Shown in pieces: positions 1 through 64,000 of a DNA stretch of 64,000 bases. The first letter of the stretch is position 1. The number at the start of each line of letters is the position of its first letter. The notes under the pieces were generated by a model. The model had not been told where the DNA came from, made no database searches, and worked only from the letters and a program-made list of their open reading frames with translations. Source of the DNA: Caballeronia calidae (GTDB taxonomy: Bacteria; Pseudomonadota; Gammaproteobacteria; Burkholderiales; Burkholderiaceae). Made by a program: the position numbers and the translations under genes. Location of the stretch: positions 124,001 through 188,000 of the forward strand of contig NZ_FCOX02000006.1 of the NCBI RefSeq assembly GCF_900044055.2, written 5' to 3'.

Positions 1-1
1 C

Positions 2-667
2 GGCGAAGGCCACAAGAGCCAGACGCAGCCGGTGCCGCAAACGATCGCGCGCGCGGCCGTCGCGATGGATGACCTGCAGAAGTTGCAGCAGCTCAAGCAG
101 AAGCTCATGGCGCTCATCGAGCAGATGCCTGCATTGCGCGCGTTCAAGGATCAGATCCGGATCGCGATCACGAGCGAAGGCTTGCGCATCGAGATCGTCG
201 ATTCGCTCAATCGGCCGATGTTCGCTTCCGGCAGCTTCAGGCTGGAAGCTTATGTGACGACGATTCTGACGAACATCGGCGCATCGCTGAACGATGTCGA
301 TAACCGCGTGTCGATCGCGGGGCATACGGACGCCGTGCCTTATTCCGGGAGTCAGACGGGTTATTCGAACTGGGAACTGTCGAGCGAACGCGCCAATGCG
401 GCACGGCGCGCGCTCGTCGCGGGCGGGATGAAGGAGAGCAAGGTGCTGCAGGTGCGCGGTCTCGCCGATGTCCTTCCGCTCAACAAGGACGTCGTCGATG
501 AGCCGACCAATCGGCGCATCAGTATTCTCGTGCTGAACAAGGCCGCCGAGCAGGCGTTCTTCCGCGATGGCGGACGCACGACGGTGGATCAGACGCAGAC
601 CGTCGATGCGGCGATTCCGGCGGCGGTGGCGGTCAAGTCGAATGCGCCGGTGGCGGTGGTGAAATAA
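2..667 (+). CDS. motB: Flagellar motor stator protein MotB, C-terminal part (5' end outside window)
   Basis: The reading frame is open from base 2, so the gene begins left of the window and only its periplasmic C-terminal part is seen. The fragment carries an OmpA-like peptidoglycan-binding domain: a FASGSF segment, then AGHTDAVPY, then SERANAARRAL and the closing NRRISILVL, which is the usual order in MotB. In the family this domain anchors the stator to the cell wall while an N-terminal helix (not seen) forms the proton channel with MotA. The Ala/Val-rich tail after the domain is typical of beta-proteobacterial MotB. Other OmpA-domain proteins are possible, but the spacing and the tail favour MotB. 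A strong terminator follows, so it probably ends its operon. Confidence 0.88.
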   Translation, partial: GEGHKSQTQPVPQTIARAAVAMDDLQKLQQLKQKLMALIEQMPALRAFKDQIRIAITSEGLRIEIVDSLNRPMFASGSFRLEAYVTTILTNIGASLNDVDNRVSIAGHTDAVPYSGSQTGYSNWELSSERANAARRALVAGGMKESKVLQVRGLADVLPLNKDVVDEPTNRRISILVLNKAAEQAFFRDGGRTTVDQTQTVDAAIPAAVAVKSNAPVAVVK

Positions 668-692
668 GCGCGCCCTGACTGCGCGGAATGCA

Positions 693-726
693 AGCGCCAT
701 GCTCGTGAGGGCATGGCGCTTTTTTT
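693..726 (+). terminator. Intrinsic terminator after motB
   Basis: A perfect 10-bp stem (AGCGCCATGC with GCATGGCGCT) and an 8-base loop are followed directly by a run of Ts, 26 bases after the motB stop. It also separates motB from the convergent SDR operon. Confidence 0.9.
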
Positions 727-744
727 ACGTAAGCGCCGCGCGTT

Positions 745-1536
745 TCAAAGATACTCGACGTTGCCGTCCACGCTGATCGCCTGTCCGGTGATGTTGCCGG
801 CGGCCGGCGAGGTCAGGAAGAGTGTCATTGCGGCAATGTCGTCGATGGTGACCATGCGCCGCAGCGATATCTTCCTGAGATAGTCATCGCGCATGGCTTC
901 GAACGTGATGCCCAGCGCCGCCGCGCGCGCGGCGATCACGCGATCCATGCGCTCGCCCTGAACCACGCCGGGCAGGATCGCGTTGACGCGAATATTGCTC
1001 GGGCCCAGCTCGATCGCGAGCGACTTGGTCAGCCCGACGAGCGCCCACTTGGTGGCCGCATACGGCGTGCGAAACGCATAGCCGAGCCTCCCCGCGACCG
1101 ACGACATCGTGACGATGCTCGCACGCTCCGACGTTTCCTTGAGCAAGGGCACGGCCCTGCGCAGAAAGTAGAACTGGCTGTTCAGATTGGTGGTGACCGT
1201 GCGTTCCCATTGCGCGGGATCGAGTTCTTCGATCGATCCCGTGGGGCCGGAGATGCCCGCATTGTTCACGAGCACATCGAGACCGCCCAGCGCTTGCCGG
1301 GTTCGCTCGATGACCTCATCGACCTGATGCGGATCACCGACATCCGCGACGCAGCCGTGCAGACCGACGTGTCCGGCTGTGAACTCGTCGATGGCTGAAC
1401 CGTCGACATCGCAGATAAAGACCTGTGCGCCCGCTTGCAGAAACGCTTGCGCAATGCCCGCGCCGATGCCCGATGCCGCGCCGGTGATCAGCACGCGCAA
1501 GCCGGGTTGCGGTTTCAAAAGCTCGAATGCATTCAT
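745..1536 (-). CDS. SDR-family NAD(P)-dependent oxidoreductase
   Basis: This is a classical short-chain dehydrogenase of 263 residues. It shows the cofactor motif TGAASGIG at about residues 18-25, an acidic residue after strand 2 (Asp43) that suggests NAD rather than NADP, NNAG at 91-94, catalytic Ser145/146 and the YAATK pair Tyr159/Lys163. It is the last gene of a leftward operon with a second SDR, an MFS permease and a beta-keto acid cleavage enzyme. The inferred job is oxidation of a hydroxy-acid intermediate of the imported substrate. The substrate cannot be read from the sequence. Confidence 0.85.
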   Translation of the reverse strand: MNAFELLKPQPGLRVLITGAASGIGAGIAQAFLQAGAQVFICDVDGSAIDEFTAGHVGLHGCVADVGDPHQVDEVIERTRQALGGLDVLVNNAGISGPTGSIEELDPAQWERTVTTNLNSQFYFLRRAVPLLKETSERASIVTMSSVAGRLGYAFRTPYAATKWALVGLTKSLAIELGPSNIRVNAILPGVVQGERMDRVIAARAAALGITFEAMRDDYLRKISLRRMVTIDDIAAMTLFLTSPAAGNITGQAISVDGNVEYL

Positions 1537-1557
1537 GTTCGTCGTGTCCGATGCCTG

Positions 1558-2298
1558 TCAGAGCGTCATGCCGCCGGATACTTCGATCACAGCGCCGTTG
1601 ATGTAGCTGGCTTCGTCGCTGGCGAGGAACGCGTAGACGTTGGCGATTTCTTCCGGCTTGCCGAGGCGCGCGAGCGGCACTTGCGCGCGCATCCTGTCGA
1701 GCACGTCGCCGGGAACGGTGGAGAGGATCGGCGTATCGACGAAGCCGGGCGCGACCGCGTTGACGCGTATGCCTTTCGGGCCGAGCTCGCGGCTCCATGT
1801 CTTGGTGAAGCCGATCACGCCGAACTTCGCCGCCGCGTAGTTGGTCTGCCCGTAGTTGCCGTAAATGCCGACGACCGAGCTCGCGTTGAGAATCACGCCC
1901 GAGCCGTGCGCGATCATGCTGTCGACCACCGCCTGGCTCGCATGAAACACGCTTCGAAGATTCACGTCGATCACGGCATCGAACTGATCGAGCGTCATCT
2001 TTTGCAGGCGCGCATCGCGCGTGATGCCCGCGTTGTTCACCAGCACGTCGATGCGTCCGTGGCGCCCGAGCACCGCCGCGACCATTTCGTCGACACTGCG
2101 GCGTTCGGACATGTCGATGCAAAAGGCGCTCGCGTCGCCGCCCGTCTCGCGGCATTGCGCGACGACATCGCTCACCGATGCCTGGTTCACATCGCATGCG
2201 ACGACCGTCGCGCCTTCTCGCGCGAACTTCAGTGCGGTCGCCGCGCCGATGCCTTGCCCCGCTCCGGTGACGATCGCCACCTTGTTTTCCAGTCTCAT
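1558..2298 (-). CDS. SDR-family 3-oxoacyl reductase / 3-hydroxyacid dehydrogenase-like
   Basis: This is a 246-residue classical SDR of the FabG/PhaB type. TGAGQGIG lies at residues 11-18, Asp36 is a likely NAD determinant, NNAG is at 88-91, and Ser140/141, Tyr154 and Lys158 form the catalytic set. The C-terminal [13 protein letters not shown] is the common ending of the family. The chosen start gives [12 protein letters not shown], the usual N-terminus. An ATG 30 bases upstream (base 2328) overlaps the MFS stop as ATGA and could be used instead. With the neighbouring cleavage enzyme it could make or use a 3-oxo acid. The exact substrate is unknown. Confidence 0.85.
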
Positions 2299-2324
2299 GG
2301 TTCCGTTCTCGTTCGTTGTGTCAG

Positions 2325-3671
2325 TCATGAGCGCATGCCCGCTGCATTGCCGTTGTCCATCGGCGCCGATGCGCCCGCTTCGCGTCGGATCGCTCTCGCG
2401 AACACCGGCACGAGCGCGAGGCCGAGCACCGATGCCGCGACGATCACCAGAAAGCCCGAATCGCTGCGGCCCGTGACGGTTTCGGTCATGCCGAAGAGAT
2501 ACGGCCCCACGAAGCCGCCGATCAGGCCGATCGTGTTGATGAACGCAAGCCCCGCCGCCGCCTGAATGCCCTGAAGGCGCTTCATCGCGATGGCCCAGTA
2601 CGAGGGCAGCACGCCGCCGCCGAAGAATGCCGTGACGGCCAGCAGCACCATGCGCCCCGCCGGACTCGCCGTCGCGATGAACGCGCACGCGCCCGCGACG
2701 AGCCCCACCGTCAGGATGCCGAGATACACGCAGTCGTTGCCATGACGGCGATGCAGCCGCGGCAGGATCAGCACGCCGAGCAGAAAGCCGACGCCCACGC
2801 TCGCCGACAGCAGCCCCACGATGAACGGCGTCTTGATGTGCATTTGCTGGATGATCGCGGGCGTGAAGAAGTACAGCCCGACGAAGGCCACCTGATTCAG
2901 GAAATAGATCAGGCCGATGAGCACGGTCGTCGGCCGCTTCAGCGCAGCCAGCCAGTCCGCCGACGTGAGTTCCGGATGCCCGTGCGTATCGATCACGGCG
3001 CGCGCTTCGAGCGCCTGCGCTTCTTCGGGCGAGAGCCAGCGCGCATCGCGCGGACGCTCCGGCAGCTTGAAGTACAGCAGCACGCCGGCGAGCACGCTCG
3101 GAATGCCTTCGATCATGAACATCCATTGCCAGCCGTGCAGACCGCCGATGCCGCCGAGCTGCATCAGCGCGCCGCCGATCGGGTTGCCGAGCACGAGCGC
3201 GAGCGCCGGCGCGGTATAAATCCAGCCCACCGCGATCGGCCGGTCCTGCGGCGCGAACCACAGCGTCACCATGTACATGAGCGCGGGAAAGAGCCCGGCT
3301 TCGGCGATACCGAGCAGCACGCGCAGCGCATAGAACGACCACTCGCCCTGCACGAACATCATCGCGGTGGAGAGGATGCCCCAGCTCACCGCGATGCGCG
3401 CGATCCAGCGTCTCGGGCCCACGCGATGCGCGGCGAGATTGCTCGGCACTTCGAGCAGCGCGTAGCCGATGAAGAAGATGCCCGAGCCGAGGCCGTATGC
3501 CGCCGCGCTGATGCCCACGTCGGCGGCGAGCTGCATCTTCGCCAGCGCCACATTGGTGCGGTCGAGGAAGGACATGAAGTAGATCGCGCACATGAGCGGG
3601 ATGAGCCGCAGCATCGCTGTGCGCGTCGCGGCGCGATGCAATGCGTCGATACTTGATTTGACGGTATCCAT
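2325..3671 (-). CDS. MFS transporter, anion:cation symporter (phthalate/tartrate permease-like)
   Basis: This 448-residue membrane protein has about 12 hydrophobic segments. Its N-terminus, with [13 protein letters not shown] and later [16 protein letters not shown], is typical of the ACS family of organic-anion/proton symporters, which import carboxylates such as tartrate, phthalate or hydroxyphenylacetate. The start is supported by GGAGAC eight bases upstream. It sits between the cleavage enzyme and the SDRs, so it is probably the uptake system for the compound the operon degrades. Confidence 0.88.
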
Positions 3672-3739
3672 GTTGTCTCCGTTTGGATCGGCTGCTCTTG
3701 TCGTGCGATGGCAGCGTGGGTCGAATGATTGAGAAAGCG

Positions 3740-4678
3740 TCAGAGCGTGACCTTGTCGCGCCCCTTGAGACCGAGCATCGCGCGCGCGTCCTCGGGCGTC
3801 GCGATGTCGAACGAAAGTGCTTCGAGAATGCGGCGAATCTTGCGCACCTGTTGCGCGTTCGATTCCGCCTTCACGCCCTTCGCGATATACACGCTGTCTT
3901 CGAGGCCGACGCGCACGTTGCCGCCGAGAATGGCGCTCATGGTGACGAGCGGCATCTGATGACGGCCGGCGCCCAGCACCGAGAAGTGATAGTTGTCGCG
4001 CCCGAACAGGCGATCCGCCGTCGCGCGCATGACGGTCATGTTTTCGGGGTCCGCGCCCATGCCGCCGAGAATCCCGAACACCGACTGAATGAAGAACGGC
4101 GGCTTCACGAGCCCCTGATCGACGAAATGCGCGAGATTGTAGAGATGGCCGAGGTCGTAGCATTCGAACTCGAAGCGCGTGCCTTTGCCGCCCAGCTCCA
4201 GCAGGATGTGCCTGATGTCCTTGAACGTGTTGCGGAAGATCATGTCTTCCATGCCTTCCACGTAGTCCTTCTCCCAGCCATGCCGCCACGACGACACCTT
4301 CGACGCGAGCGGATGGATCGAGAAGTTCATCGAGCCCATGTTGAGCGAGCACATCTCGGGCGCCGCTCGGAGCGGATACGCGAGCCGTTCTTCGAGCGTC
4401 ATGCGCGTGCTTCCGCCCGTCGTGATGTTGATGACCGCATCCGTCGCTTCGGCGATGGCAGGCACGAACTGACGGAATACATCGGGGCTCGGCGTCGGAC
4501 GCCCATCGACGGGATCGCGCGCATGCAGATGGATGATCGCCGCGCCCGCCTCGGCCGCTTCGATCGCCTGATCGCGGATCTGCGCCGGCGTGATCGGCAA
4601 ATGCTCCGACATCGTGGGAACGTGCGTCGCGCCGGTCACGGCGCATGAAATGATGACCTTCCGGTCTGCCTTGCTCAT
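3740..4678 (-). CDS. Beta-keto acid cleavage enzyme (BKACE, DUF849)
   Basis: This 312-residue TIM-barrel enzyme family condenses a beta-keto acid with acetyl-CoA and splits it to acetoacetate plus a new acyl-CoA. Family features seen are IISCAVTGA at the N-terminus, the zinc-binding pair His50/His52 in IIHLHARDP, the ITTGGS strand, and [11 protein letters not shown] near the C-terminus. The start at MSKADRK has GAGGAC upstream; an in-frame extension to 4747 lacks such support. It is the first gene of the leftward operon. Related enzymes act on 3-keto-5-aminohexanoate, dehydrocarnitine and other keto acids, so the substrate here is open. Confidence 0.88.
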
Positions 4679-4741
4679 CTTTGCTGTCCTCGTCTCCATG
4701 CCTGCACTGGACCGTCCCGATGACGGACGGCGGCTTGTGAC

Positions 4742-4783
4742 GGTCATCTTATTGAGCTAGCATCCTCTCCGTAAGGTCATTTT
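4742..4783. promoter_or_regulatory. Direct repeat GGTCATYTT in the divergent promoter, possible AraC-type operator
   Basis: GGTCATCTT (4742-4750) and GGTCATTTT (4775-4783) occur in the same orientation 33 bp apart, about three helical turns, between the cleavage-enzyme gene and the AraC regulator. AraC-family proteins usually bind direct-repeat half-sites. A 15-base inverted repeat (CGCGGG-AGT-CCCGCG, 4790-4804) lies next to them, ahead of the regulator start. The assignment is inference. Confidence 0.35.
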
Positions 4784-4832
4784 CGGACACGCGGGAGTCC
4801 CGCGAGGACAATGTGAATCGGGGGAGGACAGC

Positions 4833-5858
4833 ATGTCGGTGAACCGGCCACCGCTCAACGAGCGCATGTACGCGCCGTACAAAATTGCCGCGCTGGTGGA
4901 GGTGCTGGCCGAGCAGGGCATCGCGCCGGAGGACAGCCTGCGCGGCAGCGGTGTCAGCGTGGACGCATTGCAGGACGCGTCGGTGCTCACGTCCATCGGC
5001 CAATATGCGGCGGTGTGCAAGAACGCCTTGTCGCTGTCGCGCGATCCGTCCACGCCGTTCAAGGTCGGCGGAAAGCTGCACCTGTCGGCGTACGGCATGT
5101 ACGGATACGCGCTGATGTCGTGTCTTTCCCTGCGCGATTACTTCAAGCTGGGCGTCAAGTACCATCGGCTCGCCACGCCGATGGTCGCGATCGAATGGAC
5201 CGAATATCCGGACCGGATGGTCTGGACGTTCCCCGACGCCTTCATGTCGAGCCCGTCGAAAGAGCTGCGCGAATTCGTCATCGAGCAGCAGTACACGCAG
5301 CACGTCACGCATCTTCAGGATGTCGCGGGCGGCGTGTGCCCGCCGCTCAAGGCGTGCTTCTCGTATCCCGCGCCCGCGCACGCGAATATCTATCCGGACT
5401 ATCTGGGCTGTCCGTGCTACTTCGATCAGGAGCAATGCGAGCTCATCTACGACAGCGCGATACTCGACCGCAAACCGCAACTCGCGCATCAGCTCACTTC
5501 GACGCTGCTGCAGGAAACATGCGACCGGCTGATCGGACAGGCGAAGACATCCAGCGGCGTATCGGGCGAGGTCTACCAGATTCTGATGAGCACGCCAGGC
5601 GTCTTTCCCGGCATGGAGACGGTCGCCGAGACGATGCACATGACGACGCGCACCTTGCGGCGGCGGCTCGAAGCGGAAAGCACTTCGTTTCTCGCGATCG
5701 TCGATGATGTGCGGCGCTCGCTCGCGCTCGAGTATCTGAAGACGACCAAGATGAGCACGGACGATGTCGCGATGCTTCTCGGCTTCAGCGATACGGCCAA
5801 TTTCCGCCGCGCACTGAAGCGCTGGACGGGCAAAGGTCCCGGCGAACTGCGGGGTTGA
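4833..5858 (+). CDS. AraC-family transcriptional regulator (OruR/ArgR-like N-domain)
   Basis: This is a 341-residue regulator. Residues about 20-200 form the arabinose-binding-like ligand domain of the OruR type. The last 100 residues hold the two helix-turn-helix units of AraC proteins: TVAETMHMTTRTLRRRLEAE and then DVAMLLGFSDTANFRRALKRW. It is transcribed away from the BKACE operon with a 154-bp shared promoter region, so it is very likely the local activator that responds to the operon substrate. The start is ATG with AGGACAG upstream. Confidence 0.88.
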   Translation: MSVNRPPLNERMYAPYKIAALVEVLAEQGIAPEDSLRGSGVSVDALQDASVLTSIGQYAAVCKNALSLSRDPSTPFKVGGKLHLSAYGMYGYALMSCLSLRDYFKLGVKYHRLATPMVAIEWTEYPDRMVWTFPDAFMSSPSKELREFVIEQQYTQHVTHLQDVAGGVCPPLKACFSYPAPAHANIYPDYLGCPCYFDQEQCELIYDSAILDRKPQLAHQLTSTLLQETCDRLIGQAKTSSGVSGEVYQILMSTPGVFPGMETVAETMHMTTRTLRRRLEAESTSFLAIVDDVRRSLALEYLKTTKMSTDDVAMLLGFSDTANFRRALKRWTGKGPGELRG

Positions 5859-5861
5859 AGT

Positions 5862-6194
5862 TCAACGCTCGTAATAGATCGCAAGCCAGATGGTTTGCTC
5901 TTCGCCATGCGTCCACGCGACCCGATGCCGGCAATGCGGCTCGATCAGCACGTAGTCGCCCGGACGCATCTCGTGCAACGTCGAGTCCTCTTCGAACTCG
6001 AGCGCGGCCGCGCCCGACAGCAGCACGACCCATTCGGCGCGTGAGTCGTCGTACCAGAAGCCTTCGGGGCTCGCGTGTCCCATCGACACGATCCGCTCCA
6101 CGTTCAGGCGTTGCCCCGTGACGATCATGTCGATCCGCTCGTCGGCGCCGCCCTTCGCTTCGAAGCTGAACAGGTTACCCGTTTGAAGTTGCAT
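5862..6194 (-). CDS. Cupin-domain protein
   Basis: This 110-residue single-domain protein carries a small double-stranded beta-helix. The second cupin motif reads GDYVLIEPHCRHRVAW, and the first is degenerate around WVVLLSGAAALEF. Its end lies 4 bp from the convergent AraC gene. Small cupins of this type can be sugar or amino-acid isomerases, dioxygenases or ligand sensors. Nothing here decides between these. Confidence 0.75.
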   Translation of the reverse strand: MQLQTGNLFSFEAKGGADERIDMIVTGQRLNVERIVSMGHASPEGFWYDDSRAEWVVLLSGAAALEFEEDSTLHEMRPGDYVLIEPHCRHRVAWTHGEEQTIWLAIYYER

Positions 6195-6225
6195 GGCTCG
6201 ACCTCACGTCAACGTTTGCTTCACT

Positions 6226-7593
6226 TCACCGAAGCCACTCTCCCACCGTCTGCACCACGAGCCAGACATTCGCCGCGCTGATCACCGCGAACAGCGCCCA
6301 CGCGACGACCTTCGTGTGCGGCCTGTTCACGAACGTGCCCATCAGAGCGCGATCGCTCGTCATGCGGATCAGCGGATACAGCGCGAACGGCAACTGCAGA
6401 CTCAGCACGACCTGGCTCGCCACGAGCAGCTTCCCGACCGCGCCATTGCCCATCACATACACGCCGATCAACGCCGGCACGAGCGCGAGCGCCCGCGTGA
6501 TGAAGCGCCGCTGATAACACGGAATCTTCAGCCGCAGGAACCCTTCCATGATGACCTGCCCCGCGATCGTCCCGGTAAAGGTCGAGCTCTGTCCTGAAGC
6601 AAACAGCGTCACCGCGAAGAGAATCGCCGCGAGCCCCGTCCCGACGATAGGCGCGAGCAGCTTATAGGCATCTTCGATTTCGGTGACTTGCGTATGCCCC
6701 GTCGCATGAAACGCCGAGGCGGCAAGAATCAGGATAGCCGCATTGATGAGCAACGCAAGCACGAGCGACACGACGGTATCGAGCCGCGAAAGGCTGATCG
6801 CCGACGCGAGGCTCTTCGCAGCGCGATCGACCACCCGCGTCTGCACGATCGACGAATGCAGATACAGGTTATGCGGCATCACGGTCGCACCGAGAATCCC
6901 GATCGCGAGATAAAGCGGCTCCCGATCGCTCAACGCATGGATCGAAGGCACGAGGCCCGCCGCGACCGATGGCCAGTGCGGCTTCACCAACGCGAGCTCG
7001 ACGACATAGCCCACGCCGATCGTTGCGATGAGCCCGAGCATGATCGCTTCGAGATCGCGAAAGTTCTTGCCCTTCAGGCCCAGCACGATGAGCGTATCGA
7101 ACGCGGTAAGCACGACGCCCCACATCAGCGAGACGCCGAACAGCAAGTGAAACGCGAGCGCGCCGCCGAGCACTTCCGCCAGATCGCACGCGATGATCGA
7201 CAACTCCGCGAGCATCCATTGCACATTCGCCACCGGCTTCGCATAGCGCTCGCGCGATAGCTGCGCGAGATCCTTCCCCGTGACGATGCCGAGGCGCATC
7301 GACAGACATTGCAGCACCATCGCCGCGAGACTCGACAGCAGGACGACGAAGAGCAGGCTATAGCCATAGCGCGATCCGGCTTCGATATCGGTCGCCCAGT
7401 TGCCGGGGTCCATATAGCCGATGGAAATGAGCAGGCCCGGCCCCGCGAACTGCAATAGCTTCTTCCAGAGCGGCGCGCCCTGCGCGACGGCGACAGAGCC
7501 TTTGACTTCGGATGGACAGAACGGCGCGGTGGCCGTGGTCGGCAGATTGAACGGCAATTTATCGGTTCCTGATGCGGTATCGGGACAGTCCAT
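6226..7593 (-). CDS. mntH: Nramp-family Mn2+/Fe2+ transporter MntH
   Basis: This is a proton-coupled divalent metal importer of the inner membrane. The metal-site motif in helix 1 is complete (GYMDPGNWATDIEAG) and so is the helix 6 motif (GATVMPHNLYLHSS). About 11 membrane helices are visible. The ATG at 7593 gives 455 residues and a cytoplasmic N-tail of about 40 residues. An in-frame GTG at 7650 would add 19. Neither start has a clear ribosome site, so the 5' end is uncertain. I found no convincing MntR or Fur box upstream by eye. Confidence 0.9.
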   Translation of the reverse strand: MDCPDTASGTDKLPFNLPTTATAPFCPSEVKGSVAVAQGAPLWKKLLQFAGPGLLISIGYMDPGNWATDIEAGSRYGYSLLFVVLLSSLAAMVLQCLSMRLGIVTGKDLAQLSRERYAKPVANVQWMLAELSIIACDLAEVLGGALAFHLLFGVSLMWGVVLTAFDTLIVLGLKGKNFRDLEAIMLGLIATIGVGYVVELALVKPHWPSVAAGLVPSIHALSDREPLYLAIGILGATVMPHNLYLHSSIVQTRVVDRAAKSLASAISLSRLDTVVSLVLALLINAAILILAASAFHATGHTQVTEIEDAYKLLAPIVGTGLAAILFAVTLFASGQSSTFTGTIAGQVIMEGFLRLKIPCYQRRFITRALALVPALIGVYVMGNGAVGKLLVASQVVLSLQLPFALYPLIRMTSDRALMGTFVNRPHTKVVAWALFAVISAANVWLVVQTVGEWLR

Positions 7594-7873
7594 GATGCGC
7601 GCGATGAATCGTGCGCAATGTTCTTCCAGGCGACTTACAAAACGCCTCACGCGGGCGAGTCTATCACCGGCCGTGCGCGATCACAGACGCCCTCTCGACG
7701 GCTTCGCGGCACATTCTGCGCACGCACCAATCTGACCAAAGGGCCATCTGATGGCCAGCATGTCGTCACCGTACGACAAATAGAATCGAGGGGTGGCTGT
7801 GGTGGCCGTGGCGACGCTGTATATCGCGCAACCGCACGCCGCGTTCATCCTTCACTCGCATGAGGAGTACGCC

Positions 7874-8143
7874 ATGAAACTGGTCACACGCATCGCCGTC
7901 GTCGCGCTCGCCGCCGCGCCGCTCGCCGCGCTCGCGCAAAGCGAAGGCCTCACACGCGCCCAGGTGAAGCAGGACCTGCAGCGCGTCGAGCAAGCCGGCT
8001 ACAACCCGTCCGAGCGCGACGCATTCTATCCGGACAACATCCAGGCAGCGGAACAAAAGCTGCAGTCCTCCACCGCCTACGGTTCATCATCCGATGGTTC
8101 GTCCGCATCGGGGCAACCCGCGATGCAGCAGAACTCGCAATAG
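7874..8143 (+). CDS. DUF4148-family small exported protein (copy 1)
   Basis: This 89-residue precursor has a clear signal peptide ending in AALAQ at about residue 20. A DUF4148-type segment follows (LTRAQVKQDLQRVEQAGYNP) and then a Ser/Gly/Gln-rich tail. GAGGAG lies six bases before the ATG. The family is common and multi-copy in Burkholderiaceae and its role is unknown; a periplasmic location is inferred. Copy 2 lies 225 bp downstream. Confidence 0.85.
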   Translation: MKLVTRIAVVALAAAPLAALAQSEGLTRAQVKQDLQRVEQAGYNPSERDAFYPDNIQAAEQKLQSSTAYGSSSDGSSASGQPAMQQNSQ

Positions 8144-8368
8144 CGCTTCATCGGTCCAGCCAATGAGACACGCGCGGCTCCCGCCGCCCGCGAACGATCC
8201 CGCGCCGTCTCCATCTCGCTCTTCGTTTCGCTTCGCGCAATCGTTCCATTCATCCCTGCCTCAGGCGAAGCGCGCTCATATCGACAACCTACAATCGCGA
8301 AGCGGCTGTCCGCACAGCACGCCCGCGTAGAGCCGCGTTCATCCCATCATTCGCATGAGGAGTCCGCC

Positions 8369-8635
8369 ATGAAGCTTGTCACGCGCATCGCCTTCTTCGT
8401 TCTCGCCGCCGCGCCGCTCGCCGCGCTCGCTCAATCGAGCGCACTCACGCGCCAGCAGGTCCGCGAAGATCTGGTGCAGGCCGAGAAGGCCGGATACCGC
8501 CCGGGAGAAAACGACGGCCGATATCCCGGCAGCTTCCTCGACATCAAGGAAGGCATCTATACAGGCGCGAGCGTGTATCGCATGCAGCCGGGTTATCCGA
8601 ACCTCGCTCCCAATGCGGAAAGTTATCTGCGCTGA
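8369..8635 (+). CDS. DUF4148-family small exported protein (copy 2)
   Basis: This 88-residue paralogue shares the signal peptide MKLVTRIA...AAAPLAALAQ and the LTRQQVREDLVQAEKAGYRP motif with the upstream gene, but has a different C-terminal half (YPGSFLDIKEGIYTGASVYR). The 5' leader (TCATCC...CGCATGAGGAGT.CGCC) is also shared, so promoter and gene were duplicated together. The tails have diverged. Function is unknown. Confidence 0.85.
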   Translation: MKLVTRIAFFVLAAAPLAALAQSSALTRQQVREDLVQAEKAGYRPGENDGRYPGSFLDIKEGIYTGASVYRMQPGYPNLAPNAESYLR

Positions 8636-8666
8636 AGCGAATCTATTCCCGTCATGTTCGAAAGAT

Positions 8667-8691
8667 GCGCGCGGCCCTGACCGCGCGCTTT
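8667..8691 (+). terminator. Probable terminator after the DUF4148 pair
   Basis: An 8-bp perfect GC stem (GCGCGCGG with CCGCGCGC) and six-base loop are followed by only three Ts, 31 bases after the stop. The short T-run makes it a weak candidate. Confidence 0.5.
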
Positions 8692-8877
8692 CGTATGCTT
8701 GCTTTCAAAACGCCTAATCTGACGAAAGCGCCATATTCACGTCATATTGTCGTTGGTGCCCGGCCACTACCATAGCGGCACTGATGGCGAACCGCACGCC
8801 TCGCTCCGTCATTGCGTCCCGCGCGCCGCCTTCGTCTCACTCGCAGCGCCCTTCCCCAGCATCTTCCGAACGACTCA

Positions 8878-11800
8878 ATGTGGATAGTCAACGTTGCGCT
8901 CAAGCGGCCTTACACGTTCATCGTGATGGCCATCATGATCCTGCTGGCAACGCCCTTCGTCCTCGTGACGACACCAGTGGACGTGCTTCCCGAAATCGAT
9001 ATTCCCGTCGTCAGCATCATCTGGAACTACACCGGCCTTTCCGCGCAGGACGTGGCCAATCGCATCACGTCGGTCAACGAGCGCAGCCTCACGACCACGG
9101 TGAACAACATCGAGCATATCGAGTCGCAATCGCTGCAAGGCATCGCGATCATCAAGCTCTTTCTGCAACCCACGGCGAACATTCAGACCGCGATTGCGCA
9201 GACGGTCGCCGTCGAGCAGGCGCAACTCAAGCAGATGCCGCCGGGCGCGACGCCGCCGCTCGTCATCAGCTATTCGGCGTCGAGCATTCCGGTGATCCAG
9301 CTCGGACTGTCTAGTCCAAGGCAGTCGGAGCAGGACCTGAACGACACCGCGCTCAACTTCCTGCGCCCGCAGCTCGTGACGATTCCCGGCGCGGCCGTGC
9401 CCTACCCTTACGGCGGCAAGACGCGGCTCATCTCCGTCGATCTCGACACGCGCGCGCTGCTCGCCAAGGGACTCACGCCGACCGACGTCGTGCAGGCCGT
9501 CAACGCACAAAACCTGATCTTGCCGACGGGCACCGCGAAAATCGGCCCGAAGGAATACACGATCAACATGAACGGCTCGCCCGCGACGGTCGCGGGACTG
9601 AACGACATTCCCGTACGCACGATCAACGGCGCGACGACCTACCTGCGCGAGGTCGCCCACGTGCGCGACGGCTTCTCGCCGCAGACCAACATCGTGCGGC
9701 AGGACGGTCATCGCGGCGTGCTGATCTCGGTGCTGAAGAACGGCAACGCGTCGACGCTGTCCATCGTCAACACGCTGAAGGATCTCTTGCCGCAAGCGCG
9801 CGCCTCGCTGCCGCCCGATCTCAAGATCAGCGCGCTCTTCGATCAGTCGGTGTTCGTGAAGGCCGCCGTGCAGGGCGTGGTGCGCGAGGCGCTGATCGCC
9901 GCCGCGCTCACCGCTGCGATGATCCTGCTCTTTCTCGGCAACTGGCGCAGCACGTGCATCATCGCGATCTCGATACCGCTCTCGATTCTCTCGTCGCTGA
10001 TCGTGCTGCATGCGCTCGGGCAGACCATCAACATCATGACGCTGGGCGGCCTTGCGCTCGCGGTCGGCATTCTCGTCGACGATGCGACCGTGACGATCGA
10101 AAACATCGAGCGGCACCTGCACATGGGCACCGATCTGCACGATGCGATTCTCGAAGGCGCGGGAGAGATCGCGGTGCCCGCGCTCGTGTCGACGCTATGC
10201 ATCTGCATCGTGTTCGTGCCGATGTTCTTTCTCACCGGCGTCGCGCGCTATCTCTTCGTGCCGCTTGCCGAAGCGGTCGTCTTCGCGATGCTCGCTTCGT
10301 ACATCCTGTCGCGCACGCTCGTGCCGACGCTCGCCATGCTCCTGATGGGCCACGCACACGCGCCCGATGCGAAGGCAAGGCCGAATCTTTTCATGCGCCT
10401 GCACCGCCGTTTCGATCGCGGCTTCGAGCGCATGCGCGGCGCGTATATTGTGATTCTGTCGAGCCTGCTGGTGCGCAGGCGTCTTTTCGCGGCGCTCTTT
10501 CTGGGCTTCTGCGTGTTATCGGCCGGCCTCGTGTTCGTGCTCGGCGAGGACTTCTTTCCGAGCGTCGATGCCGGCGATATCCGCATGCACATGCGCGCCC
10601 CGACGGGCACGCGCATCGAGGAAACCGCGCGTCTCGCCGATGAAGTCGAAAAGGTCGTGCGCCAGGTCGTGCCGCAGGACGAGCTCGCGACGATACTCGA
10701 TAACCTCGGCCTGCCTTATAGCGGCATCAATCTGTCGTACAGCAACGCGGGCACGATCGGCACGCTCGACGGCGAGATTCAGGTCGCGTTGAAACCCGAT
10801 CACGCGCCGACTCAAAACTACATCGACGAACTGCGCGCGCTTCTGCCGCGCCGCTTTCCCGGCGTCGAGTTCTTCTTTCAGCCCGCCGATATCGTCACGC
10901 AGATTTTGAACTTCGGCCTGCCCGCCGCCATCGACGTGCAGATTCAAGGGCAGAACGGCCGAGCGAACTTCGAAGTCGCGAGCAGGCTGATGAAGCAGAT
11001 CCGCATGATTCCCGGCAATGTCGACACCCACATCCAGCAGAAGCTCGACGAGCCCGCGATCGACCTGCAGATGGACCGCACGCGCCTGCAGCAACTCAAT
11101 CTCTCCGCGAGCAATGTCGCGCAGAACGTGCTCGTCTCGCTATCGGGCAGCTCGCAAACCGCGCCGGGATTCTGGTTCAATCCGCGCAACGGCGTCGAGT
11201 ACAACCTCGCGGTGCAGACGCCGCAGTATCAGGTTTCGTCCATCGACGAACTCCTGCGCACGCCCGTGTCCGCATCGCTCAACGGGCCCACGCAACTGCT
11301 CGGCAATCTCGTGCGCCTCTCGCCGCAGACGCAGTTCGCGGTGGTCACCCACTACAACATCCGGCCCGTGATCGATCTCTTCGTGAGCGTGGAAGGGCGC
11401 GATCTCGGCGGCGTCGCGCGGCAGGTGAATCATCTCGTCGATGAAGCGCGCAAGACGCTTCCGCGCGGCAGCCAGATCGTCGTGCGCGGACAGGTCGAAA
11501 CGATGCGCACGTCGTTCCTTGGCCTTGGCCTGGGCGTCGCGATGGCGATCGTGCTCGTGTATCTGCTGATCGTCGTGAACTTCCAGTCGTGGATCGATCC
11601 GCTCATCATCGTGAGCGCATTGCCCGCGGCGCTCGCGGGCATCATCTGGATGCTCTTTCTCACCGGCACGCATTTGAGCGTGCCCGCGCTCACCGGCGCC
11701 ATCATGACGATGGGCGTCGCCACCGCGAACAGCATCCTCATGGTCTCGTTCGCGCGGCAACGGCTGAACGCGGGCATGCCGCCGCTCACCGCCGCGCTCG

Positions 11801-12063
11801 AAGCGGGCGCGAGCCGCATCCGTCCCGTGCTGATGACCGCCTTCGCGATGATCATCGGCATGGTGCCGATGGCACTCGGTCTCGGCGAAGGCGCGGAACA
11901 GAACGCGCCGCTCGGCCGCGCGGTCATCGGCGGCCTGCTGTTCGCAACGGTTTCCACGCTCTTTTTCGTGCCGCTCGTCTTTGCAGGCATTCATGCGCGT
12001 CTGGCGCGGCGCGCCGCGCGCAAGAACACGCGCCCGCATGAACACGACAGCGGCCAACACTGA
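8878..12063 (+). CDS. RND efflux pump, inner-membrane transporter (MdtB/AcrB type)
   Basis: This 1061-residue proton-driven RND pump has the full family layout: helix 1 (LKRPYTFIVMAIMILLATPF), a porter domain, helices 2-6 with ALAVGILVDDATVTIENIER (the helix 4 proton-relay Asp-Asp), a second porter domain, and the C-terminal helix bundle. The start at MWIVNVAL matches the usual N-terminus, so I chose the ATG at 8878 over an upstream in-frame start. It is followed by its adaptor and outer-membrane factor. The export substrate is not determinable; the two-component genes downstream resemble metal-response systems. Confidence 0.92.
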   Translation: MWIVNVALKRPYTFIVMAIMILLATPFVLVTTPVDVLPEIDIPVVSIIWNYTGLSAQDVANRITSVNERSLTTTVNNIEHIESQSLQGIAIIKLFLQPTANIQTAIAQTVAVEQAQLKQMPPGATPPLVISYSASSIPVIQLGLSSPRQSEQDLNDTALNFLRPQLVTIPGAAVPYPYGGKTRLISVDLDTRALLAKGLTPTDVVQAVNAQNLILPTGTAKIGPKEYTINMNGSPATVAGLNDIPVRTINGATTYLREVAHVRDGFSPQTNIVRQDGHRGVLISVLKNGNASTLSIVNTLKDLLPQARASLPPDLKISALFDQSVFVKAAVQGVVREALIAAALTAAMILLFLGNWRSTCIIAISIPLSILSSLIVLHALGQTINIMTLGGLALAVGILVDDATVTIENIERHLHMGTDLHDAILEGAGEIAVPALVSTLCICIVFVPMFFLTGVARYLFVPLAEAVVFAMLASYILSRTLVPTLAMLLMGHAHAPDAKARPNLFMRLHRRFDRGFERMRGAYIVILSSLLVRRRLFAALFLGFCVLSAGLVFVLGEDFFPSVDAGDIRMHMRAPTGTRIEETARLADEVEKVVRQVVPQDELATILDNLGLPYSGINLSYSNAGTIGTLDGEIQVALKPDHAPTQNYIDELRALLPRRFPGVEFFFQPADIVTQILNFGLPAAIDVQIQGQNGRANFEVASRLMKQIRMIPGNVDTHIQQKLDEPAIDLQMDRTRLQQLNLSASNVAQNVLVSLSGSSQTAPGFWFNPRNGVEYNLAVQTPQYQVSSIDELLRTPVSASLNGPTQLLGNLVRLSPQTQFAVVTHYNIRPVIDLFVSVEGRDLGGVARQVNHLVDEARKTLPRGSQIVVRGQVETMRTSFLGLGLGVAMAIVLVYLLIVVNFQSWIDPLIIVSALPAALAGIIWMLFLTGTHLSVPALTGAIMTMGVATANSILMVSFARQRLNAGMPPLTAALEAGASRIRPVLMTAFAMIIGMVPMALGLGEGAEQNAPLGRAVIGGLLFATVSTLFFVPLVFAGIHARLARRAARKNTRPHEHDSGQH

Positions 12064-12083
12064 CTTCACGGCATTCGACGAAC

Positions 12084-13322
12084 ATGACCGAAAAGAATCA
12101 CGCATCGCTTGCGATTCCCGCACGCGACCCGAACGAAGGGCCCGCGCTGCCGCCGCGCAATGCCGAATGGAAGCGCGCGAAGATCGCGCTCGTCATCGTG
12201 CTCGCGCTGCTTGCGATCGGCGCGGCGCGCACCGTCGTCACCGACGTGCTGCATAACCGCTCGATGGCCGCACGCACGCAGCAGAACGCGCAGCAGTATG
12301 TGAATGTCGTGCAGCCGTCGCAAACGGACGGCGGCGGTGAGACGACGCTGCCCGGCACCTTGCGCGGCTTCGTCGAATCGCCGATCTATGCGCGCGCAAC
12401 GGGCTATCTGCTGCACTGGTATGTCGATATCGGCACGCGCGTGAAGCAAGGCCAGTTGCTCGCCGATCTCGATACGCCCGAGATCGATCAGGAACTCGCG
12501 CAAGCGGTCGCGCAGCGCGACCAGACCGCATCGAGCCTCGGTCTTGCGAAGAGTTCGCTCGAACGCTGGCAACAACTGCGTCAACGCGATGCCGTGTCTC
12601 AACAGGAACTCGACGAACGTCAGAGCACATTCAACCAGGACGTCGCGAACCTCGCCGCCGCCGATGCCAACGTGAAGCGTCTGCGTCAGCTCGAATCGTT
12701 CAAGCGCATCGTTGCGCCGTTTGCCGGCGTCGTCACGCAGCGCAATGTCGATGTGGGCGATCTCATCGATGCGGGCAGCGGCACGAGCCGCGCGCTCTTC
12801 GCACTCGCGCAGTCCGATCCGTTGCGCGTGTTCGTGCAGATGCCGCAGGCGTATGCGCAGAACGTGGCGGTCGGACAGGACGTGGCCGTCTCGCAGGCGG
12901 AACTGCCGGGCGAGCAGTTCCACGGCAAGATCACGCATATCTCCGGCGCGATCGACGTACCCACGCGCTCGCTGCAGATCGAAGTGACGCTGCCCAATCC
13001 CGATGGCCGTCTGCGCCCCGGCGCGTATGTGCAGGTCGCGCTGCCCGCAACCGCGCATGCGCGCCTGCTCGTGCCCGGCAATGCGCTGCTGTTTCGCTCG
13101 GAGGGCCCGCGCCTCGCCGTCGTCGATGCGAACGGACAGGTGCATCTGCACAAGATCGTGATCGCGCAGGATCTCGGTCAGTCGCTCGAAATCGAGAGCG
13201 GCATCGAGGCGAGCGACAAGATCATCATCAACCCGAGCGATTCGATCGCGGACGGCGATCATGTCGTCATTGCGCCGCACGGGCTGCAACAGCCTGCATC
13301 GGGCAACAAGGCCGCATCATGA
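12084..13322 (+). CDS. RND efflux periplasmic adaptor (membrane fusion protein)
   Basis: This is a 412-residue adaptor that links the RND pump to the outer-membrane channel. An N-terminal membrane anchor (about residues 31-50) is followed by a lipoyl-like half (YLLHWYVDIGTRVKQGQLLA), a helical hairpin rich in Gln/Ala, the second lipoyl half (IVAPFAGVVTQRNVDVGDLI) and beta-barrel and membrane-proximal domains. It starts 20 bp after the pump gene, and its end overlaps the next gene (ATGA). Confidence 0.9.
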   Translation: MTEKNHASLAIPARDPNEGPALPPRNAEWKRAKIALVIVLALLAIGAARTVVTDVLHNRSMAARTQQNAQQYVNVVQPSQTDGGGETTLPGTLRGFVESPIYARATGYLLHWYVDIGTRVKQGQLLADLDTPEIDQELAQAVAQRDQTASSLGLAKSSLERWQQLRQRDAVSQQELDERQSTFNQDVANLAAADANVKRLRQLESFKRIVAPFAGVVTQRNVDVGDLIDAGSGTSRALFALAQSDPLRVFVQMPQAYAQNVAVGQDVAVSQAELPGEQFHGKITHISGAIDVPTRSLQIEVTLPNPDGRLRPGAYVQVALPATAHARLLVPGNALLFRSEGPRLAVVDANGQVHLHKIVIAQDLGQSLEIESGIEASDKIIINPSDSIADGDHVVIAPHGLQQPASGNKAAS

Positions 13323-14785
13323 AAGCCGCGCTCTGCATCATGCTCGTGCCGATGCTCGTGGCCTGCACCGTCGGGCCCGACTATCATCGGCCCGTCGCGG
13401 AGACACCGCCGACATGGAAGACCGATTCGTACTGGCGCGTCGGCGAACCGTCACATGCGCCGCTCGCGCTCGACTGGTGGCAAGGCTTCGACGACGCCAC
13501 GCTCAACACGCTCGAAACGCAGGCGCTCGCGCAGAACCAGACGCTCGCCGCCGCGAGCGCGCATTACGCGCAGGCACGCGCGACGCTCGCGCAAACCTCC
13601 GCGCTCGCGCTGCCCGAAGTCGATCTCGGCGCGAACGCATCGCGCTCGCGCATTTCGACGAATCGCCCGGTCAACAACTACGCGACGCCGAACAGCTCCA
13701 CCGTGCAGAACGATCTGAAGCTCGCGCCGACCGTCAATTACGACGTCGATCTCTTCGGCCGCATCCGGCGCGAAGTGGAAGGCGCGCGCGCATCGGCCGA
13801 TCAATCGCGCGACGATCTGGCGAATGCGCGGCTCGTGCTCACGACCGATCTCGCCAGCGATTACTTCTCGATGCGCGAGCTCGATGCCGAAATCGACGTG
13901 CTGAACCGTTCCGTCGATCTGCAGATGAAAGCGCTCGATTACGTGAAAGCGCAGCATGATCTCGGCGCGGTCTCCGGCCTCGATGTGCTGCAGCAACAGG
14001 CACTGCTCGACCAGACACGCGTGCAGGCGCAGTTGCTCCTGAATCAGCGCGCGCAATTCGAACATGCCATTGCCGCGCTCGTCGGCACGCCCGCGCCGCA
14101 ATTCTCCATCGCGCGCGAGTCGAACGATCGCCCGCTTCCGCCGATACCGCTCGGCGTGCCGAGCGATGTGCTGCAACGCAGGCCCGATGTCGCATCGGCC
14201 GAACGCGCGATGGCCGCGGCCAATGCGCAGATCGGCGTCGCGAAGGCGGCGTTCTTCCCGAGCCTCACGCTGAATGGCACCATCGGTTGGGAAAGCACCG
14301 CGTTTTCCAGCCTCATTTCAGCACCGAGCCTGTTATGGACCATCGGCACGATGGCGAGCCAGGTCGTGTTCGACGGAGGGCGACGCGCCGCCGCCGTCGA
14401 TTTCGCGAACGAAGGTTACGTCGCGGCGGTCGCGAATTATCGGCAAACGGTGCTCGGCGCGTTTCAGCAAGTGCAGGACGGGATCGTCGGATTGTCGGTG
14501 CTCGATGGCGCGGCGAAGCAATCGCACGCGGCGGTCGAAGACGCGCAACGCCTGCTGTCGCTCGCGAACGATCGTTATTCGGGCGGGCTCGTCGCCTATC
14601 TCGACGTCATCACCGCGCAGCAGCAATTGCTCACGAGCGAACGTCAGGACGTGCAGATTCGCGGGCAGCAGCGCACGGTGTCGGTCGCGCTCGTGAAGGC
14701 GCTGGGCGGCGGCTGGGACGTCCAGGACGCGACACGCGATAGCGAAGAAGTTGCAAATGCAAGCGATAGACCGACGCCGCGCTGA
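13319..14785 (+). CDS. RND efflux outer-membrane factor, NodT/OprM-family lipoprotein
   Basis: This 488-residue protein is the outer-membrane channel of the tripartite pump. The lipobox LVAC places the acylated Cys at residue 16, followed by TVGPDYHRP, the hallmark of NodT-family factors. Two outer-membrane-efflux repeats cover about residues 60-260 and 270-465. It overlaps the adaptor gene by 4 bp, so translation is probably coupled. Confidence 0.92.
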   Translation: MKAALCIMLVPMLVACTVGPDYHRPVAETPPTWKTDSYWRVGEPSHAPLALDWWQGFDDATLNTLETQALAQNQTLAAASAHYAQARATLAQTSALALPEVDLGANASRSRISTNRPVNNYATPNSSTVQNDLKLAPTVNYDVDLFGRIRREVEGARASADQSRDDLANARLVLTTDLASDYFSMRELDAEIDVLNRSVDLQMKALDYVKAQHDLGAVSGLDVLQQQALLDQTRVQAQLLLNQRAQFEHAIAALVGTPAPQFSIARESNDRPLPPIPLGVPSDVLQRRPDVASAERAMAAANAQIGVAKAAFFPSLTLNGTIGWESTAFSSLISAPSLLWTIGTMASQVVFDGGRRAAAVDFANEGYVAAVANYRQTVLGAFQQVQDGIVGLSVLDGAAKQSHAAVEDAQRLLSLANDRYSGGLVAYLDVITAQQQLLTSERQDVQIRGQQRTVSVALVKALGGGWDVQDATRDSEEVANASDRPTPR

Positions 14786-14881
14786 CACGGGACGAAATCA
14801 AGCAGGAAGGCTGCGAGGCTCGTATAGTAAGCAGTTGAACGAACACGGTAAACACACACTGAACGCGCACAGGTGCCAGGC

Positions 14882-15595
14882 ATGAAAGTCCTGATAGTCG
14901 AAGACGAACATAAAGTGGTGGACTACCTGCGCTCGGGCCTGACCGAGCAGGGCTGGGTCGTCGATGTCGCGATGGACGGCGAGGAAGGCACGCATCTCGC
15001 CATCGAATACGACTACGACGTGATCGTGCTCGACGTGATGCTGCCAAGACGCGACGGCTTCGCGGTGCTGAAGGCATTGCGCATGCAGAAGTCCACGCCG
15101 GTCATCATGCTCACCGCGCGCGATCACATCAACGATCGCGTGCGCGGCTTGCGCGAAGGCGCGGACGACTATCTGACCAAGCCGTTCTCGTTCCTCGAGC
15201 TCGTCGAGCGATTGCATGCGCTCGCGCGCCGCACGCGCGCGCAGGAATCGACGCTCATTTCCGTCGGCGATCTGTATGTCGATCTGATCGGACGCCGCGC
15301 GACCCGCGACGGCGTGAGGCTCGATCTCACCGCGAAGGAGTTCCAGCTGCTTTCGGTGCTCGCGCGCCGTCACGGCGACATTCTCTCGAAGACCGCGATC
15401 ACCGAGCTCGTCTGGGAAGTCGATTTCGAAAGCCACACGAATGTCGTCGAAACGGCGATCAAGCGCCTGCGCGCGAAACTCGACGGACCGTTTCGCACGA
15501 AACTGCTGCATACCGTGCGCGGCATGGGCTACGTGCTCGAAGTGCGCGAAGCCCGCGAGACGCGCGAAGCAAGGGAAGACGCGAGACCATCATGA
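14882..15595 (+). CDS. OmpR-family response regulator (CopR/IrlR type)
   Basis: This 237-residue regulator has a receiver domain (VLIVEDE, phospho-acceptor Asp51 in VIVLDVMLP, MLTAR and Lys100) followed by a winged-helix DNA-binding domain (LTAKEFQLLSVLARR...LLHTVRGMGYVLE). The start is the ATG of MKVLIVEDE. It overlaps the sensor kinase by 4 bp. The metal-response type is inferred from overall resemblance to CusR/CopR proteins. It probably controls the pump operon just upstream. Confidence 0.9.
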   Translation: MKVLIVEDEHKVVDYLRSGLTEQGWVVDVAMDGEEGTHLAIEYDYDVIVLDVMLPRRDGFAVLKALRMQKSTPVIMLTARDHINDRVRGLREGADDYLTKPFSFLELVERLHALARRTRAQESTLISVGDLYVDLIGRRATRDGVRLDLTAKEFQLLSVLARRHGDILSKTAITELVWEVDFESHTNVVETAIKRLRAKLDGPFRTKLLHTVRGMGYVLEVREARETREAREDARPS

Positions 15596-17079
15596 ACACG
15601 AAGTGGGCGTCGTTGCCGCAGCATGAGGCGCGTGAGCCGCGCACGCAGCGCTCCATTTCACGGCGTCTCGCCGTGATGTTCGCGCTGGTTGCGCTGTTCG
15701 TGTTTTCGCTCGTCGGCTCGGGCTTGTTTCTCGTGCTGCGCGTGCAGCTCGAGCAGCACTTGCGCGATTCGCTCGACAATCGCGCGGAGATCGCGCGGCT
15801 CATCGTCACGCACGTATCGAATCCGGACAAATGGAAGATCGCGAAAGAGAAGCTCGCGGACATCACGCCGCGCGACGGCTCGACGCTCTTCGCCGTATCG
15901 AGCAACGATCCGCGCTATGAATACGGCGCGCCGCCGCAGGGCCGCGTCGTCAAGCGCGTGATGGGCGGCTATGCGCGCTTCCGCCCCGCGGATCACACGT
16001 ACGACATGCTGATGACCACGCTGACGATCCCGCCGAATGCGGACCGTCCGCCCTTGCAGTTGTTCGTCGCGATCGACTGCTCGCCGAACGTCCACACGAT
16101 GCGCGCGTTCGGTCTCGCGCTCGCCGCATTGATGGCGCTCGCCACCGTCGCCGTGCTGGTGCTGAGCTATTCGGTCGCGCGACTCGGCCTCGCGCCGCTC
16201 ACGCGGCTCACGCGCGACGCATCGAAGCTGAGTCCGAACAACCGCTCGCAGCGCCTCAACACGCGCGCGCTGCCGATGGAACTGGAAGATCTCGCGAAGT
16301 CCTTCAACGGCGCGCTCGAACGGCTCGATCACGCTTACGGAAGGCTCGAATCCTTCAATGCCGATGTCGCGCACGAGCTGCGTACACCGGTCACGATACT
16401 CATCGGTCAGACTGAAGTGGCGTTGACGCGCGACCGTTCCATCGAAGAATTGCGTCACACGCTGCAATCGAATCTCGAAGAGTTCGAGCGCGTGCGCGCG
16501 ATCATCAACGACATGCTGTTCCTCGCGCGCGCCGATCAGGGCGAACGCGCAACGGGTCTCGTCGAGGTATCGCTCGCGGCGGAAGTCGGCCGCACGCTGG
16601 AATTTCTGGAGATTCCGCTGGAGGAAGCGCAGGTCCGCGCGGTGGCGAGCGGCGATGCGCGTGCCTTCGTGAACACGTCGCTGTTCGGGCGCGCGCTGTC
16701 CAATCTCGTGATGAACGCGATCCAGCACTGCCCGCCGCATGCGACCATCTCCGTGTCGATCTCGCGCGAGCATGGGCGCATCCGCATCGCGGTGGCGAAT
16801 CCCGGCGAGCCCATTCAGCCGCATGTGATGGCGCATCTCTTCGACCGCTTCTATCGCGCGGAAAGCTCGCGCACGAACAGCCGCGAGAATCACGGCCTGG
16901 GCCTCGCCATCGTGAAGGCGGTGGCGGAGATGCATCGCGGCACGGTGTCGGCAACGAGCGAGAACGGCGTCAACACGTTCTCGTTCTCGGTCGCGCGTTT
17001 CGGCAACGAGCCGCGGCGCGCGGAGGATGTGGCGTTGCCGGTGCCGCCGGTCGTCGAGACGAAGTCCGCCGCGACGTGA
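15592..17079 (+). CDS. Heavy-metal-type sensor histidine kinase (CusS/CopS-like)
   Basis: This 495-residue membrane kinase has helices at about 27-50 and 172-195 enclosing a periplasmic sensor region. A HAMP segment (RLGLAPLTRLTRDASKLSP) follows, then the H-box with His261 in DVAHELRTPV and an ATPase domain with the N-box around NLVMNAIQHC and GLGLAIVKAVAEMH. The domain order and size fit the heavy-metal sensor kinase family. The actual signal is not shown by the sequence. Confidence 0.9.
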   Translation: MNTKWASLPQHEAREPRTQRSISRRLAVMFALVALFVFSLVGSGLFLVLRVQLEQHLRDSLDNRAEIARLIVTHVSNPDKWKIAKEKLADITPRDGSTLFAVSSNDPRYEYGAPPQGRVVKRVMGGYARFRPADHTYDMLMTTLTIPPNADRPPLQLFVAIDCSPNVHTMRAFGLALAALMALATVAVLVLSYSVARLGLAPLTRLTRDASKLSPNNRSQRLNTRALPMELEDLAKSFNGALERLDHAYGRLESFNADVAHELRTPVTILIGQTEVALTRDRSIEELRHTLQSNLEEFERVRAIINDMLFLARADQGERATGLVEVSLAAEVGRTLEFLEIPLEEAQVRAVASGDARAFVNTSLFGRALSNLVMNAIQHCPPHATISVSISREHGRIRIAVANPGEPIQPHVMAHLFDRFYRAESSRTNSRENHGLGLAIVKAVAEMHRGTVSATSENGVNTFSFSVARFGNEPRRAEDVALPVPPVVETKSAAT

Positions 17080-17088
17080 CGGCGTTCG

Positions 17089-17715
17089 TCACTGACAGAA
17101 ATATTCGTCCGATGCCGCGACCGGCGCCTCCGCGGTCGCCGGCTTGAAATGACTGTACTTGCGGTACGTCTTGCCGTTCACCGTGACGGACTCCGCCGCT
17201 TCCGTCTCGCCCGAGCTCGATGCGATCGCGCTGCTGTGCGCTTCCACGTTGCCGTTGCTCCAGCTGCTCGCGCGCGCGAACGCTCCGCCTTTCGACGTAT
17301 CGGTCTTGTTCTCCGTCGAGATCGCGTTCGTGACGGGATTGCCGAAACTCTTCGTATCGATCGACGATTTCGGCGGCTCATACCCCCACTTCGACGTGAG
17401 CGTGCTCATGTCGATCACCTGCGGCTTCCAGCCGATCACCTTCGGGCCGATCGCGAGGGGCGACAGTTCCACCGCGACGATCTGCGTGCCGCGCCGCGCC
17501 ACCAGCAGGCACTTGCCGCCCGATGTCTGCAACGGCACGTAGCCGCTCGACGGCAACAGCGCGAGCGCCTGCGCGTCGGGCATCGACTGCACGCCGACCG
17601 GGTTCGCGGCCCAGATCACGCCGGCGCTCGCATCGGCGTGCGCGCTCATCGGCATCATCGAGACCATCGCACTCGCCGCGAGCGCGATGGCCGCCGTTTT
17701 CATCTGACTCTTCAT
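17089..17715 (-). CDS. Exported protein of unknown function
   Basis: This 208-residue protein has a signal peptide ending near AHADA (residue 29). A compact N-terminal part contains a repeated-strand look (PSSGYVPLQTSGGKCLLVARR). A Ser/Asn/Ala-rich stretch (about 130-170) is followed by GKTYRKYSHFKP, and the last residues are EYFCQ. I recognise no family. It is the last of four leftward genes for exported proteins, 17089-19820, and may be secreted or surface-exposed with them. Confidence 0.7.
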   Translation of the reverse strand: MKSQMKTAAIALAASAMVSMMPMSAHADASAGVIWAANPVGVQSMPDAQALALLPSSGYVPLQTSGGKCLLVARRGTQIVAVELSPLAIGPKVIGWKPQVIDMSTLTSKWGYEPPKSSIDTKSFGNPVTNAISTENKTDTSKGGAFARASSWSNGNVEAHSSAIASSSGETEAAESVTVNGKTYRKYSHFKPATAEAPVAASDEYFCQ

Positions 17716-17859
17716 CGCATGCCTCAGCGGGAAAACGAGGGTTGACTCTCCGGGACCAGTCTTTCAGAGCCAACCCTTCAAAGGGAGAGACGGCCTGATT
17801 GCTCAGACGCGTCTCTTCTGCTCCATGGCGCCACTCTGCCAATGGACGGGGCTGCTTCC

Positions 17860-18852
17860 TCACTGCACCAGCGAGACTTCGATCTTTTCGCCGATGGGCG
17901 CGTTCGCCACTTCCACGCCATCCGTGTCCGCAGCCTGATCGTACATCCGCGCCGCGACCGGCGTCGGCTGCGCCACCTGCTTCGCGGGCGCCGGCTGAGC
18001 CTGCTTGGCCTCGTCCTGGGTCTTCAGGTTGACGTCCGGATTGTTCGCGGCCGTCACCGGCAGGCCGAGACGCGCGCGGATCAGCGGGTCGCGATACTTT
18101 TCGTCATCCGACAGCACCGCGTCCGCGCCCGACTTCGCGAGCGGCGTGGTCATGCCCGGGCACAGATGGCCCGTGGCTTCGACCGCGCGGCGGTTCGCTT
18201 CGCTCTGGCACAGCAGCGCGAGCGCGACATCCGTCAGGCCCATCGCGCGGAATTCGCGTGCATCGAGACGGCGTACGCAAGCCTGGTCGACGAGCGTCGT
18301 GCCACCGGTCGCGCCGAAGCCCGTGATCGAGAGGCCGAAGCTCGCGGAGCCCATGCAGGTATCGGAAAGCGTCGTCGTCAGTGCGGGGGCGGCGATCGCC
18401 GGCGTCGTGCGCACCGAGTACGAGCTCTGGTTGTAATCGACCGTCGTGCGCGTATCGAACGCGCTCGTGCCGGGGCCGCTGGTGGCCGCCTTGCCGGTCG
18501 CATCGGTGCCGCTGCTCGCGCCGGTGCCGTTCGCGCCCGTGCTCGAATTCGCGAGGGCCGGCATCGTCAGCGAGATGTTGACGTTCGACGAGCCGCCCTG
18601 AGCGGACGATCGGCCGCCGTTCGCGTTCGCGACACCGAGGCCGCCCACCGACGAAGAATTGGAACTGGTGTTGGCCGTCGAGTTCGCCGACGTGCCGATG
18701 TTGTTGAGACTGGAGCCGCCACCCTGGCCGATGCCCGTCGAAGTCGAACCCGAGATCGAACCCGACGTGGAATTGGACGTGGTGTCAGCATGGGCGAGTT
18801 GCGCGGCGCAAAACAGGACCGCGCATGCCAGTTGCAAAGTGGTCTTCTTCAT
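17860..18852 (-). CDS. Exported Ser/Gly/Asn-rich protein with Cys-containing C-domain
   Basis: This 330-residue protein starts with a signal peptide (cleavage near AHADT, residue 23). A low-complexity Ser/Thr/Asn/Gly region covers about 24-150. A more ordered domain follows with Cys residues in DTCMGSASFGLSITGFG, VDQACVRRLDAREF, ALLCQSE and HLCPG. The tail is Ala/Pro/Gln-rich. GGAG precedes the ATG. The two-part build suggests a surface or matrix protein, which is inference. No known function is recognised. Confidence 0.72.
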   Translation of the reverse strand: MKKTTLQLACAVLFCAAQLAHADTTSNSTSGSISGSTSTGIGQGGGSSLNNIGTSANSTANTSSNSSSVGGLGVANANGGRSSAQGGSSNVNISLTMPALANSSTGANGTGASSGTDATGKAATSGPGTSAFDTRTTVDYNQSSYSVRTTPAIAAPALTTTLSDTCMGSASFGLSITGFGATGGTTLVDQACVRRLDAREFRAMGLTDVALALLCQSEANRRAVEATGHLCPGMTTPLAKSGADAVLSDDEKYRDPLIRARLGLPVTAANNPDVNLKTQDEAKQAQPAPAKQVAQPTPVAARMYDQAADTDGVEVANAPIGEKIEVSLVQ

Positions 18853-18998
18853 TATGGTTCTCCGGAAAGAAAGGGGAACGCCACAGCGCATGACGGTCCC
18901 GGACGACTTAGAGTTTTTTTATGGGTTTCGGCAAAGGCGGTGTCCGAGAAGCAGTTGCCTCATCGTGACGCCGCCTCCGCCGTGGCTCACGGGCCGGC

Positions 18999-19346
18999 TT
19001 AACGCCAGCCGCCGCCGAGCTTGCTCCATGCATTGGCCGCTGCATCCGCGCCCGAGACACCGCCCGCTTGCGCGTTGCCGTGACCGAAGCCGCTCACGTT
19101 CGACGTGTTGCTGTGGCTCGTCGTGGCGTTGGTGGCATTGCCCGTCGCCCCGAACAGATTGCCGGCGACCGATTGCGCGTTGCCGTTTGCCGTGCCGTAG
19201 TTGGTGGCGGTGAAATGACCGAAGCCCGAGACCGAAGCGGAGGTCGTGCCGCCCGAGGTCGAGCTCGAGCTGGAGTTCGCGGAAGCGGCCATCGCGCCGA
19301 CGGAGACGAACGAGAGCAGTGCAGCAGCGATCAGAGTGCGTTTCAT
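18999..19346 (-). CDS. Small exported Ser/Asn/Gly-rich protein with C-terminal tag (paralogue A)
   Basis: This 115-residue precursor has a signal peptide to about residue 20 (VGAMAASA), then SSSSSTSGGTT, a GFGHFTATN unit, NATNATTSHSNTSNVSGFGHG, and a C-terminal motif SGADAAANAWSKLGGGWR. The composition and near-repeats recall subunits of extracellular fibres such as curlins, but no canonical curlin repeat is present. I start at MKRTL, which has AAGGA upstream. It is a clear paralogue of the next gene. Confidence 0.75.
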   Translation of the reverse strand: MKRTLIAAALLSFVSVGAMAASANSSSSSTSGGTTSASVSGFGHFTATNYGTANGNAQSVAGNLFGATGNATNATTSHSNTSNVSGFGHGNAQAGGVSGADAAANAWSKLGGGWR

Positions 19347-19469
19347 GATTTGCATTCCTTATCGAGTCAGTAAGATTGGATTTCGTTGTTTTCTCTTCGA
19401 ACCACGATCACACCGATTTCGGAGAGCGAACCCCGTTGCGGGCGAAGTCCGCCGTCCGTCACGGAGTGC

Positions 19470-19820
19470 TTAGCGCCAGCCGCCGCCGAGCTTGCTCCAG
19501 GCGTTGGCCGCAGCGTCAGCGCCCGAGACGCCCGTTGCCGTCGAACCGCCGAAGCCCTTGCCGCCGACCGACGACGTGTTGATGTGGCTGGTCGTGGCGT
19601 TGGTCGTGTTGCCCGTCACGTTGTAGCCCTTGCCGGCCGTCGCCGATGCGTGGCCGTTGGCGGCGCCGGCGTTGGTCGCGGTGAACGAGCCGAAGCCGTA
19701 GACGGCCGCTGCGGTGGTGCCGCCCGAGGTCGAGCTCGAGCTGGAGTTCGTTCCCGTTGCGAAAGCAGCGGCGGAAACGAGCGAGAGAGCGGCGGCGGCT
19801 GCGATCAGTTTGCGTTGCAT
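19470..19820 (-). CDS. Small exported Ser/Asn/Gly-rich protein with C-terminal tag (paralogue B)
   Basis: This 116-residue precursor has the same plan as paralogue A: a signal peptide, SSSSSTSGGTT, GFGSFTATN, TTNATTSHINTSSVGGKG, and an identical C-terminal motif SGADAAANAWSKLGGGWR. GGAG precedes the ATG. The exact conservation of the last 18 residues, with divergence in the middle, suggests the C-terminus is recognised by something such as a secretion, assembly or anchoring partner. No such partner is visible nearby. Confidence 0.75.
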   Translation of the reverse strand: MQRKLIAAAAALSLVSAAAFATGTNSSSSSTSGGTTAAAVYGFGSFTATNAGAANGHASATAGKGYNVTGNTTNATTSHINTSSVGGKGFGGSTATGVSGADAAANAWSKLGGGWR

Positions 19821-20425
19821 GGTGAAGTCTCCAAAGTAGGCGCACGGTCGATTCCAGCTACATCGCGCCGGGACGTAGCGGACACAACAAGAAACTGTTT
19901 TCGTTAGCAATCCTATTTCAACGGCCTGACCGACATTCGCTTTGGTGAACCTGAGCGAAGATCAGCGGGCGTTTGAAACGGGATGCGCGTCAGGCGCGGG
20001 CCAACGAGATCAGAGGCGGTAAGAAGCGCGAACGCCGCGGACTTCGATCAGGCGAAGTCGCCGCTCGTGCATGAGGTCGAGTCTGGGTTGTGACGGAAGG
20101 TCTGTGTCCGTCGAGCGGATCGCGGCGCGCTGGCCTTCCGCTATCTCGATTTGTTTTGCGTTGTTCTTCATCGCAATCCCCGTATCACTTCTTGTGATGT
20201 TTTCAGGCATTTGGTCTTTACTTCGTGCCTGTTGTTTTGAAGTGACTGTACGCAACATGAATCGGGCGAAGCGTGGGAGAACCAACACTAAGCTTCAGGT
20301 CACACCAAATCGTGAGAAATTTGGTTGGAAACCCCTCATATGATCAGGCGAACGGGCCGCAGCCCCTTTGTTTTCGTGGGTCTTCGCGGGTTTTCACGGA
20401 TCAGCGCGCATGAGGCGAGCGCATG
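19821..20425. other. Intergenic region upstream of paralogue B
   Basis: This is about 600 bases with lower GC than its surroundings. Apart from the possible 53-codon gene listed separately, I see no coding signal. It should hold the leftward promoter of the exported-protein genes. Confidence 0.5.
20010..20171 (-). CDS. Possible small protein, 53 residues, unknown
   Basis: A short frame begins MKNNAKQIEIAEGQRAAIRS and is rich in Arg, Glu and Leu. GGGGATT lies a normal distance before the ATG. There is no signal peptide or membrane segment, and no homology I recognise. It could be chance coding potential in a 600-base gap. Confidence 0.35.
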   Translation of the reverse strand: MKNNAKQIEIAEGQRAAIRSTDTDLPSQPRLDLMHERRLRLIEVRGVRASYRL

Positions 20426-20458
20426 AAAACAAAAACGCGGGCGACATGCGCCCGCGTT
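20426..20458 (-). terminator. Intrinsic terminator of the nitrate assimilation operon
   Basis: Read leftward, a 9-bp perfect stem (ACGCGGGCG with CGCCCGCGT) runs straight into TTTTTGTTTTC, 23 bases after the nasA stop. Confidence 0.9.
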
Positions 20459-20480
20459 CGTGCAATAGTCCGCGCAGCCG

Positions 20481-23216
20481 TCAGACCGTGCTGAGACGCG
20501 CCATCTCCGTTTCGACGATGAGCTTCTTCAGCTCCGGCACACACGATCCGCAATTGCCGCCCGCCTTCAGGCACGACGTGACTTCCGCGGCCGTCTTCAG
20601 CCCTTTGTCGAGAATCGCGTTGCAGATCGTGTTGCGTCCGACACCGAAGCACGAGCACACCGTCGGTCCGGTGTCCTCGCCCTTCGCGGCAGGCTGGCCG
20701 AGCAGGAGACTCGCGCGGTCTTCGTCGTCGAGACGGTCTTTCTCGAAGAGCGTCGCGAGCCATGCGCGCGCGGGCAGATCGGGACGCTCGGAGATGAACA
20801 CGCAACTCTCGATGCGATCGTCGACCACATGCGCCGCGCGATACACGCCCGCGCTCTTGTCCTCGTATTCGATCCAGTCCGCATGATGATCGTCGATGCG
20901 AAAGAGAGCGCGCGCCCAGTCGTGATGATCGTCATGCGATGCATCGAAGCGATTGCGCCCGGCCATCTCGTAGCGCACGAAGCGCGCGCCATGCACACGC
21001 GTCCAGTGCGTGACCATGTCCAGGTCGGGCGCGGCGCGCGAGAGCGAAAAGCCATGCCACGTGACGTGGAATTTCTCCACCGCGACAGGCGTGTGCTTGA
21101 ACTCCGGCTCACCCGACACCGGATCGACGACGGGATTCACCACCGCGCCGACGCGCGCATCGGAGGCCACCTGATCGTTCCAGTGAATCGGCACGAAGAC
21201 GCTGCCGCGCGGCATGCCGCCGCCATGCTGCACGCGCGCGATCATCGAGCCCCAGCGGCTCGATACGCGCGCGAGCTCGCCTTCGCGCACACCACATGCA
21301 AGCGCGTCCTGCGGATGCATGTCGATGAACGATTCGCCGATGTGCCCCGCGAGCTTCGCGGAGCGGCCCGTGCGCGTCATCGTGTGCCATTGGTCGCGCA
21401 CGCGCCCCGTGTTGAGCACGAGCGGATAGTCTTCGTCGGGCGCGTTGACGGGCGCGCGCGGCGGTGTCGCGACGAAGCGCGCGCGGCCATCCGCGTGACT
21501 GAAGCGGCGCGCCTCGAAGAGCCTCGCAATGCTGCCTTCCTCCACGCTGCGCAGCGGCCATTGCGTCGGCTGCAATGCATCGTACGCCGTGCGATCGAGA
21601 CCGCTCAGGCCGCCGATGTCGAACGCGCGATGCACGCCGCTCGACGCATCGTTGCGCCAGGCGCTCAGGCGCGCGTGTTCGTCGAAGATCTCGTTCGGCC
21701 CCGTGAAATCGAAGCCTTCGAAGCCCATGCGCTGCGCGACATCGCACACGATGCGCCAGTCCGCGCGCGCGCTGCCCGGCGCCGGAAGGAACGCGCGCTG
21801 CCGCGAGATGCGCCGCTCCGAGTTCGTCACCGTGCCGTCCTTCTCGCCCCAGCCGAGCGCGGGCAGAAGCACATCGGCGAATGCGTTGGTATCTGTCTTC
21901 TCGATGATGTCGGATGCGACCACGAGTTCGCACTTCGCCAATGCGCGCTTCACGCGATCGCCATCGGGCAGGCTCACGACCGGATTCGTGCCCATGATCC
22001 ACACGGCCTTCACGCGGCCCGCCTCGATCGCATCGAACAGTTCGACGGCTTTAAGGCCCGCGCGTTGCGCCACGACCGGCGAGTGCCAGAACGTCTGTAC
22101 GATCTCGCCATGCAACGGATCGCCGAACTCCAGATGCGCGGCGAGCGTGTTGGCGAGACCGCCGACTTCGCGGCCGCCCATCGCGTTCGGCTGGCCGGTG
22201 AACGAGAACGGCCCCATGCCCGGCTTGCCGATGCGCCCCGTCGACAGATGACAGTTGATGATGCTGTTGACCTTGTCCGTGCCCGCGCTCGACTGGTTCA
22301 CGCCTTGCGAGTACACCGTCACCACGCGCTCGGTACGCGCGAAGAGCCGATAGAACGCCATCAGATCGTGTTGATCGAGCTTGCAGTCTTTCGCTGTTTG
22401 CGCGAGATCGGAAGGCCCGGCAGCGGCGAGCGCGGCATCGAACCCATTGGTGTGGGCATCGACGAATGAAGCATCCGTTGCGCCGTGCTCCGCGAGAAAT
22501 GCGAGCAGGCCATTGAAGAGGCGCACATCGCTGCCGGACTTGAGCGGCAGATGCAGGTCCGCCATTTCGCACGTCGCGGTATGACGCGGATCGATCACGA
22601 CGATCTTCACGTCCGGCCGCTGCTCCTTCATCTTCACGATGCGCTGAAAGAGAATCGGATGACACCATGCCGTGTTCGATCCGACCAGCACGATGAGGTC
22701 CGCGAGCTCGAGATCCTCATAGCTCGTCGGCACGAGGTCTTCGCCGAACGCGCGCTTGTGCCCCGCCACCGACGACGACATGCAAAGCCGCGAGTTCGTA
22801 TCGATGTTCGCGCTGCCGATATAACCCTTCATCAGCTTGTTCGCGACGTAATAGTCTTCGGTGAGCAACTGGCCCGACACGTACAGCGCGACCGCGTCCG
22901 GACCATGCTCGGCGACGATGCGCGAGAAGCCGCTCGCGACCGTGCCGAGCGCGTCGTCCCACGATGCGTCGGTCAGCGCGCCCGTTCGTCTGTCGCGCAG
23001 TTTCGGTTCGAGCAGGCGCCCTTCGAGTCCGACCGTATCGCCGAGCGCCGATCCCTTCACGCACAGACGCCCGAAGTTCGATGGATGCGCGACATCGCCC
23101 GCGATCGTGACTTCGGTCGCGCTCGTGGGCGTTGCCTCGACGCCGCAGCCGACGCCACAATACGGGCACGTGGTTTTGACGGAAGACGTATGAACCGGAA
23201 TGATGGGGATGCTCAC
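20481..23216 (-). CDS. nasA: Assimilatory nitrate reductase, catalytic subunit
   Basis: This 911-residue cytoplasmic molybdoenzyme reduces nitrate to nitrite. The N-terminal 4Fe-4S motif is complete (Cys17, Cys20, Cys24, Cys52). The molybdopterin oxidoreductase and dinucleotide-binding domains fill the middle. A C-terminal BFD-like 2Fe-2S domain has CSCFGVGR and GGNCGSC, as in many NasA proteins that take electrons from a separate FAD protein. The start is GTG with AAGGGA upstream. It is the last gene of the operon, 22 bp after the FAD protein. Confidence 0.94.
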   Translation of the reverse strand: MSIPIIPVHTSSVKTTCPYCGVGCGVEATPTSATEVTIAGDVAHPSNFGRLCVKGSALGDTVGLEGRLLEPKLRDRRTGALTDASWDDALGTVASGFSRIVAEHGPDAVALYVSGQLLTEDYYVANKLMKGYIGSANIDTNSRLCMSSSVAGHKRAFGEDLVPTSYEDLELADLIVLVGSNTAWCHPILFQRIVKMKEQRPDVKIVVIDPRHTATCEMADLHLPLKSGSDVRLFNGLLAFLAEHGATDASFVDAHTNGFDAALAAAGPSDLAQTAKDCKLDQHDLMAFYRLFARTERVVTVYSQGVNQSSAGTDKVNSIINCHLSTGRIGKPGMGPFSFTGQPNAMGGREVGGLANTLAAHLEFGDPLHGEIVQTFWHSPVVAQRAGLKAVELFDAIEAGRVKAVWIMGTNPVVSLPDGDRVKRALAKCELVVASDIIEKTDTNAFADVLLPALGWGEKDGTVTNSERRISRQRAFLPAPGSARADWRIVCDVAQRMGFEGFDFTGPNEIFDEHARLSAWRNDASSGVHRAFDIGGLSGLDRTAYDALQPTQWPLRSVEEGSIARLFEARRFSHADGRARFVATPPRAPVNAPDEDYPLVLNTGRVRDQWHTMTRTGRSAKLAGHIGESFIDMHPQDALACGVREGELARVSSRWGSMIARVQHGGGMPRGSVFVPIHWNDQVASDARVGAVVNPVVDPVSGEPEFKHTPVAVEKFHVTWHGFSLSRAAPDLDMVTHWTRVHGARFVRYEMAGRNRFDASHDDHHDWARALFRIDDHHADWIEYEDKSAGVYRAAHVVDDRIESCVFISERPDLPARAWLATLFEKDRLDDEDRASLLLGQPAAKGEDTGPTVCSCFGVGRNTICNAILDKGLKTAAEVTSCLKAGGNCGSCVPELKKLIVETEMARLSTV

Positions 23217-23238
23217 GTTTGAATTCCCTTACCTAGCT

Positions 23239-24498
23239 TCACGCTTCACAAAGCGTCTTGCCGAACAGAAGCTTGCCGCGCAGATGCGAAACGTCCGTGC
23301 GGTTCTGAATCAGATCGAAGTACCAGCCGCCGTCTTTCACGTCGCCATACAGCACGGCGCCGATCAGACGTCCGGCCTGCAACACAAGCCGCTTGTAGAC
23401 GCCGCGGCGCGGATCGCGCAGCACGAGATCCTCGCTGCCGTCGCCGCCAATGAAATCGCCGGCCGAATACAGATCGACGCCCGTCACCTTCAGCTTGGTC
23501 GCGGTCGCACTCTGCACATAGCGTCGATGCCCCGCGCCCGCGAGATGCGCGCCCGCGACGCGCGCCTGATCCCAGATCGGCGCGACGAGGCCGAACGTCG
23601 CCGAGCGATGCTGCACGCATTCGCCCACCGCGTAGACGCGCGGATCGAAGGTCTGCAACGTGTCGTCGACGACGATCGCGCGTTCGCAATGCAAGCCCGA
23701 CGCCTGCGCCAGCGCGATGTTCGGCCGCACGCCGGCCGTCATCACGACGAGGTCCGCGTCGATCTGCGTGCCGTCCGCGAAACGCACGGCGCGCACGCGG
23801 TCCTCGCCGACGATCTCGGTGGTCTGCGCGGCCATCGCGAAGCGCAGGCCTTTCGCTTCGAGCGAGCGCTTGAGCAGTGCGGCCGCGCTCGCATCGAGTT
23901 GACGGTCCATCAGGCTGTCGGTCGCATGCACGACCGTCACCGACATGCCCTGACGCTGCAAGCCGTTGGCCGCTTCGAGCCCGAGCAGGCCGCCGCCGAT
24001 GATCACCGCGCGCCGATGATCGCGCGCGGCTTCCATCATCGCTTCGACATCCTGGATATCGCGAAACGCGATCACGCCGGGAAGATCGCAGCCGGGCACC
24101 GGAATGATGAACGGCTTCGAACCGGTCGCGATCAGCAGACGGTCGTAACGCGCCTCGACGCCCTTCTCCGAACGCACGATGCGCCGCGCGCGATCGATCC
24201 CGGTCACGGCATCGCCCGCATGCAGCGTGATGCCGTTCGCGTCGTACCACTCGCGCGTATTGAGGATGATGTCGTCGACACTCTTCTCGCCCGCGAGCAC
24301 CGGCGACAACAAAATGCGGTTGTAGTTGCCGTACGGCTCTGCGCCGAACACGGTGATGTCGTAGAGCCCCGGCGCGATCTTCAGCAGCTCTTCGACCGTG
24401 CGCATGCCGGCCATGCCGTTGCCGATGACGACGAGACGCTGACGCGGCGCGGCGTCCTGCAGCGACGCCATGCCCGCAACCGCATATTCGGTCTTCAT
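23239..24498 (-). CDS. FAD-dependent NAD(P)/nitrite-reductase-like oxidoreductase, likely NasA electron donor
   Basis: This 419-residue pyridine-nucleotide disulphide oxidoreductase-type flavoprotein binds FAD through VVIGNGMAGMRTVEEL and NAD through IIGGGLLGLEAANGL. It resembles the N-terminal half of NirB and NADH:rubredoxin reductases but lacks the sirohaem domain. The start overlaps the nirD stop (ATGA). Placed between nirD and nasA, it is the best candidate for the NADH-to-NasA electron-transfer subunit. The pairing is inference. Confidence 0.85.
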   Translation of the reverse strand: MKTEYAVAGMASLQDAAPRQRLVVIGNGMAGMRTVEELLKIAPGLYDITVFGAEPYGNYNRILLSPVLAGEKSVDDIILNTREWYDANGITLHAGDAVTGIDRARRIVRSEKGVEARYDRLLIATGSKPFIIPVPGCDLPGVIAFRDIQDVEAMMEAARDHRRAVIIGGGLLGLEAANGLQRQGMSVTVVHATDSLMDRQLDASAAALLKRSLEAKGLRFAMAAQTTEIVGEDRVRAVRFADGTQIDADLVVMTAGVRPNIALAQASGLHCERAIVVDDTLQTFDPRVYAVGECVQHRSATFGLVAPIWDQARVAGAHLAGAGHRRYVQSATATKLKVTGVDLYSAGDFIGGDGSEDLVLRDPRRGVYKRLVLQAGRLIGAVLYGDVKDGGWYFDLIQNRTDVSHLRGKLLFGKTLCEA

Positions 24499-24839
24499 GC
24501 CGCGACCCACACCTTGCCGCCCGCGACCTTCACGCGATACGCGCTCACCGAAAGCTCCGGCGTTTCGAGGCATTCCCCGGTGCGAAGGTCGAAGTGCTGC
24601 TTGTAGATCGGCGAGGCGACGACGATGCGCTCGCCGAGACTCCCGACGATGCCGCGCGACAGCACCGCCGCCTGCGAATGCGGATCGTAATTGTCGATCG
24701 CGTACACGGCCGCGTCTTCGCCCGCGAGATGAAACACCGCGACCTGCGCGCCCTTCACGAGCGCGCAGACGCCCGTGTCCGGCACGATGTCGTCGAGTTC
24801 ACAAACGGCGGTCCAGTCCTGTTCGATGCGGTCGTTCAT
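24495..24839 (-). CDS. nirD: Nitrite reductase (NADH) small subunit NirD
   Basis: This 114-residue Rieske-fold small subunit of assimilatory nitrite reductase has YAIDNYDPHSQAAVLSRGIV and ASPIYKQHFDLRTGECLE, the family signature without the iron-sulphur ligands. GGAGATC precedes the ATG. It follows nirB by 26 bp and overlaps the FAD-protein start. Confidence 0.93.
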   Translation of the reverse strand: MNDRIEQDWTAVCELDDIVPDTGVCALVKGAQVAVFHLAGEDAAVYAIDNYDPHSQAAVLSRGIVGSLGERIVVASPIYKQHFDLRTGECLETPELSVSAYRVKVAGGKVWVAA

Positions 24840-24865
24840 GATGATCTCCTTGAGTGTGCGATGAG

Positions 24866-27406
24866 TCAGGCGGTTTCGACAATGACGGGGATATCGCTCA
24901 ATCGGGTCCTGCGCTCTTCGATCGTCGCGGGGCGAATCTGGCCGCGCTCTTCCACGAAGGCCACGTTCGCATCGCCGGCGTCGCTGTTCACGAAGTGACG
25001 GAAGCGCTTGCGCGTATGCGGATCGGTGACGGCCTTCTTCCATTCGTCCTCGTACGTATCGACGACGAGCTGCATCTCGGCTTCGAGTTCAGCGGCGATA
25101 TCGAGCTTGTCGTTGATCACCACGTCGATCAGATAGTCGAGCCCGCCTTCGAGGTTGTCGCGCCATACGCTCGTGCGTTGCAGGCGATCCGCCGTGCGCA
25201 CGTAGAACATCAGGAAGCGGTCGATATAGCGCACGAGCGTGTCGTGATCGAGATCGGACGCGATGAGTTCGGCATGGCGCGGCTTCATGCCGCCGTTGCC
25301 GCAGACATAGAGATTCCAGCCCTTTTCCGTCGCGATCACGCCGACATCCTTGCCTTGCGCCTCGGCGCATTCGCGCGTGCAACCGGACACGCCGAACTTG
25401 ATCTTGTGCGGCGTGCGCAGGCCCTTGTAACGGTTCTCCAGTTCGATCGCGAGACCGACCGAATCGCCGACGCCATAGCGGCACCACGTCGAGCCGACGC
25501 ACGATTTCACCGTGCGCAGCGCCTTGCCGTAGGCATGACCCGATTCGAAGCCCGCTTCGATGAGCTCTTCCCAGATGAACGGCAATTGCTCGACGCGCGC
25601 GCCGAACATGTCGACACGCTGCCCGCCCGTGATCTTCGTATAGAGGCCGTACTTCTTCGCGACCTGGCCGACCGCGATCAAACCATCGGGCGTCACTTCG
25701 CCGCCGGGCATGCGCGGCACGACGCTGTACGTGCCATCGCGCTGAATGTTGGCGAGGTAGTAATCGTTCGAGTCCTGCAGGCTCGCGTGCTCCTTCTTCA
25801 GAACGAACTCGTTCCAGCACGATGCGAGAATGCTGGCGACGGCGGGCTTGCAGATATCGCAGCCGCGCCCCTTGCCGTGCTTCGCGAGCAGCGAGCCGAA
25901 CGTGCGATGCCCTTCCACGCGCGCGATGTGATAGAGCTCCTGACGCGAATACGGGAAGTGCTCGCAGAGGTGATTGTTCACCGCGAGACCTTGCCGCTTC
26001 ATCTCCGACTTCATCACCTGCGTGACGAGCGGCACGCAGCCGCCGCACGACGCGCCCGCCTTGCACGACGATTTGATCGCGCCGATGCTGGTCGCGCCCG
26101 CGCACACGGCCGCGCAGATTTCCGCCTTGCTCACGTTGTTGCACGAACAGATTTGCGCGGCATCGGGCAAGGCTTCGACGCCGAGCGCGGGCTTGGCCTT
26201 GCCGTCGCTCGAAGGCAGGATCAGGAATTCGGGCGCTTCGGGCAGCTCGATCTTGTTCAGCATCATCTGCAGCAGCGTGCCGTACTCGGTCGCATCGCCG
26301 ACCATCACGCCGCCGAGCAGGAACTTGCCGCAATCGGACACGACGATCTTCTTGTAGACCTGCTTGCGCTCGTCGCTGTACTGATACGTGCGGCTGCCCG
26401 GAGTCTTCGCGTGCGCATCGCCGATGCTCGCGACATCCACGCCCATCAGCTTGAGCTTCGTGCTCATGTCCGCGCCCGCGAACGCCGCTTCCTCGCCGAT
26501 GATCTGCTTCGCGACGATGCGCGCCATGTCGTAACCCGGCGCGACGAGGCCGAACAACTGGCCCTGCCACAACGCACATTCGCCGATCGCGAAGATGGCG
26601 TCGTCGCTCGTGCGGCACGCGTCGTCGATCACGATGCCGCCACGCGCGCCGATCGTGAGACCGGCGGCACGCGCGATGTCGTCACGCGGACGGATGCCCG
26701 CGGAGAACACGATCATGTCGGTGTCGAGATGCGTGTCGTCGGCGAAGTTCATGCGGTTGACGGCGCCCTCGCCATCGACGATCGCGAGCGTGTTCTTGCC
26801 CGTGTGCACCGTCACGCCGAGTTCCTCGATCTTGCCGCGCAATACGCGGCCGCCGCCGTCATCGACCTGCACGGCCATCAGGCGCGGCGCGAACTCGACC
26901 ACGTGCGTTTCGAGGCCCATGTCGCGCAGCGCCTTCGCCGCTTCGAGACCGAGCAGGCCGCCGCCGACCACCGTGCCCGTCTTCGAGCGCGCGCCGAACG
27001 CCTGCATCGCTTCGAGATCTTCGATCGTGCGATACACGAAGCAGCCGTTGCGGTCCTTGCCTTCCACTGACGGCACGAACGGATAGGAACCCGTCGCGAG
27101 CACGAGCTTGTCGTACGCGAGCACGTCGCCGTTCGACACCGTGACGGTGCGCGCCGCGCGATCGATCGCGACCGCGCGCGCATTCAGCTTCAGCGCATAG
27201 CCCGAGCGCTCGAAGAAGCCTTCTTCGACGAGCGAAAGATCGTCCGCGCTCTTGCCCGTGAAGAATTCGGTCAGATGCACGCGGTCGTACGCGGCGCGCG
27301 GTTCTTCGCACAGCACCGTCACGTGCAGCGCTTCGTTGCCGCTCTCGGCGAGACATTCGAGGAACTTGTGGCCGACCATGCCGTGGCCGATGACGACGAT
27401 TTTCAT
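24866..27406 (-). CDS. nirB: Nitrite reductase (NADH) large subunit NirB
   Basis: This 846-residue enzyme reduces nitrite to ammonium with NADH. The domains in order are FAD/NAD binding (VVIGHGMVGHKFLE, GGGLLGLEAAKAL), a BFD 2Fe-2S domain (CSCNNVSKAEIC and GASCGGC), then a sirohaem/4Fe-4S reductase domain with the ligand cysteines in CVGSTWCRYG and GVSGCTRECAEAQGKD. It ends 26 bp before nirD. Confidence 0.95.
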   Translation of the reverse strand: MKIVVIGHGMVGHKFLECLAESGNEALHVTVLCEEPRAAYDRVHLTEFFTGKSADDLSLVEEGFFERSGYALKLNARAVAIDRAARTVTVSNGDVLAYDKLVLATGSYPFVPSVEGKDRNGCFVYRTIEDLEAMQAFGARSKTGTVVGGGLLGLEAAKALRDMGLETHVVEFAPRLMAVQVDDGGGRVLRGKIEELGVTVHTGKNTLAIVDGEGAVNRMNFADDTHLDTDMIVFSAGIRPRDDIARAAGLTIGARGGIVIDDACRTSDDAIFAIGECALWQGQLFGLVAPGYDMARIVAKQIIGEEAAFAGADMSTKLKLMGVDVASIGDAHAKTPGSRTYQYSDERKQVYKKIVVSDCGKFLLGGVMVGDATEYGTLLQMMLNKIELPEAPEFLILPSSDGKAKPALGVEALPDAAQICSCNNVSKAEICAAVCAGATSIGAIKSSCKAGASCGGCVPLVTQVMKSEMKRQGLAVNNHLCEHFPYSRQELYHIARVEGHRTFGSLLAKHGKGRGCDICKPAVASILASCWNEFVLKKEHASLQDSNDYYLANIQRDGTYSVVPRMPGGEVTPDGLIAVGQVAKKYGLYTKITGGQRVDMFGARVEQLPFIWEELIEAGFESGHAYGKALRTVKSCVGSTWCRYGVGDSVGLAIELENRYKGLRTPHKIKFGVSGCTRECAEAQGKDVGVIATEKGWNLYVCGNGGMKPRHAELIASDLDHDTLVRYIDRFLMFYVRTADRLQRTSVWRDNLEGGLDYLIDVVINDKLDIAAELEAEMQLVVDTYEDEWKKAVTDPHTRKRFRHFVNSDAGDANVAFVEERGQIRPATIEERRTRLSDIPVIVETA

Positions 27407-27418
27407 GTCGGGACCTTC

Positions 27419-28744
27419 TCAGTTTGCAATGACGTTATTGGCGGCAAGCGCGCTTTCGCGCAGTGCGGCTTCGCGTGCCTTGTGTTCGGGAGAGAAGCGC
27501 ACCGCGAGCGCGCACAGCGCCGTGCCCGCGACGACCACGCCGAGCATCGAGAGCGTCGCCTGCGCGTTGCCGAGACCCTTCATCAGGAAGCCCGCCGCAA
27601 CCGCGCCGACGTTGCCGCCCGCGCCGATCACGCCGGCCACGCCGCCGAGCGCGCGGCGATCGATGAACGGCACGAGCGCGTAGGTCGCGCCGCATGCCAT
27701 GTGGGTGAAGAGGCCGAATACGAGCATCGCGACGATGGCGAGCACGACGCTGCCCGCGTGGGCAAACGCATAGAGGCCGATGCCTTCGCCCGCGATGAGC
27801 GCGAAGAGCAGCGTCGCGCGGATATCGAGGCCTTTCTTCGCGGCGGCCTTATCGGAGAGCCAGCCGCCGAGCGCGCGGGCGAAGAGCGCGAGCAGGCCGA
27901 AGCTGCCCGCCGCCATGCCCGCCTGGCCGAGCGTGAGATTGAAGTGATCGACGTAGTACACCGCCGCCATGTTGTGGATGAACACTTCCACGCCGAAGCA
28001 GGCGCCGTAGGTCACGAAGAGCATCCACACGCGATAGTTCGAGCATGCGGTCACGAAGCTCTGCCAGCCGCCCTTCTTGCCGCCGTCGATGGCGATGCCC
28101 GCGCGGCGCAGCGTCGCGAAGTCGCCTTGCGGGCAATCCTGCGTATAGCGCCAGTAGAAGAAGGCCATGACGGGCATCGCGATGCCCGGCACGATCAGCG
28201 CGACGCGCCATGCCGATGCCTCGCCCGCACCCAGCGCGATCGCAGCCGCGACGAGCAGCGGGATGATCGCCTGCGCCGCGCCCGCACCCGCGTTGCCCCA
28301 GCCGGCGGTCGTCGCGTTCGCGGTGCCGACGACGTTCGGCGCGAACATGACGGAGGTGTGGTACTGCGTGATGACGAAGCTCGCGCCGATCGCGCCGATC
28401 GCGAGACGGCACCACAGGAAGCTGTCGTAGCCCGTCGAGAGAGCGGCGCCGAGCACCGGCACCGAGCCCGCGAGCAGCAGCGCGCTATACACCTTGCGCG
28501 GGCCGAAGCGATCACACATCGGGCCGACGACGAGGCGCACGAGTATCGTCACCGCGACCGCCGCGATGTTGATGTTCGCGACCTGATCCGCCGTGAGGCC
28601 ATATTCGCGCTTGATGAGCGGCATCAGCGGCGCGCACGCGAACCACGCGAAGAAGCACACGAAGAACGCCATCCACGTGAGATGGAAGGCGCGCATCGGC
28701 GCGGTACGCATGCTGAAGAGATCGATCCGGGTGGCTTTGTCCAT
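27419..28744 (-). CDS. narK: Nitrate/nitrite MFS transporter (NarK/NasA family)
   Basis: This 441-residue inner-membrane protein has about 12 helices. Nitrate-porter features include a conserved Arg in the first half (VRLVVGPMCDRFGPRK) and glycine-rich helices (GWGNAGAGAAQ and GVIGAGGNVGAVAAGF), the nitrate signature pair. It is the first gene of the operon. Its GGAAAG ribosome site lies just downstream of the T-run of the leader terminator, so its expression depends on read-through. Confidence 0.93.
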   Translation of the reverse strand: MDKATRIDLFSMRTAPMRAFHLTWMAFFVCFFAWFACAPLMPLIKREYGLTADQVANINIAAVAVTILVRLVVGPMCDRFGPRKVYSALLLAGSVPVLGAALSTGYDSFLWCRLAIGAIGASFVITQYHTSVMFAPNVVGTANATTAGWGNAGAGAAQAIIPLLVAAAIALGAGEASAWRVALIVPGIAMPVMAFFYWRYTQDCPQGDFATLRRAGIAIDGGKKGGWQSFVTACSNYRVWMLFVTYGACFGVEVFIHNMAAVYYVDHFNLTLGQAGMAAGSFGLLALFARALGGWLSDKAAAKKGLDIRATLLFALIAGEGIGLYAFAHAGSVVLAIVAMLVFGLFTHMACGATYALVPFIDRRALGGVAGVIGAGGNVGAVAAGFLMKGLGNAQATLSMLGVVVAGTALCALAVRFSPEHKAREAALRESALAANNVIAN

Positions 28745-28755
28745 CGTCTTTCCGC

Positions 28756-28809
28756 AAAAAAGAAAGGCGTCCCGCGCATTCGACCGGTCAGCCGAATGCG
28801 GGGGACGCC
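28756..28809 (-). terminator. Leader attenuator (intrinsic terminator) ahead of narK
   Basis: Read leftward, GGCGTCCC pairs with GGGACGCC, and an inner CGCATTCG/CGAATGCG stem extends it. The structure runs into TTTCTTTTTT and ends only 11 bases before the narK ATG. A terminator in this position can only act by attenuation. Its 5' arm shares GTCC with the second upstream hairpin, so the two structures exclude each other. Confidence 0.88.
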
Positions 28810-28876
28810 GTTGTCCGATGCCCGCATGGCTGCAACCTGCCGGGCGCTGTATTCAGGACGGATCGCCGTTGATCCG
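28803..28876 (-). promoter_or_regulatory. Tandem hexaloop hairpins, ANTAR (NasT) RNA target
   Basis: Two hairpins have the same six-base loop AACGGC. P1 (28859-28876) has a perfect 6-bp stem, CGGATC with GATCCG. P2 (28803-28816) has a 4-bp stem, GGAC with GTCC, and overlaps the 5' arm of the terminator. Known ANTAR targets are paired hairpins with hexaloops carrying A at position 1 and G at position 4, and both loops satisfy this. The ANTAR protein NasT is encoded at 30205-30801. The predicted outcome is that NasT holds P1/P2 and so prevents the terminator, with NasS releasing NasT when nitrate is present. Confidence 0.82.
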
Positions 28877-28890
28877 ATGGCGAGACATAA

Positions 28891-28906
28891 GGCAAGGGCT
28901 ATGCCA
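28891..28906 (-). promoter_or_regulatory. Sigma-54 promoter of the nitrate assimilation operon
   Basis: Leftward TGGCAT-AGCCC-TTGCC matches the -24/-12 consensus (GG, ten bases, GC). Transcription would begin near 28880, just ahead of hairpin P1, giving a leader of about 135 bases to narK. Confidence 0.75.
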
Positions 28907-28959
28907 TGCGCGATGCATCGGCTGGAGAAGCTTGCTGTGCAAGGGTTTGCGGGATGCCT

Positions 28960-29021
28960 GCACCGCTTGGGCGCACGCGCGTCACGTCGCGTTCCGATGC
29001 GGACAGGCACAAGGATGGTGC
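28960..29021. promoter_or_regulatory. NtrC-like enhancer sites upstream of the sigma-54 promoter
   Basis: GCACAAGGATGGTGC (29007-29021) matches the NtrC pattern GCAC-N7-GTGC exactly. GCACCGCTTGGGCGC (28960-28974) matches with one change. They lie about 85 and 135 bp upstream of the predicted start, a usual distance for NtrC enhancers. This would place the operon under nitrogen limitation as well as nitrate control. Confidence 0.6.
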
Positions 29022-29373
29022 GACGCAGCACTGATGCCGTGCGAACGTGCGCGCAGCGACGTTTCGCGGTACACGATTTTTGTACTATTCGGTTAGGCCG
29101 GGCGTTCACTCGAACGAAGCACGCTCGCGCCGAAGCGGTGCCGCGCATGCGGATCGCGCACAAGGACAGTGCGGGGCAAGCCAGCAAAGTCCCTGTTCGA
29201 CGCAATGGCCCGCTTATTGCATTGACGCCTGCGCTGCGGACAACGGCGTTCGCGGCAGATCGAATCGAAGGAACGAGGACAAGGGCGTCCCCATCGTGCA
29301 GCGACACGAGCGGACGCTATCGGCGTTTGCCGCGCCGATGCGCCTCACATACGCAAAGAATCAGGAAGCAACG

Positions 29374-30141
29374 ATGAGCAACTTCAAAGGCAAAGTCACG
29401 CTGCTGAGCGCAGGCCCCGGCGACCTCGACCTGCTGACCCTGCGCGCCGCGAAAGCACTCGCCTGCGCCGACATCCTGCTCGTCGACGATCTCGCCAACG
29501 CCGATATCGTCACGCTCGCGCCGCAAGCGCGCGTGATTCGCGTCGGCAAGCGCGGCGGTTGCAAGTCGACGCCGCAAGCGTTCATACAGCGCCTCATGCA
29601 GCGTTACGCGAAGAAAGGGCTGCACGTGGTGCGCGTAAAGGGCGGCGATGCGCTGCTCTTCGGCCGCGCGGGCGAAGAGATCGCCGCATTGCGTGAAGCG
29701 CATATTCCAGTCGACATCATCAACGGCGTGTCGTCGGGATTCGCGGCGGCGGCGGGGCTCGGCATCTCGCTCACGCATCGCGATCATTGCCAGGGCGTGA
29801 CCTTCGTCACCGCGCACATGCAGGATCACAGCCAGCCCGACTGGGCCGCGCTCGCCGCCACCGGCACCACGCTCGCGATCTACATGGGCATGAGCCGCAT
29901 CGCGAGTCTCACGGCATCGCTGCGCGAAGCGTTGCCCGCAAGCACGCCGGCCGCCGTCGTGCAGAACGCGGGATCATCGATGGAAAAGCGTCTCGTCACG
30001 ACGCTCGACCGGCTCGCCGAAGAAGCCACCGCCGCCGGTCTCGGCAGTCCCGCGGTGATTCTCATCGGCGGTGCGATCGGCGAAGCGGCTGAGTTCACGG
30101 CGCGCGCTGCGTACGTCAAAGGCTTTGCGCATGCCGCGTGA
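29374..30141 (+). CDS. cobA: Uroporphyrinogen-III C-methyltransferase (SUMT)
   Basis: This 255-residue SAM-dependent enzyme makes precorrin-2, the first step to the sirohaem needed by NirB. The family motif LLSAGPGDLDLLTLRAAKAL is at the N-terminus and VRVKGGDALLFGRAGEE in the middle. It lacks the dehydrogenase/ferrochelatase half of CysG, so those steps must be done elsewhere. AGGAAG precedes the ATG. It heads the rightward cobA-nasT-nasS group, divergent from the nitrate operon. Confidence 0.93.
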   Translation: MSNFKGKVTLLSAGPGDLDLLTLRAAKALACADILLVDDLANADIVTLAPQARVIRVGKRGGCKSTPQAFIQRLMQRYAKKGLHVVRVKGGDALLFGRAGEEIAALREAHIPVDIINGVSSGFAAAAGLGISLTHRDHCQGVTFVTAHMQDHSQPDWAALAATGTTLAIYMGMSRIASLTASLREALPASTPAAVVQNAGSSMEKRLVTTLDRLAEEATAAGLGSPAVILIGGAIGEAAEFTARAAYVKGFAHAA

Positions 30142-30204
30142 AGCTGGTTCTCAAACGGCGAACGGCGCGTTACAGTCCAATGAACCGCTTCCGCCGTTCT
30201 TCGC

Positions 30205-30801
30205 ATGACCCCTTCCGCTTCCCCCATGCTTCGCGTTCTTCTCGTCACCGACACCGACAAGCCCATCGGCGACCTGCGCGAGCAGCTCGCGCGCATGGGC
30301 TATGACATGCTCGCTGAAGTCGCCGCGCCCTCGGCGCTGCACAAGGCCGTCGAGAGCCAGAAGCCCGATGTCGTCATCATCGATACCGAATCGCCGTCGC
30401 GCGACACGCTCGAACAGCTTGCCGTGATGAACAAGGCCGCGCCGCGTCCGGTGCTGATGTTCAGCAACGACGCCGATCAGCAGTTCATCCGCGCGGCGGT
30501 GGGCGCAGGCGTCACCGCGTATTCCGTCGAAGGGCTCGCGCCCGAGCGGCTCGCGCCGATCATCGAAGTCGCGCTCGCGCGTTTCGCGCATGAAGCGCAG
30601 TTGCGCCAGCGCCTCGCGCAAGTGGAAAGCGAGCTGGAGCAGCGCAAGGTCATCGACCGCGCCAAACGTCTGTTGATGGACAAGCGCGGCATGTCCGAAA
30701 ACGAAGCTTATGCGGCGCTTCGCAAGCGCGCGATGGATCAGGGCGTGAAGGTCGCGGAGATCGCGCGTCAGCTTCTTTCGATGGCCGATCTGCTGCGCTA
30801 G
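30205..30801 (+). CDS. nasT: ANTAR-domain antiterminator NasT
   Basis: This 198-residue protein has an N-terminal receiver-like domain (VLLVTDTDKP; IIDTESPSRD), a coiled linker and a C-terminal ANTAR RNA-binding domain (RAKRLLMDKRGMSENEAYAA...). In the characterised NasS/NasT systems it binds paired hexaloop hairpins in the nas leader and allows read-through of a terminator. Both the hairpins and the terminator are visible at 28756-28876. nasS follows by 21 bp. Confidence 0.93.
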   Translation: MTPSASPMLRVLLVTDTDKPIGDLREQLARMGYDMLAEVAAPSALHKAVESQKPDVVIIDTESPSRDTLEQLAVMNKAAPRPVLMFSNDADQQFIRAAVGAGVTAYSVEGLAPERLAPIIEVALARFAHEAQLRQRLAQVESELEQRKVIDRAKRLLMDKRGMSENEAYAALRKRAMDQGVKVAEIARQLLSMADLLR

Positions 30802-30822
30802 CCGACGCACTCAAGAACCGAT

Positions 30823-31953
30823 ATGAATCCGCCCGACACGAACTTTCCCGCGCCCGAGCGCACGCATCTGCGGCTCGGCTTCGTTGCGCTTTCCGATGCC
30901 GCGCCGCTCGCCGTCGCCGCGTTGCGCGCGCTCGGCGCACGCTACGGCATCACCATCGAGCTGTGTCGTCAGCCTTCGTGGGCCGCCGTGCGCGACAAGC
31001 TGCTCTCCGGCGAAATCGACGCCGCGCACGCGCTCTACGGGCTCGTGTATGGCGTGCAGCTGGGCATCGGCGGTCCGCAGGCGGACATGGCCGTGCTGAT
31101 GGTCCTCAACCGCAACGGTCAGGCGATCTCGCTGTCGCGGCCGCTCGCCGAGGCGATCGATCAGGGCGCGAGCGTCAGGGAGGCGCTGCGTTCGCTCGGA
31201 CGCACGCCCGTCATCGCGCAGACCTTTCCGACCGGCACGCATGCGATGTGGCTGTACTACTGGCTCGCGGCGCACGGCGTGCATCCGTTGCGCGATATTC
31301 AGAGCATCGTGATTCCGCCGCCGCGCATGGCCGATGCGCTCGTCGAAGGCGCGCTCGACGGTTTCTGCGCCGGCGAGCCGTGGCATGCGGTGGCCGAGGC
31401 GCGCGGCGCGGGAAGGACGGTCGCGTACACGAGCGAAATCTGGCCGGATCATCCGGAGAAGGTGCTCGCGTGCCGGCGCGATTTCGCCGCGCTCTATCCG
31501 AACACGGCGCGCGCGCTCGTGCGCACGATGCTCGACGCCTGCGCATGGCTCGATGCGAGCGCGCATCGCAGCGAGATCGCGGAGGCGCTGTCGTCGGCGG
31601 AACTGGTCGGCGTGCCGCGCGCGCTGATCGAGCCGCGCCTTGCCGCTACCCACGGCGTCGACGCCCGCGCGCTCCCGGTGCGCTTCTTCGATGGCGGCGC
31701 GGTCAACTATCCACGCGTGTCGGACGGGCTGTGGTTCATCACGCAGTATCGGCGCTGGGGCATGCTCGATGCCGATATCGACGATGCGCGCATTGCGGCG
31801 AGCGTCAACCAGACCGCGCTCTATCGCGAAGCGGCGCAGGCAGCGGGCATCGCGCTGCCCGGCGAGCGGCGCGCGGCCACCTTCTGCGACGGCCGCGCAT
31901 GGGACGGCGGCGACGCGGCCGCGTATCTCGCCGGCTTCGAAATCAGGGCGTAA
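30823..31953 (+). CDS. nasS: Nitrate sensor NasS (NrtA-like, cytoplasmic)
   Basis: This 376-residue protein resembles the substrate-binding component of nitrate ABC transporters (LRLGFVALSDAAPLAVA; GEIDAAHALYGLVYGVQLGIGG; LDGFCAGEPW) but has no signal peptide, which distinguishes the sensor NasS from NrtA. By analogy it sequesters NasT until nitrate or nitrite binds. It is in an operon with nasT. Confidence 0.9.
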   Translation: MNPPDTNFPAPERTHLRLGFVALSDAAPLAVAALRALGARYGITIELCRQPSWAAVRDKLLSGEIDAAHALYGLVYGVQLGIGGPQADMAVLMVLNRNGQAISLSRPLAEAIDQGASVREALRSLGRTPVIAQTFPTGTHAMWLYYWLAAHGVHPLRDIQSIVIPPPRMADALVEGALDGFCAGEPWHAVAEARGAGRTVAYTSEIWPDHPEKVLACRRDFAALYPNTARALVRTMLDACAWLDASAHRSEIAEALSSAELVGVPRALIEPRLAATHGVDARALPVRFFDGGAVNYPRVSDGLWFITQYRRWGMLDADIDDARIAASVNQTALYREAAQAAGIALPGERRAATFCDGRAWDGGDAAAYLAGFEIRA

Positions 31954-31978
31954 AAATGCGGGCGTAGAAAAGCGCCTA

Positions 31979-32016
31979 CCATGGAATCTCCAGCGCGCAC
32001 CGGAGATTCGCCATGG
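31979..32016 (+). promoter_or_regulatory. Hairpin enclosing ribosome site and start codon
   Basis: CCATGGAATCTCC (31979-31991) pairs with GGAGATTC (32002-32009) and, across a two-base bulge, with the CCATGG around the start codon. The GGAG and the ATG of the downstream gene are thus on the 3' side of a stem with a 10-base loop. This could limit translation, or the start of RNA unwinding could control it. Confidence 0.5.
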
Positions 32017-32498
32017 AATTGCTCGCCATCGCCATCGACAAGCCCGAGGACACCAACTTCATCCTCGGCCAGTCGCACTTCATCAAGACGGTCGAAGATC
32101 TGCACGAGGCGCTCGTCGGCACGGTGCCCGGCATCCGTTTCGGGCTCGCGTTCTGCGAGGCGTCGGGCAAGCGGCTCGTGCGCACGTCGGGCACGGACGA
32201 CACGCTCGTCGAGATGGCGGCGCGCAATGCGCAGAGTATCGGCGCGGGGCACAGCTTCATCATCGTGCTCGGCGACGGCTTCTTTCCCGTGAACGTGCTC
32301 AATACCGTCAAGGCCGTGCCGGAGGTCTGCCGCATCTTCTGCGCGACCGCCAATCCGACGCAGGTGCTCGTCGCGCAGACGGATCAGGGGCGCGGGATCG
32401 TCGGCGTGGTGGACGGGCTGCCGCCGCTCGGCGTCGAAACCGCCGAAGACGTGCAGTGGCGCCGCGACCTCCTGCGCAAGATCGGCTACAAGGCCTGA
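32013..32498 (+). CDS. Adenosine-specific kinase family protein (DUF355)
   Basis: This 161-residue protein matches the small conserved family annotated as adenosine-specific kinase, with VDGLPPLGVE and the C-terminal RRDLLRKIGYK. Near the N-terminus is NFILGQSHFIKTVEDLHEAL, and GHSFIIVLGDGFFPVNVLN follows. The biochemical label rests on family annotation rather than on motifs I can verify. A hairpin covers its ribosome site. No obvious operon partner is present. Confidence 0.85.
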   Translation: MELLAIAIDKPEDTNFILGQSHFIKTVEDLHEALVGTVPGIRFGLAFCEASGKRLVRTSGTDDTLVEMAARNAQSIGAGHSFIIVLGDGFFPVNVLNTVKAVPEVCRIFCATANPTQVLVAQTDQGRGIVGVVDGLPPLGVETAEDVQWRRDLLRKIGYKA

Positions 32499-32823
32499 AA
32501 ATCCCCGAAACGCCCGCCACGCCTTGACTTGGCGGCGCAAACCGCGAGAATGTGGCCCGCCGCCGCGCGCTCTGGCCCGCGTTTTTTCCGGCCGGGGCGC
32601 GACATCATGGAAAATACCGAGATACGGTATAAAGGCCGTAACGCTTTTCGTGCTGTTTTATCGTGCTGCTTTTTCGTGCGCTTCTGCGCGCCGCCGACGG
32701 CGCGCGCCTGAAAACCGCACGAACCGATCACTCCCGGCATCACCCGCCGACACGGCACCGAACACCGGCCACCCGCGCCGCCCGAGGATAGGGTCGTCCT
32801 CGCGCGGCCAACAGGAGCATCAC
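32499..32823. other. Intergenic region ahead of the DUF2760-Hsp70 operon
   Basis: This is 325 bases without a supported gene. A possible -35/-10 pair is TTGACT (32524-32529) with GAGAAT 16 bases on, a weak match. Near 32616-32632 is a small 6-bp hairpin ATACCG-AGATA-CGGTAT. No recognised heat-shock element was found by eye. Confidence 0.35.
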
Positions 32824-33405
32824 ATGACCGACATGAATCCAGGCTTTTTCGGCAGGATAGGCATCGCCTTCGGGGCCTTCTTCGGCATTCTGGGCAATGC
32901 GGCGTTCGCCGGCCGCGTGCAGCGCCTGCGCGAAGCGCCCGACGCGCCCGATTTCGCGGCCGAAACGCCCAAGCCCGCCGCCGCGCCCGTCGAGGCCGCG
33001 CCCGCGCCGTCCGCGCTGAAGGAAGCCAGCCCCATCGCCGCCTTGCAGCTGCTCGGCCTTCTGCAGCGCGACGCGCGTTTCATCGATTTCGTCGAAGAGG
33101 ACATCGCCAATTACAACGACGCCGATATCGGCGCGGCCGCCCGCCTCGTGCACGACGGCTGCCGCGCGGTGCTGCGCGAGCATTTCTCGATCAAGCCCGT
33201 GCGCACGGAAGCCGAAGGCAGCCGCATCACGCTGCAGGAAGGCTTCGACGCAGCAGCGGTGCGCCTGACGGGCAATGTCGTCGGCAAGCCGCCTTTCAGC
33301 GGCAGCATCAGCCATCGCGGCTGGAAGGTCGAGGACACGCGCCTGCCGAAGCTCGCGCCGTCCCATGATGCGAGCATCGTCGCGCCGGCGGAGGTGGAAC
33401 TGTGA
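32824..33405 (+). CDS. DUF2760-domain protein
   Basis: This 193-residue protein has a hydrophobic N-terminal segment (about 10-28), an Ala/Pro-rich linker and a conserved C-terminal domain (AALQLLGLLQRDARFIDFVE, ISHRGWKVED). The family is regularly found just upstream of Hsp70-like genes, as here, where it overlaps the next gene by 4 bp. Its function is unknown; a membrane-tethered partner of the Hsp70 pair is inference. Confidence 0.85.
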   Translation: MTDMNPGFFGRIGIAFGAFFGILGNAAFAGRVQRLREAPDAPDFAAETPKPAAAPVEAAPAPSALKEASPIAALQLLGLLQRDARFIDFVEEDIANYNDADIGAAARLVHDGCRAVLREHFSIKPVRTEAEGSRITLQEGFDAAAVRLTGNVVGKPPFSGSISHRGWKVEDTRLPKLAPSHDASIVAPAEVEL

Positions 33406-35294
33406 GCGATATCAACGAAAACCAGAGCCAGGCGCGCTATTCGATCGGCGTCGATCTCGGCACGACGCATTGCGCGCTCTCCTATGTCGACATGAGCGCG
33501 AGCGACGGCGAAAAGACCGCGCAAGGCGTGCTGCCCATCTCGCAACTGACCGCGCCCGGCGCCGCCGAAGAGCGCGATCTCCTGCCCTCGTTCCTCTATC
33601 TGCCGCACGAAAACGAGCTCGCGCCCGGCGATCTCACGTTGCCGTGGACGCAGGAGCGCACGTTCATCGTCGGTGAACTCGCGCGCAGCCGTGGCGCGGG
33701 CACGCCGATCCGCCTCGTTTCCAGCGCGAAGAGCTGGCTGTGCCATCCGGGCGTCGATCGCCGCGCGGCGATTCTGCCGTCCGATGCGCCCGAGGAAGTC
33801 GAGCGCGTGTCGCCGCTCGAAAGCTCGGTGCGCTATCTGACGCACCTGCGCGAGGCGTGGAATCACCAGCATCCGGACGCGCCGTTCGATCAGCAGGACG
33901 TCACCGTGACGATCCCTGCTTCCTTCGATCCCGCTGCGCGCGAACTCACCGCCGAAGCGGCGGCGGCCGCCGGCTACACGCGCATGACGCTGCTCGAAGA
34001 GCCGCAAGCCGCGCTCTATAGCTGGATCCAGAAGTCGAGCGGCAACTGGCGCAAGCAGGTCAAGGTGGGCGACGTGATTCTCGTCGTCGATGTCGGCGGC
34101 GGCACGACCGACCTTTCGCTGATCGCGGTCGTCGAGCGCGAAGGCAATCTCGAGCTGCATCGCGTCGCGGTCGGCGAGCATATCCTGCTCGGCGGCGACA
34201 ACATGGACCTCGCGCTCGCGCATACCGTCGCGCGCAAGCTCGCGGCGGCCGGCACGCAGCCCGATCCGTGGCAGTTGCGCGCCCTGACCTACGCGTGCCG
34301 CTCCGCCAAGGAAGCGCTGCTGTCCGATCCGTCCGTCGACGCCGTCCCGCTCGTCGTGCCGAGCCGCGGCTCGAAGCTGATCGGCGGGTCGCTGCGCACG
34401 GAACTCACGCGCGCCGAACTAACGCAAATCCTGCTCGAAGGCTTCTTCCCGCAGGTCGATGCCGCGGCGCGACCGGTTTCGCGCGCTCGCGTCGGCCTGA
34501 CGCAGCTCGGTCTGCCCTACGCGCAGGACGCCGCCGTCACGCGTCATCTCGCGGCGTTCCTAGGCCGTCAGGTGAACGCGCTGGCGGAAGTCGAAGGCTT
34601 GCAGCGCGAAGCCCCGCAAGGCGCGACGATGCTGCATCCGACCGTCGTGCTGTTCAACGGCGGCGTCTTCAAGTCGCCGCTGCTCGTCGAGCGCGTGATG
34701 ACGACGCTGAATGCCTGGCTCGCCGCAGAAAACGCGCCCGGCGCGCGTCTGCTCGAAGGCGCGGACCTCGATCTGGCGGTGGCGCGCGGCGCGGCCTATT
34801 ACGGCTACGTGCGGCGCGGCAAGGGCGTGCGCATCCGTGGCGGCACGGCGCGCGCGTACTACGTCGCGGTCGAATCGGCGATGCCGGCCGTGCCCGGGCT
34901 GGAGCCGCCCGTGCAGGCGCTGTGCGTCGCGCCGTTCGGCATGGAGGAAGGTACCGACGCCGAATTGCCCGCGCAGGAGTTCGGGCTCGTCGTCGGGGAG
35001 CCGGTGCATTTCCGCTTCTTCGGCTCGTCGGTGCGCCGGCAGGATCAGGTCGGCACGCTGCTCGAATACTGGCAGCCGGACGAGCTGCAGGAACTCGAGG
35101 AGATCGAGGCATCGCTGCCGCCGGAAGGCCGCACGCCCGGCGAAGTCGTGCCCGTCAAGCTGCATGCGCGCGTGACCGAAGCGGGCACGCTCGAGCTCGA
35201 AGCGATTCCGCGCGGCTCGTCGGAGCGCTGGAAAGTCGAGTTCGACGTGCGCGGCGGCGCGGCCTCGGGCGTGGATCAGGGCATGGGCCTGTAA
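33402..35294 (+). CDS. Hsp70-family protein (first of tandem pair)
   Basis: This 630-residue ATPase has the Hsp70 actin fold: phosphate-1 loop IGVDLGTTHCALSYV, phosphate-2 loop VVDVGGGTTDLSLI and adenosine motif VLFNGGVFKSPLLVERV. The C-terminal part (about 480-630) is shorter and unlike the DnaK substrate-binding domain and lid. The start is a GTG overlapping the DUF2760 stop. No J-domain or GrpE gene lies nearby, so its co-chaperones, if any, are unlinked. Confidence 0.88.
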   Translation: MSDINENQSQARYSIGVDLGTTHCALSYVDMSASDGEKTAQGVLPISQLTAPGAAEERDLLPSFLYLPHENELAPGDLTLPWTQERTFIVGELARSRGAGTPIRLVSSAKSWLCHPGVDRRAAILPSDAPEEVERVSPLESSVRYLTHLREAWNHQHPDAPFDQQDVTVTIPASFDPAARELTAEAAAAAGYTRMTLLEEPQAALYSWIQKSSGNWRKQVKVGDVILVVDVGGGTTDLSLIAVVEREGNLELHRVAVGEHILLGGDNMDLALAHTVARKLAAAGTQPDPWQLRALTYACRSAKEALLSDPSVDAVPLVVPSRGSKLIGGSLRTELTRAELTQILLEGFFPQVDAAARPVSRARVGLTQLGLPYAQDAAVTRHLAAFLGRQVNALAEVEGLQREAPQGATMLHPTVVLFNGGVFKSPLLVERVMTTLNAWLAAENAPGARLLEGADLDLAVARGAAYYGYVRRGKGVRIRGGTARAYYVAVESAMPAVPGLEPPVQALCVAPFGMEEGTDAELPAQEFGLVVGEPVHFRFFGSSVRRQDQVGTLLEYWQPDELQELEEIEASLPPEGRTPGEVVPVKLHARVTEAGTLELEAIPRGSSERWKVEFDVRGGAASGVDQGMGL

Positions 35295-38081
35295 GTGTCC
35301 GCGCGCAAGAAACGGGCGTCGGGCGCGCGGTACAGCGTCGGCATCGATCTGGGGACGAGCAATACCGTCGTCGCTTACGCGGAAATCGGCTCGAACGACA
35401 TCCGCGTGTTCGAGATCGAGCAGCTCGTCAGTCCCGGCGAAGTGGCCGCGCGGCCGCTGCTGCCGTCGCTGCGCTATCACTTCGCGCCGGGCGAACTCAA
35501 ATCCGCCGATCTGCAGCTGCCGTGGGGCGAGATGGAAGCGCCCGCGGTCATCGGCGAAATCGCCAGGAAGCTCGGCGCGCAGGTGCCCGGACGGCTCGTG
35601 TCGAGCGCGAAAAGCTGGCTGTCGCACGCGGCGGTCGATCGCCTCGCGCCCATTCTTCCGTGGGGCGCGGGCGACGATGTCGAAAAAATCTCGCCCGTGA
35701 TCGCGAGCGCGAGCTATCTGGCGCACGTGCACGCGGCGTGGAACGAGCGTTTTCCGGATGCGCCGCTCGACGTGCAGGACGTCGTGCTGACGGTGCCCGC
35801 CTCGTTCGACGAAGGCGCGCGCGCCCTCACGCTCGAAGCGGCGCGCATGGCGGGCCTCGAAACGCTGCGCCTGCTGGAAGAGCCGCAGGCGGCGTTCTAC
35901 GACTGGCTGTTTCATCATCGCGAGACGCTCGGACGTGAGCTCGCGTCCACGCGTCTCGTGCTGATCGTCGATGTCGGCGGCGGCACGACCGACCTCACGC
36001 TCATCCAGGTCGCGATGGAAAACGGCGAGCCGCGCCTGACGCGCATCGGCGTGGGCAACCACCTGATGCTCGGCGGCGACAACATGGACCTCGCGCTCGC
36101 GCATCTCGTCGAGAAGCGGCTCGCGAGCGGCGACGCGCGGCTGTCCGCCGCGCGTCTGTCGCAACTGGTCGAGCGCTGCCGGGCCGCGAAGGAACAGCTG
36201 CTCGGCGCGAACGCGCCCGCTTCCGCGTCGATCACGCTGCTGGGCGCGGGCTCGAAGCTCATCGGCGGCGCGCGCTCCACCGATGTCACGCGCGACGAGA
36301 TCGAGCAGATCATCGTCGAAGGCTTCTTTCCGATGGTGTCCGCGAGCGACCGGCCGAGCCGCGCGCGCGGCGGCATCGTCGAATTCGGGCTGCCTTATGC
36401 GAGCGATGCGGCCATCACGCGGCATATCGCGGCGTTTCTCGGCCAGCACGCGGGCGAAGCGCGCAAGGCGCTCGACGTCCCAGCCGAAAAGCTCGCCATT
36501 CCGGACACCTTGCTTTTGAACGGCGGCGTCTTTCGCGCCGCTCCGCTCGCGCGGCGCATCGCCGACACGCTTTCCAACTGGCGCGGCGCAGCGGTCAATG
36601 TGCTCGCGAACGACCATCCGGACGTGGCCGTCGCGCGTGGCGCGGTGGCGTATGCGCTCGCGCGCGCGGGCCACGCGCCGAAGATCGGCGGCGGCTCGGC
36701 GCGCAGCTTCTTCCTTCTGCTCGAAGACGACGCCGACGCGACGCGCGGCGTCTGCGTGCTGCCGCGCGGCACGGAAGAAGGCCAGCCGATCCATCTCGCC
36801 GATCGCACGTTCGCGCTCACGCTCGGCGCGCCGGTGCGCTTTCACCTGGCGTCGTCGGTGGCGGAGACGGCTCATCAGGCGGGCGAGCTCGCGGACCTCG
36901 GCGCCGCATCGGGCGATTTCGTGCGTCTGCCGCCGATCGCGACCGTCGTCGATCCGCGCGCCGCGGACCACGGCAAGGCACGCGAAACGCCCGTGCAACT
37001 GACGACTTCGCTCACCGAAGTCGGCACGCTGGAGATGCACTGCATCGCCGTCGACGATCCCGCGAAGCGCTGGCTGCTCGAATTCCAGCTGCGCCGCGAG
37101 ACGCCTCAAAGCGACGAGGCCGTCAGCGAATCGCATCCGGCGCTGCCGAAAGCCATCGAGCTGATCGACCGCACGTTCGGCGCGAAGTCGCAGGACGTCG
37201 GGCCGAAGGAAGTCAAACGCCTGCGCGCGCAGCTCGAACAGACGCTCGGCGCACGCGATACCTGGGACATCGCGACGTTGCGGGAGCTTTTCGGCGCGCT
37301 GTTCGAACGCGCGAAAAAGCGTCGCCGCACCGCCGATCACGAGCGCCTGTGGCTCAATCTCGCGGGCTATTGCATGCGGCCGGGCTTCGGCCATCCGCTC
37401 GACGAATGGCGCGTCGAGCGGTTGTGGACGCTCTTCGATCAGGGCATTCAGTACAGCAACGAAAGCCAGATCTGGTCCGAATGGTGGACGCTCTGGCGCC
37501 GCGCGGCGGGCGGGCTGCCCGAAGCGGCCCAGTTGCGGTTGCTCGACGACATGGCCTTCGTGCTCCAGCCGCCCGGCACGAGCCGCTATCGCAAGGCGGC
37601 GGGCGCGGCGCGCGCGGGCTATGAGGACATGGTGCGGCTCGCGGCATCGCTGGAACGCGTGAGCGTCGAACGCAAGATCGAGGTCGGCGAGTGGCTGCTC
37701 ACGCGCCTCAGGAAACCATCCGAGAACGTGCAGAGCTGGTGGGCGGTGGGCCGCATCGGCGCGCGCGCGCCGTTCTACGGCAGCGCGCACGGCGTGGTGC
37801 CGCCGGACATCGCGGTCACCTGGCTGGATGCGATCCTCGCGCTCGACTGGAAGAAGATCGATCCGGCCGCGTTCGCCGCCGTGCAGATCGCCCGCATGAC
37901 CGGCGACCGCTCGCGCGACCTGCCCGACGAGGCCCGCGCCGCCGTCGTGCAGCGCCTCGAGACGATGGGCGCGGCAGAGGCGTGGATCGCGATGGTCCGC
38001 GAGACCGTCGAGCTGGATCGCGCCGACGAAGGCCGCGTGTTCGGCGAAACGCTGCCGGCGGGGCTGAAGCTCATCCGTTGA
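35295..38081 (+). CDS. Large Hsp70-family protein with C-terminal extension (second of pair)
   Basis: This 928-residue protein shares the ATPase core with its neighbour (VGIDLGTSNTVVAYAEI; VDVGGGTTDLTLI; LLLNGGVFRAAPLARRI) but carries about 400 extra residues. These are helical and rich in Trp, Arg and Leu, with RRRTADHERLWLNLAGYCMR and WWTLWRRAAGGLPEAAQ. The GTG start abuts the previous stop codon with no gap, so translation should be coupled. The extension has no function I recognise. Confidence 0.86.
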   Translation: MSARKKRASGARYSVGIDLGTSNTVVAYAEIGSNDIRVFEIEQLVSPGEVAARPLLPSLRYHFAPGELKSADLQLPWGEMEAPAVIGEIARKLGAQVPGRLVSSAKSWLSHAAVDRLAPILPWGAGDDVEKISPVIASASYLAHVHAAWNERFPDAPLDVQDVVLTVPASFDEGARALTLEAARMAGLETLRLLEEPQAAFYDWLFHHRETLGRELASTRLVLIVDVGGGTTDLTLIQVAMENGEPRLTRIGVGNHLMLGGDNMDLALAHLVEKRLASGDARLSAARLSQLVERCRAAKEQLLGANAPASASITLLGAGSKLIGGARSTDVTRDEIEQIIVEGFFPMVSASDRPSRARGGIVEFGLPYASDAAITRHIAAFLGQHAGEARKALDVPAEKLAIPDTLLLNGGVFRAAPLARRIADTLSNWRGAAVNVLANDHPDVAVARGAVAYALARAGHAPKIGGGSARSFFLLLEDDADATRGVCVLPRGTEEGQPIHLADRTFALTLGAPVRFHLASSVAETAHQAGELADLGAASGDFVRLPPIATVVDPRAADHGKARETPVQLTTSLTEVGTLEMHCIAVDDPAKRWLLEFQLRRETPQSDEAVSESHPALPKAIELIDRTFGAKSQDVGPKEVKRLRAQLEQTLGARDTWDIATLRELFGALFERAKKRRRTADHERLWLNLAGYCMRPGFGHPLDEWRVERLWTLFDQGIQYSNESQIWSEWWTLWRRAAGGLPEAAQLRLLDDMAFVLQPPGTSRYRKAAGAARAGYEDMVRLAASLERVSVERKIEVGEWLLTRLRKPSENVQSWWAVGRIGARAPFYGSAHGVVPPDIAVTWLDAILALDWKKIDPAAFAAVQIARMTGDRSRDLPDEARAAVVQRLETMGAAEAWIAMVRETVELDRADEGRVFGETLPAGLKLIR

Positions 38082-38233
38082 TCGCTTGCGGCGCGCATCG
38101 CGTCGAAATGCTTCGTCCTCAGAAGTTTTTGGCCGATACGTTGCGCGCAGGCCGCGCCACGTCTTGAATACCGGCTGACCGCATCCTATGGTTATCAATG
38201 TGTCGATATGGACACGCACTGAAGGAGGTCAGC

Positions 38234-38392
38234 ATGCCATCCCCACGCAAGGCTCAGGCGAGCCAGCCCGCTGAAACGGAAATGTCGAGCCGCAAGAAAA
38301 CCGCCGGCAGCAAGGCGTCGCCCGCGAAGGCCGCAGGCACGAAGGAGATGCAGGTCACGAAGCGCACCACCAAGGCCAAACCGAAATCCTGA
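38234..38392 (+). CDS. Small Lys/Ala/Ser-rich basic protein
   Basis: This 52-residue protein begins MPSPRKAQASQ and is rich in Lys, Ala, Thr and Ser (TAGSKASPAKAAGTK, TKRTTKAKPKS), like the tails of bacterial histone-H1-type proteins. A perfect AAGGAGGT lies five bases before the ATG, the strongest ribosome site in the window. DNA or RNA binding is likely from composition only. Confidence 0.7.
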   Translation: MPSPRKAQASQPAETEMSSRKKTAGSKASPAKAAGTKEMQVTKRTTKAKPKS

Positions 38393-38463
38393 GCGGATTC
38401 GGGTCCGTGCAGAACCGCCCTCGTCATCGTGCGGGGGGCATATGTTGTGGCTGTCCTTCGAAT

Positions 38464-38490
38464 CGGCGAGCGAAAATCCGACGCTCGCCG
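38464..38490. other. Perfect 9-bp hairpin, possible weak terminator
   Basis: CGGCGAGCG and CGCTCGCCG enclose a 9-base loop about 70 bases after the small basic-protein gene. There is no T-run on either side, so termination is uncertain. Confidence 0.4.
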
Positions 38491-38550
38491 TTCGGCTCCG
38501 GAACCGACCCGGCCTTCTTCCCTCCTCGCCTCGCCCGTCCCGCCCCCGAC

Positions 38551-38590
38551 ACGCCGATAAGACGCCAATAAGTCGCCGTTAAGACGCAAT
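38551..38590 (+). repeat. Tandem 11-bp repeats upstream of the hybrid kinase
   Basis: Three head-to-tail 11-bp units, ACGCCGATAAG, ACGCCAATAAG and TCGCCGTTAAG, are followed by a partial fourth ACGCAAT. The period of 11 bp puts them on one face of the helix. They lie about 95-130 bp before the hybrid kinase start and look like an array of binding sites for a regulator. Confidence 0.65.
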
Positions 38591-38681
38591 ATTTTCCGGT
38601 CATAACGGCTGATTGCTAAAAAAAGGCGTATTGGTATGACCGCATTGGCCTAAAGTAGAAAACCCGATTCCGTGAGCGAGC

Positions 38682-40691
38682 ATGAAGATGGCCGTCCCCC
38701 AACGCGCCGCCAGCGTGCGCAATCCAGGAATGCTGTTCGCGGCTGCCCGTGAGGCGGGCGCGAGCCTGGTGCGCAATCTCTCGATTCCGGCGCCGTTCTC
38801 CGATCCCGCGCTCGAGGCGCAGTTTCTCGAAGACCACAGTCAGCGCTTTTGCGCATTCAGACGTGCGTCGACCCTGCTCGCGCTCGCCATCTGGACGTGC
38901 TTTCTCTGGTGGGACCTGAGCTTCGCGCGCGGCAACCAGGCGCTCAACGCGCGCCTCCCGGATGTCCTCGCGCTGCGCTTCGCGGGCATCGCGCTGCTGT
39001 TCTTCGTGGGCGTGCTGGTGCTGCGGCCCTCGTTCCGCTCACACGCGCGCTCGCAGCGGATCATTCTCACCGGCATCTACGGGCTGCTGTGCCTGATCCT
39101 CACGATGGTGGCGATCACGCCCGCGCCCTACAACTTCACGCAGCACTTCAACGGCCTCTGTCTCGCGCTGTTCTTCCAGTTCAGCTTCTTCTACCTCCGC
39201 TCGCGCATCGCGCTGATCGCCGGCGTCGTCACGCTGGCGTCCATCGTCCTGCTGCAGATCAGCTTTCACCTGCTCAGCTCCGAGGACTTCTTCGCCGGGG
39301 TGTTCTACATGTTCAACGTCGTGGTCGTCGGGCACGGCGTCTGCACGCACGCCGAGCGCGTGTCGCGCGAGCGCTATAGCTCGGAGCGCGCGCTCGCCGC
39401 GCTCAACGACGAATTGCGCACCGCGAACGTCTCGCTCGGCCGCAAGAACCGCGAACTGGAAGTGTCGAAGAAGGATCAGGAAAACAAGACGAACGCGCTG
39501 CTCGAGCTGCGCGAGCAGCAGATGATCGCCGCGCAGACCGCGAGCCGCGAAAAATCCAACTTTCTCGCCGCCGCGACGCACGACCTGCGCCAGCCGATGC
39601 ACGCGCTCAACCTGTTTCTGCAGGCGGCCGCCGAGGCCATCCGCAACGGCGAGTTCGATCAGGCCGAGCGGCTCATCAACGAATGCGGGCGCTCGTCGGT
39701 GATCCTCGCGCGGCTTTTGAACGCGGTGCTGGATCTGTCGCGGCTGGAGTCGGGACGCGTCGTGCCGCGCTATCACGTGTTCGACGTGCGGCAGATCGTC
39801 GAAGAAGCCGCCGAGCAATTGCGTCCGTTCGCGATGAGCCGCGGTGTCGAGTTGCGGCTGCGGCTGCCGAAGGAAGATATCGTCTGCGTGCGCAGCGACG
39901 CGCACTGGCTCGGACGCGCGGTCGCCAATCTCGTGTCGAACGGCATCAAGTACGCGGACACGAGCAAGACCTCGAAGCCGACGGTGATCGTCGGCGTGGT
40001 GCGTTCGCCGACCCGCGCGCGCATCGATGTGCTGGACAACGGCATCGGCATTCCGGCCGATTATTTCGACGCGATCTTCCAGCCGTTCTTTCAGGTCGAC
40101 AATCCCGAGCAGGATCGCGACAAGGGCCTCGGCCTGGGGCTGTCGATCGTCAATGCGGTGATTTCCATGCTGGATCAGCACCGCATCGAGCTGAAGTCCA
40201 CCGAGGGGCGCGGCTCGCGCTTCTCGCTGGAAATGCCGCTGTGCGGACCGTCGCCGGACACGCCGTCGGCGCGCGCGCCGGCGCGCTCGGAAGCCGCCGA
40301 GGCGGCGCACCTGAGCGGGCGCTACGTGCTGCTCGTCGAGGACGACGGTCTCGTGCGCGCGTCCACCGAAGCGCTGCTCTCGCAATGGGGCGTGCTCTAC
40401 GATTCCGCCGCGACCTTCGACGAATACGAGGAAATTCTCGCGACGGTCGAGCGTTTCCCCGACCTCATCATCACCGATTACCGTCTGCGCGACTTCAAGA
40501 CGGCGCGCGAGGTCGCGATGCTGGGCACGACGAAGCTCGGGCGGCCCTGCCCGTGCCTCGTCGTGACGGGCGAGCCGGCCGCGACGATCGTCCCGCTCGC
40601 GTGCGACCATGACGTGCTGTCGAAGCCCGTGAGCCCCGCCGAGCTGCGGCGCGAAATGGTGACGCTGATCGCGGGCGAAGCTCAGTTGTAG
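38682..40691 (+). CDS. Hybrid sensor histidine kinase/response regulator
   Basis: This 669-residue protein has about six membrane helices in residues 60-225, a coiled-coil linker (about 235-290), and an H-box AATHDLRQPMHALNLFLQ of the HDLRQP type. An ATPase domain follows (NLVSNGIKYAD, DNGIGIP, GLGLGLSIVNAV). A C-terminal receiver (VLLVEDDGLV, acceptor Asp in LIITDYRLRD, LSKPVSPAEL) ends the protein. There is no output domain, so signalling must pass to another protein. The stop overlaps the convergent pilin gene by 10 bp. Confidence 0.9.
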   Translation: MKMAVPQRAASVRNPGMLFAAAREAGASLVRNLSIPAPFSDPALEAQFLEDHSQRFCAFRRASTLLALAIWTCFLWWDLSFARGNQALNARLPDVLALRFAGIALLFFVGVLVLRPSFRSHARSQRIILTGIYGLLCLILTMVAITPAPYNFTQHFNGLCLALFFQFSFFYLRSRIALIAGVVTLASIVLLQISFHLLSSEDFFAGVFYMFNVVVVGHGVCTHAERVSRERYSSERALAALNDELRTANVSLGRKNRELEVSKKDQENKTNALLELREQQMIAAQTASREKSNFLAAATHDLRQPMHALNLFLQAAAEAIRNGEFDQAERLINECGRSSVILARLLNAVLDLSRLESGRVVPRYHVFDVRQIVEEAAEQLRPFAMSRGVELRLRLPKEDIVCVRSDAHWLGRAVANLVSNGIKYADTSKTSKPTVIVGVVRSPTRARIDVLDNGIGIPADYFDAIFQPFFQVDNPEQDRDKGLGLGLSIVNAVISMLDQHRIELKSTEGRGSRFSLEMPLCGPSPDTPSARAPARSEAAEAAHLSGRYVLLVEDDGLVRASTEALLSQWGVLYDSAATFDEYEEILATVERFPDLIITDYRLRDFKTAREVAMLGTTKLGRPCPCLVVTGEPAATIVPLACDHDVLSKPVSPAELRREMVTLIAGEAQL

Positions 40692-41200
40692 CTGAAGTTC
40701 ACCGTGGCGCTGGACGCCACCGTGCCGGCGGTCATCGTGCCGAGCCGGTAATACTGCGCGACCAGCGGGATGGTCATCGCGCTGGTGGCATCGACGGTGC
40801 CCAGGCCGAGCGCGGAGTTGATCGTGATATTGGTGCCGGTAATGTCGCCGACATTGGTCGCCTTGAGCAACTGAATACCGACCTGCGTAGCGGTGCCGGT
40901 GTTCTTGAGCACGCTTGCCACGGTGTCCGTCGTGCCGCTCACGGTCATCGTCACGTTGGTATTCGCCGTGCAATTGGACAGCTTGATATTGAAGGCCTTG
41001 GGCTGCGCGACGCTGCCCACGGCGGCGAAATCCGTGGTCTTGGCCGTATCGAGCGCGACGGTCTGGGTGCCGGAACCGGTCACCACCGTGCAGGTCGGCA
41101 GGATGATCGTGCCGGTGAACGTCAAGGTAGCGTCCGCTGCGAGCGCGTTGGCCGCGCCGAACAGCAGGGGCACTGCAAGGGCTATGGTGTGTTTGAACAT
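40682..41200 (-). CDS. Type 1-like fimbrial subunit (minor or terminal pilin)
   Basis: This 172-residue protein has a signal peptide ending ANALAADA. The pilin fold shows two Cys residues (PTCTVV near the N-terminus and LSNCTANTNVTM) and an alternating C-terminal strand ending VNFSYN, with the penultimate Tyr typical of chaperone-usher subunits. It is the last gene of the pilus operon. Confidence 0.87.
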   Translation of the reverse strand: MFKHTIALAVPLLFGAANALAADATLTFTGTIILPTCTVVTGSGTQTVALDTAKTTDFAAVGSVAQPKAFNIKLSNCTANTNVTMTVSGTTDTVASVLKNTGTATQVGIQLLKATNVGDITGTNITINSALGLGTVDATSAMTIPLVAQYYRLGTMTAGTVASSATVNFSYN

Positions 41201-41264
41201 GTCGAGTTGTCTTGAGTGAAAAGCGGCGATCTCACCCTATCGCCCTGAACGAAAGCGCCGTTTC

Positions 41265-42368
41265 CTAATCGTATGTGACCGTCAAGGTCATGGTGGCGTT
41301 GCCGGGGCCCGGGGTGACGGTTCCCGTGCGGTAGTACCTGGCGGTCATCGGCACCGAATAGCTTTGCGCGACGCCGGGATTGAATCCGCTCAAAGCCTTG
41401 TTTACGCCCAGCGGAAACACCGCGCCGGTGCTGTCGAAAAGCTGGATGCCGACGCCGCCGGCCGCCGGACTTCCGCTCAGCGCCGCCACGTTCGAGAAAC
41501 CCGAAACCGTGCCGTTGCCAGGGTCGATCCGGTACTGGACGCTGCTCAGCAGGCCTGCGCTCGTACCGGACACGAGGCTGCCGCTCGGGCAGTTATTGAA
41601 CTGCAAATTGAACGATGCGGGATTCGGCGACAGGGAACCGACGCCCGGCATGTCCATCGGTCCATGCGTGCCCATGTTTATATTCATATTGGGCGTCTGG
41701 CAGGTCAGCGTGGTGACGCTCACCGGTGTAATGGAGAAGCTCTGGATGCCCGCGGCGGCGTTGTCCGTAGAGTGTCCAATCGGAGCGCCCTCCGACGAGT
41801 ACGCCTGCGACACCATGCCTGACACGGTGCCGGGTGCGATGTTCCCGATCTTCACCAGCGCAACGGAAAGCTGACCGCCGTTCGTCACCGTCCCGTTCGT
41901 ATTGCACTGTCCTCCCAGGTTCGGCATGTCTTTCCAGGGCCACCACCCGCACCCGTTGGCGTAGACCCTCCCCGCCATGGCGATACCCACTCCGGCGACG
42001 TTCGTGGCGTAAACGGAAACGCTGATTCCGTTGTACGTCACCGTGTAGCCAGAGGGACTCGTCGACGCGATGCCCGCCGGCCAGAAATCGCTTCCGGTGC
42101 CAGACGCGCTCGTCACCGTGCAAGTCCAGTAATTGGTCGTCGCCGGCGTGCTCACCCAATTGGTCAGCAGCGAGCCGTTCGGCAGATCGCGCGCCACCGC
42201 CACCGAAGAAGGCAGGTTCAGCGTCCAACTGCTGTAATTCGCCTTGCACGAAGACGTGGCATGCGCAGCCGGCGCGCCTGCCAGGAGAAGGAGCGAGAAA
42301 AAGAGCGCCAGGCAGCGCGCCAGTGCCGGAAAAAGCAGCTTCAACGGATTCATATTCGAAAGCTTCAT
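41265..42368 (-). CDS. Two-domain fimbrial tip adhesin
   Basis: This protein is about 367 residues. After a signal peptide ending HAT comes a lectin-like N-domain (CKANYSSWTLNLPSSVAV ... WTCTVTS) and a C-terminal pilin domain (ISTPVSVTTLTCQTPNMN-like region to MTLTVTYD). The double-domain size and position after the usher are those of tip adhesins such as FimH. The receptor is unknown. Several starts are possible (42401, 42368, 42353); 42368 gives a compact signal peptide. Confidence 0.8.
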   Translation of the reverse strand: MKLSNMNPLKLLFPALARCLALFFSLLLLAGAPAAHATSSCKANYSSWTLNLPSSVAVARDLPNGSLLTNWVSTPATTNYWTCTVTSASGTGSDFWPAGIASTSPSGYTVTYNGISVSVYATNVAGVGIAMAGRVYANGCGWWPWKDMPNLGGQCNTNGTVTNGGQLSVALVKIGNIAPGTVSGMVSQAYSSEGAPIGHSTDNAAAGIQSFSITPVSVTTLTCQTPNMNINMGTHGPMDMPGVGSLSPNPASFNLQFNNCPSGSLVSGTSAGLLSSVQYRIDPGNGTVSGFSNVAALSGSPAAGGVGIQLFDSTGAVFPLGVNKALSGFNPGVAQSYSVPMTARYYRTGTVTPGPGNATMTLTVTYD

Positions 42369-42384
42369 GAGGTTGCGACGAGCG

Positions 42385-44949
42385 TCATCGGCATTCGCCA
42401 TCGAGAATGGCGAACGGTGTCTTCGGCTTCTTCGAATCAGGCAATTGGTAGTGGATCGTGCAGGACTGCGCCGCCTGCGCGCCCCACTTCACCGACAGAT
42501 CTCCCGCGTCGGCCTTGAGCCCCGTCGCGATGATGCGGCTGCCCTGCGCGACCGTTCCCACGGTCTCGCCCGCTTCGTCGTAGACCTGCGAGCCGAACGG
42601 CAGCGAACCACCGTTCGGCCGCGTCACGCGCAGCACGGCGGACTTGCCCGTGTCCTGCGTCTCGAACTTCGTGACGACGACCGCGCCCGCGGTCGGCGCC
42701 GTGCGTTGCACCGACGATTTGAGCTGGATGTTGAGCGGCAGGCCTTTGGGGTCCAGTTCGATGTCGTTGTTCGAATACGGCTGCAGGCCCGAGACGATCG
42801 CGTGTCCCCAGTGATCCACGCGCAAGCCGGAGCCGTTGTTCAGACGCGCGCCCGCGGCGTCGGGCGCGTCGACGATCGCGACGGTCTCGCTCATGTTCGG
42901 CGTCATCGCAAGGCCGCCGCCGTAGAGGACCGCGCCGCCCGACATGCCCGCACCGACCTGGCTGTAGCGGTCGCTTCGGCTCGCATTGACCGTCAGCAAC
43001 GTAACCGGCGATGAATAGGCGACGTTTCCGCCCACCGTGGTGGTGGCGCCGCCGCCGCCGTTGGCGTAGTTGGCGTTGACGCCGTAGCTGAATGCGCTGT
43101 CCTCGCCCAACGTGCCGCTGAGCGACGTCTGCAGGCTGTTGCTGTCGTTCAGGGAATCGTGCTGGTAGCTGGTCGTGGTCCGCGGCGCATGCGCGTCCAG
43201 GCCGAGCGGAATGTTCAGCGTCAGCATGACGCGGTTATCCCAGTTGCCGGCGTTGACGTCGTATTGGCGCGAAAGCGACAGGCCATAGTTCAGCCACTTC
43301 CACCGGTTCTCGTAGCCGAGCTGAAGTTGCGTATCGTGGCTGCCGCGATTCCAGTAGTTCTGCACGGAACCCGTCGCGTACAGCGAACCGTAGCGGTCGC
43401 CGAGACTCTGACTGATGTCGAACTGCACGCGCGACTTTTGCAGACGAGGCGCCTGCCCTGGGTTACGCACGTCGATGAACTGACGCAGGCGCATCGCATC
43501 GGAAAGGCTGATGAAGCCGCTCGTCGAGTAGCGATACGCTGCGATCGCGATGTTCGTGTTGGTGGGCTCCAGCACGCGGCTGTAGCTGAGCCTCAGGCTC
43601 GTGCCGTTGCGATCGCCGATGTTGCCGCCGAGGCGCGCCGATGCCTGGGTCACGTCGAATCCGAACGCGCCCAGCCGCGTGTTCAACGCCGTGCCGAGTA
43701 TGCCCGACGTGTACTGCTCCGCCGCGATCACGCCCCCGTAGAGCGTGACCGTGTTGGTCAGGCCGCGCTGCAGCGTGAATTGCGAGACGAACGGGTGCTG
43801 GCTCGTGGTTGCATCGCGATACTGGCCGACGACGGCGTTATACCGCGTGACGCCTGGGCGAAGCGCGTTCACCGCCGCCGCGTAGGGCACCGTGGAAATG
43901 TGCTGCGAACCGTCGGCTTCCGTGACGATGACCTGCAGGTCGCCGCCGTAACCCGTCGGATATAGATCGTCGATCTCGAACGCGCCCGGTGCAACGGTGG
44001 TTTCGTAGATGATGTTGCCGTTCTGCCGTATCTGCACCTTGGCATTCGTATTCGCAATGCCGTGAACCACCGGCGCGTAGCCGCGCTGCGACTGCGGAAG
44101 CATGCGATCGTCCGAGCCCAGCTTCACGCCGCGCACGCCGTAGCTGTCGAAGAGCTGCCCGTCGGTGAAGGTGTCGCCCACCGTGAGCTGGCCCCTGATG
44201 CCGACGATGTCGCGCTGAATATAGGTCGACAGGCTCTGGTAATGCGTGCCGCCATAACTGCTGTGGTTGACGTTGCCCTGGTAGCGGAAGCGCCACGCTC
44301 CCGCATTGATGCCGCCGGTCAACCCCAGGTAATCCGACTGCTTCGACACGCCGCCGGCATTCGAACGATAGGTATTCGCGTTGTACTGGAGCAACGCCGC
44401 AGGCACGCCCTCGTCCCAGTACTTCGGATCGACGTAGCCCCGCGCGCGCGAGCTCAGTGCGATCTGCGGAATGCTCACGTTCAGGCGCAACTCGCCCGAG
44501 TCGAAGTCCGCCTTCGCATCTGGAATCAGTCGCTGAATCGGTGCGCATGTGTCGTGCGCCCGATCGAGAAGCGCAAGCGCATCCGGCGTCAGCTTGCGCA
44601 CATCGGCGCCGAGATGCTCGAGCAATTCCGTATCGAAGCACGGTTGCACGGCATCCGTGCCGTCTCCGACGTCCTTGATCGCGATGCTCATCTTGCCGAC
44701 CCACGTGTCGTTCACGTAGGTATCGGCGCGATAATTACCCGGCAGCGGCTCGTCGCTCTTGTTGAAACGCGATATATCGGCCTTTGCGCCACTCCCGGAT
44801 TGCAGAAACTCCTGGTTGAACTGCACTGAGTCCTGCTGCGTTTCGTCCGCCCACGCGTGCGTGCCGAAGCCCGTGGCAGCGAGCGTCTGAACGACGAGGC
44901 AAAGCTCCTTCAACCGAAACCTGGGTGCACGGGTATCGCTGTCTTTCAT
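42385..44949 (-). CDS. Fimbrial outer-membrane usher
   Basis: This 854-residue usher of the FimD/PapC family secretes and assembles pilus subunits. An N-terminal domain (FNQEFLQSGSGAKADISRF; LPGNYRADTYVNDTWVG) precedes the 24-strand barrel and plug region, and C-terminal domains end in TIHYQLPDSK. Full length, no interruption seen. Confidence 0.93.
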   Translation of the reverse strand: MKDSDTRAPRFRLKELCLVVQTLAATGFGTHAWADETQQDSVQFNQEFLQSGSGAKADISRFNKSDEPLPGNYRADTYVNDTWVGKMSIAIKDVGDGTDAVQPCFDTELLEHLGADVRKLTPDALALLDRAHDTCAPIQRLIPDAKADFDSGELRLNVSIPQIALSSRARGYVDPKYWDEGVPAALLQYNANTYRSNAGGVSKQSDYLGLTGGINAGAWRFRYQGNVNHSSYGGTHYQSLSTYIQRDIVGIRGQLTVGDTFTDGQLFDSYGVRGVKLGSDDRMLPQSQRGYAPVVHGIANTNAKVQIRQNGNIIYETTVAPGAFEIDDLYPTGYGGDLQVIVTEADGSQHISTVPYAAAVNALRPGVTRYNAVVGQYRDATTSQHPFVSQFTLQRGLTNTVTLYGGVIAAEQYTSGILGTALNTRLGAFGFDVTQASARLGGNIGDRNGTSLRLSYSRVLEPTNTNIAIAAYRYSTSGFISLSDAMRLRQFIDVRNPGQAPRLQKSRVQFDISQSLGDRYGSLYATGSVQNYWNRGSHDTQLQLGYENRWKWLNYGLSLSRQYDVNAGNWDNRVMLTLNIPLGLDAHAPRTTTSYQHDSLNDSNSLQTSLSGTLGEDSAFSYGVNANYANGGGGATTTVGGNVAYSSPVTLLTVNASRSDRYSQVGAGMSGGAVLYGGGLAMTPNMSETVAIVDAPDAAGARLNNGSGLRVDHWGHAIVSGLQPYSNNDIELDPKGLPLNIQLKSSVQRTAPTAGAVVVTKFETQDTGKSAVLRVTRPNGGSLPFGSQVYDEAGETVGTVAQGSRIIATGLKADAGDLSVKWGAQAAQSCTIHYQLPDSKKPKTPFAILDGECR

Positions 44950-45091
44950 TTTTATTTGGTGCAGGCAAAGGCTCGCCCCGGCGCCCGCGCAGGGCCGCGA
45001 CGCTATCTCCCATGCTTACGCAGAGAGTTCGACTTGCAGGATTCGCGGCGACGCGTATCAGGCCGCCGGTATGGCTCTTGGTGTGGCCGGC

Positions 45092-45834
45092 TCAGGGAGC
45101 CAGCGCGGCGTCGCCGTCTTGCAGTCCGCCGTAGTCGTTGATCGCGAAGTAGTGAAGCTTCGCGCCCGCGGGCTGGACATCGCCATTGAGCTGGAACGCT
45201 TTCGATCCGCCGGGGTCGACCATGCCGCCAAACGTGGTTTCGGCATGCTGGGCGCCGTTGCTGACGCTCAGGCGCTCGACGGACACGTGATATTGCGTCG
45301 GGTTGTGCGCCACGATTTCAGTCTTGCCGTTCTCCTGCTTCAGGCGCCAGACGATCTGTGCGGCGCTTCGACGGCTTGCCCTTTCAGCCCCTCGGGCCGA
45401 AAAAAGAACTTGATGCGGGTGCGGAACGCCAGTTGCAACTGATTGGCGGAGGCCTCGTCGCCCGTCGGCTTCGGCGGGATCTCGAGCACGTTCAGATAGA
45501 AACACAGCTCTTTATCGGACGGCAACGGCTCGCCGGTATAGATGATCCGTAGCGTTTGCGACTTGTTCGGATTGATGCGCGTGACGGGCGGCGTGATCGT
45601 GAACGGAAGATCGATCGTGTCGGGCTTCGCGCTGGGATCTCCCTTGTCGAGCCAGATCTGCACGAGGCCAGGCAGCTTGCCGTTATTGCTCAGCCTGACC
45701 GTGACTTCCGAATCGGTCTGGTTATAGACCACGCGTGTACCGGCCACGACCACCGACGCCTGCGCATCGATGCCGAAAACAAAGCTCAGTGCGAATAGCA
45801 CCGTTGCTATGGTCACTCTGCAGATCTGTTTCAT
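45092..45834 (-). pseudogene. Fimbrial periplasmic chaperone (PapD/FimC type), apparent one-base frameshift
   Basis: The first part (45834 down to about 45360) encodes a signal peptide and an intact N-domain (ASVVVAGTRVVYNQTDSEVT; SQTLRIIYTG; ELCFYLNVLEIPP; RIKFFFRPEGL). It then ends in a short foreign tail. The expected C-domain continues in another frame from about 45358 (QIVWRLKQENGKTEIVAHNP ... LHYFAINDYGG) to the stop at 45092. One missing base near 45358-45366 explains this. All other pilus genes are intact. Either the operon is disabled or the base was lost in sequencing. Confidence 0.85.
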
Positions 45835-45935
45835 GTTCGAAGGCCTTGCCCGAAGAAATCCAAACTTTCGAATGAGGCGGAACAAAGTCCGCCTCATTCG
45901 AATCGTCGCTTCAGAAAAGCGGTTGCCCGCCTGGC

Positions 45936-46472
45936 TTACAGGTAGTCGACGCTGTAGACGACCGACGAATTGGCCGCGCCGGCACCGGTCGCGCCGGTTG
46001 CGTAGTACTGGACCTGGTAGCTGAGCGTGGCCTCGCCCGAGGTGATGTCGGCTGGTTCGGAGTTTTGCAGATCAGGCGAATAGCCTGCCTTGATCTGCGT
46101 GCCATCCGAGTTCAGCAACTGGAGCTTGACGTTGGTTGCACCGCCCGACGCGACCACAAGACGGCCATCGCTCGCGTCGACCGTAGCTCCCGCTTCGTAG
46201 AACACAGAAGCCGAAGAACCGCCGGAGCACCCGGTCAGCGCAATGGTGTAGGACGTCGTGCCCGCCGTCTGTCCCGCTGCCGTCAACGTGCTGGTGGACA
46301 CGGTGGGCAGCGTGACCGTGAAGTCCTTCTTACTGGTGCCGTTGCCGTTGATCGTGCATGTGTTCGCCGTCAGTGCGCCGTTGAACGTGATCGTTCCGTC
46401 GGAAGCGTGCGCGCCCGCGGCCGTCAGTTCAAGAACCGCGGCCGTGATTGCCGAAATGACATACATCTTCAT
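45936..46472 (-). CDS. Type 1-like major fimbrial subunit
   Basis: This 178-residue pilin precursor has a signal peptide ending AGAHAS, then SDGTITFNGALTANTCTING with the first Cys, a second Cys in ALTGCSGGSS, and a C-terminal strand ending VVYSVDYL. GGGAGAATC precedes the ATG. First gene of the pilus operon, as usual for the major subunit. Confidence 0.88.
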   Translation of the reverse strand: MKMYVISAITAAVLELTAAGAHASDGTITFNGALTANTCTINGNGTSKKDFTVTLPTVSTSTLTAAGQTAGTTSYTIALTGCSGGSSASVFYEAGATVDASDGRLVVASGGATNVKLQLLNSDGTQIKAGYSPDLQNSEPADITSGEATLSYQVQYYATGATGAGAANSSVVYSVDYL

Positions 46473-46811
46473 CTTTTGATTCTCCCAATTGATTGCGAAT
46501 CGACGAGCGCTTGAAAAGTCCCGATGCATCGAACTCTTTCGCTCGACGGGCTTCTTAGAAAAAACACTGACTCTTTGCCTATCTAAATGCCTTTTAAACA
46601 TGCAGCCTCGAGAAAGGCCAATCAAATAACAATTTATTGATTGACAGCAGTCGACAACCAAGGCCAAGTGATATTAGTCATCCAAATAAAGACACCTAAT
46701 CAGATTTCTCTTAAATGGACTCTGTCAAAAATTGGAATGTTTGCCTGTTGTCTCTAGAAATATTCTTAATGCTGCTGTTATGCAGATAAAAATTTCAGGC
46801 AAAAAGGTGAG
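46473..46811. other. AT-rich divergent promoter region of the pilus operon
   Basis: These 339 bases are much richer in A/T than the rest of the window and contain no supported gene. They separate the pilus operon from the nucleoside hydrolase. An 8-bp inverted repeat, TTTGCCTG (46740-46747) and CAGGCAAA (46796-46803), encloses 48 bases just before the hydrolase start. H-NS-type silencing would fit the composition but is inference. Confidence 0.5.
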
Positions 46812-47801
46812 ATGAGCATGGAATACAGAAGCGAACCCGGGACGAATCCCCGCTTGGTGATCTACGACACCGATCCCGGCATCGACGATGCCATCGCGCT
46901 CGTGTTCCAGGCGCGGCATCCGGAGATCGAACTCGTCGGCATCACGAGCGTGTTCGGCAATTCGGACATCGACACGACGACGAAGAACGCGCTCTATCTG
47001 GCGTCGCGCTTCGCGCCGGGCGTGCCGGTCGCGCGCGGCGCGGCGGCGCCGCTCAAGTGCCCGCCGCCCGAGCCAATCGCGCATATCCACGGCAACGACG
47101 CGCTCGGCGATATCGAGCGCATCGGGCATGTCGACGCGCTGGAGGATGGGCGCGCGGCGCATCGGTTCATCGTGGAGACGGTGCGGGCCCATCCCGGCGA
47201 GATCACGCTGCTCGCGGTCGGACCGATGACCAACCTGGCGCTCGCGCTCGAAGACGATCCGGAGATCGCCGCGCTCGTGCGCGAAGTCGTCGTGATGGGC
47301 GGCGCGTTCGGCTTCAACGGCACGCTCGGCAATACGACGCCCGCCGCCGAGGCGAACATGCACGGCGACCCGGATGCCGCCGATATCGTCTTCGGCGCGC
47401 CGTGGAAGGTGTCGATCGTGGGGCTCGACGTCACCCACGAAACCGTGATGACGACGGCGTTTCTCGCTTCGCTGCGCGACCGTGCCGGCGATGCGGGCCG
47501 CTTCGTGTGGGACGTGTCGCGCTTCTACGAACGCTTCCACGCGGACGACGGCATGTCGAAAGGCATCTACGCGCACGATTATTCGGCGGCGGCCTTCGTC
47601 GTCGCGCGCGAGCTTTATACCGTGCGCAGCGGCCCGGTGCGCGTGCTGACCGATGGCATCGCGGCGGGCCTCACGATACAAAAGCCCGCGTCGATGCTCG
47701 CGAGCGCGCCGGACTGGGACGCGCGCCCCGCCTGCGATGTCTGCATCGGCGTGGATGCGGACGCGGTGCTCGCGCTCTTCGCCAGAACCTTAACGGGCTA
47801 G
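46812..47801 (+). CDS. Inosine-uridine-type nucleoside hydrolase
   Basis: This 329-residue enzyme cleaves the N-glycosidic bond of ribonucleosides. The calcium-binding signature YDTDPGIDDAIAL is at about 18-30, GITSVFGN follows, then LLAVGPMTNLALAL and EANMHGDPDAA, and the active-site His lies in IYAHDYSAAAF. AAAGGTGAG precedes the ATG. It overlaps the convergent esterase gene by 12 bp. Substrate choice (purine or pyrimidine) is not evident. Confidence 0.9.
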   Translation: MSMEYRSEPGTNPRLVIYDTDPGIDDAIALVFQARHPEIELVGITSVFGNSDIDTTTKNALYLASRFAPGVPVARGAAAPLKCPPPEPIAHIHGNDALGDIERIGHVDALEDGRAAHRFIVETVRAHPGEITLLAVGPMTNLALALEDDPEIAALVREVVVMGGAFGFNGTLGNTTPAAEANMHGDPDAADIVFGAPWKVSIVGLDVTHETVMTTAFLASLRDRAGDAGRFVWDVSRFYERFHADDGMSKGIYAHDYSAAAFVVARELYTVRSGPVRVLTDGIAAGLTIQKPASMLASAPDWDARPACDVCIGVDADAVLALFARTLTG

Positions 47802-48464
47802 CCGCGCGCCGAGCCACTCGCGCAGCGCCTCGACTTCCTCCATGCAGACGGAATGCGGCATCGGATAGGCGTTCCATTCGACGTCGCAGCCCTGCGCGCG
47901 CGCGAATTCGCACGCCTGCTCGCCGAGACTCACGTTGAGCACGTCGTCGAACGTGCCGTGCGCGGCGAAAATGGAAATCGAGCGATTGGCCTCGGAGAGC
48001 GATTCGTCGATCAGGCCTTCGGACGGAATGTAGCCCGACAGCACGATCAGCCCGGCAAGCTTCTCGGGATGCGTGAGCCCGGTGTGATAGGTCATCGCGC
48101 CGCCCTGCGAAAACCCCGCGATGAAAATGCGCTCGCTCGGAATGCCGCGCGCGTTCTGCTCCGCGATGAGCGCACGCACGCGCTCGACAGATTGCGCGAT
48201 GCCCGCCTCGTCCACGCGCCGGTTGATGCCCTCGAACGACAGGATGTCGTACCACGCGCGCATCACATAGCCGTTGTTCGCCGTGACCGCGATCTCCGGC
48301 GCGTTCGGAAACACGAAGCGGATCGCGGGCGCGTCGGCTAAGCGCAACTCGGGCACGAGCGGCACGAAGTCGTTGGCGTCGGCGCCGAGGCCGTGCATCA
48401 GGATCACGGCGAATTCGGGATTCGGCGCGGTTTCGATCTCGATGGTCGAAAGTGGTTCGGTCAT
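47790..48464 (-). CDS. Alpha/beta-hydrolase, carboxylesterase/phospholipase type
   Basis: This 224-residue serine hydrolase of the Abhydrolase_2 family has LMHGLGADANDFVPL with the oxyanion region, nucleophile Ser in GFSQGGAMTYHTGL, acid near HGTFDDVL and catalytic His in YPMPHSVCMEE. AGGAG precedes the ATG. Family members hydrolyse short acyl esters or thioesters. Confidence 0.9.
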   Translation of the reverse strand: MTEPLSTIEIETAPNPEFAVILMHGLGADANDFVPLVPELRLADAPAIRFVFPNAPEIAVTANNGYVMRAWYDILSFEGINRRVDEAGIAQSVERVRALIAEQNARGIPSERIFIAGFSQGGAMTYHTGLTHPEKLAGLIVLSGYIPSEGLIDESLSEANRSISIFAAHGTFDDVLNVSLGEQACEFARAQGCDVEWNAYPMPHSVCMEEVEALREWLGARLAR

Positions 48465-48481
48465 TGCCCGGCACTCCTGCT

Positions 48482-48871
48482 TCAGATGATGGGAACGAGA
48501 ATCTGCACGATGCCGACGACCGACACCAGCCACACGAGCGAGCGCACGAACGGCACGCCCGCCGCGTAGAGCGGCACATAGACGAGGCGCGCGACGAAGT
48601 ACGCCAGCGCGCCGTAATGCGTGAGCGCGTTCTCGCGTCCCGTCACGTGCACGATCAGCACCGCGATCGCGAAAATCGGCAGCGTTTCGAACAGATTCGC
48701 CTGCGCGCGCATGAGCCGCCCGGAGAGCTTGCCGGGCGGCGGCGTGGGGCCGTCGCGCGGTCCGGTGTTGTACCGGATGCCGACTTCGCGATTGCGCACC
48801 AATGCGGGGAGCAACACTTGCACCAGCGCGAGCACGAGCGTCCAGGCCAGCATCGTCAATTCGAAACTCAT
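48482..48871 (-). CDS. MAPEG-family membrane protein
   Basis: This 129-residue protein has four hydrophobic helices. The conserved block between helices 1 and 2 reads RAQANLFETLPIFAIAVLI, with the Asn/Glu glutathione-site residues of the MAPEG family. It lies 17 bp upstream of the esterase and probably shares its transcript. Bacterial members are mostly of unknown substrate. Confidence 0.85.
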   Translation of the reverse strand: MSFELTMLAWTLVLALVQVLLPALVRNREVGIRYNTGPRDGPTPPPGKLSGRLMRAQANLFETLPIFAIAVLIVHVTGRENALTHYGALAYFVARLVYVPLYAAGVPFVRSLVWLVSVVGIVQILVPII

Positions 48872-48976
48872 GGCGTCTCCGCAATATGAATCTGCAACGA
48901 TGGGTCGCGCCCATCATGCCATCATGATCCGCGACCGTGTAGTCTTGACTGCGATCCGGCTTCGAGTCTTCCATTC

Positions 48977-49372
48977 ATGCACGCGATGACCCTGCGTCTC
49001 TCCCCCGGCGACGACCTGCGCGCCGCGCTCGATCACGCTTTCCATGCGCGCGGTCTCTCGGCCGCGTTCGTGGTGCAGGGAATCGGCAGCCTGAGCGTCG
49101 CCCGCTTGCGCTACGCGGGGCGCGACGATGCCGCCGAACTAAGCGGCGACCTCGAAATCCTGACGCTCGCCGGCACGCTGTCCGCGCAAGGTCCTCACCT
49201 GCACATGAGCGTGTCCGACGCACACGGCCGCGTGTTCGGCGGACACGTCACGCCGGGCTGCATCGTGCGGACGACGGCGGAGATCGTCGTCGCGAATCTG
49301 CCGGACGAGCGCTACACGCGCGAGCACGACGCGGCGACGGGCTTCGCGGAGCTCGTCATTCGGCCACGGTGA
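48977..49372 (+). CDS. PPC/DUF296-domain protein
   Basis: This 131-residue single-domain protein has the fold shared with plant AT-hook nuclear proteins. The motif PHLHMSVSDAHGRVFGGHV contains the conserved His and Gly residues. Bacterial members form trimers of uncertain role. Its end overlaps the convergent phosphoesterase by 17 bp. Confidence 0.85.
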   Translation: MHAMTLRLSPGDDLRAALDHAFHARGLSAAFVVQGIGSLSVARLRYAGRDDAAELSGDLEILTLAGTLSAQGPHLHMSVSDAHGRVFGGHVTPGCIVRTTAEIVVANLPDERYTREHDAATGFAELVIRPR

Positions 49373-50201
49373 CGGCGATGGCGGGCTGCGCGCCGTCGAG
49401 CGCGAGTTCGTGACGCGCGATCATCTCGAAGCTCTCGCTCGTCTCCGAGTAATCCCAGCGCTCGACGGTCGTTTGCCGCATCTCAACGCCGCCGGCTTCG
49501 TGGCGAATCACGTTCACCGAATTGTCGATGGTGCCGCGCGTGCGCCAGGAAAGCGCCGTGCCCGCCTGCACCGCCCACATGCGGCGCGGAAGGCCCGCGA
49601 AGGTATCGTGCAGCGGCAGCACGTACGGCAGATGAATATGCCCGCCGAGAATGAGGTCCGCGCCCGCCCGCGCCCAGCGTTGAACCGCGCGTTCGCGGCC
49701 GTGCAACAGGTTCTTTTCGTCCTGCGCGCGCGTGACGGCCACCGGCTGATGCGTGACCACGACGCGCAGCTGCGCCGCGCCCGCCGTCTCCAGCCGCGCG
49801 GCGACGCGTCTGATCTGCTGCATCGACACTTCGCCGTCCTTGTGCCGGTACGGGCGTGTCGTGTTCACGCCGAGCGCGAGCAGCCCGGGCGATTCGAACG
49901 ACGGCTCGAGATCGGCGCCGAACGCGCGTTGATGATTCGCATACGGATAAAACAGCCGGGCGAGCGGATTGAAGAGCGGAATGTCGTGGTTGCCGGGAAT
50001 CACGAGCGTCGGCGTGGGACTGAGCGCATCGACGAATGCGCGCGCGGCGGCGAACTGCCTGCGACGGGCGCGCTGGGTGATATCGCCCGACAGCACGACG
50101 AGATCCGGCGACAGCGCGTCGACGAGACGCAGCAAAGCCGCTGCGACTTGCGGCCGCTCGGTGCCGAAATGTGTATCGGAAATCTGCAACAACACGGTCA
50201 T
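49356..50201 (-). CDS. Calcineurin-like metallophosphoesterase
   Basis: This 281-residue enzyme has the full metal-ligand set: ISDTHFG (Asp, His), LSGDITQ (Asp), PGNHDIP (Asn-His), VVTHQPV (His) and LGGHIHLPY (His-x-His), as in class III cyclic-nucleotide or UDP-lipid phosphodiesterases. The start overlaps the lipid-kinase stop (ATGA), so the two are coupled. Confidence 0.9.
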   Translation of the reverse strand: MTVLLQISDTHFGTERPQVAAALLRLVDALSPDLVVLSGDITQRARRRQFAAARAFVDALSPTPTLVIPGNHDIPLFNPLARLFYPYANHQRAFGADLEPSFESPGLLALGVNTTRPYRHKDGEVSMQQIRRVAARLETAGAAQLRVVVTHQPVAVTRAQDEKNLLHGRERAVQRWARAGADLILGGHIHLPYVLPLHDTFAGLPRRMWAVQAGTALSWRTRGTIDNSVNVIRHEAGGVEMRQTTVERWDYSETSESFEMIARHELALDGAQPAIAVTVAE

Positions 50202-51193
50202 GAGCGATTCGCTTCGGCCATCGCCGGTTCCGGCTTGAGCAGGAACAGCGGCTTGTCGGAGACGCGGAATTCCAGCGGCATCGGCAGCTTCGCGATCTCG
50301 CCGTCCGTCGCGATCTTGATCGATTTGCGCTTCTTCGACGGGCGCATCACCGTAATGCGCTCGAACGTGAAGCTCACGACGTGATCGGAATCGGACAGCC
50401 GCCCTGCCGCGCCATGCAGCGACAGCCACAGATGCATGAGCCGCCCCACCGGCCGCGGCGCAATCGCAACGAGCAAACCATGTTCCAGCGCGCGCGCTTC
50501 GTCCGGCATGCCGATCTGCTCCATCTGCAGCCGGTTATTGCCGACGAAGAGCGTCGACGAGCGAATCTCGGTGGTGCTGCCTTCGTGTTCGATATGCAGA
50601 TGCAGGTGGCGGTGCGGCTTCAACATCGTGGCGAGCGCCGACCACAACGCGACCAGCCGGCTGCGGCCGAACTGCCGCTTGTAGATTTCGCGATCTTCGA
50701 GCAAACGTGGATAAAGCCCGAGACTCGCATTGACGAGAAACATGCGCCCGTTGACGAAGCCCACCTGCACCGGATAAGCGCGGGCGTCGAGCAGGAGTTT
50801 CGTGGCTTGTTCGAGATCGGCGGGAATGCCGTGGTCGCGGCTGAAGTAATTGAAGGTGCCGCGCGGCAGCACCGCGAATGGGCAGCCGGCGTCATGCGCC
50901 GCGTGCGCGACCGTGCAGAGCGTGCCATCGCCGCCGGCGCCGACGAGCACGCCGTCCTGCGCGAAGGCCGCGGCGGCCGCCTCGCGTGCGACGCTCGCCA
51001 GGCGGCGCGGATCGTCGACGACGCGCAACTCGAAGCGCCGCCCCGCCGCGCCCAGTTCCTGCTCGAGAATGGTGCGTGTCGCGTCGGCCGGACGGCGGCC
51101 CGAGCCCGCGTTCATCACGATGACGAACGGCGCGTCGGCGGCGAGCGTCTGTCCTGTTTCGGCGGATGCAGCGGATGTGACGGTTGGAGTCAT
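50198..51193 (-). CDS. Diacylglycerol/sphingosine kinase-family lipid kinase
   Basis: This 331-residue protein of the DAGK catalytic (YegS/LCB5) family has the nucleotide motif VGAGGDGTLCTVAHAA, PRGTFNYFSRD and a C-terminal beta-sandwich. It is coupled to the phosphoesterase downstream, which hints at a shared lipid phosphate or headgroup substrate. Confidence 0.88.
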   Translation of the reverse strand: MTPTVTSAASAETGQTLAADAPFVIVMNAGSGRRPADATRTILEQELGAAGRRFELRVVDDPRRLASVAREAAAAAFAQDGVLVGAGGDGTLCTVAHAAHDAGCPFAVLPRGTFNYFSRDHGIPADLEQATKLLLDARAYPVQVGFVNGRMFLVNASLGLYPRLLEDREIYKRQFGRSRLVALWSALATMLKPHRHLHLHIEHEGSTTEIRSSTLFVGNNRLQMEQIGMPDEARALEHGLLVAIAPRPVGRLMHLWLSLHGAAGRLSDSDHVVSFTFERITVMRPSKKRKSIKIATDGEIAKLPMPLEFRVSDKPLFLLKPEPAMAEANRS

Positions 51194-51323
51194 CGGCGGC
51201 GCTCCTTGGATCCCCCGCGTGCGAAAGGCACGACGAGGCTGGCCCGCGCTTTCGCGCGAAGCCTGCCGATTATAACGAAATGCTTACAGTCAGACGGCCG
51301 GGCGCGTGGCGCGCCGCCGGTGC

Positions 51324-51764
51324 TTACGTGTGCTCGCCGCGAATGTAGTACTCGAGCTGCTGGATGGTGAACTGCTGCTCGGAGATGATGTTCTTCACCA
51401 GATCGCCGATGGAGATCATGCCGACGAGCTTGCCGTCGTCGATCACCGGCAAGTGGCGCATGCGCTTGTCGGTCATGAGCGCCATGCAGTCGTCGGTGGT
51501 CTGGTCCGGGCGCACATAGCGCACCTGCGAAGTCATGATGTCGCGCACGGGCGTCTGCTTCGACGCGCGGTCCATCAGGACGACTTTGCGCGCATAGTCG
51601 CGCTCGGTCATGATGCCCACGATCTCGTCACCCTCGGTGACGATTACCGCGCCGATATGCTTGTCGGCCATCAGCTTGATTGCATCGAAGACCGACGCCG
51701 TTGCGGCAACCGTATAGACGGTCTGGTCGGGTTTCGAATTCAGAACCTGTGCGACTGTTGCCAT
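51324..51764 (-). CDS. Tandem CBS-domain protein
   Basis: This 146-residue protein consists of two CBS units (about 8-65 and 75-130), with GIMTERDYARKVVL and RHLPVIDDGKLVGMISIGDL. Such pairs bind adenosine nucleotides and report energy state. No effector domain is fused. GGAGGC precedes the ATG. Confidence 0.9.
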   Translation of the reverse strand: MATVAQVLNSKPDQTVYTVAATASVFDAIKLMADKHIGAVIVTEGDEIVGIMTERDYARKVVLMDRASKQTPVRDIMTSQVRYVRPDQTTDDCMALMTDKRMRHLPVIDDGKLVGMISIGDLVKNIISEQQFTIQQLEYYIRGEHT

Positions 51765-52063
51765 CGAGCGCCTCCGTTGTAGCGGGGAACGTTGTTGCGC
51801 CTGGGCGACGGGTTTGTCTTGCGCCCTTGAGGAGCCTAAAGCCTTGCGCGCGGCGCCTTCATCAGCATTAACCCGACCATTCGAAAAAGTATAGATCAAC
51901 GGCGCGGCGCGCAAGTGCGGCGCGCCACGTGAATCGCGATTGATGCCGCGTGCCTTCAGTTTCCCCAATCGATGCCGCTAATCATGCATTCGGCGGGATT
52001 CATCGCCATGAGTACGACCACGACGGCAACGCGGCGCAATGCACCGCTTAGAGGGAGAACGAG

Positions 52064-53023
52064 GTGAGCAGTTCACAACAGGATATCGAGCAGCGCGTGC
52101 GGCTCGCGGGCAGCAACATGTTCGAGTTGCTCCTGTTCAGGCTCGGCGAGACGCCGGGCTCGGAGCAACGGGAACTGTACGGCATCAACGTATTCAAGGT
52201 GCGCGAAATTCTCGCGATGCCGGCGATCACCGCCGTAGCCGGATCGAGCGAGGCCATTCTCGGCGTGGCGGATATTCGCGGACAGATCATTCCGGTGATC
52301 GATCTTGCGCGCATCACCGGCTGCCGGCCGAAGAACGGGCCGAAGATCCTGCTCGTCACCGAGTTCGCGCGCACGACGCAAGGCTTCGCGGTCGAGGAAG
52401 TCGACGACATCGTGCGGCTCGAATGGAATCAGGTGCTCTCGGCGGAATCGCATTCGGGCGGCAAGACCGTGACGAGCTTCGCGCGGCTCGACGGCAACGT
52501 CGATGGCTCGCGGCTCGCGCAGGTGCTCGATGTCGAGCGCATCGTGCGCGACGTGCTGCCGTCGCGGGAAGCCGACATCACCGAGGCGAACACCGGGCGG
52601 CTGCATCTGAAGCCGGGCGCGCGCGTGCTCGCGGCGGACGATTCGGGCGTCGCGCGGGCGCTCATCGAACAAAGCCTTACCGCGATGGGCGTGCCCTTCG
52701 TGATGACCAAGACCGGTCAGGAAGCGTGGGACGTGCTGGAAGCGGCGCTCAGGAAAGCGCAGAAGGAAGGCACCGAGGTCGCGGATCACATCGCGCTCGT
52801 GCTCACGGATCTGGAAATGCCCGAGATGGACGGCTTCACGCTCACGCGCCGCATCAAGGCGGAAACGGGGCTGATGCACATTCCGGTGGTGATTCACTCG
52901 TCGCTGTCGGGATCGGCGAACGAGCAGCACGTGCGCAAGGTCGGCGCGAATGCGTATGTGTCGAAGTTCGAGGCGTCGGAACTGGCGAATGTGATGCGCG
53001 GGGCACTCGCGCACGCCGCCTGA
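52064..53023 (+). CDS. cheV: Chemotaxis coupling protein CheV
   Basis: This 319-residue protein has a CheW-like domain (about 15-160, with GINVFKVREILAMP and GVADIRGQIIPVIDL) fused to a receiver domain (VLAADDSGVAR; acceptor Asp in LVLTDLEMPEMDGF). GGGAGAACGAG precedes the GTG start. CheV couples receptors to CheA and adds phosphorylation-dependent adaptation. It stands alone here. Confidence 0.92.
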   Translation: MSSSQQDIEQRVRLAGSNMFELLLFRLGETPGSEQRELYGINVFKVREILAMPAITAVAGSSEAILGVADIRGQIIPVIDLARITGCRPKNGPKILLVTEFARTTQGFAVEEVDDIVRLEWNQVLSAESHSGGKTVTSFARLDGNVDGSRLAQVLDVERIVRDVLPSREADITEANTGRLHLKPGARVLAADDSGVARALIEQSLTAMGVPFVMTKTGQEAWDVLEAALRKAQKEGTEVADHIALVLTDLEMPEMDGFTLTRRIKAETGLMHIPVVIHSSLSGSANEQHVRKVGANAYVSKFEASELANVMRGALAHAA

Positions 53024-53031
53024 CAAACGAT

Positions 53032-53079
53032 CGGCGCCCGGCGAACGCAAACCTCGTGAGTGTGCGTTGCCGGGCGCCG
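53032..53079. terminator. Long hairpin between cheV and the convergent small gene
   Basis: CGGCGCCCGGC and GCCGGGCGCCG, extended inward by AACGCA/TGCGTT, form a very stable stem 9 bases after the cheV stop. There is only a short CTTT downstream. It may terminate both convergent transcripts. Confidence 0.6.
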
Positions 53080-53132
53080 AAGCGATCTTTCAGACTATCA
53101 GCCTGGCGGATAAGCCGGGCAAGCCGAACCGG

Positions 53133-53408
53133 TTATTGACCGAAGAAGACCGATTGCGCCTTGTTGGCCGATTGCGTGCGGTTACCCGATTGCGCCAGCG
53201 CGTCGCGCGAGCCGCCGAAAGCGTGCACATCGGCGCCGTGAGCGTTTTCCTCGGCGGCGATCGCCTGTGCGCTCGGGCCTTGTTGCGAAGCCGGCGCGCC
53301 GACTGCCGGACGGTAGAACGGCGCCGGGCCGTAGCCGCTCGCGAAAGCGGGGGCGGCGAGCGTGGCGGAAGCGGCGATCAGGAGAGTAGCGAGAAGATTG
53401 CGTTTCAT
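53133..53408 (-). CDS. Small exported protein of unknown function
   Basis: This 91-residue precursor has a signal peptide ending APAFASG (about residue 25). The rest is rich in Ala, Gln and Ser (SQQGPSAQAIAAEENAHGAD). GGAG precedes the ATG at 53408. It resembles other small Burkholderiaceae exported proteins in size and composition, but I cannot assign a family. Confidence 0.7.
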   Translation of the reverse strand: MKRNLLATLLIAASATLAAPAFASGYGPAPFYRPAVGAPASQQGPSAQAIAAEENAHGADVHAFGGSRDALAQSGNRTQSANKAQSVFFGQ

Positions 53409-53728
53409 GGTGTGCTCCAAAGACGGTTGACGTTCAATCAGAAAGCGCCGCAGCGGTCTTGCGAGAAACTGTCTGCTACGTCGATGGAATGCAGTGTATA
53501 CCCCTACTATCGGTTTTTTATCCCCATAAGTTTCAATTCACTTTTCGCTCTGAGCCAACAATCACTGGCCGCACGGGCGTGCGAATTCGGCGCAGAGGCC
53601 TGCGTGGCAAGGCTTTACGCTTGTCGGGCCGCAACGCCTTATCCAACTTCGTTTGGCAGGGACGGAACAAATAATCGAGGGAACGCGCGTGCAACATACC
53701 GGCACGTGCGCCGATCCGGGACGTTATC
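53409..53728. other. Intergenic region, lower GC
   Basis: These 320 bases contain no supported gene. The stretch around 53495-53560 is A/T-rich and is the likely leftward promoter region for the small exported protein. Confidence 0.4.
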
Positions 53729-54166
53729 TCAGTGAACGAGCCGCCGGATCAGCCGGACCAGCTCGGCGGGCGGATTGCCCTTCTGGCAGTAGCCGTCGAA
53801 TCCGGCATGGACGGCCTCGGGCCGCACGGTCTCCTCGCCCAGCGCCGTGAACGCGATGATCACCGCCTCACGCGTGCGGGCGATGCGACGGAGCACGCGC
53901 GCGGTGGCGAAGCCGTCGTGCTCCGGCATGGTGATGTCCAGGATGAAGACGTGCGGCACCCAGCTATCGACCGAATGCAGGGCAGCGACGCCGGACAGCG
54001 CAAAGCGCGTGTCGAATCCGTCGGATTCGAGCGCGGCCGACAGCGCTTCGGCGCTATGGACGTTGTCGTCGACGACAAGGATGCGCCACGGGGCGCGGTG
54101 CAAGTCGACGCTACGGTTCGTCCACAACGCGCAATGAGGGGAATGCAGGGACACGGACATGGGCAT
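53729..54166 (-). CDS. Single-domain response regulator (receiver only)
   Basis: This 145-residue protein has a short N-terminal tail, then a complete receiver domain: ILVVDDNVHSAEAL, acceptor Asp in VFILDITMPEHDGF, AFTALGEE and Lys in YCQKGNPP. No output domain or adjacent kinase exists. Receivers without output usually act in chemotaxis or phosphorelays. Confidence 0.86.
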   Translation of the reverse strand: MPMSVSLHSPHCALWTNRSVDLHRAPWRILVVDDNVHSAEALSAALESDGFDTRFALSGVAALHSVDSWVPHVFILDITMPEHDGFATARVLRRIARTREAVIIAFTALGEETVRPEAVHAGFDGYCQKGNPPAELVRLIRRLVH

Positions 54167-54259
54167 CGGACGAGATCACACGTCCCGCGGCGCAGCACGT
54201 TTCGCGCCCGCCCCGCTGCGCGGCGCTCAGGCGTCGTTCGCGCTTCGTTCCGGCTTCGC

Positions 54260-54607
54260 TCAGGCGTCGCTTTCCTTCTTGCTTTTGCGCCGCTTGCCCG
54301 ACGCAGCGCTTTCGCTCTCGCGCAGCCGCGCATTCGCCTCGACCAGCGATGCCGCGTCGCGCTGCCGCAACGCGAGATCGAGCTCCCCGAGCGCGCCGAA
54401 GAGCGCAGTCTGTTCCGCCTCGTCGGGCGGCGCGGTGTCGCGCGACGCCACGCGCCGCGCTTCCTTGTCGAGCCGTTTCAGGAGCTTTGCGCCGAAGCGG
54501 GTGTCGATTGCGCCTTCGCGCGCGAGCCCCGCGATCACCGACGCGAGCCGGATCACGCCCGCTGCCGTCGATTGGGTCGCCCCGTCCAGATCGTCACGGT
54601 CTTCCAC
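54260..54607 (-). CDS. Hypothetical protein, 115 residues
   Basis: The GTG start has a near-ideal GGGGAGAAGG five to eight bases upstream, which I preferred over an upstream in-frame ATG. The protein is helical with two parts (STAAGVIRLASVIAGLAREG; TALFGALGELDLALRQRDA) and a basic tail SGKRRKSKKESDA. No family is recognised. Confidence 0.6.
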   Translation of the reverse strand: MEDRDDLDGATQSTAAGVIRLASVIAGLAREGAIDTRFGAKLLKRLDKEARRVASRDTAPPDEAEQTALFGALGELDLALRQRDAASLVEANARLRESESAASGKRRKSKKESDA

Positions 54608-54898
54608 TGCCTTCTCCCCATGTTGGCACGCGGCGCCGCGCGCCGGCGGCGAACTCCACGCGGGCGCCGCGTGTGCGCCCGTCTTGCGTGGCGCGATCAT
54701 ACGCCATCAATATGACAGCCATATTTGCACGTCCTGACGCAGCCGGGGCGATCATTTCGCTAGCCGATCACGCGCGACGAGCGCGATTCGGGGCGCGACC
54801 GGTGGCACACTAGCGCGTGGCGGCGCGAATCTCCGATGCGTCGACGCGCGCGCCATCAGCAGACACGCCGATCTACCAGAACGCAACCGAATGACCGC

Positions 54899-55920
54899 AT
54901 GAATCCCGCTACCCTGCAAAGACCGCCTTACGGCTCCGATTTCTCCGGCCTCGTCTGCGGCTTCCGGTTTCATGTCGATCAACCGGCCAGCCGATCGATG
55001 CCGAGGCCGCGAGCGAATGGCTCGCACGCGACGACACCACGCGGGAATTCGTCTGGCTGCACTTCGATCTCGCGAACAGCTCGTGCGAGCGCTGGATGCG
55101 CGGCCGCCTCGGCCTGCCCGACGCCTTCTTCGACACGCTCAACGAAGGCTCGCATTCGACGCGCATCGAGCATCAGGAAGGCGCGCTCTTCGCGGTCATC
55201 AACGACGTGATGTTCAACTTCGAGCTGACGCCCTCGGAGATCGCGACGCTGTGGGTCTACACGCATCAGAAGCTGCTCGTCACGGCGCGCCTCAAGCCTT
55301 TGCGCTCCGTCGATTCGCTGCGCGAGTCGGTCAGGCGCGGCGAACTGTTCCGCTCGCCCGCCGAACTGCTCGCGCATCTGCTGCGCGATCAGGCGGACCT
55401 GCTCGTGCATATCGTGCGGCGCACGAGCGTCGAGGTGGACGGCATCGAAGACCGTTTTCTTTCGATGCGCGGCGCCGCGACCCGCACCGATCTCGGCGGC
55501 CTGCGTCGTGTGCTCGTGCGATTGCAGCGCCTGCTCGCGCCCGAACCCGGCTCCGTGTTCCGTCTGCTCGCGCGGCCGCCGCGCTGGCTGCATGCGCAGG
55601 ACATTCAGGACCTGCGCGATGCGACCGAAGAGTTCTCGCTCGTGCTCAATGATCTCGCGGGCCTCGTCGAGCGCATCAAGCTGCTGCAGGAAGAAGTCGC
55701 GACGCGCATGGGCGAGCAAAGCAACCGCACGCTCTTCACGCTGACGCTCGTGACCGTGCTTGCGCTGCCGATCAATATCGTCGCGGGCTTTTTCGGCATG
55801 AATGTGGGCGGCATTCCGCTCGCGGAGAACCATCACGGTTTCTGGCTGCTGGTCGCGATCGTCGCTACATTCACCGTGCTCGCCGGATGGTGGGCCTTCC
55901 GTCGCCGCCGCGATATGTAG
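54899..55920 (+). pseudogene. zntB: CorA-family zinc/magnesium transporter (ZntB-like), apparent one-base frameshift
   Basis: The N-terminus (MNPATLQRPPYGSDFSGLV, from 54899) is in a different frame from the rest, which resumes at about 54985 (QPIDAEAASEWLARDD) and runs to a complete C-terminus with two membrane helices and the GMN signature (AGFFGMNVGGIPL). The shift falls in CCGGCC at 54983-54988; one extra G would restore a single frame. The remainder is intact. The family exports zinc or moves magnesium as a pentamer. A sequencing error and a true inactivation are both possible. Confidence 0.82.
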
Positions 55921-55989
55921 GAAGAAGCAGGCACGTCCGATGCGGCATCACTGGTGAGGCGCACGCCTCGCAAACCGTCGGAGGTGATC

Positions 55990-56169
55990 ATGGACAAGAA
56001 CCGCATCGAAGGCACGGCTCGCCAGATGAAAGGCATCGTCCGCGAAGCCGTCGGGAAGGCGACCGGCAGCCGCGGCACGCAAATGCGCGGCACGGCCGAA
56101 AAAATGGCGGGCAAGATGCAGGCGAAGCTCGGCGCGGCAGCCGATGCCGTGCGGCGCATCAAGAAGTAG
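55990..56169 (+). CDS. CsbD-family stress protein
   Basis: This 59-residue protein begins MDKNRIEGTARQMKGIVREA, the CsbD signature. GGAGGTGATC directly precedes the ATG. CsbD proteins are small, helical and general-stress-induced, of unknown activity. A 5' region of about 70 bases separates it from the transporter gene. Confidence 0.9.
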   Translation: MDKNRIEGTARQMKGIVREAVGKATGSRGTQMRGTAEKMAGKMQAKLGAAADAVRRIKK

Positions 56170-56192
56170 CGCCGCGCGGCTCGCTGAAAGTG

Positions 56193-56660
56193 TCAGAAGC
56201 CCAGGTCGCTCAGGCCCGGATGGTCGTCGGGCCGGCGGCCGAGGGGCCAGTGATATTTGCGATCCGCTTCCTTGATCGGCAGATCGTTGATCGACGCGTG
56301 GCGATGGGTCATCAGCCCCGCTTCGTTGAATTCCCAGTTCTCGTTCCCGTAGCTGCGATACCAGTTGTTGGCATCGTCATGCCACTCGTACGCGAAGCGC
56401 ACCGCGATGCGGTTGCCCTCGTACGCCCATAACTCCTTGATCAACCGGTAGTCGAGTTCGCGCGCCCATTTGCGCCGCAAAAACGCGACCACTTCCTCGC
56501 GGCCATTCGCGAACTCGGCGCGATTGCGCCAGCGCGTATCCACGCTATAGGCCAGCGATACGCGCTCGGGCTCGCGCGTGTTCCATGCATCTTCGGCAAG
56601 ACGGACTTTCAGCTTGGCGGATTCTTCGTCGAACGGCGGAAACGGCGGTTTGCTTTCCAT
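56193..56660 (-). CDS. DUF1348 / NTF2-like protein
   Basis: This 155-residue protein has the NTF2/SnoaL-like fold with [40 protein letters not shown] and [19 protein letters not shown] precedes the ATG. It is divergent from a TetR regulator, with two operators between them. The function of the family is unproven; it is often linked to stress or detoxification. Confidence 0.88.
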
Positions 56661-56693
56661 GGCAATTTCTCCTTCGAAGCGATGAGTTAGAAA

Positions 56694-56748
56694 GTAGACA
56701 GATCTGTCTACCCGACGCACTCTAGCGCAGGTAGACGAACCTGTCTAC
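56694..56748. promoter_or_regulatory. Twin TetR operators
   Basis: GTAGACAGATCTGTCTAC (56694-56711) is a perfect 18-bp palindrome. GTAGACGAACCTGTCTAC (56731-56748) keeps both half-sites with a changed centre. The centres are 37 bp apart, between the divergent DUF1348 gene and the TetR gene, and the second ends 10 bp before the TetR start. Autoregulation by this TetR protein is the natural reading. Confidence 0.82.
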
Positions 56749-56758
56749 AATAGATTGC

Positions 56759-57352
56759 ATGAAACCATCGGCATCGTCTTTCGATCTCGCGGAGCTCGCG
56801 CCGGACGCGCGCATCCTGCACACCGCGCACGATCTCTTCTATCGCGACGGCATTCGCGCGACGGGCATCGATCGCGTGATCGCGGAATCGGGCGTCGCGA
56901 AGAAGACGTTTTATCGTTACTTTCCGAGCAAGGATGATCTGATCGTCGCGTTCCTGGACTTTCGTCACGAGAACTGGATCGCGTGGTTCCGCGATGCCCT
57001 GGCTCGCCACGGCGGCACGCTCAATGCGCTCGTGCCGGCGCTCGCCGAATGGTTCGGCAGCGAGAGCTATCGCGGTTGCGCGTTCATCAATTCGGTCGTG
57101 GAAGTCGGCGCGACGCTGCCGCAGGCCTTGGATATTTCGCGGCGTCACAAGCGCGACATGACCGCGGCCATTCGCGCGCTGATGCCGGCTTCGCGCACCG
57201 CGAAGGCGGACGCGCAGGCGCTCGCTTTGGCCGTCGACGGTGCGATCGTGACCGCGCAGTTCGCGGACTCGCCAGCCGATGCGTTGAAGGCGCTCGCCCG
57301 CGTGGTCCGCGCGATCCGGGCCAGCGCAACGGAGCGCCAGATCGCCGGATGA
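56759..57352 (+). CDS. TetR-family transcriptional regulator
   Basis: This 197-residue repressor has an N-terminal helix-turn-helix (GIDRVIAESGVAKKTFYRYF at about 36-55) and a helical ligand domain (about 80-195) with SYRGCAFINSVVEVG. It is divergent from the DUF1348 gene. Similar pairs respond to toxic organic compounds or oxidants, but the ligand is unknown. Its stop is 12 bp from the convergent TolC-type gene. Confidence 0.9.
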   Translation: MKPSASSFDLAELAPDARILHTAHDLFYRDGIRATGIDRVIAESGVAKKTFYRYFPSKDDLIVAFLDFRHENWIAWFRDALARHGGTLNALVPALAEWFGSESYRGCAFINSVVEVGATLPQALDISRRHKRDMTAAIRALMPASRTAKADAQALALAVDGAIVTAQFADSPADALKALARVVRAIRASATERQIAG

Positions 57353-57364
57353 GCCGGTCAGGCG

Positions 57365-58798
57365 CTACCTGACCGTTGCGTTTTCGATCAACGGAACAGA
57401 CGGTTGCAGTTCGAACGTCAGCTCGGCTGGCTTCGGGGCATTAGTTGCGCCGTCGTTCGCAGAAGGCGTGCGCTCGCCGGATTGCGTCTTCACCGAGCAA
57501 CACAGCATCGAACTGATCTGCGAGATGTCCTCGGTACTCAACGTTGCGACGTCGGCCTTCAGGTTGAGCAAGGTCACGACGGCCTGGTAGCGCGCTCGCA
57601 TCAGATCGCGTTGCGTGACGTAGAAGGTGTCGATGGCACGCAAGACATCGACGCTCGTGCGGCTGCCCGTTCGATAGCCGATCTTCGTCGCGTCGAGCGC
57701 CTCGCGCGTCGATCCGACGAGGCGCGCGAGCGTTGTGGTCCTCTCGCGCGCCTGGATATAGCGCGCGTAATTGTCGCGCGCCGAGTTCTCCGCCTGTCGC
57801 GATGCCAGCAGGACTCCCTGTTCCGCCTTGTCCTCCAGCGCAAGGGATTGTCTGACACGCCCTTGAATTTCGCCGCCCGTCAGCAACGGAATGCTCACCG
57901 ACAGCATGCCCGTGGTCGTCGTGGTGGGCATGGCATAGCCTGCAGCCGCGCCGGCCGGCGTGTATGACCCCGTGAGATTGACAACCGGATAGCCAGCGGC
58001 GCGCGCTTTCTTGGTGTCGTACTTGGCAATTTCCCAGTCGATCTGCTTGGACTGCACGTCGTAGCCGCGCGCCTTTGCTTCGTCGACCCAGACTTCCGCG
58101 CTCTCCGGAGAAAGCTTCGGCAATGGAAGATCGCGCGGCAGCGCGGCGAGCGAAGTGAACGGTTGACCGCTCACCAGCTCGACAGCGCGACGCTTGATGG
58201 ACAGCTCCTGTTGCGCGTCCAACTGCTGAAGGTGCGCCTGCTCGCGAGCCACCTCACCGTCGCGCACGTCGATCAGCGTCGCCTCACCGGCCGCGCGCTT
58301 GCGACGAATCTCCTCCGATTGCGCCTGGATGGCAGCACCATATTCGATCGTGCGCTTCAGTTCGTCCTCGGCTGCGAGCTCCTCGAAGTAGGCCTTCACG
58401 GCGCGAAGCATCGCGCTCTGCTGTGCACCGGCAAGATCGACCACGCCCTTCGCCGCGACATAGTCCGATTGTTTGTACGCCGTCCATTTGCTCCAGTCGA
58501 ACAGCGCCTGCGACACGCTGACCATCCAGCCGCTCTGCCAGTAGGTCTGCCTCGGAAAGCTCTCCACTTCGATGCGGTTATACGTTCGCCCCCAGCCTCC
58601 TCCTATCTGCGGGAGCAACGCTGCGCGCGCGATCGGAAGGGCCTGCTTCGCTGCCTCGTAGTCGGCGCGTGCCTGCGCGAGTTCGGCATCGTGGCCGAGC
58701 GTCATGTCGACGATGGAACGCAAGTCGTCCGCGCGTGCCGGCGCAACGCACGCCAGCGTGCCAGCGAGAATCCAGCCCGCAACATTGTTCTTTCTCAT
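57365..58798 (-). CDS. TolC-family outer-membrane channel of the peptide exporter
   Basis: This 477-residue precursor has a signal peptide ending APARAD. Two outer-membrane-efflux repeats (about 25-220 and 230-430) include LPQIGGGWGRTYNR and SVSIPLLTGGEIQGRVRQ. A Pro/Asn-rich tail of about 50 residues follows and includes a Cys-Cys pair. The start overlaps the ABC exporter stop (ATGA). It completes a type I secretion system with the next two genes. Confidence 0.9.
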   Translation of the reverse strand: MRKNNVAGWILAGTLACVAPARADDLRSIVDMTLGHDAELAQARADYEAAKQALPIARAALLPQIGGGWGRTYNRIEVESFPRQTYWQSGWMVSVSQALFDWSKWTAYKQSDYVAAKGVVDLAGAQQSAMLRAVKAYFEELAAEDELKRTIEYGAAIQAQSEEIRRKRAAGEATLIDVRDGEVAREQAHLQQLDAQQELSIKRRAVELVSGQPFTSLAALPRDLPLPKLSPESAEVWVDEAKARGYDVQSKQIDWEIAKYDTKKARAAGYPVVNLTGSYTPAGAAAGYAMPTTTTTGMLSVSIPLLTGGEIQGRVRQSLALEDKAEQGVLLASRQAENSARDNYARYIQARERTTTLARLVGSTREALDATKIGYRTGSRTSVDVLRAIDTFYVTQRDLMRARYQAVVTLLNLKADVATLSTEDISQISSMLCCSVKTQSGERTPSANDGATNAPKPAELTFELQPSVPLIENATVR

Positions 58799-60909
58799 GC
58801 GACGACTTCCTCGCCAGCCTCGGTATTGACGCCGTTGTCCCGCACGAGCGCGCCATCGGTGAAGCGAAAGCGCACATCGAACGTGGATGCAAGGGACATG
58901 TCGTGTGTGATGACGACCACGGTTCGATCCAGTTCGCGCAGCAAGCTGGCGATCCGGCGCACGGAAACCGGGTCGAGGTTGGACGTGGGTTCGTCGAGCA
59001 GCAACAACTCACGATCCTGATACAGCGCGCGCGCCAGCAACAGACGCTGCCGCTGCCCCGCGGAGATATTGGCGATGGTGTCGCTGATGATCGTGCGGGT
59101 TCGCATGGGCAGGCGCATGATGTCGTCGATCAGGCCGACCTTTTCAAGCAGAGCGTGCATGCGATCCTCGTCCGGATTGCCGGCGAAGAGCGTCACGTTA
59201 TCCGCGATGGAGCCATGCAGGATGATGTCGCCCTGGCGCATATGCGCCTGATGACGGCGGATCTCGTCGACGGTCAGGTTCGGCCACGCGATGCCGTTCA
59301 GCGCGATCTGACCGTGCTGCAGCGTTTCCGCCGCCGAGAGCAATTTGAACAGCGTGGACTTGCCGCTGCCCGATGGCCCGACGATGGCGATCTTGTCGCC
59401 CTTGCGCACGCTGAAGCTCGCGTCGCGCAGCACGGGTTCATCGGACACGCCGTAACTGAACGTGACATCGCGCACGTCCAGCCTGTCGAAAGCGCGAATC
59501 TCGGTGGCGCGCTGGCTATCCTTCAACGGCGTGTAGCGTTCGTTTTTCGCCTCCACGATATCGTCCACGCGCGCGGTCGGCACGGTCAGCATGAAATACT
59601 CGAAGGCCGCGTTGATCGCGCGCGAGAAGCGTTCCGACAACAGCGCCTTGTAGATCAGGAACGAATAGAACACACCGACGGAGATCTTTCCGCCCAGCAT
59701 CAGGCGCGCGGCCATCCACGTGATGAGGATGGTATCCGCATACTGAAGCAGCTTGAGGATCGAATCGCGCGTCGAGGCCAGCCGGCTGCTCGAGAGCCGG
59801 GCTGCGACATACGTCTTGTAGATCGTCATGTAGATCGCGGTACGGCGTGTTTCGCCCTGCGCGAGCTTGAGCAGTGAAGCCGCCCGGATCGTTTCGATCA
59901 TGGAGTCGTCGCAGCGCGCGGAGGTTTCCAGAACGAGCGCGTGCGTGTCGCGCATCGACGGATACATGCTGAATGCGAACGCGAAGTACAGCGCGAACAC
60001 GAGCACGGCGATGATCGTGAGCTTCGGGCTCTGAATGATCATGAGCCCCAGGGCGAGCGCGCCCACTATCAGATCGATGAAGAGGGAGACGGTCGTGCGC
60101 GTCGCGAAGTTATTGATCTCGTCCTGCGCCTTCACCTTCGCGAAGACGTCGCCGACGTGGCGCTTCTCGAACCACGACATCGGGTTGCGCAGCAGGTGGC
60201 CGACGAGCCCCTCGGTAGCGTTGACCTGCGCCATGCCGTTCACCAGCTCGGTGAGATAGGCCTGTACATACTGGCTCAGCGCGCCGATCACGAAGATGCT
60301 GGCGAAAGTCACGACCAGCACGTTCAGGAGATTGCGGTTATCCGCCGCGACGACATAGTCCAGCACCAGGCTGCCGAAGTAAGGAGACGCGAGAATCGCG
60401 AACTGGCTGCCCAGCGCCACGAACAGCACTTTGGCGATCTGCGCGTTCAGTTGGGGATTGAGCGCGCGCACGCGCTTCACCGCGGCGGGCACGCGCGATT
60501 TCGCGGAGATGCGGGGCATCTCCGGCGTCGGCGCGAACTCGAGCAGGAAACCGGAGACGGTGCTGATGAACAGGTCCATCGATACGCGCCGCCGGCCGCT
60601 CGCCGGGTCGATCACCTGGACGAAGCCCCGGCCGTACTTTTCGAAGACGACGAAATGCGCGCCGCCGAAGTGGAGGACAGAACCTTTCTTGATCGGTGAA
60701 AGATCCGAAGGATCGAAGCGGTACGCCTGAACGGACAGCCCGAAATCGATCGCAACGTCGTAGAGATCCATCAACGTGAGACCGTTGGCGGAAATCGGCT
60801 TGTACGCGGATAGTTCGCGCACTTCGGTGGCTCGTCCGTGATGGGATAGCACCATCGCGAGGCAGGCGTACCCGCACTCCGCCACTTCGTTCTGGTAAAT
60901 GACTCGCAC
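58795..60909 (-). CDS. Peptidase-containing ABC exporter (C39, double-glycine leader processing)
   Basis: This 704-residue protein has three domains. Residues 1-130 form a C39 peptidase with Gln6, catalytic Cys12 (QNEVAECGYACLAMV), His85 (GGAHFVVF) and Asp101 (VIDPASG), all present. A six-helix membrane domain (about 160-450) is followed by an ATPase with GPSGSGKST, the signature NISAGQRQR (ISAGQ instead of LSGGQ), LLLLDEPTS and VVITHD. The GTG start has AGAGGT upstream and lies 2 bp after the HlyD stop. In the family the peptidase removes leaders after Gly-Gly while exporting. The precursor peptides at 63312-63987 are the obvious cargo. Confidence 0.93.
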   Translation of the reverse strand: MRVIYQNEVAECGYACLAMVLSHHGRATEVRELSAYKPISANGLTLMDLYDVAIDFGLSVQAYRFDPSDLSPIKKGSVLHFGGAHFVVFEKYGRGFVQVIDPASGRRRVSMDLFISTVSGFLLEFAPTPEMPRISAKSRVPAAVKRVRALNPQLNAQIAKVLFVALGSQFAILASPYFGSLVLDYVVAADNRNLLNVLVVTFASIFVIGALSQYVQAYLTELVNGMAQVNATEGLVGHLLRNPMSWFEKRHVGDVFAKVKAQDEINNFATRTTVSLFIDLIVGALALGLMIIQSPKLTIIAVLVFALYFAFAFSMYPSMRDTHALVLETSARCDDSMIETIRAASLLKLAQGETRRTAIYMTIYKTYVAARLSSSRLASTRDSILKLLQYADTILITWMAARLMLGGKISVGVFYSFLIYKALLSERFSRAINAAFEYFMLTVPTARVDDIVEAKNERYTPLKDSQRATEIRAFDRLDVRDVTFSYGVSDEPVLRDASFSVRKGDKIAIVGPSGSGKSTLFKLLSAAETLQHGQIALNGIAWPNLTVDEIRRHQAHMRQGDIILHGSIADNVTLFAGNPDEDRMHALLEKVGLIDDIMRLPMRTRTIISDTIANISAGQRQRLLLARALYQDRELLLLDEPTSNLDPVSVRRIASLLRELDRTVVVITHDMSLASTFDVRFRFTDGALVRDNGVNTEAGEEVVA

Positions 60910-60911
60910 TG

Positions 60912-62093
60912 TCAACCTCTTAGCATTCGGAACAAAGGTGCAAGCACCCATTCGGCGATGGTTCTGCGCTCGACCACGATGCTCGCGGTCGCCTTCATGC
61001 CCGGCAGGATGGCGAGGTGCTGCCCGTCGAAGTCGAACGTTTTACTTTTCAGCGTGGCCCATGCCATGTATTCGCCATCGCCGCTTTTCGCGCCGTCCTG
61101 CTCGCCCATGCCGATGGTCGTGCCGGAGATGGAATCGATCCTCGCTTCGTAGGTACCGAATTTCGTGTACGGGAAGGCATCGAACTTGAGCCGGACAATC
61201 TGGCCCTCCTTGACGAAGCCGCGCCGCCGGGAAGGAATGCGCAGAGCGGCGCGCAGCGGACCGTGGTCGTTCGTCGCGATGACGAGCGCAACGTCACCCT
61301 CGGTGAGCGTGCGGCCGGCCACCAGGCTCGAAAAGGTGACGACGCCCGCACCCGGCGCCGACACGGTCGCGTCCTGACGCTCGCGCTCGTAGCGCGAGCG
61401 AATGTCCTGAACCTCTCTGTCGTGCCGCGCTTCGAGTTCGCGCACCTGCGCGTCGAGGTCCGCGCGCGCGCTGCGCGTCGCGTCGACGTCGCCCGCCAGC
61501 TGCTGGCGGCGTGCTCTCGTCTGCGCGACCGCGACCTTGCCCTGATGGACATCCGCCTGGGCCTGCTCGATTCGATCGGCCGTCACATATTCGGAAACGG
61601 AATTCAGACGCGTCACCTTGCGCTCGGATTCATTGACGAGTTGACGGCCTTGCGCGATCTGCTCGTCGAGCGCGGCCAGTTCCGCGCGCCGGCTTGCTTC
61701 CGTCACACGCGAGGCCTCGAGCTGCGCGTTCAACTGGGCACGCCGCTGCTCGTACTGGTCGTCGGCGGCGCGAATCTGTTCGTCCCGCGCCTGTTCGTCG
61801 AAGACTTGCCGGCGCTGACCGTTGGCCGACAACGAAAGGTCGCGCTGCAGCCGGAAGAGCGGCGCGCCCAATGCCACGCGCTCGGCAGGCTTCGCATAAA
61901 TGGCGGACACGAGCCCCGCGAGGCCGCGAATTTTGATTTCGGCGGGCGAGACGATTTCGCTTGGCACATCCTGCTTGAGTTCGACCTGATGCATGAACCC
62001 GAAGGCGATTGCACCGACGACAAATGTCGACGTGGCATAGGCGATCCAGCGCCAAGGCACGTCCTTGAATTCGGGGAGGCTCGTTGCTTGCAT
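60912..62093 (-). CDS. HlyD-family adaptor of the peptide exporter
   Basis: This 393-residue protein has an N-terminal anchor (about 18-36), a lipoyl-like half (IKIRGLAGLVSAIYAKPAER), a long coiled-coil hairpin (about 90-230, rich in Gln, Arg and Ala), and the second half VSAPGAGVVTFSSLVAG before a beta domain. It connects the ABC exporter to the TolC-type channel. The ATG at 62093 gives the usual N-terminus; upstream frame lacks support. Confidence 0.9.
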   Translation of the reverse strand: MQATSLPEFKDVPWRWIAYATSTFVVGAIAFGFMHQVELKQDVPSEIVSPAEIKIRGLAGLVSAIYAKPAERVALGAPLFRLQRDLSLSANGQRRQVFDEQARDEQIRAADDQYEQRRAQLNAQLEASRVTEASRRAELAALDEQIAQGRQLVNESERKVTRLNSVSEYVTADRIEQAQADVHQGKVAVAQTRARRQQLAGDVDATRSARADLDAQVRELEARHDREVQDIRSRYERERQDATVSAPGAGVVTFSSLVAGRTLTEGDVALVIATNDHGPLRAALRIPSRRRGFVKEGQIVRLKFDAFPYTKFGTYEARIDSISGTTIGMGEQDGAKSGDGEYMAWATLKSKTFDFDGQHLAILPGMKATASIVVERRTIAEWVLAPLFRMLRG

Positions 62094-62198
62094 AGCGCTC
62101 GATGATGGATGTCGGTTGGCAATATATGTGTCGCGTGCAAGCTGTCTGCCGCTCGTGGCAGACGGTCCGGTCAACGCGCGGATTGTTGGGCGAAAGCG

Positions 62199-63134
62199 CT
62201 ATTTCGCGGCGGCAAACGAATACATCGCCGGGTGGCCCGAAGTGAGCCACTGAGGGTAGTTTTCGGAGAGCGCGGCTTCGATATCGCCCGCAAGGCGCTG
62301 CGGCGCGCCCTCGTCGGCAAGCCGGATAGGGTCGAACAGACGGACCTTGAACCGCCCCTGCTCGAATCGGAGATAAAACGGCAGCAGCAGCGCGTCGAAC
62401 GTGGCGCCCATGCGGAACACACCGTTATGGATTCTCGCGTTGCGCCCGAACATGGATACACCGACCGTTTCCATCGGATAACGATGCATCGTGTACGGCG
62501 GCACGTCCGAGAACAGCACGGCCACGCCGTGACGTTTGAGCGCACGGGCGACGCGCACGCCCAAGCCGCCGCGATTCGGATCGTTGTAGGTATAGAGAAC
62601 CTTGATGCCGGGAATCAATGCGTGATCATCGCCATACTGGTTTTGCGGAACTCCCGATACCACGGCGAGCGAATCGATCCCGAGCAAAGCGCCCATTTTT
62701 TCGACGACGTAGATGTTCGCGTACTGCGAAACGTAGTGAAACGGGGAAACGAATATGGGCTTGCCAGGCGCGATGCTTTTTAGCCGCCGCACTTCGTCTG
62801 CGAGTGTTTGCGCCACGGCATCGAGATCCGGCAGTGATTCGCCGTTTCGAATCGCGCGACCAAAGTAGATGCGCTGGTCGATCAGCTTTTCGAGCAATAT
62901 GCCAGCGCGAGCGCGCTGCGCGATCTCGGCGGGTAATCCCAAAAGATCGCGACCAAGCTCAGCGCGACTGACTCCGGTCGCACGCCAACGCACGTCGCAC
63001 CAGCTACGCATCAACCATCCGACGTTGGCGAGACGCTCGATATTTTTCACCGGAATGCGGCCAATCAAGGAACGGCGCGCACGGAAGTTTTGTCGCGCAA
63101 CCCACTTCCTGATCGATCGAACAATGGCAGACAT
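62199..63134 (-). CDS. Divergent lipid A-type acyltransferase (LpxL/HtrB-like) in the peptide cluster
   Basis: This 311-residue protein resembles the lysophospholipid/lipid A acyltransferase family: an N-terminal helical segment, FVSPFHYVSQYANIYVV with His133, GVAVLFSDVPPYTMHRYP, and GATFDALLLPFYLRFEQGR. In LpxL enzymes the motif is His-x4-Glu/Asp. Here residue +5 is Tyr138, so the acid is replaced or shifted. No strong hydrophobic N-terminal anchor is evident. It lies between the precursor genes and the exporter genes on the same strand. It may acylate the peptides or a lipid. It may also be inactive. Confidence 0.75.
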   Translation of the reverse strand: MSAIVRSIRKWVARQNFRARRSLIGRIPVKNIERLANVGWLMRSWCDVRWRATGVSRAELGRDLLGLPAEIAQRARAGILLEKLIDQRIYFGRAIRNGESLPDLDAVAQTLADEVRRLKSIAPGKPIFVSPFHYVSQYANIYVVEKMGALLGIDSLAVVSGVPQNQYGDDHALIPGIKVLYTYNDPNRGGLGVRVARALKRHGVAVLFSDVPPYTMHRYPMETVGVSMFGRNARIHNGVFRMGATFDALLLPFYLRFEQGRFKVRLFDPIRLADEGAPQRLAGDIEAALSENYPQWLTSGHPAMYSFAAAK

Positions 63135-63287
63135 TTACGGATAGACTGAATTCGAAAAAAACCCAATTGCTCAATGAACAGCACCGCAATGAAAGAGGTA
63201 GAGTGCTTTTAGCCATCGGCGCAAGTGAATATCGCGGACTCCGTTTAGGTAACAGAATTTTCAGGCGCACCCACACAGGCGCGCCCA

Positions 63288-63307
63288 GATCTCTCTTTTG
63301 AGAGATC
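63288..63307 (-). other. 8-bp perfect hairpin after the last precursor gene
   Basis: GATCTCTC and GAGAGATC enclose a four-base loop 5 bases after the precursor stop. No T-run follows in the leftward direction, so it may protect the 3' end of the peptide mRNA rather than stop transcription. Confidence 0.5.
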
Positions 63308-63311
63308 CGCA

Positions 63312-63449
63312 TTACCCTATCACTACAGATTCCGCTGTAATCGTAAGATTAATGTTCGTTGTGTTGGTCGCAGTCGTAGTCGTAGTCGACTTATTACCAC
63401 CACCCGCCAGTTGCAATTGAACCAGCATATTGCGATCGAGTTTTTGCAT
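63312..63449 (-). CDS. Double-glycine peptide precursor 4 (45 residues)
   Basis: The leader is MQKLDRNMLVQLQLAGG. The core begins GNKSTTTTT and ends TAESVVIG. The 28-residue core is the longest of the four, dominated by Thr and Asn, with alternating polar and hydrophobic residues (NINLTIT) that favour beta structure. Lys is core residue 3. GGAA lies 11 bases before the ATG. It is nearest the acyltransferase gene. It fits no bacteriocin family I know. Confidence 0.82.
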   Translation of the reverse strand: MQKLDRNMLVQLQLAGGGNKSTTTTTATNTTNINLTITAESVVIG

Positions 63450-63484
63450 GCCACACATTCCAGATTAAAAACGCTAACACGAGA

Positions 63485-63510
63485 GCGGTCAGGAATTAAT
63501 TCCTAACCGC
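63485..63510 (-). other. 26-bp inverted repeat between precursors 3 and 4
   Basis: GCGGTCAGGAATT and AATTCCTAACCGC form a 13-bp arm pair with no loop. The single deviation gives a G-U pair in leftward RNA but a C-A mismatch in rightward RNA, which supports a role in the leftward peptide transcript. It starts 10 bases after the precursor 3 stop. Confidence 0.6.
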
Positions 63511-63519
63511 TATTCTGCT

Positions 63520-63639
63520 TTAGCCGGTGATGCTAATCGTCAGATCCGTCGTGTTCGTTGCCGACGAATTGACCGACGACTTTGCCGTGCCGCCAGCGAT
63601 TTGAGCTTGAACCAGAACGTTGCGATCGATCTTTTGCAT
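63520..63639 (-). CDS. Double-glycine peptide precursor 3 (39 residues)
   Basis: The leader is MQKIDRNVLVQAQIAGG. The 22-residue core starts TAKSSVNSSATNTTDL and ends TISITG. It is uncharged apart from Lys at core 3 and one Asp. AAGGAATT precedes the ATG at a normal distance. The leader shares -4 hydrophobic, -2 Gly and -1 Gly with double-glycine substrates. Confidence 0.85.
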   Translation of the reverse strand: MQKIDRNVLVQAQIAGGTAKSSVNSSATNTTDLTISITG

Positions 63640-63738
63640 GATTTAATTCCTTTTCGAAAATTTAAAGAAACATTACGGCCGTTGCATCGCGAAGCATCGC
63701 GCCTTGATTTGACGCAATGCTCGCACCTCGAGCGGCTG

Positions 63739-63852
63739 TTACTTTGCCTGAATGATGATGTAGACCGTATTGCTCGCATTAGCGCGCGAGTTCTTCGCGC
63801 AACCGCCAGCCAGTCCGGAGTTCATCAACGCGGTGCGCTCGATTTTCTGCAT
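63739..63852 (-). CDS. Double-glycine peptide precursor 2 (37 residues, Cys-containing)
   Basis: The leader MQKIERTALMNSGLAGG differs at several positions from its sisters. The 20-residue core CAKNSRANASNTVYIIIQAK begins with Cys and is basic, with Lys at core 3 and a strongly hydrophobic VYIII run. It is the only precursor with Cys. AAAGGT precedes the ATG. The gene lies 9 bp after precursor 1. Confidence 0.82.
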   Translation of the reverse strand: MQKIERTALMNSGLAGGCAKNSRANASNTVYIIIQAK

Positions 63853-63861
63853 GACTTACCT

Positions 63862-63987
63862 TTATTCAGACTTCGAGACGTTGACGTCCAGGGTCGTGTT
63901 GTTCGTCGCCGTGGACGAAATCACGTCCTTAGCCGCACCACCGGCGATTTGAGCTTGAACCAATGCGCTACGCTCAATCTTTTGCAT
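63862..63987 (-). CDS. Double-glycine peptide precursor 1 (41 residues)
   Basis: The leader is MQKIERSALVQAQIAGG. The 24-residue core starts AAKDVISSTATNNTT and ends LDVNVSKSE, with Lys at core 3. AGGTT precedes the ATG. It lies 13 bases from the window edge, and further members of the array may follow to the right. It is close in sequence to precursor 3. Confidence 0.83.
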   Translation of the reverse strand: MQKIERSALVQAQIAGGAAKDVISSTATNNTTLDVNVSKSE

Positions 63988-64000
63988 TTTGAACCTCACT

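Follow-up and report, generated by a model that had tools for sequence, protein, structure and literature searches.

The window, i.e., the whole stretch of 64,000 nucleotides of Caballeronia calidae DNA that was analyzed, carries four short peptide genes, designated p1 to p4, which are followed on the same strand by a gene for an acyltransferase-fold protein and by genes for an HlyD-type adaptor, a C39 exporter and a TolC-type channel, in that order (Table 1). The original prediction had placed four short genes within 63312..63987, and all four open reading frames are indeed present there on the minus strand, with p2 starting 9 nt past the stop of p1; its wording 'at least four' can be narrowed to exactly four, the next gene upstream, past the window edge, encoding a GntR/aminotransferase-type regulator. 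As had been claimed for every gene of the array, p1, p2 and p3 have a good Shine-Dalgarno-like stretch upstream, but that of p4 is weak. The four products have in common a leader of 17 residues with A-G-G as its last three, Gly-Gly closing this short conserved leader in all four, and diverge thereafter, in keeping with the first description; eleven columns of their alignment are invariant (M, Q, K, R, L, A, G and G in the leader; K, A and N in the core). Core lengths fall within the predicted 20 to 28 residues, and the predicted ATN-TT stretch is found in three of the four cores, p2 having ASNTV instead.

Table 1. Positions of the peptide, export and pilus features in the window
Feature	Position	Strand	Remarks
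Peptide p1	63862..63987	(-)	41 aa; leader MQKIERSALVQAQIAGG, core 24 aa
Peptide p2	63739..63852	(-)	37 aa; leader MQKIERTALMNSGLAGG, core 20 aa, first residues CAK
Peptide p3	63520..63639	(-)	39 aa; leader MQKIDRNVLVQAQIAGG, core 22 aa
Peptide p4	63312..63449	(-)	45 aa; leader MQKLDRNMLVQLQLAGG, core 28 aa; Shine-Dalgarno weak
Two predicted hairpins between p4 and acyltransferase gene	63263..63306	(-)	RNA fold
Acyltransferase-fold protein (LPLAT superfamily, LpxM/PatA-like), 311 aa	62199..63134	(-)	Predicted model
HlyD-type periplasmic adaptor	60912..62174	(-)	Pfam HlyD_3 1.5e-10
C39-peptidase ABC exporter, 718 aa	58795..60951	(-)	Pfam Peptidase_C39 9.6e-24, ABC_membrane, ABC_tran
TolC-type outer-membrane channel	57365..58798	(-)	Pfam OEP 2.4e-45; NCBIfam type_I_sec_TolC 2.6e-66, just below its cut-off
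Major pilin	45936..46667	(-)	Longest frame; 62% to L064 pilin; FimA/Fimbrial for 45936-46556
PapD-type chaperone, N-terminal part	45340..45897	(-)	PapD_N 3.7e-43; 71% to L066
Same chaperone, C-terminal part, other frame	45092..45505	(-)	64% to L066 chaperone over 87 aa
Outer-membrane usher	42385..44949	(-)	Usher 7.6e-163; 63-64% to L066 usher
Two-domain tip adhesin	41265..42401	(-)	Fimbrial 4.5e-14; 54% to L066
Second pilin	40682..41200	(-)	Fimbrial 2.6e-17; 70% to L066

As judged from the sequences, p1 to p4 behave as genes, because they have relatives in family genomes and because pN/pS is low in the leaders of orthologues. In three orthologue sets from other genomes (six, four and three sequences), leader values are 0.07, 0.16 and 0.00, and core values, in the same order, are 0.41, 0.14 and 0.69, the last being based on only 8 synonymous and 16 other differences; among the window's own four leaders pN/pS is 0.34. 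A profile built from p1-p4 themselves matches p1 in its own genome at 5.7e-22, and this genome contains a fifth, separate peptide copy (C3:272498-272674), the tail of which includes VVVNGKTVV. The predicted fold of 63130-63315, which covers the hairpins downstream of p4, reaches -60.2 kcal/mol (z -3.4; none of 200 shuffles was that low), and the hairpins are a possible point of mRNA processing or attenuation. A promoter scan found none, while terminator-like sites numbered 3 against 1.8 expected.

Using the profile of the four peptides, relatives were identified in 38 of 299 family genomes, own genome included, a count that retains a weak match in genome G101 (E 0.0075) considered to be due to chance. 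Removal of five N-terminally extended duplicates from 124 peptides left 119 distinct relatives; the peptides of loci L113 and L119, the extra copies in L134 and L170 and the fifth copy of the window genome lie outside this set, which was picked by its Gly-Gly pattern and hence is no test of Gly-Gly conservation. The leader consensus approximates MQKI[DE]RNxLAQxxVAGG, with Leu at -9, Arg at -12, Ile at -14 and mostly Gln or Lys at -7. Mean pairwise core identity from +4 onward is 0.13, and Lys is the only near-invariant core residue, being located at +3 in 111 of the 119 peptides, at +2 in four more and at neither position in four. Two core styles that grade together can be discerned, one rich in Ser/Thr/Asn with a beta-like tail, the other starting with CCK, like the one peptide of Paraburkholderia xenovorans LB400 (L092), and continuing into a Pro/Ala/Gly-rich tail. 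The description of the cores as poor in Cys applies to the window (one Cys, at +1 of the p2 core) but not to the family, in which 65 of 119 cores begin with Cys and 49 with CC. Similarly, the alternating hydrophobic tail that had been noted is weak in the window's four cores alone (6 alternating pairs vs 2.8 in shuffles, 37 of 1000 shuffles reaching 6) but clear over the 70 non-CC cores (127 vs 43.1, sd 5.9; 0 of 1000 shuffles). The 49 CC-type cores show no excess alternation as a group (10 vs 6.5; 98 of 1000 shuffles); a beta-like tail is nevertheless present in those of L100, L108 and L114.

No curated family fits the four peptides, in line with the original statement that no described family was recognized. 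NCBIfam, bacteriocin models included, returned no match for p1-p4, and for 39 relatives the known peptide families gave single-member weak matches only (SCIFF at 6e-4 in NCBIfam and 4.5e-3 in Pfam, listeriolysin S at 8e-3; a thiopeptide precursor and others were weaker), which are considered chance because the cores are Cys-rich or of low complexity. Of 963 candidates from a search of 5.8 billion proteins, 71 were relatives, and no Pfam domain was found in any of these; those that are named are hypothetical or uncharacterized, and one is labelled 'six-cysteine peptide'.

The expected pairing of a Gly-Gly peptide array with a C39 exporter was borne out by the C39 ABC exporter, HlyD and TolC genes of the operon. 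Co-occurrence in related genomes, a check that had been set beforehand, was likewise found: among the 299 family genomes, the peptides occur in 38, the acyltransferase in 38, the exporter in 36 and all three in 34, with the exporter present in 35 of the 38 peptide genomes, the peptides in 35 of the 36 exporter genomes and the acyltransferase in 34 of these 36, numbers that partly reflect species history, so that the co-occurrence p-values are inflated. Anti-phage defence was considered and rejected, since seven PADLOC models matched the ATPase part of the exporter, while the other three proteins had no match. In a plasmid collection, a single record, from Caballeronia sp. M1242, matched the HlyD query with 60-80% identity, and 1193 lay below 60%. 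The export operon is in fragments in the symbiont genomes L094, L118 and L119, which by title represent two Candidatus species and one symbiont MAG.

The 311-residue protein yielded no Pfam family at 1e-3 and no sequence relation to PDB chains up to an E value of 10. Its superfamily likeness comes from fold comparison alone: the predicted model has the LPLAT fold and aligns structurally with LpxM and PatA at 13-16% identity, whereby an acyltransferase fold is predicted for the protein. It is unlike these enzymes in being encoded with exported peptides and in lacking the HX4(D/E) motif, as His133 is present in 62 of 62 family members while position +5 is occupied by Tyr in 60 of them and by Phe in the other two; acyltransferase activity could therefore be altered or lost. 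His133 is accompanied by Asp210 in all 62 members and in three of three distant relatives, at a spacing of 77 residues vs 74 for H126 and E200 of PatA, and Asp210 may correspond to Glu200 as judged from spacing, not superposition. A profile scan of titled genome records for this protein revealed 58 loci, one of them in Cupriavidus, one in Rhodanobacter and the others in Caballeronia, Paraburkholderia and relatives named Burkholderia. At 1e-6 the profile had no match among 368 further genomes of the class; a protein search also returned names from Variovorax and Trinickia. Gly-Gly peptides were found in 56 of the 58 loci, L119 with its decayed export genes included; the pilus-linked Rhodanobacter locus L113 has AAG in place of Gly-Gly, and no Gly-Gly peptide was found in the decayed L094.

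Separate sets were observed at L150 (9656-9841), L151 (8101-8259) and L152 (8776-8961), all of group g3 and the same family, each combining a Gly-Gly peptide with a 27-28% identical acyltransferase relative and another C39 exporter, joined in L151 by an HlyD-type adaptor. The core end of the L152 peptide, NTTVVNVYVRRGKWG, resembles the NTTVVIYIQGK tails of Caballeronia peptides. These sets suggest that an acyltransferase-type enzyme and a peptide go together more widely; their peptides do not have Lys at +3, and the case for this residue as an acyl acceptor is therefore weaker.

In 14 of the 58 loci, ranging from Caballeronia to Rhodanobacter, the set of peptide, acyltransferase and exporter genes lies right behind a chaperone-usher pilus operon on the same strand, with the major pilin gene in view in 13 of them and the L109 stretch beginning inside the chaperone gene. 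Five loci retain a remnant only (an usher remnant in four, which in L100 is a 38-residue match, and a tip adhesin alone in one), while nine have a divergent upstream gene for a YadA-type autotransporter adhesin, called by signal motif in eight and by clustering in L114, with Pfam run on L107 only. Altogether, 28 of these 58 loci, for all of which the acyltransferase had served as bait, have pilus or adhesin genes, or remnants thereof, within the operon or next to it. In the remaining 30, which include a large Paraburkholderia group, no adhesin turned up in the flanking sequence retrieved (at most 10 kb, as some contigs end early); many of the 30 adjoin putative formate dehydrogenase genes. The linked operons resemble type-1-like chaperone-usher operons in comprising a pilin, a PapD chaperone, an usher and a two-domain tip adhesin, but differ in that Gly-Gly peptide genes then follow and, in the 14 linked loci, also same-strand acyltransferase and type I exporter genes.

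On a quick acyltransferase tree (SH-aLRT only; without the decayed L094, L118 and L119 and without L142 and L149, which repeat others, but with the duplicate L109/L143 kept), the pilus label falls on several separate branches, corresponding to at least five changes with remnants scored as pilus. Usher and acyltransferase distances agree (r 0.92), a correlation that again partly reflects species history. Ushers at least 64% identical to that of L066 were found in 12 genomes, of which 12 carry the exporter and 11 the peptides, and the same search returned lower-identity ushers from 46 other genomes; usher identity is no clean separator, because linked ushers below 64% exist too (L089). Genome G267 carries two pilus copies without an adjacent exporter, each with its own peptide gene, the Gly-Gly site being degraded and the usher shortened in one of them. 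The usher gene lies directly against the C39 gene in G221 and G244, and in the latter the tip, pilin, peptide and acyltransferase genes are located ~0.7 Mb away.

The window itself contains a cognate chaperone-usher operon (40682-46667), which is on the same strand as the peptide genes but, unlike in the 14 linked loci, is set apart from them, 10.7 kb beyond tolC. Pilin, chaperone, usher and adhesin are all represented (Table 1). The true start of the major pilin is probably internal to the frame given, and the two overlapping frames of the chaperone gene (45092-45897) mean that the assembly is in error here or that the gene is broken. The L066 usher, to which that of the window was compared, is encoded upstream of peptide genes in its own locus, and in other Caballeronia loci the peptide genes begin after the second pilin gene. 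A second, more distant usher (53%) is encoded in the window genome at C44:22088-24541.

The reading that we favor, and to which we assign roughly an even chance, is that of an adhesin-linked export module, whose Gly-Gly precursors are exported by the C39 system, are likely acylated and act at the surface with a pilus or similar adhesin. The C39 domain would cut the precursor after Gly17 and the HlyD/ABC/TolC set would take the core out of the cell; before export, the LpxM/PatA-fold enzyme would add a fatty acyl group to the precursor, for which Lys at +3, as the sole near-invariant core residue, is the best candidate acceptor, or else a neighboring Cys. Once exported, the cores, which are rich in Ser/Thr/Asn or in Cys/Pro and in many cases have a tail resembling a beta strand, may aid adhesion, pilus function or biofilm matrix. 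The near-constant acyltransferase fold together with the conserved Lys suggests a lipidated product, while the recurring association with adhesins of two unrelated types suggests that it acts at the surface, be it in adhesion, pilus function or matrix. This recurrent link makes a surface or adhesion factor the likelier role, and adhesion or biofilm peptides rather than bacteriocins would be the best reading of the sequences. The original interpretation stands as regards the peptide array and its exporter, but it had missed the acyltransferase gene, the core Lys and the pilus/YadA-type adhesin link.

A more specific version, in which the LpxM/PatA-fold enzyme acylates Lys+3 and the C39-exported lipopeptides serve at the surface as accessories to chaperone-usher pili and YadA adhesins, is tentative and appreciably less probable. 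If true, it would represent a new kind of lipidated RiPP, with a further way of lipidating ribosomal peptides, and also a pilus-associated component of a new sort, i.e., a peptide component for the chaperone-usher pili of Caballeronia and Paraburkholderia. Its nearest chemical precedent is provided by the selidamides and nostolysamides, which, according to the available part of PMC13060382, are ribosomal peptides in which the side chain of a Lys or Orn residue bears a fatty acyl group (in nostolysamides, that of Lys1); Lys+3 in 111 of 119 peptides is compatible with such acylation and goes no further than that. Selidamides, by the same partial source, use GNAT enzymes, mostly in lanthipeptide clusters, as opposed to the predicted LpxM/PatA-like fold and the operon without a synthetase seen here. 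A literature search, mostly outside subscription journals, found no published description of the peptide/acyltransferase/exporter set and, in the portions of text available, no account of an LpxM/PatA-type acyltransferase fold acting on peptides.

Gram-negative Gly-Gly peptides are mostly read as microcins, and it is conceivable, if unlikely, that the array encodes microcin-like bacteriocins that kill competitors, with the acyltransferase-fold protein shielding the producer by lipid A or phospholipid remodelling. A short precursor with a Gly-Gly site and a C39 ABC exporter with HlyD and TolC are the export set of class II microcins such as microcin V (CvaB/CvaA/TolC), and multi-peptide arrays with fast-changing cores and stand-alone extra copies in several genomes would also fit. 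The leader had been called very short, but it is not unusual for a Gram-negative C39 substrate, that of microcin V being 15 residues long. A typical class II microcin or bacteriocin leader has hydrophobic residues at -4 and -7 and Leu at -12; the present leaders agree at -4 but have Gln or Lys at -7 in 87 and Arg at -12 in 116 of 119 peptides. Further points against bacteriocins are the 119-peptide family's repeated sharing of operons with pilus genes and its YadA-type neighbors, core pN/pS values below 1 (0.14-0.69), stand-alone copies in L121-L137 without an acyltransferase in the fetched stretch, the weak and single-member nature of the bacteriocin-model matches, and the fact that no immunity-like gene was noticed when the open reading frame lists of the window operon were read.

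The EbfG peptides of Synechococcus elongatus, said to be exported by a C39-type system, are the nearest functional precedent, likened by description and not by sequence. EbfG1-4 are four small secreted Gly-Gly proteins of one operon with a surface or matrix role (PMC9981879, PMC4997328, in the parts available), and EbfG1-3 are there reported to make amyloid and matrix (PMC9981879). By analogy, the peptides might be exported unmodified and form a beta-rich matrix beside the pilus, the acyltransferase only tuning the envelope, an explanation that we regard as improbable, though the four-gene Gly-Gly array and the S/T/N-rich cores with alternating hydrophobic tails speak for it. Synechococcus belongs to a different phylum, and the accessible portion of PMC9981879 mentions no acyltransferase partner for EbfG. 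Against the matrix explanation, the 49 CC-type cores lack a group excess of the beta-like pattern, and the acyltransferase is rarely missing from exporter genomes, which would be odd for a mere envelope tuner. Least probable are pilus cofactors acting by donor-strand mimicry, with the beta-strand tail filling a pilus-subunit groove and thereby capping or modulating the fiber, since, despite peptide genes that follow the tip adhesin or last pilin in linked loci and tails such as TTVDINISA, or VVVNGKTVV of the fifth copy, that resemble pilin donor strands, a phmmer search with one such peptide gave no pilin among the PDB sequences and the pilus-linked cores of L071, L083, L090, L096, L099 and L120 have no such tail.

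Apart from the operons, stand-alone MIKIDR/MIKIER peptides in L127, L128, L130 and L137 have a YadA-type adhesin signal motif within 5 kb, as well as DUF2827-like proteins (Pfam-tested in L127 only). Other stand-alone peptides, i.e., the fifth copy of the window genome and those of L125, L133, L135 and L136, combine the family leader with long cores ending like SLVVVNGKTVVDRTVTY, an ending that could possibly form a beta-hairpin with an NG turn.
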